From the IMG/VR virus record IMGVR_UViG_3300030108_002446, positions 1 to 36,905 of that record: a stretch of 36,905 nucleotides of DNA; one strand, 5' to 3'. The notes below the pieces were generated by a model that saw only the letters and a list, made by a program, of their open reading frames with translations, was not told where the DNA came from and ran no database searches. Below, one piece after another: positions 1-36,905 of this stretch. The stretch is from a virus. The stretch's first letter is position 1, and the number at the start of each line of letters is the position of its first letter. The position numbers were made by a program, and so were the translations under genes.

Positions 1-492
1 GTTGGCGTGGGCCACAATCCAACATCTATATCTCTGGTGCGGTGCGTTGACTGCTGAAGCAGGTAGTACAAACGTCTGCACTTCGTAGCCTTCACCTTCC
101 AGGTCAGCACACACTTGTTCGAATACCACTCCTTCTCTGATGCTAATAAGATTTCTGACATTCTCTCCAATGACGTAGGTGGGTCTGATTTCTTTGATAA
201 TTCTAAACATTTCAGGCCAGAGTTGGCGATTGTCGTTCGGATCTTGCTTTCCTGCGACACTGTAGGGCTGACAGGGGAATCCTCCTGTAATGATATCCAC
301 TCCTCTATATCCAATTGTTTCCACTCCGACATCCCTTACATCCTCGTATATAGGAACATTAGGCCAGTGCTTTTTAAGTACCTTTTGTGCAAAGGGTTCA
401 TTGTCACAGAAACCGACAGTTTCAAAACCACCAGTGCTTTCAAGACCAAGTGCGAAGCCACCGATGCCACTAAATAAATCCAAATGGCGCAA
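1..492 (-). CDS. C5-cytosine DNA methyltransferase, N-terminal part (runs off window)
   Basis: This would transfer a methyl group from S-adenosylmethionine to C5 of cytosine in phage DNA, probably as protection from restriction or as an epigenetic mark. Counting from the TTG at 492, motif I (DLFSGIGG) is at residues 5-12, motif IV with the catalytic Cys74 in PCQ at 73-75, motif VI ENV at 110-112 and motif VIII QRYR at 153-156. The frame is open to the window edge. The C-terminal part lies at 36224-36905. TTG at 492 has no good ribosome site. The better start is ATG at 509, which overlaps the end of the upstream gene and has AGGTG six bases before it, but it is out of frame because of an A11 run (493-503). 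GC content is visibly higher than in neighbouring genes, suggesting acquisition. Confidence 0.9.
   Translation of the reverse strand, partial: MRHLDLFSGIGGFALGLESTGGFETVGFCDNEPFAQKVLKKHWPNVPIYEDVRDVGVETIGYRGVDIITGGFPCQPYSVAGKQDPNDNRQLWPEMFRIIKEIRPTYVIGENVRNLISIREGVVFEQVCADLEGEGYEVQTFVLPASAVNAPHQRYRCWIVAHAN
7..127. repeat. Left copy of imperfect terminal direct repeat (partner 36785-36905)
   Basis: Bases 7-127 align without gaps to 36785-36905 with about 9 mismatches in 121 positions, counted by eye. Both copies lie in the same part of a C5-methyltransferase gene, between the ENV motif and the QRYR motif. Most differences are silent; two change residues (Ala/Thr and Gly/Ser). The reading frame stays intact if the ends are overlapped. 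This fits a circular or terminally redundant genome closed through this gene. The mismatches mean the two ends come from different strain variants, or that there are two related gene copies. Confidence 0.9.
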
Positions 493-503
493 TTTTTTTT
501 TTT
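493..503 (-). repeat. A11 homopolymer at the methyltransferase start
   Basis: On the minus strand eleven A residues separate ATG-AGT (509-504) from the methyltransferase frame. With 9 or 12 A the product would begin MSK..., continue LRH and enter motif I. With 11 it enters a dead frame that stops about 60 codons later. Possible explanations are a sequencing length error, slipped-strand phase variation, or transcriptional slippage, which long A runs promote in bacteria. Confidence 0.75.
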
Positions 504-744
504 ACTCATTGTCAACACCTATAGACTTGTCAAAAAGTTTCCTGGCATCATCGTTACTTGCAAAACCATATTCACTAGCAAAGTCCATTGACGATCCATA
601 AACGAAGTTATCTAAGATCCCATTAGCGACAATTAGCATGCGAATATAATTAGGATTTTGTTCTGGTTTCAGCCATGTGTTGTCTTCTAAAACAAATTGA
701 AGACCACCATCTGTTGCGTGTACTGTTTTTATTTTGTTGCTCAT
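502..744 (-). CDS. Unknown 80-aa early protein
   Basis: The function is not recognised. The product is a soluble acidic protein of 80 residues with no membrane segment. It starts at ATG 744 with a G-rich site (AGGGGGATAGT) upstream. It lies between the 170-aa gene, whose stop sits in a hairpin loop, and the methyltransferase: its TAA (504-502) overlaps the likely methyltransferase ATG at 509, so the two are probably translationally coupled. It could be a small accessory or anti-restriction protein because of its neighbour, but nothing in the sequence shows this. Confidence 0.7.
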   Translation of the reverse strand: MSNKIKTVHATDGGLQFVLEDNTWLKPEQNPNYIRMLIVANGILDNFVYGSSMDFASEYGFASNDDARKLFDKSIGVDNE

Positions 745-755
745 ACTATCCCCCT

Positions 756-776
756 GGGCAGCTTACGCTGCTGCCC
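756..776 (-). other. GC-rich hairpin with the upstream gene's stop codon in its loop
   Basis: On the minus strand GGGCAGC (776-770) pairs with GCTGCCC (762-756), a perfect 7-bp stem around the loop AGCGTAA. The TAA in the loop is the stop of the 763-1275 gene. A G-rich ribosome site and the next ATG follow immediately. There is no U tract, so it is not a standard terminator. A close copy occurs at 1291-1306. Confidence 0.75.
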
Positions 777-1275
777 CTTCACATGTTAAATTATGTCTAA
801 GTGCCTGGTTTTTAATGTTGTGTAAATAATAATAAAGTTCTGTTTGTTTTGCTGGATAATATTTTCTACTTTTTCTGTCATCCTTGCTTGTAATCCCAAA
901 AAAATCTGTAAGATAAATATCTCTAACCCTACCCTTAGATGAAAGACATATAAAACCACCGATGTTTTTATGTACAGCGTTTTCACAATAACCATCAATT
1001 TCTACAAAAATACATGAAGAATTTTTTAAAAATTTTATTGTGATTTTACATTTTAAATCTTTTGTAAGTTCAGCAATATCTACTAACTTATTGAATTGAC
1101 CAAAACTAAGTTTTTCTCTTAGTACTTCTTCTGCATCAAAGTTTTGAAGTGTATTCGCAATATTGTTAAAAGATGCAGCACTCCAGAATTTATAATTATC
1201 TATAACAAAAATTCTGTCTTCATTGCCTTTTATTAAAGTATGATAAATATTTTGTTTGATTGTTTTTCTGTTCAT
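763..1275 (-). CDS. Unknown 170-aa early protein
   Basis: The function is not recognised. It is a mixed alpha/beta soluble protein of 170 residues with a basic stretch (DDRKSRKYYP) near residues 133-142 and no clear membrane segment or metal cluster. ATG 1275 follows AGGGGAAAAATA, the same 12-base leader found before the gene starting at 3561. Its last residues, EGAAA, are encoded by the 5' half of a hairpin whose loop holds the stop codon. It is part of the leftward early operon. Confidence 0.75.
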   Translation of the reverse strand: MNRKTIKQNIYHTLIKGNEDRIFVIDNYKFWSAASFNNIANTLQNFDAEEVLREKLSFGQFNKLVDIAELTKDLKCKITIKFLKNSSCIFVEIDGYCENAVHKNIGGFICLSSKGRVRDIYLTDFFGITSKDDRKSRKYYPAKQTELYYYLHNIKNQALRHNLTCEGAAA

Positions 1276-1290
1276 TATTTTTCCCCTAAA

Positions 1291-1306
1291 GGCAGCTTAC
1301 GCTGCC
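1291..1306 (-). other. GNRA-type hairpin with a stop codon as part of the tetraloop
   Basis: On the minus strand GGCAGC-GTAA-GCTGCC forms a perfect 6-bp stem with a GUAA (GNRA) tetraloop. The UAA of the loop (1299-1297) is the stop of the 1297-1524 gene, and AGGGGAAAAATAATG of the next gene follows. The same arrangement occurs at 756-776. Confidence 0.8.
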
Positions 1307-1524
1307 CCTTTCATTTTAAGTATCTTTGATTTTAACTTTAAAAGAGTATTGATTTTGTCATCATACTTTTTAAGATTTTGCTCAATATGTTGTGAGTTTG
1401 TTCCAACACCTTCTAGGTCATCTCTTGTGTCAGACCAAATTGTTAAAAATGATCTTTTATCCTTTGAAATTTCATTAATTTCATGTTGGATAATTTCTAA
1501 TATGTCTAAATAATATGTGGTCAT
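1297..1524 (-). CDS. Unknown 75-aa coiled-coil protein
   Basis: The function is not recognised. It is a charged, helical protein with probable coiled-coil regularity over residues ~36-70 (leucines and isoleucines among lysines). It starts at ATG 1524 with AAGGG about seven bases upstream, and it is the first gene after the 168-bp non-coding gap 1525-1692, so it probably has its own promoter. Its C-terminal KGAA comes from a stop-in-loop hairpin. Confidence 0.65.
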   Translation of the reverse strand: MTTYYLDILEIIQHEINEISKDKRSFLTIWSDTRDDLEGVGTNSQHIEQNLKKYDDKINTLLKLKSKILKMKGAA

Positions 1525-1570
1525 TTTTTTCCCTTTTGTATTAATTATCTTATAATATATATATGGGTAT

Positions 1571-1585
1571 AAAAGTATAACTTTT
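1571..1585. promoter_or_regulatory. Candidate operator palindrome AAAAGT-ATA-ACTTTT
   Basis: This is a perfect 6+6 inverted repeat with a 3-base spacer, placed inside the proposed leftward promoter. A one-mismatch copy lies 31 bp away at 1602-1616. The shared core TAAAAGTATAA (1570-1580) recurs exactly at 4406-4416, upstream of the other leftward operon. The size and symmetry suit an XRE-type repressor such as the one at 3561-3911; this link is inferred. Confidence 0.5.
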
Positions 1586-1601
1586 CAAGGGTTTTACTAA
1601 T

Positions 1602-1616
1602 AAAAATATAACTTTT
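1602..1616. promoter_or_regulatory. Second operator-like palindrome
   Basis: AAAAAT-ATA-ACTTTT differs by one base from the perfect palindrome at 1571-1585. The 16-base block including the leading T matches at 15 of 16 positions and repeats at a 31-bp interval, about three helical turns, as expected for cooperative repressor binding. Confidence 0.45.
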
Positions 1617-1692
1617 ATTTAACTTTTTTTATTAATTAATATTGGTGGGGCAGCAATCTGCTTATAGATAAAAGTTAACATTTAATATCCAA

Positions 1693-2082
1693 CTACAAAA
1701 TGTAACTACTGCCCCATAACTCTTTATACCATTCTTTAATCCTGGGATCACCATTTTTACCATGATGTTGTTTTAAACTAGGATTATAAGGACTACTAAA
1801 CCATATTTTTTTTACCAGGTCATAGTGAAACATTTGATCGCCAGTAATACTTTCAAAAAATTTACTTTCATTACCAGTTCTATGCAGCTGTGAATGATGT
1901 TTATAACATAATGGTATTACATTACTGTCATCACTTCTCATGCTCATGCCCCTAGTGCCAAACATTGGTTTTAGTAAATGATGCGCTTGTACACCATATT
2001 CACAACCACCATACTGGCGTAAACAACATGGCATTTCAGCAACATACTTTACATGTTTTATATTTTTTTGGCGTTTAGGCAT
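1693..2082 (-). CDS. HNH-family endonuclease
   Basis: This is probably a metal-dependent DNA nuclease. In its 129 residues, Cys20 and Cys27 are followed by AHH (33-35) and a second block, NVIPLCYKHHSQLHRTG (54-70), with Cys59, His62, His63 and His67. This is the HNH/DUF968-like layout seen in phage nucleases of the Ref/recombination type. The stop is followed by a 168-bp gap, so it probably ends the first early leftward transcript. It could act in recombination, host DNA degradation or packaging; its place among the ssDNA-binding and small early genes favours DNA metabolism. Confidence 0.75.
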   Translation of the reverse strand: MPKRQKNIKHVKYVAEMPCCLRQYGGCEYGVQAHHLLKPMFGTRGMSMRSDDSNVIPLCYKHHSQLHRTGNESKFFESITGDQMFHYDLVKKIWFSSPYNPSLKQHHGKNGDPRIKEWYKELWGSSYIL

Positions 2083-2103
2083 TTTTTTAAACGATCAATC
2101 TCT

Positions 2104-2325
2104 TCACTTAATTGCTGTTGTTTTTTTTCTTTTTGTTCTAACAAGTTTAGTAATGTTCGTGTTAGCTGGTCTACTCTGCTTGTCAAAAGATCCTGGCGTT
2201 CTTGTAGTATCTTTATTTTCTTGTTTTGAAACATCTAGTAACTCTCTTAATGGTTTAATAACATCTTCAAGCATAGCATCTTCCATACGCCTTATGTGAT
2301 TTTGCAACATTTCTTTTATTCTCAT
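2104..2325 (-). CDS. Unknown 73-aa helical, basic-tailed protein
   Basis: The function is not recognised. The N-terminal ~40 residues are helical (IKEMLQNHIRRMEDAML) and the C-terminus is basic (KLVRTKRKKT). I chose ATG 2325, which overlaps the upstream gene's TGA as ATGA; an in-frame TTG at 2343 would add six residues but lacks a ribosome site. It sits between a conserved phage gene and the HNH nuclease and could be a small nucleic-acid-binding partner. Confidence 0.6.
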   Translation of the reverse strand: MRIKEMLQNHIRRMEDAMLEDVIKPLRELLDVSKQENKDTTRTPGSFDKQSRPANTNITKLVRTKRKKTTAIK

Positions 2326-2675
2326 AATTTCATTGCTCTCCAATTAGCGTTTAAAGATTGCCATGTAGATATTTTAACTGAAGCTGCTTCACGTTGTGCA
2401 GCCAGTACTTCATATGTTTGTGTAGCTTTACCTATTTTAAATATTTGATCTCTATATTGTTTTGATGCATATGCTTCACGTTCTTGCGCACCTATAGGTA
2501 AATCTGCGTGTTGTTTCATAACTACAGCTTTTATATGTTTAAGCATAAATTCTTCTTTTAATTTTTCTGCTTTAGCTGCTGCTATTTCTTTTGCCTTATC
2601 ACGTAAAAATGTAAGCGCTCTTTCAACATCTTCATCACTGATCCAGGCTGCATTTGTTTCATGTAGTTGTTTCAT
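2322..2675 (-). CDS. Conserved phage protein of unknown function (117 aa)
   Basis: This is a mostly helical protein. It resembles, from memory, a widespread family in phage replication/recombination clusters that carries an LP(I/V)xAQEREAYA block (here residues ~60-70) and an alanine/glutamate-rich C-terminal helix ending in a QSxNxxWRAM-like motif. No catalytic residues are obvious. Its ATG overlaps the stop of the ssDNA-binding protein gene as TAATG, so the two are probably made together. A DNA metabolism role is inferred from the neighbours. Confidence 0.75.
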   Translation of the reverse strand: MKQLHETNAAWISDEDVERALTFLRDKAKEIAAAKAEKLKEEFMLKHIKAVVMKQHADLPIGAQEREAYASKQYRDQIFKIGKATQTYEVLAAQREAASVKISTWQSLNANWRAMKL

Positions 2676-3232
2676 TAGAATGGTATCTCGTCATCTAAAT
2701 CACCAGCGCCACCTTCTGGTGCTTTTGGCAACTCATTACTCATGTAACCAACAACTTGATCAGCTATTTCGTCAGAAGACTTATTGGTATCTAATACATC
2801 TTTAATACTAGGTTGTATGCCTGTTGATGCTTTAAGTGATGGGAGTTTTGTTTGTGAACCCTCTGTTTTGCTTTCATACAATTCACTATCATGTGAAGCC
2901 ATTAATTCAAATTCTTTAGTTTCAACTTCTGTCCATATAAGTTTCTCACCATTTTTGCCATCATAGTCACGTTGTTTTATTTTACCAGAAACAAACAATT
3001 TACTACCTACTTTTATTTTTTCTAAAATAGCAGCTGATACTGGACTATTACCTGGAAGTATTTTGATGTTAATAAAATCTGTTTTTTTATTAGTTTGACC
3101 AGTTTTATAATCTTTCCAGGTATTATGTATAGCTAATCTACAGTGATATTCAGATGTATTCCAGGGTGTCTTCCTATGTTTTAATTCATTAGCTACATTA
3201 CCTAATAATCTTACTTCATTAAAATCTCTCAT
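2675..3232 (-). CDS. ssb: Single-stranded DNA-binding protein (OB fold)
   Basis: It should coat ssDNA during replication and recombination. Residues ~5-110 match a bacterial-type SSB OB fold: NEVRLLGNVANELKHR at the start, then strands containing HCRLAIHN, DFINIKIL, GSKLFVSGKI and WTEVETKEFEL. A long acidic, flexible linker leads to DLDDEIPF, the classical C-terminal tip that binds host replication and repair proteins. Length (185 aa) is normal for SSB. The start overlaps the upstream stop (TAATG at 3232). The intact tip suggests it recruits host machinery, fitting the absence of phage polymerase genes. Confidence 0.93.
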   Translation of the reverse strand: MRDFNEVRLLGNVANELKHRKTPWNTSEYHCRLAIHNTWKDYKTGQTNKKTDFINIKILPGNSPVSAAILEKIKVGSKLFVSGKIKQRDYDGKNGEKLIWTEVETKEFELMASHDSELYESKTEGSQTKLPSLKASTGIQPSIKDVLDTNKSSDEIADQVVGYMSNELPKAPEGGAGDLDDEIPF

Positions 3233-3561
3233 TATTTGTTATCCTCTGCTATTGTTCTGGCAATTTCTTTTGCTTTATCAGAATTAAATTTTTCTTTATA
3301 TTTATGCATAATTTTTAATTTACTTTGGTAGTCTTTAGCGTCAATTAATTCTTGAGTAAATTTGTAAATATCAGATAACTCTGTTGGTAATATTGTCATA
3401 GATTGACCAAAATTATTTGTTGCTATTTCTGTCCATTTAAATAAATCATTTTCGTTTTTAATTAATCCTGTGTCAAATGCACCTTTAACAACTACGTTAA
3501 TATGTATTTGCATCTGCATCATTTCGCTGCCATTAGGCGCAAACGGTAGTGAATATGTCAT
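3232..3561 (-). CDS. Unknown 109-aa early protein
   Basis: The function is not recognised. It is a soluble, largely helical protein; residues ~70-105 are lysine- and glutamate-rich. It starts at ATG 3561 directly behind AGGGGAAAAATA and is coupled by TAATG both to the XRE regulator upstream and to ssb downstream. Position alone suggests a role in early regulation or replication. Confidence 0.7.
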   Translation of the reverse strand: MTYSLPFAPNGSEMMQMQIHINVVVKGAFDTGLIKNENDLFKWTEIATNNFGQSMTILPTELSDIYKFTQELIDAKDYQSKLKIMHKYKEKFNSDKAKEIARTIAEDNK

Positions 3562-3911
3562 TATTTTTCCCCTTTTCCATATATCTCTTTAAGTTCATTA
3601 TATAAGTTTTTTAAAATGCCATTACTGTGTTTTATTGTTTCTTGTTCAATATTTATTGGGTCTGGTTTTACAAATATTGTTTCTAATTTATTTTGTATTT
3701 TATTACTTGGTAATTTAAAACCGTTCTCAATTTTAGATAAATACACAGTAGATATTTCAGCCATTTCACATAAGTCTTTTTGACTAATACGTTTTTCTTT
3801 ACGTTTTTGTTTTACCCATTGACCATATTGGTTTGCATGAGCAGCTATTTTTGTTTTTTTTGAATTGGCTGCAATTTTTTTCATTTCTTCTGTTGTTAAA
3901 TTTTTAGACAT
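3561..3911 (-). CDS. XRE-family helix-turn-helix regulator
   Basis: This is probably a DNA-binding repressor or Cro-like regulator. Of 116 residues, ~30-82 form an XRE/Cro-CI type HTH: GQWVKQKRKEKRISQKDLC, then AEISTVYLSKIENG with the typical recognition helix and SKIENG turn. I chose ATG 3911 because it follows AGGGGGGCAATA and overlaps the preceding mini-gene's TAA (TAATG); a longer reading from 4001 crosses that mini-gene. Candidate operators are the AAAAGT-ATA-ACTTTT palindromes near 1571-1616 and the shared core at 4406-4416. With no integrase visible, it may time the early genes rather than maintain lysogeny. Confidence 0.85.
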   Translation of the reverse strand: MSKNLTTEEMKKIAANSKKTKIAAHANQYGQWVKQKRKEKRISQKDLCEMAEISTVYLSKIENGFKLPSNKIQNKLETIFVKPDPINIEQETIKHSNGILKNLYNELKEIYGKGEK

Positions 3912-4030
3912 TATTGCCCCCCTGTGATTGCCCAGAAAATTAATATAGACCATTGAAACACTGTAAGAGCAAATGGCGCTAACATAATTCCTAATAAACA
4001 AATTAATAAAAATTCTACAAATCTAGGCAT
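3911..4030 (-). CDS. 39-aa membrane micro-protein
   Basis: This is a short gene whose product is nearly all hydrophobic: residues 6-34 can span the membrane once or form a hairpin around LAPFAL, and it ends GGQ. It is supported by TAATG overlaps at both ends: its ATG (4030) shares a base with the upstream TAA, and its TAA (3913-3911) shares a base with the XRE start. Function is unknown; small early membrane peptides in phages often act in superinfection exclusion or host takeover, which is only a suggestion here. Confidence 0.7.
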   Translation of the reverse strand: MPRFVEFLLICLLGIMLAPFALTVFQWSILIFWAITGGQ

Positions 4031-4362
4031 TATATTTTATTCATATTTATTTTTATGTAATCCATAAAATTATTTATATGCCCTTCTGCTTTGTCTAAAT
4101 CATTTATAGTTAAATTTATATCGTGTGTATTTATATCCAGTTCTATTTTATCTAAACCAGATTTAGCAAATTGTTCATAAATATAATTAACTGCATCTTG
4201 CATTGATGACTTAGCAGATAATATATTTTGAATGTTTTGTTCTAAAGTTAAGTGATAAAGATTTATTATTTTTAAAACTTCATCACGAGATAGATTTTTA
4301 TCAAGTCTTTTATTTAAAAAATCATCCTGTCTTTTTTTATCTAAATTAATTATAGTACTCAT
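4030..4362 (-). CDS. First leftward early gene, unknown 110-aa protein
   Basis: The function is not recognised. It is an acidic, helical protein (LDKIELDINTHDINLTINDLDKAEG in the second half, quoted only to show the D/N/L pattern at about residues 70-94) with no membrane segment or metal motif. The start is ATG 4362, with AAGGGATTAAAAT before it. It opens the leftward operon just downstream of the divergent control region, so it should be among the earliest proteins made. Confidence 0.7.
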   Translation of the reverse strand: MSTIINLDKKRQDDFLNKRLDKNLSRDEVLKIINLYHLTLEQNIQNILSAKSSMQDAVNYIYEQFAKSGLDKIELDINTHDINLTINDLDKAEGHINNFMDYIKINMNKI

Positions 4363-4530
4363 ATTTTAATCCCTTTTTTTTTGTAATAATATTATATGTA
4401 ATGTGTAAAAGTATAAATTACAAGTGTATTATTATATAAATTATTAAAATAATATATGAAATAAATAATTTTTTATTGATTTAATTTTTAATAAAATATA
4501 AAAAAAACAGTACAGGAAAATATTTGCAAA
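4363..4530. promoter_or_regulatory. Divergent early control region
   Basis: This 168-bp, almost pure AT gap lies between the leftward and rightward early genes. On the minus strand CTTGTAA (~4417-4423) stands upstream of TATAAT-like DNA near 4390-4396, and the core TAAAAGTATAA (4406-4416), shared with the 1570-1580 control region, lies between. Rightward, TTGATT (4476-4481) precedes TATAAA (4497-4502) with a 15-base spacer. A perfect ATTATT-AA-AATAAT palindrome is at 4440-4453. Exact boxes are uncertain in such AT-rich DNA. Confidence 0.5.
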
Positions 4531-4845
4531 ATGTCAAAATATAAAAATAAATATGCCTTTTATAAGGGTAAAAGATTTGACAGTAAAAAAGAAGCAAATC
4601 GTTTTTTGGAACTAAGTTTGTTAGAGCAAGCAAAACAAATAAGTAATTTAAAATGCCAGGTTGCTTACCAACTTAAAGTAGATCAAGTTATTATTGGTAA
4701 GTATATATGTGATTTTGAATATGAAGAAAAAGGAAAAACAGTTACTGAAGATGTTAAGTCAGCTTTTACAAAAAAATTACCATTGTATAGATGGAAAAAA
4801 AAGCACTTCCAGGCGCAATTTGGTCGTGAGGTAAGAGAAACATGA
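4531..4845 (+). CDS. DUF1064 / PD-(D/E)xK nuclease-like protein
   Basis: The 104-residue protein fits the DUF1064 phage family: an N-terminal FDSKKEANRFLEL block (16-28) with Glu21, ISNLKCQ (37-43), then CDFEY with Asp61 and EDVKS with Asp74 and Lys76, the spacing of a PD-(D/E)xK endonuclease core, and a basic C-terminal KKKHFQAQFG. Members are thought to act as small resolvase-like or structure-specific nucleases. It is the first gene of the rightward replication operon; its TGA is followed by a 63-bp gap before the replication protein. The ribosome site is weak (AGGA about 14 bases upstream). Confidence 0.8.
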   Translation: MSKYKNKYAFYKGKRFDSKKEANRFLELSLLEQAKQISNLKCQVAYQLKVDQVIIGKYICDFEYEEKGKTVTEDVKSAFTKKLPLYRWKKKHFQAQFGREVRET

Positions 4846-4908
4846 ATAGAATTAAATACTTCAGTTCTGGTGACAAAAATATAATGTATAAAACTATGGG
4901 AAAAAGAA

Positions 4909-5811
4909 ATGAGTGTAAAACATCTAAACTGGGCGTGGGATCAGCAAGTGAAAAATCCGACAACCAAACTAATATTAATGAAACTTGCAGACGGAGCAGA
5001 CGAAAGCAATCGAAGTTGGTACAGCCATAAAACATTAGCTATTAAATGCGAAACATCTATTTCCAGTGTAAGAAGGCATTTAAGTTATTTAAAAAAATTA
5101 AACTTAATAAGAATAGAACATAGGATTAGAACAGAAGGTATAATGAAGGGATCACAAACTTCTAATTACTATTACATTAATATCGATACGCCTGTTCAAA
5201 ATGAACACCCCCCCTGTTCACCAGTGAACACCCCCCCTGTTCATAGCTATGAACAACGAACCATTAATAAAGAACCATTAAAAGAACATATATATATAAA
5301 TGAGGAAAAAATGAATAAGGTTATAAGTGAAACTAAAGTAATAAATGTAAGACCAGAAGATATTATGTTTGACGAATGGTGGGAAAATGTTCCTTTCGAA
5401 ACGAATAAAAATGCTTGTAAATATTTATACAGAAAAGCATTACAAAGAGCAGAACATAAAGATCTATGTAAATCTGTAAGGGATTATTATGACTATTGTA
5501 TTAAAAGTGATAAAAAACGTACATACTGGATAAGACCACATAATTGGTTAAAAGGCGAATATTGGCTACAAAATATAAACGATGAAGAAAAAAAACCTTC
5601 TGAAATTGGTTTAATAAAAGCAAAAAAAGAAGAGTATGGTCATTATTATGCCTGGAGAAAAAGAGTTGAAGATTGGTTAGCAGATGGTTTTTGGTTAGAA
5701 AGAATTTGGGGAGAAAGACCAGATAATATAAAAACAAGTGTACCAGCAGAATTATTAAAGGAGTTTAAAATTGGCAAATACAAACAGTGTAGTAGTACAA
5801 AAGTTAGCTGA
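4909..5811 (+). CDS. Lambda-O-like replication initiation protein (winged helix)
   Basis: This probably binds the phage origin and recruits the host helicase. Residues ~18-75 form an HTH_36-type winged helix (LILMKLADGADESN, WYSHKTLA, SISSVRRHLSYLKKLNLI). A proline-rich linker (residues ~95-118, PVQNEHPPC... PVNTPPVH) is encoded by an inverted-repeat array at 5193-5255. The C-terminal domain (~155-235) has the pattern of phage replication proteins: FDEWWENVPFETNKNACKYLYRKAL, then YWIRPHNWLKGEYW. Iterons inside the initiator gene reproduce the lambda O/ori design. No phage polymerase, primase or helicase is visible, so it should load host enzymes. The start ATG 4909 has GGGAAAAAGAA upstream. 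Confidence 0.85.
   Translation: MSVKHLNWAWDQQVKNPTTKLILMKLADGADESNRSWYSHKTLAIKCETSISSVRRHLSYLKKLNLIRIEHRIRTEGIMKGSQTSNYYYINIDTPVQNEHPPCSPVNTPPVHSYEQRTINKEPLKEHIYINEEKMNKVISETKVINVRPEDIMFDEWWENVPFETNKNACKYLYRKALQRAEHKDLCKSVRDYYDYCIKSDKKRTYWIRPHNWLKGEYWLQNINDEEKKPSEIGLIKAKKEEYGHYYAWRKRVEDWLADGFWLERIWGERPDNIKTSVPAELLKEFKIGKYKQCSSTKVS
5193..5255. repeat. Iteron array, probable replication origin
   Basis: Six alternating half-sites of TGTTCA/TGAACA occur at 5193-5198, 5202-5207, 5215-5220, 5225-5230, 5238-5243 and 5250-5255. Two exact 19-bp units, TGAACACCCCCCCTGTTCA (5202-5220 and 5225-5243), start 23 bp apart. The C7 runs stand out in an AT-rich gene. To the right, 5258-5305 is AT-rich with two GAACCATTAA copies and an alternating TA stretch, a candidate unwinding element. 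The array lies inside the linker of the replication protein gene, as in lambda. Origin function is inferred from architecture. Confidence 0.7.
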
Positions 5812-6046
5812 AAAAATGAGGGAGCAAGTTAGATGCCCTCATTTATGTGGATCAGAATGTTGCGCACCAGAATGGGAAAGTAGAGGTGATCAAGCTGTTC
5901 ACATGAGAAATGCTTATTATAAAGCAGCAGAAGAAGTAATCGAATTTTTAAATAATGAAACTACAGAGCAAAATAAACAAATACAAATGTTAGTTAATGA
6001 AGAACAAAAAACAAAAAAAAGTACTACAAAAAAATCTGGGGATTGA
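5771..6046 (+). CDS. Unknown 91-aa protein with Cys cluster
   Basis: The function is not recognised. It begins at TTG 5771, overlapping the end of the replication gene by 41 bases; a strong AAAGGAG seven bases upstream decides this start. Residues ~22-31 are CPHLCGSECC, four cysteines that could bind metal with the later histidine at ~44. A helical middle (AYYKAAEEVIEFL) and a lysine-rich tail follow. It belongs to the replication operon and may be a small zinc-binding partner. Confidence 0.65.
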   Translation: MANTNSVVVQKLAEKMREQVRCPHLCGSECCAPEWESRGDQAVHMRNAYYKAAEEVIEFLNNETTEQNKQIQMLVNEEQKTKKSTTKKSGD

Positions 6047-6494
6047 TTGGTCTACTGGTCAATTAAAAACTAGAGGTGGAGAATGGGTTGATGTTGGCGC
6101 TAGAACTAGACAAATTGTTTTTAAAGTTTTTCAAAAACATGCATTAGATACTTATGAAGCAAAAAATTATTTAAACAAATATGAAATATCTGCTGGCATT
6201 GCATTTAGAAATGATTGGGAAAAAGGTATTGGCACTGGTGTTAAAAGTTCAGAAATTAGACAATTATCTGGTAGAGGATTACCACAACAAGAAGGTTTAT
6301 CTATAGCGAGAGAAAATATACATAACTGTTTAAAAAAATTAAATAATAACCAACGATTAGTTGCTGTAAATGTTTTAGGTTTTGGTAACTTTGCAAACAA
6401 TACAGAACTATCACCAGGCAAAACAGCTGGTAGGAATGGAATGAAATTATTAAAAGAGGGATTACAACATATAGCTAATTTTTATAAAATTTAA
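5997..6494 (+). CDS. DUF6456-like protein, last gene of replication operon
   Basis: Residues ~15-165 resemble, from memory, the DUF6456 domain common in alphaproteobacteria and their phages: a helical block YEAKNYLNKYEISAGIAFRNDWE, a polar segment ending in ARENIHNCLKKLNN, then VLGFGNFANN and a C-terminal helix LLKEGLQHIANFY, where family members have G..KVLLRLALDxLAxHY. Function is not established; in hosts the domain occurs with helix-turn-helix proteins. The first codons (lysine-rich) overlap the preceding gene by 50 bases, so the true start may be slightly later. A terminator follows at 6638-6676. Confidence 0.6.
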   Translation: MKNKKQKKVLQKNLGIDWSTGQLKTRGGEWVDVGARTRQIVFKVFQKHALDTYEAKNYLNKYEISAGIAFRNDWEKGIGTGVKSSEIRQLSGRGLPQQEGLSIARENIHNCLKKLNNNQRLVAVNVLGFGNFANNTELSPGKTAGRNGMKLLKEGLQHIANFYKI

Positions 6495-6550
6495 CACAAG
6501 GTATTGCGTTTTACGCAGCTATGGTGTAGGTATTTATTAACTTAAAATTA

Positions 6551-6581
6551 TTGACTGTAAATATTTCAGACAACATTTAAT
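6551..6581 (+). promoter_or_regulatory. Candidate late promoter upstream of the terminator
   Basis: TTGACT (6551-6556) and TTTAAT (6576-6581) with a 19-base spacer lie in the 190-bp gap between early and late genes. The -35 is close to consensus but the spacer is long. If used, the transcript would pass through the hairpin at 6638-6668, making that element an attenuator. A small TGCGT-TTT-ACGCA hairpin at 6505-6517 precedes it; nothing else is visible in the gap. Confidence 0.3.
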
Positions 6582-6637
6582 AGAAATCATATTATTTTTC
6601 CCACTCTCAATAATTTTTGTTACTTATATTAAACTTT

Positions 6638-6676
6638 ATTCCTAGCGTGTGTAAAATGCGTTAGGAATTTTTTTTT
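6638..6676 (+). terminator. Rho-independent terminator between early and late genes
   Basis: ATTCCTAGCG (6638-6647) pairs with CGTTAGGAAT (6659-6668), ten pairs including one G-U, around an 11-base loop. Nine T (6668-6676) follow, a canonical intrinsic terminator. The ribosome site AGGA of the next gene (6677-6680) begins directly after the T run, so terminator and leader of the first late gene are fused. Confidence 0.85.
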
Positions 6677-6684
6677 AGGATATC

Positions 6685-8397
6685 ATGGGATTATTTAATT
6701 TAGACAGCAGTGATCAATACAGAGGTGCAATACTGCCTTTTAGAATTACGTCAGAAGGCGAAAGAAAGTTTGCAGCACCGTCAATGATTGTTGGTCTGTT
6801 AGATGAAATAATGGACGCTGGTGAAACAATAAATCTAGGAATGACAGGGCAGTTAGATCCAGGTGACCCAGACACAATAGACCGTGTTGTAAGATTAGGT
6901 ATGCTGCAAGGTGGTGGTGGATATTTAGGTGGACGCTTTTACAATCCTGGTGGTGCGACATTGGGAATATTTGCTGGCGCTGATGCAAAAACAGCAAATA
7001 AAGAATTAATGAAAGAACCACTTGAAGAAAGTGTTAAAAACTTATACGAAAATCCTTTAGATCTGGCAAGACGTATGGAATTACGTCCAGATAATAAAAT
7101 GTTATTGAAAAAAGCTGAAATACGTCCAGATCAAGTTTTCAAAGAAACTGGTGTATTTACGTTAGGTGACGGCAGACTTAGATTTGAAATAGATGACCGT
7201 AACATGAAAAATGCACTAGACGATGAAACTTTAAAAAAAATATTTGAAAGTAATTACGGTACTGAAGTTATTAAAAGTCATCCATTGGATGCAGTTCCAA
7301 CAATAAAACCAAATTTGAATACACCCATATACAACATTGAAGAAGTTATAAGTCACCCAGAATTATTTAAAGCATATCCACAACTTAAAAACATAGAAGT
7401 GCAATTTGTAAATGACCCTACAAGGGGATCTAGTTTTGATCCAAACAAAAATTTAATGAAAATAAATGTGTCTAATTTACCGTCACATGGTCTTTTATCA
7501 AATAATGGAATATTTATACAAAGGGAGTTTGACGATTTTAAAGATGAAATTTTAGATGTAGCTGTACACGAATTGCAACATGCCGTGGATGTTATAGAGC
7601 AAATGCCTAGTCCTGGTGGCAACACTCGTAAAGACATTGTTGAGCCATTACTAAGAAAAGTTGAACAACCAGCTGCTGGCTACAGGGATGAAAAAATTGC
7701 TGCCTACAATTCATTTAAACAAAACTTTGAAGAATTAGAAAATCTTTCTACTGCAAAATTAATAAAACAATATATAGAGAAATCAAAAAAATCTAATATA
7801 AAACCAAGTGAACTAAGAAAACAAGGTGAGTTTTACAGATACTCAGATGATATAAGAAGTGAATTAGGAGCGCCACCCAAAAACCCTGGCGCAGAGCGTG
7901 ACGCTTATTATCAAGAAGCATTTTTTAGACTAGCAAATATGATAGCAAGAGATAATCCAGGCGCACGTAGTCTCCTTAACATGGAAACCAAAAATATAGA
8001 CGCTAACATTAGACGTTTACAAAAAGCAGTAAATGCTGACCGTCCTGGCTATGAAGAATTTCTTGATGCAGACGCATATTATAATGCGATTAGAAAAAAC
8101 TTTATAAAGCCAGACATAGACAATTCGTTAAAAAACTTTGACATTTACCAAAACATATTAGGTGAACAAGTAGCACGAGCAGTACAAGCCAGAAGAGGTG
8201 CAACAAGAGTTCCAGGTTTATTTGGTTTAGATAAAAAATTATTTGAAAGACCAGAAAATCCATTAGATACATTTACAAAGTATTATGAGCCTGGTAGTCG
8301 CATGGAAAATATGCTTAAAAGAAATCCACTTAATAGAGTAGGATTAGAGAATATGGAAAATCCACCAGTATTAGGATTAACTGGAGCATTTAAATAG
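6685..8397 (+). CDS. Large first-late protein with zincin-like HExxH motif
   Basis: This 570-residue protein carries VAVHELQHAVD with His295-Glu296-x-x-His299, the zinc-binding and catalytic motif of gluzincin-type metallopeptidases. It follows a beta-rich stretch (IEVQFVNDP ... MKINVSN), as in domains found in large phage polyvalent proteins. The N-terminal ~100 residues are glycine-rich and the C-terminal half is helical and charged. It lies just upstream of the terminase genes, so it is probably a virion or maturation protein; a head protease or an injected host-attacking peptidase are both possible. ATG 6685 has AGGA at good spacing. The third zinc ligand is not obvious. Confidence 0.6.
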   Translation: MGLFNLDSSDQYRGAILPFRITSEGERKFAAPSMIVGLLDEIMDAGETINLGMTGQLDPGDPDTIDRVVRLGMLQGGGGYLGGRFYNPGGATLGIFAGADAKTANKELMKEPLEESVKNLYENPLDLARRMELRPDNKMLLKKAEIRPDQVFKETGVFTLGDGRLRFEIDDRNMKNALDDETLKKIFESNYGTEVIKSHPLDAVPTIKPNLNTPIYNIEEVISHPELFKAYPQLKNIEVQFVNDPTRGSSFDPNKNLMKINVSNLPSHGLLSNNGIFIQREFDDFKDEILDVAVHELQHAVDVIEQMPSPGGNTRKDIVEPLLRKVEQPAAGYRDEKIAAYNSFKQNFEELENLSTAKLIKQYIEKSKKSNIKPSELRKQGEFYRYSDDIRSELGAPPKNPGAERDAYYQEAFFRLANMIARDNPGARSLLNMETKNIDANIRRLQKAVNADRPGYEEFLDADAYYNAIRKNFIKPDIDNSLKNFDIYQNILGEQVARAVQARRGATRVPGLFGLDKKLFERPENPLDTFTKYYEPGSRMENMLKRNPLNRVGLENMENPPVLGLTGAFK

Positions 8398-8406
8398 GAG
8401 ATACTT

Positions 8407-8577
8407 ATGGCAAAAAGAGGAAGACCTAAGAAAGTTAAAGAAGATCCAAATGAACAATTAGGTAAAGCTATTTATTCTGGAGCATTTTTAAATAAAAATA
8501 TTGAACATCCAAAAGTAAAAAAACATAGACTTAAATTTTTTGATTGGTTACAAAATAAAATTAACACTTGGACATAA
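8407..8577 (+). CDS. 56-aa basic protein with AT-hook motif
   Basis: This is a small gene starting at ATG 8407 with a strong site (TAGGAGAT, overlapping the previous stop). Residues 2-9 are AKRGRPKK, an AT-hook core (RGRP) that binds the minor groove of AT-rich DNA. The rest is basic (HPKVKKHRLKFFDWLQNK). Next to the terminase genes in an AT-rich genome, it could bind phage DNA during packaging or act in regulation; the binding is an inference from the motif. Confidence 0.75.
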   Translation: MAKRGRPKKVKEDPNEQLGKAIYSGAFLNKNIEHPKVKKHRLKFFDWLQNKINTWT

Positions 8578-8612
8578 CAAAATTAATACCAACAATCCTA
8601 AAAGGACTTGGC

Positions 8613-8861
8613 ATGGCAGCAAGAAAAAACTATTTAAAACTTACTGATGAACATAGAGCAAAAATAAAGACAAGTATGCTCTTAAAACGATTAGAAAACA
8701 ATGCTTTAGGTTTATTAAAAAAACCATTAAGCAGTGATGAAATAAGATCTATTGATATATTATTAAAAAAATCTATGCCAGATATGCAACGTATAACGCA
8801 TGAAGGTAGTAATGAACAACCAATGAAGATTGACTTTTCATGGCAGCCACCGAAAAAATAA
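8613..8861 (+). CDS. Terminase small subunit-like protein
   Basis: This is probably the DNA-recognition subunit of the packaging motor. I chose ATG 8613 because AAAGGA lies six bases upstream; an in-frame TTG at 8568 would add 15 residues but overlaps the AT-hook gene. The 82-residue helical protein has the pattern LLKRLENNALG ... LSSDEIRSIDILLKKSMPD, seen in short podovirus small terminases just before the large subunit. It overlaps the large subunit start by 22 bases. The usual N-terminal HTH is not clear, so the call depends on pattern and position. Confidence 0.7.
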   Translation: MAARKNYLKLTDEHRAKIKTSMLLKRLENNALGLLKKPLSSDEIRSIDILLKKSMPDMQRITHEGSNEQPMKIDFSWQPPKK

Positions 8862-10135
8862 TTATAGATTACGCACCAAGAAAATTACAATTAGAAATAC
8901 ATAATTCTGATAAGCGTTTTGTTGTAGTTTGCGCTCATAGACGTTTTGGCAAAACAGTGATGGCTATAAATGAATTAGTCAAAAGAGCATTAAGTACTAA
9001 CAAAGAAAGATTTAGAGGACATTACATAGCACCATTTTATAGAATGGCTAAACTAATTAGCTGGGATTATTGTATGGAGTTTTGTAAAAATATACCTGGC
9101 GTACAATTTAATCAAAGTGAATTGCGTGTAGATTTTCTTAATGGCGCTAGAATACAATTAGCTGGATCTGAAGCTGGTGGTGGTGATGGTGGTAAACTAA
9201 GAGGTCAATACAGTGACTTTGCAGTACTAGATGAAGTAGCAATGATGCCACCAAACTTTTGGACTATGGTAGTTAGACCAATGTTAGCAGATAGAAAAGG
9301 TGGTGCATGGTTTATATCTACACCACAAGGGCATAACGCTTTTTATGATTTATTTAGATATGCTACAGAACAAGATGACCCAGAATGGTTAGGCGTTAGA
9401 TTTAAGGCAAGTCAAACAAACATAATAGACAAAGAAGAATTAAAAGCTGCACAAAGATTAATGTCAAGAGATGCGTTCTTACAGGAATTTGAAACAAGTT
9501 TTAGTGCTGCCATTGTAGGTGCATATTATGCTGATGAATTACAACAAATGGCAGATGATGAAAGAATATGTTCTGTACCATATGAAGCAGCTGTACCAGT
9601 TCATACTGCCTGGGATTTAGGCGTATCAGATGCAACAGCTATTGTATGTTTTCAATTAGTTGGAAGAGAAATAAGAATAATAGATTACTACGAAAGTTCT
9701 GGTGTTGGTCTACAACATTATTTTAAATGGATAAAAGAACAACCATATGTGTGGGGAGAACATATATTACCACATGATATTAAAGTAAGAGAATTAGGTA
9801 GTGGTAGAACTAGATTAGAAACATTGCAATCATTTGGAATTAATCCAACAATATTACCTAATGAAAGTGTAGAAGATGGTATAAATGCTGTAAGAGGTAT
9901 TTTATCCAGGGTTTACATAGATCAAAAAAAATGTGATAGACTTATACAAGCATTAAGACAATACAGAGCAGAATACGATCAAAGATTAGGAACATTGAAA
10001 TCAAAACCATTCCACGGTTGGGAAAGTCACGCAGCAGATGCTGTTAGATATATGGCAATGGGTTTACCAGCTGGTGGATCTTTTGGAACTGATTGGGGAA
10101 ATAAACCAAACATAGACAATTCATGGATAGTATAA
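8840..10135 (+). CDS. terL: Terminase large subunit
   Basis: This is the ATPase and nuclease that pumps DNA into the procapsid and cuts concatemers. In 431 residues: Walker A AHRRFGKT (32-39), Walker B AVLDE (128-132), coupling motif STP (160-162), and a C-terminal RNase H-like nuclease with TAWDLGVSDAT (acidic Asp259) and HAADAVRY (Asp400). Length and motif order are those of a full Terminase_6-type protein. Its TAA overlaps a portal ATG at 10135, so motor and portal are translationally coupled. Confidence 0.95.
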   Translation: MAATEKIIIDYAPRKLQLEIHNSDKRFVVVCAHRRFGKTVMAINELVKRALSTNKERFRGHYIAPFYRMAKLISWDYCMEFCKNIPGVQFNQSELRVDFLNGARIQLAGSEAGGGDGGKLRGQYSDFAVLDEVAMMPPNFWTMVVRPMLADRKGGAWFISTPQGHNAFYDLFRYATEQDDPEWLGVRFKASQTNIIDKEELKAAQRLMSRDAFLQEFETSFSAAIVGAYYADELQQMADDERICSVPYEAAVPVHTAWDLGVSDATAIVCFQLVGREIRIIDYYESSGVGLQHYFKWIKEQPYVWGEHILPHDIKVRELGSGRTRLETLQSFGINPTILPNESVEDGINAVRGILSRVYIDQKKCDRLIQALRQYRAEYDQRLGTLKSKPFHGWESHAADAVRYMAMGLPAGGSFGTDWGNKPNIDNSWIV

Positions 10136-12207
10136 TGGATGACTTAAAAATAATAGGATCATTAAAAGCTGAAATGCGTGACACTATTGGTTACGATGCA
10201 GATGAACTTATTGAAAGAAGAACTGAAAATTTAAAACGCTACGAAGGTGAGTTAATTGGTGACGAAAGATTTGGTAGATCACAAGTTATTACCAGGGATG
10301 TATTAGAAACTGTAGAAGGTGTAATGCCATTCTTTATGCGTGTATTTTACTCAAGTGATGATGTAGTAAAATTTGAACCAGTTGCTGATGATGACATTGA
10401 ACTAGCAGATCAAATGACACAATTTGCAAACCATGTATTAAAAAAACAAAATGAAGGTTTTAATATTATACATACATGGGTAAAAGATGCGCTTATAAGT
10501 GATATGGGTGCTGTAAAATATTACTATGATACACAAGAAGAAACACAAGTCGTATACTACGAAAATTTAACTGATGAAGAATTAACTGCATTAGAATTAG
10601 ATTTTGTAAAAGACGTTGTAGAACATACAGAAAGAGAAAATCCAGAAGCTGTTCCAGAACCAATATTTGATGAAGCTGGTAATATCACAGATTATACACA
10701 GCCAAAATTACATGACATTAAATGCAGAAAAACTAAAAAAAGAAATAAAATAAAAATAGAAAATGTACCACCAGAAGAAATAATGGTATCTCGCAAAGCC
10801 AGGAATATGAACCTGAATGATTGTCCATACTTAGGACATAGAGTTAGAAAAACTGTATCAGATTTAATAGCTATGGGTTTTGATAGTGAAAAAGTTTTAA
10901 GTATTCCATATGGTGCAGATGAATATGACACTGACGAAAGACTTGAAAGATTTGATGATACAAATACTGCAAACGACAAAAAAGATACAGTAGATCCATA
11001 TTCAAGAACAGTTTATGTAATTGAGCATTACATAAGATTAGACACTGACGGTGATGAATATGCAGAACTATTAAAAATAGTCACTGCTGGTGGCTATGAC
11101 GCAATGGAGATCCTGGACATACAAGAAGTAAATGAAATACCATTTGCATTGTTTTCTCCCATTATGCTCCCACACAGAGTATATGGTCTAGGTGTTGCGA
11201 CATTAGCCACTGAAATAGAAAAGCTGCACACAGCATTATTAAGACAGATGATGGATAGTCTTTACTTATCTACATCACCAAGAATGTTAGCAGTTGATAA
11301 CCAGGTAAATATAGACGATTTATTAACAGCAGAAGTTGGTGGTATCGTAAGGGCAAAAAGATTAGATGCTGTAAGAGAATTACCAGTAAGTGATGTTTCA
11401 AGGCAAGCAATGCCAATGATGCAAATGCTTGAAAAGATGAGAGCGCAAAGAACTGGTGTTAATCAAATGGCTATGACATTAGATCCTACAATAGCACAAA
11501 ACGAAACAGCAACTGCTGCACGTATTAATAATGATGCTGCCAGTGCAAGATTAGAACTTATGGCACAAACATATGCCGAAACAGGATTAAAGAGATTAGT
11601 CAAAGGTATATGTAAACTAGGATCAATGCACTATGACGAAGAAATGATGATACGTTTAAAAGGTAGTGCAGTAAAAATGAACCCTAGACAATTTAATTTA
11701 GAATTAGATTTATCAGTAAATGTTGGACTTGCTGGAAACAGGGAAAGACAAATACAAATGATGAATATGCTTATAGCTGATATGGGTAATATTTTTCAGT
11801 TAGGTGGTGCTGATAATATGATTGTAAATCCTGTTAATGTTTACCAGGCAGCTTTAGCAAAAGCTGATGCAATGGGTATTAAAGGCGCTGAAAGATTTTT
11901 TACAGATCCAGAACCTATGATGCAACAAGCAGCTGAAATGGCACAAAATCAACCACCACAAGAAAGCCCAGAAGAAAAATTAGCTAATGCACAAACAGAA
12001 GCAGCACGTATTGAAGGAATTACAGCATTACAAAGAATAAAGTTAGACGCAGAAAAAGCTATGGAAGATATAAGACTTAAGGAAAGAGAACTAGAAAGAA
12101 AAGAAAAAGAATTAGAAGTTAAAGCTGCTGCAATAGATGAAGACCAGGATATTAAACGTGAAGGTTACATGAAGGACATTAAGATAGCAGAGTTAAAAAA
12201 TGGGTAG
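10135..12207 (+). CDS. Portal protein
   Basis: It forms the dodecameric DNA channel at the special capsid vertex. The ~690-residue protein has the podovirus portal pattern: RSQVITRDVLETVEGVMPFFMR and SDDVVKFEPVADDDIE near the start, DALISDMGAVKYYYD, a wing region with PPEEIMVSRKARNMNDC-type residues, and a long helical C-terminal part (ARIEGITALQRIKLDAEKA, KERELERKEKELEVKAAA) like a portal barrel. I prefer ATG 10135, which overlaps the terL stop as TAATG; ATG 10123 in the same frame would add four residues. It is followed by an 8-base overlap with the next gene. Confidence 0.92.
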   Translation: MDDLKIIGSLKAEMRDTIGYDADELIERRTENLKRYEGELIGDERFGRSQVITRDVLETVEGVMPFFMRVFYSSDDVVKFEPVADDDIELADQMTQFANHVLKKQNEGFNIIHTWVKDALISDMGAVKYYYDTQEETQVVYYENLTDEELTALELDFVKDVVEHTERENPEAVPEPIFDEAGNITDYTQPKLHDIKCRKTKKRNKIKIENVPPEEIMVSRKARNMNLNDCPYLGHRVRKTVSDLIAMGFDSEKVLSIPYGADEYDTDERLERFDDTNTANDKKDTVDPYSRTVYVIEHYIRLDTDGDEYAELLKIVTAGGYDAMEILDIQEVNEIPFALFSPIMLPHRVYGLGVATLATEIEKLHTALLRQMMDSLYLSTSPRMLAVDNQVNIDDLLTAEVGGIVRAKRLDAVRELPVSDVSRQAMPMMQMLEKMRAQRTGVNQMAMTLDPTIAQNETATAARINNDAASARLELMAQTYAETGLKRLVKGICKLGSMHYDEEMMIRLKGSAVKMNPRQFNLELDLSVNVGLAGNRERQIQMMNMLIADMGNIFQLGGADNMIVNPVNVYQAALAKADAMGIKGAERFFTDPEPMMQQAAEMAQNQPPQESPEEKLANAQTEAARIEGITALQRIKLDAEKAMEDIRLKERELERKEKELEVKAAAIDEDQDIKREGYMKDIKIAELKNG

Positions 12208-13786
12208 TCCAGACGTAAGAAATTTATTAACTGAAATACTGACAGAGCAAGCTGGTACGTATACGCCATACAATCCTACAATGGATAGGTTAGTTCCAAC
12301 AGATCAAACAACCAAAGAAAAGATTACTGGTTTCTTAGGAGAAAATATTTTTGGAGGTGGTAGATCTGGTCAACGGCAAGCGCAAAACATAATGGATTTT
12401 GCTGACTTCACACCACTGTCACCATTGTATAATGCACCACAGGCATTTATGGATATTCAAGAAGCTGGTGGTTTGTTTAATCCAAAAGCAGCAACAATGC
12501 CAGCAATATTATTAGCAGCTGAATTATCTGGTACTGGTGGTCTGGCAAAAGGCGCTGCAAAAAAAGCAAAAAATATATATGATGCTGCACCATTTAGTAA
12601 ACCAGAATATAAAGGTGCTGCACCAGACAGAAGTACATTTACATATTTAAGATATAAACCTAAAAACTTATCACCCAGGATGGTATCAGCATTAGACGCA
12701 ATAAACGCACCTAACAGTAAATTTAAAGCAGAAATGATTGAAGACATAAAAAGAGGTCAAGAGTTAGGTGGTGACAGTTGGTATAATACTGAAGAGTTAA
12801 GAGATTGGTTTGTAAATGAATTGGGTGAAAAAGCTGGTGATGCACACTGGCGTCATTTTATGAGTTTAATGGGTACAACGTCACCTGGATCTAAAGTTGA
12901 TGCAAACATAGGTAATGCTGCATATGTCAGAAAAAGATTACTTGATAATGAAATAGTACCAGGAACTAATAAAACTTATTTTCAAGCATTAAAGGATGTT
13001 ACAAAATTAGAGGATGCACAAATATTAGCTAAAACTAGAGCAGAAGGTTTTGGTCATAAAACTGGTGGAGCGCAAGAAATGGCTACAGCACGATATGTGC
13101 AAGGTGAATATTCACCACGAACAGAACCTGGAGTAGCGCCAACAAAATCAAGTTTAGTAACAAATCCAAAGCCAAAAGGTTTTACACAAAGTCTTATAGG
13201 CAATCAAACAAATATAGCAGCAGATTTACACTTTACCAGGTACATGGCAATGGCATCTGGCAGTCCAGATTGGTTAGGTAATAGTGCAGACGTAGGTAAA
13301 GAATTTAAAGAAAATTTATTAAAACAGTTTCCAGAAGCAAAAAAATATTTTACAACACGTAAAGTAGGTGAAAAAATACAAGATGTTTTTGCCCCAAAAC
13401 GTGCTGTTAAAGATGGTGTAGTTCCAATGGATGCAATAAAAGATCAACCAAACGTATGGACAGATAGACCAAATGACAATGAATATGCAGCTTTTGAAGA
13501 ATACATTAGAGAACTTGCAGAAGAACTAGATATGACGCCATCACAAGTACAAGCAAACTTATGGATGGGTGCAGCAGACAGAACAGGCGTAGATCCATCT
13601 AGCCAGGGTACATTTATGGAATTACTTAGAACAAGAGCAGCTAAAAGAGCAGACATTGAAGGAATAACACCAGCACAAGTATTGCGTAATTTTATACGTA
13701 ATGAAGGAAGTGGTTTATTAGCATTGCCAATAGCAGCTGGTGGAGCATACAATTTTTATAGAGGAATGGATGAAGAAAATCAGTAA
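12200..13786 (+). CDS. Unknown 528-aa head-region protein
   Basis: The function is not recognised with certainty. A glycine/alanine-rich N-terminal region (about residues 95-125, with a weakly hydrophobic PAILLAAELSGTGGLAKGAA) is followed by a globular region (~190-260) with WYNTEELRDWFVNELG, HWRHFMSLMGTTSPGS and NIGNAAYVRKRL. From memory the LMGTTSPGSK pattern recurs in large polyvalent phage proteins. The C-terminus has a short hydrophobic LLALPIAAGGAYNFY. Lying between portal and scaffold genes, it may be an injected or capsid-internal protein. Confidence 0.55.
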   Translation: MGSPDVRNLLTEILTEQAGTYTPYNPTMDRLVPTDQTTKEKITGFLGENIFGGGRSGQRQAQNIMDFADFTPLSPLYNAPQAFMDIQEAGGLFNPKAATMPAILLAAELSGTGGLAKGAAKKAKNIYDAAPFSKPEYKGAAPDRSTFTYLRYKPKNLSPRMVSALDAINAPNSKFKAEMIEDIKRGQELGGDSWYNTEELRDWFVNELGEKAGDAHWRHFMSLMGTTSPGSKVDANIGNAAYVRKRLLDNEIVPGTNKTYFQALKDVTKLEDAQILAKTRAEGFGHKTGGAQEMATARYVQGEYSPRTEPGVAPTKSSLVTNPKPKGFTQSLIGNQTNIAADLHFTRYMAMASGSPDWLGNSADVGKEFKENLLKQFPEAKKYFTTRKVGEKIQDVFAPKRAVKDGVVPMDAIKDQPNVWTDRPNDNEYAAFEEYIRELAEELDMTPSQVQANLWMGAADRTGVDPSSQGTFMELLRTRAAKRADIEGITPAQVLRNFIRNEGSGLLALPIAAGGAYNFYRGMDEENQ

Positions 13787-14054
13787 AGGTGAAGCGCAAC
13801 AAAACGCAGCACATGCAAGATCAATATTAGAAGATAGAGTATTCCAGGAAGCAATAAACGAATTAAAACAAACATACACTGACGCATTGTTAAGAGCGCC
13901 AGCTACAACAGATACAGATCGCATAGGTCTGGTAAGATTACGTGATAGCGTAAATATAGTGGATACATTTGTAAACCACCTGGAGCAAAGGCTAGTTACT
14001 GGCAACCTCCACGGCAAAGAAGCCGATAACATTAGAAACTTAAAAATAATTTAA
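13770..14054 (+). CDS. Unknown 94-aa protein upstream of scaffold
   Basis: The function is not recognised. I chose ATG 13770 because GAGGA lies four bases upstream; its frame overlaps the end of the preceding gene by 17 bases. The protein is helical (ARSILEDRVFQEAINELKQTY, NIVDTFVNHLEQRLV) and about the size of small head-assembly proteins encoded before scaffolds in T7-like genomes. Confidence 0.7.
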   Translation: MKKISKGEAQQNAAHARSILEDRVFQEAINELKQTYTDALLRAPATTDTDRIGLVRLRDSVNIVDTFVNHLEQRLVTGNLHGKEADNIRNLKII

Positions 14055-14068
14055 GGAGAATATAAAAT

Positions 14069-15133
14069 ATGGCAGAGCAAACAAACGGCAATCCTATTAC
14101 AGCGAACCGTGACGCATTAGATGCCACAGCACAGGCGTTTTTATCAGAAATGGAAAACAGTGATACTGTTCAAGCCAACGATAAACAACCCAAGCAACCA
14201 GCAACTGAAGTAGAGCCAGAAACATCAGAACAACAAGCCAATCAAGAAATTGATGACGGTTTAGAGTTTTTGAATGAAGAAAGTGATACAGAAGAAGCGC
14301 CCCTCGAAGACACAACAGAAGCCGAGGTGACAGAAGAAATTGATAACGCACCACGAGTAATTGACGAGAATGATCTGGAAAATTACAGTATTCTTACAAA
14401 AGTTAATGGTGAGGAAAAATATTTACCATTAAATGAAATACGTAAGGGTTATCAAATAGATGCTGTCAACACCCAAAAGTCCCAATCTTTAGCTGAAGAA
14501 AAAAAATTACTTCAACAGCGTGAAGACGAACTGAGTAAGGTGATCCCATATCTTAATGATGCTGCTAATCGATATACCCAGAAACTTCAATCTGAAATAA
14601 TTGAACCAGACAAGACACTGGAGCAGACAGATCCAATTAAGTACAACCAACAAGTAGCTGATTATGTAATGAAAAATCAACAGCTACAGCAAGCTGAAAA
14701 AGAAGCACAGCAAGCGCAAGAATTAGCGCAACAACAAGCTATAAAGCAACACCAGGAAAGAGTACAATCTGAATATATAAAATTGCAAGATCGTATTCCT
14801 CATTTAAAAGATCCTGTAAAACGTCAAAAAATATCTAAAGAAATGGCAAAATATGCACAAGAGATTGGATATAGTGAAGCAGAATTTTCGCAGCTATATG
14901 ACCATCGTGATGCCACAACTTTATTTAAAGCAATGCAATTTGACAGACTTATGGCTAGAAAAAAGACTACTCTAAAAGAAGTCGCACAAAAACCAAAGGT
15001 TGGAACAATTAAATCATCAGCTAGACGCAGCAATAACGAAATAGGTCAACAAAGATATAAGGATGCAAAAGCACGATTAAAGAAAACTGGTGACATTAAA
15101 GATGCAGCAGCAGTATTCCTTAGTCACGTTTAA
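14069..15133 (+). CDS. Capsid assembly scaffold protein
   Basis: It is probably an internal scaffold that guides coat assembly and then leaves. The 354-residue protein has a strongly acidic, Glu/Gln/Thr-rich, low-complexity first third (residues ~25-105), a long coiled coil (~150-240, with QQLQQAEKEAQQAQELAQQQ-like repeats) and a basic, helix-forming C-terminus (ARLKKTGDIKDAAAVFLS), the pattern of T7 gp9-like scaffolds whose C-terminus contacts the coat protein. It lies immediately upstream of the major capsid gene. GGAG precedes the start. Confidence 0.88.
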   Translation: MAEQTNGNPITANRDALDATAQAFLSEMENSDTVQANDKQPKQPATEVEPETSEQQANQEIDDGLEFLNEESDTEEAPLEDTTEAEVTEEIDNAPRVIDENDLENYSILTKVNGEEKYLPLNEIRKGYQIDAVNTQKSQSLAEEKKLLQQREDELSKVIPYLNDAANRYTQKLQSEIIEPDKTLEQTDPIKYNQQVADYVMKNQQLQQAEKEAQQAQELAQQQAIKQHQERVQSEYIKLQDRIPHLKDPVKRQKISKEMAKYAQEIGYSEAEFSQLYDHRDATTLFKAMQFDRLMARKKTTLKEVAQKPKVGTIKSSARRSNNEIGQQRYKDAKARLKKTGDIKDAAAVFLSHV

Positions 15134-15162
15134 CTTAACCTCAATTTTATGGAGAATAAAAT

Positions 15163-16113
15163 ATGGCATTAGCTACTAACGCCCTTACTTCATATTCAGC
15201 TGTTGGTAATCGAGAAGATTTACAAGATACCATTTATTCTATCTCGCCAACTGACACGCCTATTATGAGTTCTATAGGGCAAACTTCAGCAGCAGCAACT
15301 ACGCACGAATGGCAAACAGATGCCCTAGCGTCAGCTGCTACTAATAACGCACAACTTGAAGGTGATGAAATTTCTGTCGCTGCAAGTTCTGCAACAACCA
15401 GGGTAACAAATATTTGTCAAATTATGAATAAAACCGTTACCGTTACTGGATCACAAGAAGCTGTTAACAGTGCTGGCAGAGCGTCAGAACTGGCATATCA
15501 ACTTGCCAAACGCAGTAAAGAGTTGAAGAGAGATATTGAAGCAACAATAACTGCAAACCAAGGGCAAACAGCTGGTAATGCAACTACAGCTAGAAAAATG
15601 AGAGGTCTTCCATCCTGGTTAGCTACAAACGTAAGTTTAAGTAGTGGATCTACTAATGGTGTAAATGCTTCTGGCGTTACAGCTGGTAGAACTGATGGAA
15701 CTCAAAGAGCGCTTACTGAAGCAATATTAAAAGATGTTATTAAACAAGCATGGGATGAAGGTGGTGAACCTACTGTCGTAACTGTTGGATCTTTTAATAA
15801 AGGTGTTATCAGTGGTTTTACTGGGCGTTCACAAGCTAGACAAAATATTGCAGCAGACAGCATACAAGCAGCAGCTGCTTTATACATTGGTGATTTTGGA
15901 ACTTACACAATAACTCCAAATCGTTTTCAACGATCAAGAGATGCGTTTGTTTTAGATCCATCAATGGCATCACTAGCATATCTCAGACCAGTGCAAACTA
16001 TCGAGTTAGCAAAAACAGCAGATGCTGAAAAAAGAGCAATCATTACTGAATTGACATTAGTCATTAATAATGAAAAAGCTCATGGTGGAGCATTTGACTT
16101 AACAACATCGTAA
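15163..16113 (+). CDS. Major capsid protein, SU10 / DUF5309 family
   Basis: This is the main shell protein with an HK97-like fold expected. Of 316 residues, the N-terminus TSYSAVGNREDLQDTIYSISPTDTPIMS is the family signature; RVTNICQIMNKTVTVTGSQEAV and RDIEATI follow in the E-loop/spine region, then the axial/P-domain part with DFGTYTITPNRFQR and an AYLRPVQTIELAKTADAEKRAI strand block near the end. Length is typical. GGAG lies just upstream. A terminator-like hairpin follows at 16135-16194 and would favour high capsid mRNA relative to downstream genes. Confidence 0.93.
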   Translation: MALATNALTSYSAVGNREDLQDTIYSISPTDTPIMSSIGQTSAAATTHEWQTDALASAATNNAQLEGDEISVAASSATTRVTNICQIMNKTVTVTGSQEAVNSAGRASELAYQLAKRSKELKRDIEATITANQGQTAGNATTARKMRGLPSWLATNVSLSSGSTNGVNASGVTAGRTDGTQRALTEAILKDVIKQAWDEGGEPTVVTVGSFNKGVISGFTGRSQARQNIAADSIQAAAALYIGDFGTYTITPNRFQRSRDAFVLDPSMASLAYLRPVQTIELAKTADAEKRAIITELTLVINNEKAHGGAFDLTTS

Positions 16114-16134
16114 TTTCTGTCCTCCAGAAATATT

Positions 16135-16194
16135 AGGAGCGTCCTTTTGCTATTACATTTTAGGATTTTATCCCAACTTGAGGGCGCTCCTTTT
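16135..16194 (+). terminator. Terminator-like stem-loop after the capsid gene
   Basis: AGGAGCGTCC (16135-16144) pairs with GGGCGCTCCT (16182-16191), ten pairs with one G-U. The ~37-base interior contains a second small hairpin, GGAT-TTT-ATCC (16163-16173), and the outer stem is followed by TTTT. The short T run suggests partial termination or an mRNA-stabilising 3' structure. A 7-bp ATTTCTG/CAGAAAT hairpin overlaps the capsid stop region just before it. Confidence 0.6.
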
Positions 16195-16207
16195 AATAGG
16201 TAAGAAT

Positions 16208-16501
16208 ATGAAAAAATTATTAGACAAAACTGCAAACGGTCGTATCAACGAATATTTTGATTACGATCCTATTACTCAAAAAGTAACAATATATAGAGAA
16301 GAATTTGTAGATCCATTAGTCAATTTTTCGCAAGCATTACATAATGAAGCACCATTAGAAAAAGATAATAAATTAGCTGCGCTAGTTCCAGATCATGTAT
16401 TAACACATGCATTACAAAATAAATGGGGCGAAGACGATTGGAAACGATGGGCAAATAATTCTGACAATGATAGATTACGTATTTATAAAGGAAATTTATA
16501 A
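16208..16501 (+). CDS. Unknown 97-aa protein between capsid and adaptor
   Basis: The function is not recognised. ATG 16208 has AGG seven bases upstream; an earlier TTG at 16178 lies inside the stem-loop and is unlikely. The protein starts MKKLLDKTANGRINEYF and has a short helical/beta pattern with WGEDDWKRWAN near the end. The final A of its TAA is the first base of the adaptor ATG (TAATG at 16501), so it is probably a small connector-region or head-completion protein. Confidence 0.65.
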   Translation: MKKLLDKTANGRINEYFDYDPITQKVTIYREEFVDPLVNFSQALHNEAPLEKDNKLAALVPDHVLTHALQNKWGEDDWKRWANNSDNDRLRIYKGNL

Positions 16502-17124
16502 TGGCGTTAAATACTTACGCATTATTGCAAACATCAATAGCTGATCAATTAAATAGAACAGATTTAACAGCTGAAATAAAAGATGCAATATTACTAACAG
16601 AAAAAAGATTAAATCGTGTACTAAAATATCCTAAATTAGAAAAACGTGCTACAGCTACACTTAATGCAGAATTTGAAGCTGTGCCTTCTGATATGTTAGA
16701 AATGGTAAGTATTAAATTAAAAACCAATCCAGAAAGTACAGTAGAACAAGTATCATATGATCAATTACATGAATTAGTTCCATCAACTTCTACAGGCAAA
16801 CCAAGATATTTTGCAAGGCAAGGTAAAGAATTAACTTTTAGACCAATACCAGATGCAACAGGATATACAGCAGAATTAATTTACCAGGCAGAAATAGCAG
16901 CATTGTCAGACAGTAATACAACGAATGATGTATTAACTGATTTTCCAGATTTGTATCTTTATGGATCATTAATACACATGGAAGCACATGTAAAAAATGA
17001 TGAAAGAATTGCACTTTGGACAACACTTTTTAATGAAGCGTTGTTAGAAGCGCAAAAAAACTCCCAGGCAAGTAAATATGGTGGGGGATTACTTAGAATG
17101 AAACCAGGATTTGCAGTAACATAA
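16501..17124 (+). CDS. Head-tail adaptor protein (SU10-adaptor-like)
   Basis: It probably forms the ring that joins portal and tail. The 207-residue protein has the helical start TYALLQTSIADQLNRTDLTAEIKDAILLTEKRLNRVL, followed by the beta segment VPSDMLEMVSIKL, PRYFARQGKELTFRP and LIYQAEIAALSDSN, and a helical end with DLYLYGSLIHMEAHVKNDERI. This is the order known for phage adaptor proteins of the SU10/gp4-like type. It sits directly after the capsid block, as expected. Confidence 0.87.
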   Translation: MALNTYALLQTSIADQLNRTDLTAEIKDAILLTEKRLNRVLKYPKLEKRATATLNAEFEAVPSDMLEMVSIKLKTNPESTVEQVSYDQLHELVPSTSTGKPRYFARQGKELTFRPIPDATGYTAELIYQAEIAALSDSNTTNDVLTDFPDLYLYGSLIHMEAHVKNDERIALWTTLFNEALLEAQKNSQASKYGGGLLRMKPGFAVT

Positions 17125-17137
17125 GGAGAAAAAAATA

Positions 17138-17572
17138 ATGTCTGCTTTAACAAATGACGCTGAGAATATTATGTTAGATATATTACTTGGCAAAAGAACT
17201 TCCCAGGACAGTAGTACTACCAGCACTGCTAATATGTACACTGCATTGGGATTATCAACATCAATATATGTTGGTCTTCATACAGCATCACCAGGAGAAG
17301 CTGGATCTACATCTAATGAATTAAGTGGTAATAACTATGCTAGAACTCTAGCAGCATTTGATGCAGCATCTAGTGGCGCTAGTGATAATAGTGGATCTGT
17401 CGAGTTTCCAATAGCTAGTGGAACTTGGGGAACAATATCACATTTTAGTCTACATACAGCGCAAACTGGTGGCACTATGTTAGTGCATGGTGCTGTTACA
17501 ACATCAAAGTCAGTAGCAAGTGGAGATACAATACGTTTTTCAGCTGGTGACTTAGATATAAGTATAGACTAA
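17138..17572 (+). CDS. Small tail structural protein (beta-sandwich)
   Basis: The 144-residue protein has the pattern IYVGLHTASPGEAGSTSNEL, NYARTLAAFDAAS, WGTISHFSLH, GGTMLVHGAVTTSKSVASGD and FSAGDLDISID. From memory this describes a common family of minor tail or fibre-anchor proteins in siphoviruses and podoviruses. It is beta-rich with no catalytic motif. AAGGAG precedes the start, and its stop overlaps the next ATG (TAATG). Confidence 0.7.
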   Translation: MSALTNDAENIMLDILLGKRTSQDSSTTSTANMYTALGLSTSIYVGLHTASPGEAGSTSNELSGNNYARTLAAFDAASSGASDNSGSVEFPIASGTWGTISHFSLHTAQTGGTMLVHGAVTTSKSVASGDTIRFSAGDLDISID

Positions 17573-17952
17573 TGGCATTAGTAATAGCTGACAGAGTTAA
17601 AGAAACAACAACTTTAACTGGTACGTCAAACGCAATAAATCTAGGTGGCGCATTTACTAGTTTTGCAACTTTTGCAAGTAAATTATCAAATGCTGACACT
17701 ACCTACTATTGTATAGAAGACACACAAGGGAATTTTGAAATAGGTTTAGGCACTTACAATAGTTCATCTAATAATATTGCCAGGACAACAGTTTTAAAAA
17801 GTAGTAACAGTAATACAGCTGTTAACTGGTCTTCTGGCAGTAAAACAGTTTTTATGACAGTACCAGCAGAAAAATTTATATTTAAAGATGCTACAGGAAA
17901 TTCACCAGATGTAGTAGCAACAGCAATAACTTTTAGTATAGCATTAGGATAA
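17572..17952 (+). CDS. Tail fibre-stem-like structural protein
   Basis: It starts MALVIADRVKETTTLTGTSNAINLGGA and continues TYYCIEDTQGNFEIGLGTYN, ARTTVLKSS and FMTVPAEKFIFKD, a pattern seen in marine and T7-like phage tail proteins that link fibres to the tail. It is 126 residues, beta-rich, and coupled by TAATG to the preceding structural gene. The exact place in the virion is not known. Confidence 0.7.
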   Translation: MALVIADRVKETTTLTGTSNAINLGGAFTSFATFASKLSNADTTYYCIEDTQGNFEIGLGTYNSSSNNIARTTVLKSSNSNTAVNWSSGSKTVFMTVPAEKFIFKDATGNSPDVVATAITFSIALG

Positions 17953-17955
17953 AAA

Positions 17956-18294
17956 ATGGCAGACGTTTTAAAATCTACAAATAAGCGCATAACGACAGCA
18001 GCTGGATCTTTATTTACTGATACAGTATTTCAAAGTCCAAGTGGTAAAACATGCACAATTATAGGAATTAATTTTGCAGCAATAACACAGAATACTGTAC
18101 AGATAAGATGCACATTAGTTAAAAATGCAACATCGTCAGAAAAACATTTGATAGGTTTAGACACAGATCTACCAAACAAATCTGCAATATATTTTGAAAA
18201 CAAGCACGTTTTAGAAAGCCAGGACAGTATAAAAGTCACTTGTAATACTGATGACGCAGTAGATGTAACATTGAGTTACCTGGAGCAATCGTAA
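17956..18294 (+). CDS. Small unknown structural protein (112 aa)
   Basis: The function is not recognised. It is beta-strand-rich with alternating hydrophobic and polar residues (CTIIGINFAAIT, QIRCTLVKN, IKVTCNTDDAVDVTLSYLEQ) typical of a compact beta-sandwich. It sits between tail structural genes and the first fibre gene, and its stop overlaps the fibre start by one base (TAATG). It could be a fibre-joining or decoration protein. Confidence 0.65.
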   Translation: MADVLKSTNKRITTAAGSLFTDTVFQSPSGKTCTIIGINFAAITQNTVQIRCTLVKNATSSEKHLIGLDTDLPNKSAIYFENKHVLESQDSIKVTCNTDDAVDVTLSYLEQS

Positions 18295-19442
18295 TGCCTT
18301 TTATTGGAAAAAAAATAGTACAAAACCAGGTCACTGGAACTGATATTGTAGATGGCACATTAGTCGCAGCTGATATAGCAGATGGTGCAGTATCAACAGC
18401 TAAACTTGCAGCAGACGCTGTTGATGGTACTAAACTTGCTGATAATGCTGTAAACAGTGAGCATTATACAGATGGAAGTATAGACACAGCACATGTAGCT
18501 GATGGAAACATTACAACTGCAAAAGTTGCCGATGATGCTGTTACACAAGCCAAAATAGCAGCAGATGCAGTAGGTACAAATGAATTAGCCAACGATGTAA
18601 CTATTAGTACAAGTGGTGCAATAAGCACTAGCAACAATTTAACTGTCAGAAATTCAAGTACAACTGGAGCAACAATTAATGTTGGAACGACCAGTACAAG
18701 TGTTGCTAATGGTGGTTATATTGGTGGTATACTGTTTGATGCTAGTACAGCAAATTCTGCTGTTGCAAGAATACAAGTACTATCAAATGGGCAGACAGAT
18801 GCTGGTAATACTGGAACTGGAGCAGATTTTTCTTTTGAATGTAGAGATAATAATCAATCATTTACTGAAAAATTTAGAATTACTGGTGATGGTAAAGTAG
18901 GAATAGGAATAAACGACCCTTCTCATCAACTGCACATAGAAAGCAGTGGTTCTAATAGCTATGCAACAATGAAACTAGAAGGTCAGAATAGAGGTGGTCA
19001 AATTGATATGTTTCAAAACACCCTTATTACCAACCAAATATTAGGTGACCAATCTGGAAATCTTTATTTTGGTTCAAGTGGTGGTTTTGGACAAGTAGCT
19101 ATAGACAGCCAAGCATTTATGTCAGCTACAAATAAAGCCTTTGGTTTTAGAACATCAACATTCATTACAACAATGGCTGATGACACAATTAAAACTATAG
19201 TAACAAATGGTAGTGGTTTAATTATTGTTAGTAGTTACACTTATGGTCGTGTAGCCATTTACAAACATGATTATATAGGTGGCACAACACTTATGGTTGG
19301 AGATACACTTTATTATGCAACAACAAATACAGATGGAAAATACAGTGTTGAAAGTGGTTCTAATTCATATACAGCACAGTTAAGAAATAGGTTTGGTGGC
19401 AACGCAGATTTCAAAGTTATGTTTATAGGAACTTATCAATAA
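18294..19442 (+). CDS. Tail fibre protein 1
   Basis: The 382-residue fibre has an N-terminal repeat region (residues ~15-110) of units like DGAVSTAKLAADAVDGTKLADNAV, a repeat type that forms a trimeric coiled shaft. Then come TISTSGAISTSNNLTV, a beta-rich body with DGKVGIGINDPSHQLHIESSG, and a C-terminal region that may be the receptor-binding head. No S74 chaperone motif is present. A CCAGG site occurs near its start (18327) but none in the rest of the gene, unlike neighbouring genes. It probably determines host binding. Confidence 0.85.
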   Translation: MPFIGKKIVQNQVTGTDIVDGTLVAADIADGAVSTAKLAADAVDGTKLADNAVNSEHYTDGSIDTAHVADGNITTAKVADDAVTQAKIAADAVGTNELANDVTISTSGAISTSNNLTVRNSSTTGATINVGTTSTSVANGGYIGGILFDASTANSAVARIQVLSNGQTDAGNTGTGADFSFECRDNNQSFTEKFRITGDGKVGIGINDPSHQLHIESSGSNSYATMKLEGQNRGGQIDMFQNTLITNQILGDQSGNLYFGSSGGFGQVAIDSQAFMSATNKAFGFRTSTFITTMADDTIKTIVTNGSGLIIVSSYTYGRVAIYKHDYIGGTTLMVGDTLYYATTNTDGKYSVESGSNSYTAQLRNRFGGNADFKVMFIGTYQ

Positions 19443-19452
19443 GGGAAAAGTT

Positions 19453-19719
19453 ATGGCAATAAATAAAATACAAGTTTCAATGATTGAAAATGAAGAATAC
19501 GAAGGTGCATTAAAGAAAAATGTTACATTAGATATTTTTGATGATGCTATCGAAGGTGGTTATTGTATCACTAAATATTTAGAAATCGTCAAAGATAAAA
19601 CAGATGATGAATATGTCAAAGATGCTTATGCTTTAATGACAGACCAAATTACAGAATGGCAAAATTCTAAAAAATCTGTAGGTAAAACATTTAATCCAAA
19701 TACTGGAAAGATTGAATAA
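19453..19719 (+). CDS. Unknown 88-aa protein between fibre genes
   Basis: The function is not recognised. It is an acidic, helical protein (FDDAIEGGYCITKYLEIVKDKTDDEYVKDAY at about residues 28-58, shown only for composition) with a C-terminal NPNTGKIE. Its place between two fibre genes and its small acidic character fit a fibre-assembly chaperone, but no family match is claimed. AAGGG precedes the start; its stop overlaps the next ATG (AATAATG). Confidence 0.6.
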   Translation: MAINKIQVSMIENEEYEGALKKNVTLDIFDDAIEGGYCITKYLEIVKDKTDDEYVKDAYALMTDQITEWQNSKKSVGKTFNPNTGKIE

Positions 19720-22073
19720 TGCCATATTTAGGAAGAGGATCTGATAACGGTTTTTCTATAAGAAACAGATATATTTTTACAGCTACGGCAAATCAACAAA
19801 ATTTTTCTGGTGCAGACGCTAACTCAAACACACTTGCCCTGGAAGATGGGTTTTTAACAGACGTATTTGTGAATGGCATAATGCTAAAACCAACTACAGA
19901 TTATACTTTAAATAATTCTACAAATACATTGTCACTTGTATCAGCAGCAGATGCTAACGAAGAAGTAACTATCCTGGTATATCAAATTTTTGCATTATCG
20001 GACGCAATGCCAACAAGTGGTGGAACATTTTCTGGTGCATTAACAAATAATTCCACTACTACATTTAATGATGATGTTACATTTACTGGTGCTAATTACA
20101 ATGTCGTATGGGATAAATCAGATAATGCATTAGAATTTGCTGATGATGCTAAACTTACATTTGGAGATGGTGCTGATTTAACAATTAGGCATGATAGTTC
20201 AAACAATAGTACTTACATTGAAGAAAGTGGTACTGGTCATTTAATTATAAAAGCTGATGATTTATTCTTTCAAAATGCAGCTGGTACTCAAAATATGGCA
20301 TTTTTTCAAGATGGAGGTGTAGTTCAATTAAGACATAATAATCAGACAAAATTTCAAACATCAAGCACTGGTGCAACTGTAACTGGAACATTAACAGCTA
20401 CTACACTTGCTGGAACATTATCTACAGCTGCTCAACCAAACATAACAAGTGTTGGTACGTTAACTTCAGCTACAGTAAGTGGTGATTTAACTGTAGATAC
20501 TTCCACATTAAAAGTTGATAGCAGTAATAATAGAGTGGGTATAGGTACTGCAACTCCAGCTTTTTTCACTGAAATATCAAATTCTAGTACATCAACAACT
20601 TTAACTGGATTAACTGATGCACAACTTGTTTTGGTAAATACTGGCACTGCTACTGCCAATCAATTTACTAAGATTGGTTTTAGATTTGCTGATGGTACTT
20701 ATAATGGTCAAGCTATGATTGCTGGTGTTAGAGAAAGTGCAACATCAAGAGCAGTAGCTTTAGCATTGTATTCTGCTCCAAGTGCAGATGGTGACCCAGA
20801 TGAAGTAATAAGAATTAGTAGTACAGGTAAAGTAGGGATAGGAACTACAAATCCACAAGACCCACTTCATACATATTTAGCAAGTGGTCAAAGAGTTGCA
20901 AGATTTGAAGCAAACAATTCTACTTCTGCACATATAGCCTTTAAAGCAAGTAATACATCTTTAATGCCTACAGTAGGTGTTAAAGACGAATCTTTTTATA
21001 TTAGCACTGGTGATGCTGTAGAAAGAATAAATATTGATGGTAATGGTAGAGTTGCAATAATAGATTCTTCTAATACTGTTTTAAAACAAAATGATGCTTC
21101 TAACTTAACAGTTAATTGTGATAACTCTGGTGGTCTTCTCATTAATAATATTGGTCAAACAAATGGCGAATTTTCAAAATTACTTTTTGCTTCTCATGCT
21201 ACTAATACTGCTTATCCAAAACAAGGGATAGGTGTTAAAAGAAATGGTGATTTTGGTGTTGGCGATATGGTATTTGCTGTAGACAGTAATGCAGATGCAA
21301 ATGATGTTGATTTTACTGCTGATGCTAAAATGACAATACTTCAAGATGGTAGAATTGGTATAGGAGATAGTGGACAAACAAATGTAGGAATGACTTTTAC
21401 TAAAGAAGTTAGTGGTGCAACTTTAAAAATTACAAATGCCACAAACGATTATGGAAGTAATAATATATGGTCTGTATTAGGTAATAACACTAATGATGAC
21501 GGCTGTAATTTATACGCTGGATATTCAGCTGGTGGTCATAGATTTTTTGTAAATGGTAATGGAACTGTTCATAATGCTACTGGTGGTTATCATCAAATAG
21601 CTTCAGATGAAAGATTAAAATACGATATTAAAGATGCAAACTCACAATGGGATGACATAAAACAATTAAAGTTTAGAAATTTTAAAAAACACGATACAGA
21701 TGATTTAGTGCTTTTAGGTGTTATTGCTCAAGAAGCAGAAAAGATATGTCCAAAACTTGTAATGGAAAGAAACCCATTAGAAACTGAAGTAGCATACAAT
21801 TCAGAGTTTGGAACACTTTACACAAAAGATGATGCTGAAACTCAAGATGTTCTATTTACCAAAGATGACCAAGATGTAAAAGATGGAAAAGCAAAAGTAG
21901 GCGACCTTAAAACTGAAGCATCAAAAAATATAGGTGATGTTAAAGAGGTAAAATCAAAAGTAAAAGTGTTTAAAGACAGTATTTTATTTTGGAAAACAGC
22001 AAAAGCATTACAAGAAGCTATAGCAAAAATAGAAACATTAGAAGCTAAAGTAAAAGCATTGGAGGAAGCATGA
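19719..22073 (+). CDS. Tail fibre/spike with S74 self-cleaving chaperone domain
   Basis: This is a 784-residue host-recognition protein. The N-terminal ~100 residues (FTATANQQNFSG, GFLTDVFVNGIMLKPTTDYTL) match the common fibre anchor domain. A beta-helical body follows with repeated DGKVGIGTTNPQDPLH-like and DGRIGIGDSGQ-like segments. Near the C-terminus SDERLKYDI gives Ser629 and Lys634, the catalytic dyad of the S74 intramolecular chaperone, so cleavage is expected just before Ser629 after trimer folding. The last residues (IAKIETLEAKVKALEEA) are the usual coiled coil. CCWGG sites occur only in the anchor part (19837, 19971). Confidence 0.9.
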   Translation: MPYLGRGSDNGFSIRNRYIFTATANQQNFSGADANSNTLALEDGFLTDVFVNGIMLKPTTDYTLNNSTNTLSLVSAADANEEVTILVYQIFALSDAMPTSGGTFSGALTNNSTTTFNDDVTFTGANYNVVWDKSDNALEFADDAKLTFGDGADLTIRHDSSNNSTYIEESGTGHLIIKADDLFFQNAAGTQNMAFFQDGGVVQLRHNNQTKFQTSSTGATVTGTLTATTLAGTLSTAAQPNITSVGTLTSATVSGDLTVDTSTLKVDSSNNRVGIGTATPAFFTEISNSSTSTTLTGLTDAQLVLVNTGTATANQFTKIGFRFADGTYNGQAMIAGVRESATSRAVALALYSAPSADGDPDEVIRISSTGKVGIGTTNPQDPLHTYLASGQRVARFEANNSTSAHIAFKASNTSLMPTVGVKDESFYISTGDAVERINIDGNGRVAIIDSSNTVLKQNDASNLTVNCDNSGGLLINNIGQTNGEFSKLLFASHATNTAYPKQGIGVKRNGDFGVGDMVFAVDSNADANDVDFTADAKMTILQDGRIGIGDSGQTNVGMTFTKEVSGATLKITNATNDYGSNNIWSVLGNNTNDDGCNLYAGYSAGGHRFFVNGNGTVHNATGGYHQIASDERLKYDIKDANSQWDDIKQLKFRNFKKHDTDDLVLLGVIAQEAEKICPKLVMERNPLETEVAYNSEFGTLYTKDDAETQDVLFTKDDQDVKDGKAKVGDLKTEASKNIGDVKEVKSKVKVFKDSILFWKTAKALQEAIAKIETLEAKVKALEEA

Positions 22074-22759
22074 GTTTAGCCAGGAATTTAAGTAAATTTA
22101 AACCATCATCAAGTGGTTTAATTGAAACAGATGACATTGCTGATGATGCAGTTACAAATGCAAAGGTTGGAGATGATATAGCTGTTGGTAAATTTATTAC
22201 TAAAATTACAGCAAGTAATGATGCAACTGTTTCGTTTGGTAGTAGTTCAATAACTGATGATTTTGATATTTATGATGTTGTATTTCATAAAGTAAGACCA
22301 ACAGCAAATGGTACTATACTTTGTTGCCGATTTGGATTAGATGGTGCAAGTGGATTGTCTACTGGTAACACAGATTATGGTTACGTTATGAGAAACTCCT
22401 TTTTAGGTACACCAAATAATGCTTATGGTGTCGCTTTTTCAATAGACAGTAACGATAACAAAATTGTTTTACACGCATTAAACGGAAATACAGATTTAGG
22501 TACAGGAAATGGAAGTGGTTTTAGTGGACATTATCGTTTTCACAATTTAAGAAGCACTGAAGATCTTGTAAGAAAAACGGTTACAAATATTGATTTAGCT
22601 ATGCAAGGTCGATTTGCGTATGTAAGTACCTTTATTGATGATAATTTTATGGGTGCGTTTGCTTCAAGTTATACAACAAAAGTTGATGAAATTAGTTTTC
22701 ATATGTTGTCTGGAAATATCAACACTGGAACGTTATCACTATATGGGATTAAATTATAA
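22070..22759 (+). CDS. Tail fibre protein 3 (short)
   Basis: It starts at ATG 22070, overlapping the previous stop (ATGA). The 229-residue product begins with a short shaft repeat (IETDDIADDAVTNAKVGDDI, residues ~19-38), followed by a single beta-rich domain (SITDDFDIYDVVFHKVRP, HYRFHNLRS, TLSLYGIKL) that looks like a compact receptor-binding or carbohydrate-binding tip. It is much shorter than the neighbouring fibres and may form a side tip on one of them. Confidence 0.75.
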   Translation: MSLARNLSKFKPSSSGLIETDDIADDAVTNAKVGDDIAVGKFITKITASNDATVSFGSSSITDDFDIYDVVFHKVRPTANGTILCCRFGLDGASGLSTGNTDYGYVMRNSFLGTPNNAYGVAFSIDSNDNKIVLHALNGNTDLGTGNGSGFSGHYRFHNLRSTEDLVRKTVTNIDLAMQGRFAYVSTFIDDNFMGAFASSYTTKVDEISFHMLSGNINTGTLSLYGIKL

Positions 22760-23052
22760 TGAGCGAAGTTTTATATAAAAATGTAGATGGTGTTAGAACA
22801 AAATTAACTGATGCAGAAATTGAACAAAGAAAAAAAGATGAGCAACAAGCACTAGATGATGCCCCAAAATATAAACTTATGGAGATACGAAGCGAAAGAG
22901 AACCATTGTTATTAGAAGCTGACCATAAGATAAATACACTATTGGATAATGGTGGTGACGCAACTGCATGGCGAAAATACAGACAAGAATTAAGAGATAT
23001 AACTAAAGCATCTGATTTAGATAAAGTAACTTTTCCAAGTAAACCAAGTTAA
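22759..23052 (+). CDS. Tail fibre assembly chaperone-like protein
   Basis: The 97-residue protein has N-terminal TKLTDAEIEQRKKDEQQA and a C-terminal half KLMEIRSEREPLLLEADHKINTL ... AWRKYRQELRDITKASDL ... FPSKPS. This matches the pattern of phage tail-fibre assembly proteins (RDxLLxxTD ... WxxYRQxLRDI ... WPxxP). It is coupled to the fibre gene by a TAATG overlap, so it probably helps that fibre fold or attach. Confidence 0.75.
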   Translation: MSEVLYKNVDGVRTKLTDAEIEQRKKDEQQALDDAPKYKLMEIRSEREPLLLEADHKINTLLDNGGDATAWRKYRQELRDITKASDLDKVTFPSKPS

Positions 23053-23061
23053 GGAGTAAAA

Positions 23062-23109
23062 ATGAAAAATCAAAAGATAGACCAAAAAGTTGAAATGGAT
23101 AAAATATGA
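23062..23109 (+). CDS. Possible 15-codon coupled leader peptide
   Basis: ATG 23062 has the best ribosome site of this area (AAGGAG five bases upstream) but the frame ends after 15 codons at TGA 23107-23109, which overlaps ATG 23106 of the next gene (ATGA). It may serve to load ribosomes that then re-initiate. It could also be chance, since the next gene lacks a clear site of its own. Confidence 0.4.
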   Translation: MKNQKIDQKVEMDKI

Positions 23110-23333
23110 GCGATAACGTAATAAATATAAACGGCAAGGATCATAATATTGATATTATGTCCGATCAACAAAAGTATTTAATTAAACAAATAAGATCTTT
23201 GACAGCAGAAGAAGAACGATTGTCATTTCAACTTGATCCAATTCGTGTTGCAAAAAATGCTTTTACAAATTCTTTAATTCAATCATTAGAAGAAAAAGAT
23301 GAATTTAAAACAAAGGAAAGTACAAGTAATTAA
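23106..23333 (+). CDS. DUF6447-like small phage protein
   Basis: The 75-residue protein reads DNVININGKDHNID ... DQQKYLIKQIRSLTAEEERLSFQLDPIRVAKNAFTNSLIQSLEE, a helical pattern that resembles, from memory, a small family common in marine phages (DUF6447-like). Function is unknown. It is probably translationally coupled to a 15-codon leader and to the next gene (TAATG at 23333). Confidence 0.6.
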   Translation: MSDNVININGKDHNIDIMSDQQKYLIKQIRSLTAEEERLSFQLDPIRVAKNAFTNSLIQSLEEKDEFKTKESTSN

Positions 23334-23923
23334 TGTTGGGTAATTATCCAATATCAGCACATTCAATATCTTCTGCTGGACACAGATCACAAGATCTTGT
23401 TGCAAGCATATCTTCTGCATTATCAGTATCATCATCTATTGTATTAATAAGAGAAAATGCAGCCAATAGACCTACAACCGTAGTAGGGTCAGCTACAATA
23501 AAATTAATAAGTGGTGCAGCTGCTAATGCAAGTTCTTCCCTGGCAATGTCTGGTGGAATGACAGCAACATTTTCTGGTGCTGCCAATGTGTCAACATCAG
23601 CGTCAACAACAGGCGCTGTAAAACTTATAAGAAACGCATCTGGCAATATACTTACTGCTGTTACCAGTTCTGGTGCTATAAAGTTAATTAGGGGCGTAGA
23701 CGGTTCTGTGTCAGTGTCAGTTAATCAAAGCACTGATATGAGTGCAATATTGACTATTATAGGTAATGTGACAGGCACTGCGCCTATGACAGCTTTACTA
23801 ACTATACTAGGTGACATATGGACAGTACAAAACGCAAGTTCTACATCATTTAGTACACAAGCAGCAGCCAGTACAAGTTATACACAACAAACAACAACAA
23901 CTACTGAATATTTGGTACAATAA
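23333..23923 (+). CDS. Ser/Ala/Thr-rich tail structural protein
   Basis: The function is not recognised by family. The 196-residue protein is low-complexity, with repeated blocks such as GAVKLIRNASGNIL and GAIKLIRGVDGSVS and an IRENAANRPTTV segment, and it ends in a Ser/Thr/Gln-rich tail (TSYTQQTTTTTEYLVQ). Such beta-repeat proteins next to tail tube genes are usually minor virion components. It is joined to the nozzle-like gene by a TAATG overlap. Confidence 0.6.
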   Translation: MLGNYPISAHSISSAGHRSQDLVASISSALSVSSSIVLIRENAANRPTTVVGSATIKLISGAAANASSSLAMSGGMTATFSGAANVSTSASTTGAVKLIRNASGNILTAVTSSGAIKLIRGVDGSVSVSVNQSTDMSAILTIIGNVTGTAPMTALLTILGDIWTVQNASSTSFSTQAAASTSYTQQTTTTTEYLVQ

Positions 23924-25389
23924 TGGCAAGAAAATTATTTTCTATACGTGGATCTGAAATAACCGAAAGTGGCATATTTAAATCTACACATGCCCTGGAC
24001 GCACCATTATGGAGAGATGGTGTAAATGTCATATTTAAAAACGGTGGCGCACAAAAAATAGGTGGAAGTACACAACTAGCTTCACAAAGTGTGACATCAC
24101 CAGTTAGAGGTGCAGAAGCATATCAATTAAGTGATAATATACAAAGATTATTTTTTGGCACTACAGATAAATTATACATGTATGTACCTGGATCTGGCGT
24201 TACCCAGGAAGGCACTGGTTACAGTGGCAATGAACACGAAGGCGCTACAAGTATTGCAACAACTTGGTCGTTTACTTCATTTGGTGACATTGTTATAGCT
24301 ACTAATGGAACGTCAGCACCACAAATTTGGAAACTAACAACTGATGCTTTTGCAGCATTGTCTAGTGAAACAGGGGCAACAGGCGTACCAAGTACAGCAG
24401 AAATAGTTATGCGTATTAGAGGGCATATACTGTTTTTTAATACAAATGCTGGTGACAATACAGTGGCATTTAGTGACGTAGAAAATCCAGCTATATATAC
24501 AGCGTCAAGTACAAATGCTGCTGGATCTTTAGTTGTAAGAGATATGAATGGCGCAATAAAAGCAGCTGTGCCATTTAAAGATGGTGCGCTTGTTTTAGGC
24601 AAAGACCAGGCATTTATTGTAAAACATGTTGGATCACCATTCTTTTTTACATACAAACAAGTTACAACAGGAATAGGTGCTGTTTCAAAAGCAAGTGTAA
24701 TAGTTGTTAATAATATTGCATATGGTATGGGTCAAAGAGGTATATGGCAGTTTGATGGATTAAATTACAGATATATTGATACACCAGCATTACAAGAATT
24801 TATCCAGGCAAATTGGGAAGACAGTGAATTATCAAAAGTGTGCGCTACATATGATTTAGAAAATAAAACAATTTATTGGTTTATTCCTACATCTAACAAT
24901 GCAGAAAACAGCATAGGTGTTGTTTACAATGTTCAAAACGGTAGCTGGTCAAGAATAGATTTTGGACGCACTGCTGCTGTGCCTTATATGGGAGCATTTA
25001 AACATCCATATATGTTTGCTCATTCTAGTAGTACAGCAAGTCTTAGATCTCATAATACTGAAGTCAATGATAATGGATCTGCATTGACAGCAACACTTAC
25101 ATCTAAACCATTAGATTTTAATGAAGCTGGTGCATTTAAAAGCATTACATTTGTATCTTTGCAAATGAGAACACTTACAGGAACAGTCAATGTAAGATTG
25201 GGAACACAAAACAATTTAGATGACAGTGTTTCATTTTCGTCTTCTACTGCCCTGGATGATGGTTTTGAAAAAATAAATGTACGTCAAACTGGTCGTTTTA
25301 TAACATTAGAAGTATCAAGTTCAGCAACTGGCGCAAATTGGGCAATGACAGGATTTGATATGTATGGTGTACCAGCTGGGAGAATATGA
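23923..25389 (+). CDS. Tail tube/nozzle-like beta-propeller protein
   Basis: The 488-residue beta-rich protein resembles podovirus tail nozzle or P22 gp10-like proteins. It begins with WRDGVNVIFKNGGAQKIGG and has repeats of blade-like strands (GAEAYQLSDNIQRLFFGTTDKLYMY, FGDIVIATNGTSAPQIWKL, MRIRGHILFFNTN, GIWQFDGLNYRYID, GVVYNVQNGSWSRIDF). The family pattern of 'dispatch' of such blades and the place after adaptor and fibre-joining genes support a tail-tube role. The C-terminal part (RLGTQNNLDDSVSFSSST) is a separate beta-domain. Confidence 0.75.
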   Translation: MARKLFSIRGSEITESGIFKSTHALDAPLWRDGVNVIFKNGGAQKIGGSTQLASQSVTSPVRGAEAYQLSDNIQRLFFGTTDKLYMYVPGSGVTQEGTGYSGNEHEGATSIATTWSFTSFGDIVIATNGTSAPQIWKLTTDAFAALSSETGATGVPSTAEIVMRIRGHILFFNTNAGDNTVAFSDVENPAIYTASSTNAAGSLVVRDMNGAIKAAVPFKDGALVLGKDQAFIVKHVGSPFFFTYKQVTTGIGAVSKASVIVVNNIAYGMGQRGIWQFDGLNYRYIDTPALQEFIQANWEDSELSKVCATYDLENKTIYWFIPTSNNAENSIGVVYNVQNGSWSRIDFGRTAAVPYMGAFKHPYMFAHSSSTASLRSHNTEVNDNGSALTATLTSKPLDFNEAGAFKSITFVSLQMRTLTGTVNVRLGTQNNLDDSVSFSSSTALDDGFEKINVRQTGRFITLEVSSSATGANWAMTGFDMYGVPAGRI

Positions 25390-26924
25390 TGTCTTTACTT
25401 CCTCAACGTGGACAAGATGAAGAAGCAAACGAATATTTAGACAGAATATTACCAGAACTAAATGAAATATTAGAAAATTCATTATCTGGAACTGCATTTG
25501 TAAAAGATGGTAAAGTATTTGTTAAAGTAGTATCCCCACATAATGCTGCTGACAAAGACCTGGAATTAGGCAAAATGCTTACAAACGCTGCTAATATTGT
25601 AACAATAGACACTGAAAAGTTGGAAGACGCTGCAATTACAACAGCAAAATTAGCTAACGGTAGTTTAGATCTTACAAAATTTGCTAGTGATATAGAGCCA
25701 GTTCAAGTGGTGTCTAACTTGAATAGCATAAGTTCACCCTCTCAAGGGCAAGTTGCTTTTTTAACATCTGACAACAGTTTATACAGATACACTGGTGGCG
25801 CTTGGACAAAAGCTGTTCCAACATCTGATTTGACTGGTACAATAGGCAGCACTCAAATTGCTGACAATGCCGTTACATCAAATAAAATTGTATCAAACGC
25901 TATTACGGCAACTAAAATTTCTGACAATGCCATAACAGCTGGTAAAATAGCCTCAAATGCCGTTACGGCTGGTTCAATAGCCTCAAATGCTATTATCGCT
26001 GGTAAAATAGCTGCTGGTGCAATAGGCACTAATGAGTTAGCAGCAAATGCAATTACAAGCGCAAAACTGGCAACAAATGAATTAATTACATCGTCTGCAC
26101 AAATAGGCGATGCAACAATACTAACAGCTGCTATAGGTGACGCACAAATTACAAACGCAAAAGTTAATGATTTAGCTGCAAATAAAATAACTGCTGGAAC
26201 TTTAGCAGCTGATCGTATAGGTGCAAATAGTATTACTTCTGGTAAAATAGCAGCTGACGCAATAACCACTGACAAAATTGCAGCCAATGCAATTACAGCT
26301 AGTGAAATTGCTACAGATGCAGTGACAACTGATAAACTTGCAGCAAATAGTATTACAAGTGCAAAATTAGCTACTAGTAATCTTATAACTCAGTCAGCAC
26401 AAATAAATGATGGCATTATTACTAATGCTAAAATTAATGATTTAGACGCAAGCAAAATTAATGCTGGTATTATTAATTCAAGCAGAATAAACAGTGGCTC
26501 TATTGCAGCTGGTATAATTACTACTAATGGCATTGCATTAAATGCTGTTACGCAAGTATTTGTTATGGACACTGGTTTAGGAACTGGTGTACCAGCTTCA
26601 CTAAGTTGGTCACCAGCTGGCAACAGCAGCATCTATTACAATGCTTTTATAATTGCTGAATTTCAATTTACTGGCAGTACAAATTCTGGAGCGTCAAGTT
26701 CAATGAGTGTCATTACTACTGGTGGAAATATTCAAAATTGGACTAAAAATTTTGGAATTACAGGCATTACAGCAGCTAACAGTTTTACCTTGGTGACAGC
26801 TTTTGCAAATAATAATGCATTTTTAGGTTTGCAAGGTGGCTATACATACAGTACTGCATTTCAAGGTAATACAAACCTCGGAGCAATAAATGTTGAAGCA
26901 GTTGTTTTTATAAGGGCAAGGTAA
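25386..26924 (+). CDS. Tail fibre protein 4 with long repeat shaft
   Basis: This is a 512-residue fibre. The N-terminal ~120 residues probably anchor it; residues ~150-385 are a long series of imperfect units of about 10-17 residues such as NAITAGKIASNAVTAGSIAS and AADAITTDKIAANAITAS, which build a thin trimeric shaft. A C-terminal beta-domain (from ~385) may bind the receptor. It overlaps the nozzle-like gene by four bases (ATGA). The repeats are clear at DNA level too and cause long chance open frames on the opposite strand. A CCTGG site occurs only in the anchor part (25559). Confidence 0.85.
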   Translation: MMSLLPQRGQDEEANEYLDRILPELNEILENSLSGTAFVKDGKVFVKVVSPHNAADKDLELGKMLTNAANIVTIDTEKLEDAAITTAKLANGSLDLTKFASDIEPVQVVSNLNSISSPSQGQVAFLTSDNSLYRYTGGAWTKAVPTSDLTGTIGSTQIADNAVTSNKIVSNAITATKISDNAITAGKIASNAVTAGSIASNAIIAGKIAAGAIGTNELAANAITSAKLATNELITSSAQIGDATILTAAIGDAQITNAKVNDLAANKITAGTLAADRIGANSITSGKIAADAITTDKIAANAITASEIATDAVTTDKLAANSITSAKLATSNLITQSAQINDGIITNAKINDLDASKINAGIINSSRINSGSIAAGIITTNGIALNAVTQVFVMDTGLGTGVPASLSWSPAGNSSIYYNAFIIAEFQFTGSTNSGASSSMSVITTGGNIQNWTKNFGITGITAANSFTLVTAFANNNAFLGLQGGYTYSTAFQGNTNLGAINVEAVVFIRAR

Positions 26925-27298
26925 TGGCAGATCTTGTACAAAGATATTATTATGACACTGACGGTAATGTTATACGCAGAGATTTAACAAATGTTTTAAA
27001 TAGCGACTATCCTAATTTTGTCATTGATGAAAATACATACGACATAAAAACAATTAAAGTTGTTGATGGAAAGATTGTAAATAAAACAGACGATGACATT
27101 AAAAATGATAAGGAAACTGCTTACAATAATTTGACTTGGCAACAAAAAAGACTAAGCAAATATCCAGGAATAAACGATCAAATAGATGCAATTTATAAAG
27201 GATTTATGGCAATAAAAGAAACAATAACATTACCACAAGAGACACTTAATTGGATTGCTGAGTGCGAAAAAGTCAAAAAAGATATACCGAAAGAGTAA
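26924..27298 (+). CDS. Unknown 124-aa protein, fibre-associated
   Basis: It reads RYYYDTDGNVIRRDLTN ... YDIKTIKVVDGKIVNKTDDDIKNDKE, then a helical C-terminal half. The layout (short beta part, then helices with an NLTWQQKRLSKYP segment) resembles small fibre-assembly proteins, but no secure match is known. It starts by TAATG overlap with the fibre gene and overlaps the next gene by 37 bases. Confidence 0.65.
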   Translation: MADLVQRYYYDTDGNVIRRDLTNVLNSDYPNFVIDENTYDIKTIKVVDGKIVNKTDDDIKNDKETAYNNLTWQQKRLSKYPGINDQIDAIYKGFMAIKETITLPQETLNWIAECEKVKKDIPKE

Positions 27299-27660
27299 AA
27301 CCAAAATCTAATGCAGATGATTGGATTAGATTAGAAAAATATATTGAAGATAGCCTTAATACTGGTGTAAGACTTTACAGTGTTGCAGATATTTACAAAG
27401 CAATTAGTAAAGGAGAGATGCAATTTTGGTCTGGTAAAAATTGTGTAATTATTACAAGCATACTAATATATCCACAATGCAAAATATTAGACATAGTTGT
27501 CGGTGGTGGTGATTTAAAAGAATTATTAAAATTTAAAAAAATTATAACAGCTTACGCTAAACAAAATAAATGCAAATATCTTAGCACTGGTGGTAGGCGA
27601 GGGTGGCAAAGAATACTAAATAATGATAAACAAATTGTAACCGTTTTTAAGGAGATATAA
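27262..27660 (+). CDS. Acetyltransferase-like phage protein (T7 gp13-like position)
   Basis: The 132-residue protein contains an alpha/beta segment IITSILIYPQCKILDIVVGGGDLKELLKFKKIITAYAKQNKCKYLSTGGRRGWQRIL, residues ~63-118, of the degenerate GNAT type seen in T7 gp13-like proteins and many podoviruses, where an RRGW motif is common. It probably assists virion assembly before the ejection proteins rather than acetylating. It starts at GTG 27262 inside the preceding gene; no ATG exists until residue 53. Its final codons KEI-stop carry the AAGGAGATATAA ribosome site of the next gene. Confidence 0.6.
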   Translation: MRKSQKRYTERVKPKSNADDWIRLEKYIEDSLNTGVRLYSVADIYKAISKGEMQFWSGKNCVIITSILIYPQCKILDIVVGGGDLKELLKFKKIITAYAKQNKCKYLSTGGRRGWQRILNNDKQIVTVFKEI

Positions 27661-28473
27661 ATGGGCAGTAAACAAAAAACAGCAACACAAACATCAACAA
27701 CTGATATTCCAGATTGGATGAAAACTGGTTATGTTGTTCCAGCATTAGACAAAGCAAAAGGTATGCTTGATGATAAGTTTGTTTCATACACAGATGATAG
27801 ATTTGCAGATAAATCTGATTACACTAAAGATGCAATGACCAAAATATCTGGTATGACAGATATGTCATTAAAAGATAGATCTGATTACATGAACCCATTT
27901 ACTGGTGATGTAATAGATGCCAGTAATAAAATTATTAAAGATGAAACACAATCTTTGAATACAGATCTACTAGGTCGTAGTTATGATTTAGGTGCAGATA
28001 CTAACACAAGAGTTGGTGTTGCCCAGGGAGAACTAGCTAGTTCAGCAGCAGAAGCTATTGCAGATAATACAAGAAAATTAAAATTAGCTGGTTATCAACA
28101 AGCTGGTCAAGATATGTTGCAAGATTTTAATTTAGGTGTTTCACAAGCTGATAATTTATATAAAGCTGGTGCAGTTGATCAATCGTTTGACCAGCAACAA
28201 AAAGATTTTGATTATAGTCAATTTTTAGGTGAACAAGGGCAAGAAGCAAAAAATCTAAATCAATTACTTGCAGCAATAGCTGGTGTGCCACAGACTTCAG
28301 TAACAACATCACAAGTGCCTTATACAACAAATCCTCTAGCTACTGCTGTAGGTATAGGCAGTAAAATTATGATGCCACAAGCTGGGTTTATGGCTGGTGT
28401 TCCAGGCGCTGGATTTTCACCGTTTGGTTTAGGAACTGGTGGCACTGGTGGTTTTTTTAGAGGTCTTTTTTAA
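27661..28473 (+). CDS. Internal/ejection protein A (T7 gp14-like)
   Basis: The 270-residue protein is probably packaged in the head and injected early to form a channel. Residues ~60-220 are helical and Gln/Ala-rich (LASSAAEAIADNTRKLKLAGYQQAGQDML); the C-terminus is glycine/phenylalanine-rich and hydrophobic (MAGVPGAGFSPFGLGTGGTGGFFRGLF, residues ~244-270), as in small podovirus ejection proteins. It has the strongest ribosome site in the genome, AAGGAGATATAAATG, similar to that of T7 gene 10. Confidence 0.7.
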   Translation: MGSKQKTATQTSTTDIPDWMKTGYVVPALDKAKGMLDDKFVSYTDDRFADKSDYTKDAMTKISGMTDMSLKDRSDYMNPFTGDVIDASNKIIKDETQSLNTDLLGRSYDLGADTNTRVGVAQGELASSAAEAIADNTRKLKLAGYQQAGQDMLQDFNLGVSQADNLYKAGAVDQSFDQQQKDFDYSQFLGEQGQEAKNLNQLLAAIAGVPQTSVTTSQVPYTTNPLATAVGIGSKIMMPQAGFMAGVPGAGFSPFGLGTGGTGGFFRGLF

Positions 28474-28485
28474 TAGGTATAAATT

Positions 28486-30150
28486 ATGAACATATTAGAC
28501 GTAGCAACACAACCATCTAGCACATCAAAAAGATTTGAAAATTTAAGACGCTATAATGCCCTTCACTCTTTAGGTGATATGCTTATAGCGTATGGCGCAC
28601 CTACTAAACTTGGTGAAAATAATTTAAATGCTTTTATGCAAATTAGTGAAGCTGCCAATAAAAGAAATCAAAATATTATGCAGCAAGAGCAGCAGTTTAA
28701 CCAGGCATCGTCATTACTGCCATTAGTAGAACAATACGCTACTTCATTAAATTTAACGCCAGAACGTGTTGCACAAATAAAAGCAAATCCAGTAGCTAAT
28801 ATGCCTTTTCTACAAGCATTACAAACTAACAATATGAGTACGGCATTTGCTAAAACCAAGGCAACTAACAACAACTTAGCGTCACTTCAATTAGCAAAAG
28901 CAATGGGTATGCCTATGCTACAAGATAAATCTGACGAGCAATTACAGGCATTGAGTTCTAATATTCAACTGCAACCATTTTTACAAACTTTTATCCAAGA
29001 AAAAGCTAAAAGAGGATTTCCAAGTATTCAAGTTATGCAATTAAATAATGGTCAACTTGCTGTATTTGATAAAAACAATATTGGATTTAATAAAGACGGT
29101 TCACTTAATAAAGCTAATATTACAATTTTAGGTGACAAAAAACAAAATACAATGAATGTTACTGTACCTTCTTTTAATCAAGAAAAAAATATTTGGGAGC
29201 AAAAAACAGTTATACTTGATAAAAATAAACCAGACAAAACAAATTCATATGGATTTGCAGTTGTTGGAGAAACACCAGCAAGACCCATGTTTGCAGAAAA
29301 AACTTCAGATACACAAAAAATACAGGACGCATTAGAAACATTACAAGTACCTGGCGCAGATAAAAATAGTGCAGAATATAAAGCAGCAAAGATGTTTTTA
29401 GATAAGTATGCTAACCAGGGTAAAATGTCATTAGAAATAGGTGAAGACGGTTCTATAAAATTTACACAAGGTATGCCTGGCGATAGTGGTTTATCAACTA
29501 AAATGGCTAATGATATTGACGATCAAATATTAACACTTGGTGAAGATCTTTTAAAATTAGATAATATTTTTAGAAATTTTGATCCATCCTTTTTAACTTT
29601 AGGTGGCAGATTTGACCGAGCAAGACTTACTTTTAAAGATCTATTAGCTGGAGCAATACCAGGAATAGACGCTTTAGATGAAACAGAAAAAAGTAGGTTA
29701 TCTGATCAAACGAATTTCTTTGCAGACGTAGCAGAACGATTTAATCAAATACTTTTAAAAATGTCTGGTGCAGCTGTTATGGAAGGTGAATTTAAAAGAC
29801 AAGCTGAAGCAAATCCAAACAAAAAAGATACTCCAACTGTTTTCATTTCTAAAGTCAAACGTCAAATGCAATTTATTATTGGCGCATTAGGACGATTGGA
29901 TAAGTTAAAAAAACAAGGCATATCTGGTGATATGTTTATGCAAGAATTAAAGAAAAATGGTTCTAGCATTTTAGGTGAAACTATAGAAAGTGGTGATGAA
30001 CATGTTGCCAAATTGATAACAGATAGAGCAGCTGAAATTATACAAGAAAATGAAAATTACGAACAGCCTCAAGCAATTAATTTAGCTGTTAGAGAAGTGT
30101 TTCAAGAATTAAACATACCACTTAGTTTTTTAAAATTTTACCGTAATTAA
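28486..30150 (+). CDS. Internal/ejection protein B
   Basis: The 554-residue protein is long and helical with many Gln and Asn (NIMQQEQQFNQASSLLPLVEQYATSLN) and no membrane segment, like T7 gp15-type internal virion proteins. No lysozyme or transglycosylase motif is visible. AGGT lies upstream of the start. Assignment rests mainly on size, composition and place between two other ejection-protein candidates. Confidence 0.6.
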   Translation: MNILDVATQPSSTSKRFENLRRYNALHSLGDMLIAYGAPTKLGENNLNAFMQISEAANKRNQNIMQQEQQFNQASSLLPLVEQYATSLNLTPERVAQIKANPVANMPFLQALQTNNMSTAFAKTKATNNNLASLQLAKAMGMPMLQDKSDEQLQALSSNIQLQPFLQTFIQEKAKRGFPSIQVMQLNNGQLAVFDKNNIGFNKDGSLNKANITILGDKKQNTMNVTVPSFNQEKNIWEQKTVILDKNKPDKTNSYGFAVVGETPARPMFAEKTSDTQKIQDALETLQVPGADKNSAEYKAAKMFLDKYANQGKMSLEIGEDGSIKFTQGMPGDSGLSTKMANDIDDQILTLGEDLLKLDNIFRNFDPSFLTLGGRFDRARLTFKDLLAGAIPGIDALDETEKSRLSDQTNFFADVAERFNQILLKMSGAAVMEGEFKRQAEANPNKKDTPTVFISKVKRQMQFIIGALGRLDKLKKQGISGDMFMQELKKNGSSILGETIESGDEHVAKLITDRAAEIIQENENYEQPQAINLAVREVFQELNIPLSFLKFYRN

Positions 30151-30161
30151 TAGGATTTAAA

Positions 30162-32639
30162 ATGACCTTAGATGAATTATTAGAACAAGCAGCACAAGCA
30201 CAGGACAACAATACACAAATAAATGCAGCTGGTGGTGATTTAGGAAATTTACTTAGTGTTGCTGCTGGTGCTGATAACACTAGTAACGCAAACATCGCAG
30301 AAGTGCCAGAAGGCACAACTATTAATACTGGGTTTCAATCAGCTATGGGTATGGGATCAAGAATGGCTGGATCTTTTGCATCTGATATGGGCGAAAGAAT
30401 AAGAATATTATCCAGGTTTAGTGGCATACCAGTAGAAGATTTCTTTTTAGATCCTAATGGTAAATTAGTTTATAGAACAATAAAAAATGGTGTAGAAACA
30501 TACAGCCAGGTAGACCCAGGCGCATTAAATTCTTTAGCAACAGTTGCAAAAAATACAGCACTGTCAATGGCACAATCTAATATTGCAGCTTCGCCTACAG
30601 ATAAAAACTTAGAACTAAGCAACACGTTTAATAAAGAATTAGCAGACACTAAAATTACAGTTGATGATTTATCAGCAATAGGGTCTGGAGCATTATCAGA
30701 ACTGCCAGCGTCAATACCAGAAATGTTAACCACTGGTGGCGTTGCAGCTGCTCCATTCACTGGTGGAGCAAGTATAATACCTGGTGCAATGGCTGGCGCA
30801 GTTGGTGAAGTAGGTAGGCAAACTATTGGTAATTTTTTAGATCCTAGACCAGGTGCAAATATTGACATGGGTCAAGTTGCTATGGCTGCTGCTATTCCTG
30901 GAACAATAGAAGGTGTTAGTGCTGGCGCAACTGCGATTAAAAATAAAGTTATGGGTCAATCACCACCACCTGGAGTTATTAATGCATCAGATTTTGGTAA
31001 AATAAAAAAAGGTGTAAATGATCAAAGTCTTAATGATTTTATTACTATGGCACGAGATGAATTTGGTATTGATCTGTCACTCCCTCAAGCGTCTGGTCTT
31101 AGTTCATTGCAAAAATTAGAACGTAAAGTAAGGCGTAATCCAGAAGCTGGTAATATATATGATGAATTTTTATTTGGAGATGTTTCACCTTTAACTGACC
31201 AAGTTATACAAATGGGTGGTCAATACAAACAAGTAAAAGAAGCTATTGAAAATATTTTATTACCTACAATAAATCGTAAACCTGGAAGTTTAGACGCACA
31301 GGCAGTTATTGGAACAGCAATAGACGCATCAAGTCAAATAAAACAAAAATTTGTTAATTTAAGATCAAAAATATTTGATAAATTTTACGCTAAAGCACGT
31401 ATTGAAACGCCACAACTATCATTTAATGTTGCACGTAATGCTTGGAGATCTGTCGAACAAATAATTAAAGAAACATCTGGAACTCCCCAAGGCAAAGTTA
31501 TACAGCAATTTGCAAATCAATTATACAAAGTTAAAATGAAAGACGGTAAAGTTGTTCCAAAACTTACAAGTGACGGTAAGCCTGTACTTGATGGTGCTGG
31601 TCAACCAATACCACAAATGGAATTTAGAACTGACATAGCAAACCTTAATGAAATTAAAAAAGCATTAGATGGTTACATACAGAAAATTGATGACGATGCG
31701 CCAGGCGCAGATAAAACAGCAAGATATGCTTTAAATGTTTTAAGAAGTGCATTAGTAAATGGAATGAAAAACGAAAGTCCTAATTACGCTAAAGCACTTA
31801 AATCATATGAAAACTTTACTAAAAAGTATATGGATCCATTTGATAATTCTGTTGCTGGAATAATAGGAAGTTTAGGTAAAGATAAAAGTAATGCAGTTAA
31901 TGCATTAGGTAGAATTTTTTCTAGCAACCAGGTTACACCAGATGCCTTAATGAGATCATTTGAATATTTTAAACAATTACCTGGTGGCGCAGAAATATTT
32001 AGAGATGCACAACGTGTATATATAGAGCAGCAGTTTAAAAACATTGTTGAAAAAGTTTCTAATACACAAGCAGCTGATATGTCAGCAAATCTAGCACAAC
32101 GTGTATACGGTCAATTTTTTACACCAGAAAATTTAAAAATATTAGCTGTCACTATGGACAATCCAAAAGACATAGTAAATATACAAAAAATGGGCAAAGT
32201 AATGTTTGCTATAAGAAACACTTTAAGAGAAGGATCGCCAACAGCAACAGATATAAAAGATGCAGATGTTTTATCTACAGGCGCTAAAGCTGCTCAGATT
32301 GCAGCAGATGTTGACGTTACAAAACCAGCATCATTAATTGGAGCATCACGACAAAAGTTAGACGATATATTGTATGGCAGAGCATACGAACAATTAGCAA
32401 AAATATTTACATCAAAAGACGCATTAAAAAGATTAGAAGCGCTTAAAGAATTAGATCCTAAAGGGAAAACTGCCAGGGCAATAGTAATAGCTGTATTAAA
32501 CGCAGCTATTGATGGTGAATATGATAGCGTTGAAGGTTTAGATATTGAAGATTTACCACCTACACTAAAAGCAAAAATTGGTAATCTTCAGTGGCAAAAA
32601 AATAACTTATTTAGAAATCCTACAAATATAATTCAATGA
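30162..32639 (+). CDS. Internal/ejection protein C (largest virion protein)
   Basis: The 825-residue protein is the longest product in the window and takes the place of T7 gp16. Alanine/glycine-rich, weakly hydrophobic stretches (residues ~180-265, e.g. TTGGVAAAPFTGGASIIPGAMAGAVGEVG, and DMGQVAMAAAIPGTIEGVSAGA) could insert into membranes. The rest is helical and charged. No soluble lytic transglycosylase motif could be found, unlike T7 gp16. AGGA precedes the start. It overlaps the next gene by four bases (ATGA). Confidence 0.65.
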   Translation: MTLDELLEQAAQAQDNNTQINAAGGDLGNLLSVAAGADNTSNANIAEVPEGTTINTGFQSAMGMGSRMAGSFASDMGERIRILSRFSGIPVEDFFLDPNGKLVYRTIKNGVETYSQVDPGALNSLATVAKNTALSMAQSNIAASPTDKNLELSNTFNKELADTKITVDDLSAIGSGALSELPASIPEMLTTGGVAAAPFTGGASIIPGAMAGAVGEVGRQTIGNFLDPRPGANIDMGQVAMAAAIPGTIEGVSAGATAIKNKVMGQSPPPGVINASDFGKIKKGVNDQSLNDFITMARDEFGIDLSLPQASGLSSLQKLERKVRRNPEAGNIYDEFLFGDVSPLTDQVIQMGGQYKQVKEAIENILLPTINRKPGSLDAQAVIGTAIDASSQIKQKFVNLRSKIFDKFYAKARIETPQLSFNVARNAWRSVEQIIKETSGTPQGKVIQQFANQLYKVKMKDGKVVPKLTSDGKPVLDGAGQPIPQMEFRTDIANLNEIKKALDGYIQKIDDDAPGADKTARYALNVLRSALVNGMKNESPNYAKALKSYENFTKKYMDPFDNSVAGIIGSLGKDKSNAVNALGRIFSSNQVTPDALMRSFEYFKQLPGGAEIFRDAQRVYIEQQFKNIVEKVSNTQAADMSANLAQRVYGQFFTPENLKILAVTMDNPKDIVNIQKMGKVMFAIRNTLREGSPTATDIKDADVLSTGAKAAQIAADVDVTKPASLIGASRQKLDDILYGRAYEQLAKIFTSKDALKRLEALKELDPKGKTARAIVIAVLNAAIDGEYDSVEGLDIEDLPPTLKAKIGNLQWQKNNLFRNPTNIIQ

Positions 32640-32842
32640 CAGTATCAGAAAAAGTAGCCGTTTTAGAAAGTCGCATGACAGCGCTAGAAAAACGCATAGA
32701 CAACATGGATAAAAAATTAGATCAACTAATACAAGCTGCATACATGGGTAAAGGTGCATGGTGGATGTTACTAAGAGTAGGTGCAGTTTTTGTATTAGCG
32801 TCTGGATTGGTAGCCTGGTTAGTAGATAAGCTACTAAAATAA
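32636..32842 (+). CDS. Holin-like protein: coiled coil plus one membrane helix
   Basis: The 68-residue protein has an N-terminal heptad coiled coil (EKVAVLESRMTALEKRIDNMDKKLDQLIQ, residues ~5-33), then one membrane span (WMLLRVGAVFVLASGLVAWLVDKLL, ~43-67). This is the plan of small phage holin or spanin-like membrane proteins (haemolysin XhlA type). It begins the lysis/membrane gene group and is coupled on both sides (ATGA, TAATG). Confidence 0.7.
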   Translation: MTVSEKVAVLESRMTALEKRIDNMDKKLDQLIQAAYMGKGAWWMLLRVGAVFVLASGLVAWLVDKLLK

Positions 32843-33330
32843 TGATAGATCCAATTACGTTAGGTGCTGCTGTAAGTACAGCCACAACTGCCTATTCACA
32901 AATAAAAAAATTAATACAAACAGGGCGTGAGATAGAAGAACTATCTGATACTGTTGGAAAATGGATGAGTGCAGTATCTGACATAGATAACATTAATAAA
33001 AGTTCTAATAATCCATCTACATTTGATAGATTGTTTAATGGATCTGTCGAAGAAGTAGCTATGAAAAGCTACAGCGCAAAAATAAAAATACAAAAGCAAA
33101 GAGAAGAACTTAAAAACTGGATTGTAGGTCATTATGGTTTAGCTGGCTGGGAAAATTTATTAAAAGAAGAAGGACGTATAAGAAAAGCCAGGCAAGAAGC
33201 TATCTATGCTAGAGAAGAGCAAAAAAGAAAAATGCGTGACTATACGATTATAGGTATTGCTATGCTTATAGGTTGTGCCTGTATTTTTTGGGGGATTTGG
33301 TTTGTGTCTGTGGCAGTTACGACAAGATAA
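32842..33330 (+). CDS. Virion-associated protein with C-terminal membrane helix
   Basis: The 162-residue protein begins MIDPITLGAAVSTATTAYSQIKKLIQTGREIEELSD, a pattern seen in small structural proteins of marine T4-like and T7-like phages. It then has a charged helical region and ends in a membrane span (IIGIAMLIGCACIFWGIWFVSVAV, residues ~136-159). A link to tail-tip, lysis or ejection is possible; the sequence does not decide. Confidence 0.65.
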   Translation: MIDPITLGAAVSTATTAYSQIKKLIQTGREIEELSDTVGKWMSAVSDIDNINKSSNNPSTFDRLFNGSVEEVAMKSYSAKIKIQKQREELKNWIVGHYGLAGWENLLKEEGRIRKARQEAIYAREEQKRKMRDYTIIGIAMLIGCACIFWGIWFVSVAVTTR

Positions 33331-33623
33331 TGCTTTATAATTTAATATATTATTTACTTTTATTTATATGTGTATTTTCTATTTTAGCTATAGTTGTTTT
33401 AGCAAGAGATAAAGAACATACAACTTGCAGATTAGCTAAACAGTTATTAGAAGACAAAACAAGGATATGTGTTTACGTTGGCGCAAATTATACACAATGG
33501 AATGAATATGTTCCTATCGGTGCTGGTGAGTGTCCTAGAGAAATAAAATGTAAATACAGACCAAATGAAAAACCATTTACATTAAAAAATGTAATAAAAA
33601 GTATTAAGGACAGTTTTAAATGA
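33330..33623 (+). CDS. Membrane-anchored Cys-containing protein (97 aa)
   Basis: I chose ATG 33330, which overlaps the previous TAA (TAATG). Residues 2-25 form a hydrophobic signal anchor (YNLIYYLLLFICVFSILAIVVLA); the rest is polar and probably periplasmic, with four cysteines (TTCRLA, TRICVYV, GECPRE, IKCKYR) that could make two disulphides. Topology fits a small outer-compartment protein of the lysis region, perhaps spanin-like or an exclusion factor. No family is recognised. Confidence 0.65.
   Translation: MLYNLIYYLLLFICVFSILAIVVLARDKEHTTCRLAKQLLEDKTRICVYVGANYTQWNEYVPIGAGECPREIKCKYRPNEKPFTLKNVIKSIKDSFK

Positions 33624-36905: not shown

Follow-up and report, generated by a model that had tools for sequence, protein, structure and literature searches.

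A putative lambda-type replication origin inside the HTH_36 initiator gene of an IMG/VR phage

We found an array of short inverted repeats within the replication initiator gene of a phage, and conclude that this array is probably (at roughly 0.86) the replication origin of that phage, of the lambda type, in which the iterons would be bound by the cognate winged helix of the initiator and the adjacent AT-rich DNA would melt. The phage corresponds to the viral IMG/VR record IMGVR_UViG_3300030108_002446, and its whole stretch of 36,905 bp is hereafter called the window. The initiator gene (4909-5811, plus strand) codes for a protein of 300 aa that comprises an HTH_36 winged helix, a disordered linker and a helical C-terminal domain.

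Iteron array inside the initiator gene

A half-site scan delimited the array to positions 5193 to 5255 and resolved it into six alternating TGTTCA/TGAACA half-sites at 5193 (+), 5202 (-), 5215 (+), 5225 (-), 5238 (+), and 5250 (-), in agreement with the six alternating half-sites reported in a sequence-only reading of this DNA. Two full iterons, each a perfect 19-bp inverted repeat with 6-bp arms and a C7 spacer, occupy 5202-5220 (copy 1, TGAACACCCCCCCTGTTCA) and 5225-5243 (copy 2, identical), the second starting 23 bp after the first and lying in another codon frame; these two exact copies had also been noted before. On either side stand a left outer half-site TGTTCA (5193-5198, plus strand) and a right outer half-site TGAACA (5250-5255, minus strand). 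Chance matches to the 19-mer, even with three mismatches, were absent from 100 shuffles, and the only two C7 runs of the window are both found inside the iteron copies. When 105-bp segments were ranked by their direct and inverted repeat content, the array stretch came first of 2454, and the repeat cover of the window linker (0.63 direct, 0.42 inverted) was matched by none of 100 shuffles. The array encodes approximately residues 95 to 116, between the winged helix and the C-terminal domain, as had been proposed. Its DNA thus lies in a disordered linker, and is therefore placed where the protein can tolerate it.

The DNA that follows the array (5258-5305) contains about 80% A+T in 40-bp windows, moderately richer than the whole window at roughly two thirds, and the AT-rich stretch described earlier at this place was thereby recovered. 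By its likeness to the lambda arrangement (PMC5043065), this tract would be a candidate DNA unwinding element. It also carries two plus-strand copies of a second element, GAACCATTAA, which belongs to a family motif AACCA[GT]T[CA]A. Box 1 is located at 5258-5267 and box 2 at 5272-5281, a 14-bp offset that places the two in different frames.

Initiator protein and gene neighborhood

The initiator protein matched Pfam HTH_36 over residues 16-67 (4954-5109, plus strand) with an E-value of 5e-7 and 29.8 bits, against a curated cut-off of 25, and it matched several PHROG families named replication initiation or O-like, down to 2e-20. In an AlphaFold model built from 23 related sequences, residues 1-90 formed a winged helix with a pLDDT of about 95 over most of its length, while residues 98-124 were disordered (pLDDT of about 43). 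The recognition helix of the model covers residues 51-63, including R55, R56, and S59, and is encoded at 5059-5097 (plus strand); it is the part with the strongest iteron association (see below). The helical C-terminal domain (residues 132-215, encoded at 5302-5553 on the plus strand) is presumed to contact a helicase or its loader. Solved-structure matches were mostly transcription regulators. The best of them was weak (4pql, E=0.015), is listed as "N-Terminal domain of DNA binding protein", and is what we take to be the domain of a RepA_N plasmid initiator, which would fit; Pfam gave no match to a RepA_N domain in the initiator.

Pfam and PHROG scans of most ORFs recognized no polymerase, primase, or helicase in the window, in agreement with the earlier observation that no phage polymerase or helicase was visible. 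A single-strand DNA-binding protein is encoded by the same phage (2675-3232, minus strand; Pfam SSB, 1e-15). The same databases revealed no lambda P-like loader beside the initiator gene, and the two genes that follow it had no matches save a weak one to DUF6456. GC skew switches at approximately 4.4-4.5 kb and offers no independent evidence for an origin, because gene direction flips at the same place. Immediately upstream of the initiator gene, 4531-4845 encodes a DUF1064 protein (PHROG: Holliday junction resolvase), and the divergent intergenic region at 4362-4530, very AT-rich and repeat-rich, likely contains promoters. The gene for a 570-aa protein that bears an LPD23 domain ("large polyvalent protein"; 6685-8397) comes after the replication block and before the terminase. 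At the two contig ends (1-500 and 36224-36892, both on the minus strand), portions of a cytosine DNA methyltransferase overlap, with about 50 near-identical residues, which suggests either that the genome is circularly permuted and its overlap imperfect, or that there are two related genes. Of note, tandem repeats of 30/60 bp at 25851-26011, inside a 512-aa ORF (25386-26924), have periods that are multiples of three, and are therefore probably repeats at the protein level.

Constraint at the DNA level

Since the 23-bp step between the iteron copies is not a multiple of three, the identical 19-mers are read in different frames and are translated as NEHPPCSP in one case and as VNTPPVH in the other. 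The difference in codon frame therefore indicates that selection acts on the DNA. Further evidence came from a relative (L004) with a terminase approximately 96% identical and an initiator 59% identical to those of the window. It keeps the iteron unit in three C7 copies, 24 and 23 bp apart, compared with two copies in the window. At sites that encode the same amino acid in both phages, the same codon was used in 18 of 20 cases within the iteron segment, compared with 77 of 131 outside it (P=0.005). The constraint on DNA that the sequence-only reading had implied is thus borne out by the frame difference and by synonymous conservation.

A proline-rich linker under amino-acid selection could also give rise to repeats. 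Indeed, 79 of the 97 exact repeat pairs in the linkers of the family described below are in frame, so that some linkers repeat at the protein level too. For the window, such an origin of the array is extremely unlikely: besides the two different peptides and the conserved synonymous sites, its arms are palindromic, and the linker is predicted to be disordered, with residues that vary between relatives. We also considered RNA hairpins in the initiator mRNA that would control translation or the end of the transcript, as the window RNA folds better than its shuffles (z=-5.8). However, any DNA palindrome yields folding, and the relative with three C7 copies stayed near its shuffles (z=-1.2) despite its kept iterons. 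Hairpins were rejected on these grounds as very unlikely, and the reading of the array as a DNA origin was retained.

Linker repeats in related initiators

No viral relative came from a protein search that used the window initiator by itself; relatives were located by terminase, DNA-pattern, and alignment searches. We compared 44 initiators with mutually dissimilar linkers, belonging to named phages, IMG/VR contigs, and one bacterial genome, and scored repeat cover on a 35-codon linker against codon shuffles. Direct-repeat cover averaged 0.51 (0.033 in codon shuffles) and inverted-repeat cover 0.205 (0.035 in codon shuffles), and the sequence before and after the linker was near control. Thirteen of the 44 initiators had repeats of 10 bp or longer that fall in a different frame, with 0.14 expected. 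As a positive control, lambda O gave 0.50 direct and 0.25 inverted cover at its annotated iterons. It had been anticipated that an alignment across related phages would show palindromes kept in a varying linker; once this check was run, relatives were seen to keep linker arrays, with direct repeats individually significant in 40 of 44 linkers, and to vary in linker length, residues, and half-sites.

The half-sites differ by phage and include GAACA, TGTAGGC, TATGCC, GTGACA, GGGGCAG, and GTGCA, among others. C/G runs of at least 4 nucleotides reached 2.5 per 100 bp in linkers, compared with 0.4 elsewhere and 1.5 in shuffles, and were flanked by inverted arms in 34 of 116 cases in linkers against 2 of 106 elsewhere. 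As C/G-run spacers are found family-wide, the C7 core represents a local version of a family rule. The core that was viewed earlier as an unfamiliar iteron is thus one form of a spacer common in the family. Furthermore, AACCA[GT]T[CA]A boxes follow the array in 34 of the 44 initiators, including that of the window, and at least two copies, typically 17 bp apart and out of frame, are carried by 24 of the 44 genes. In linkers, downstream of the wing, they reached a density of 7.7 per kb, compared with 0.18 per kb outside.

In the viral collection, the exact 17-bp core GAACACCCCCCCTGTTC was found in two viral contigs besides the window, both times in the linker of an HTH_36-type initiator, and one of the two (L010) is a GC-rich, distant phage. 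Looser matches to the core in initiator linkers include L097 and L144. Together with L010, these loci show a recurrence of the iteron unit in distant phages and in a bacterial genome, at the corresponding position of the initiator gene. A recent tandem duplication by slippage, devoid of function, would account for two exact copies 23 bp apart and for a copy number that varies between the window (2) and L004 (3), but this recurrence, as well as the covariation of the arms with the recognition helix (see below), leaves it a virtually negligible probability next to an origin. A looser pattern with 1-3 free spacer bases returned 108 viral and at least 117 genomic stretches, few of them in initiators; as these matches are mostly due to chance, they were used solely for finding L058, L097, L034/L089, and L144. 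No stretch of an all-family alignment was conserved enough for a scan of the collection.

Several loci deserve separate mention. The exact GAACACCCCCCCTGTTC is also present on the minus strand of L221 at 3614, outside a recognized initiator gene, and a second GAACACCCCC lies close to it. In the linker of L058, inverted half-sites of two kinds, GAACA and TGCGCT, alternate, as if two specificities shared one origin. The linkers of L340 and L341, near relatives of Vibrio phage 1.110.O, are unequal in their number of GAGGTGACAGGTTGTCA units (approximately four against two), and this difference in copy number indicates that arrays grow and shrink. Finally, L344 and L345 combine an L010-like C-terminal domain with a different, lambda-O-looking N-terminal domain and their own GACTC/AGTC repeats, and L344 also has a G7 run. 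These two loci represent an apparent module swap, suggesting that the DNA-binding domain and the origin move as a unit, as has been reported for pPR9 (PMC5703833).

Recognition helix and half-sites

The similarity of linker 5-mers was compared with that of the helix (residues 48-56) and of the rest of the domain by partial Mantel tests. Half-site similarity tracked the recognition helix (partial r 0.51, p=0.001) but did not track the remainder of the domain, and the partial r was 0.485 after dropping the loci found by DNA pattern. A sliding 9-residue test along the domain reached its maximum on the recognition helix, and the best single column for iteron association was position 55 (R55 in the window). 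Between domains at least 75% identical outside the helix window, similar helices went with an iteron similarity of 0.52 and dissimilar helices with one of 0.15. The nearest neighbor by helix barely outperformed the nearest neighbor by the rest of the domain (0.504 vs 0.486), a comparison less informative than the matched-band and partial tests. These permutation tests, from which shared ancestry was partly removed, support, on statistical grounds, binding of the winged helix to the repeats of the gene that encodes it, and suggest that the recognition helix and these repeats change together.

Sites bound by the protein of the same gene would suit an operator too, and winged helices are common repressor folds, as also reflected in the regulators among the solved-structure matches. 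The array could then serve mainly for the winged helix to repress or pace its own gene, with replication starting elsewhere. This is unlikely, given that the array lies approximately 285 bp inside the gene, downstream of its start and away from the promoter, that it occupies the same place in the initiators of many phages, as in the proven lambda origin, and that the AT-rich tract and the second conserved box come after it. We therefore favor a replication origin.

Proposed mechanism and implications

In the mechanism that we propose for this origin, dimers of the N-terminal HTH_36 winged helix would occupy the 19-bp iterons that lie midway along the gene encoding it. With iterons about two helical turns apart, several such dimers would line up next to one another, bend the DNA, and open the AT-rich tract, possibly aided by the GAACCATTAA boxes. 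The C-terminal domain could then bring in the host replicative helicase, either directly or via a loader. As suggested in the sequence-only reading, the array might also be the sole point at which host replication gains entry.

More broadly, we give even odds to the idea that HTH_36 phage initiators form a large self-labeled class, which would carry its own sites in the gene, with arms that flank a shared C/G-run spacer and are read by position 55, together with 52, 56, and 59, and with a second box that serves a common step. If this is true, the winged helix and its iterons are exchanged between phages as a single unit that determines replication specificity, and the recognition code can be read straight from sequence databases. 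Because reader and site are found together in each gene, the family offers ready-made data on a recognition code of winged helices. Origins could also be annotated from sequence alone in many uncultured phages. In the literature searched, which included few subscription journals, we found no paper in which internal origins are described as common to HTH_36 phage initiators at large.

Relation to lambda and to other initiators

An origin placed within its initiator gene is textbook knowledge that is usually illustrated by a single phage, lambda. The same layout is now seen in a different DNA-binding family, one that is widespread and has an iteron design of its own, namely variable arms, a C/G-run spacer, and a second box. 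In lambda, dimers of O bind inverted repeats of 19 bp and open the AT-rich region of 40 bp beside them, and the origin lies within the initiator gene, between the DNA-binding and C-terminal domains (PMC5043065, PMC7466680), as does the array of the window. Lambda iterons are inverted repeats of 18-19 bp, 20-24 bp apart and partly out of frame, to be compared with 19 bp and 23 bp in the window, and in both cases an AT-rich tract adjoins them. However, lambda has four iterons with TCCCTC-type arms, whereas the window has two full iterons plus outer half-sites, with TGAACA arms and a C7 core. Unlike lambda, the window carries GAACCATTAA boxes, and no P gene was recognized in it. Moreover, lambda O belongs to Phage_rep_O (PF04492, 6e-36), whereas the window protein matched HTH_36 only, and a profile of its relatives did not match lambda O. 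PHROGs 345, 678, and 391 match both proteins, and a distant or modular kinship between them is likely. The lambda-like character first attributed to this locus therefore holds for the layout, the iterons, and the AT-rich tract, but does not extend to the domain: the window initiator would work like lambda O, yet it falls outside that family by its DNA-binding domain, which is HTH_36 and not Phage_rep_O.

Among plasmids, pSK41 Rep of the RepA_N group resembles the window initiator, as it comprises a winged helix and a dispensable linker and has its origin boxes midway along rep (PMC5703833). In the chimeric Rep of pPR9, a block of about 500 bp comprising the DNA-binding domain and the origin is replaced by an HTH_36 version, and this Rep region replicates autonomously (PMC5703833). 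These are plasmids of Firmicutes, the C-terminal domain of pSK41 Rep binds the host primase, and the window protein gave no RepA_N match in Pfam. Closer counterparts are the HTH_36 O-like initiators of phages, for example those of Pectobacterium phage ZF40, SfV, Klebsiella RAH1, and Vibrio D59, with the same winged-helix family and a repeat-bearing linker. Most such initiators share C/G-run spacers and AACCA[GT]T[CA]A boxes with the window. Their C-terminal domains differ, as do their half-sites, which include TGTGC, TATGCC, TGTAGGC, GTGACA, and GGGGCAG, and the window is more AT-rich than most of them. The window protein is thus best classified among the HTH_36 O-like phage initiators, with a putative origin inside its gene.
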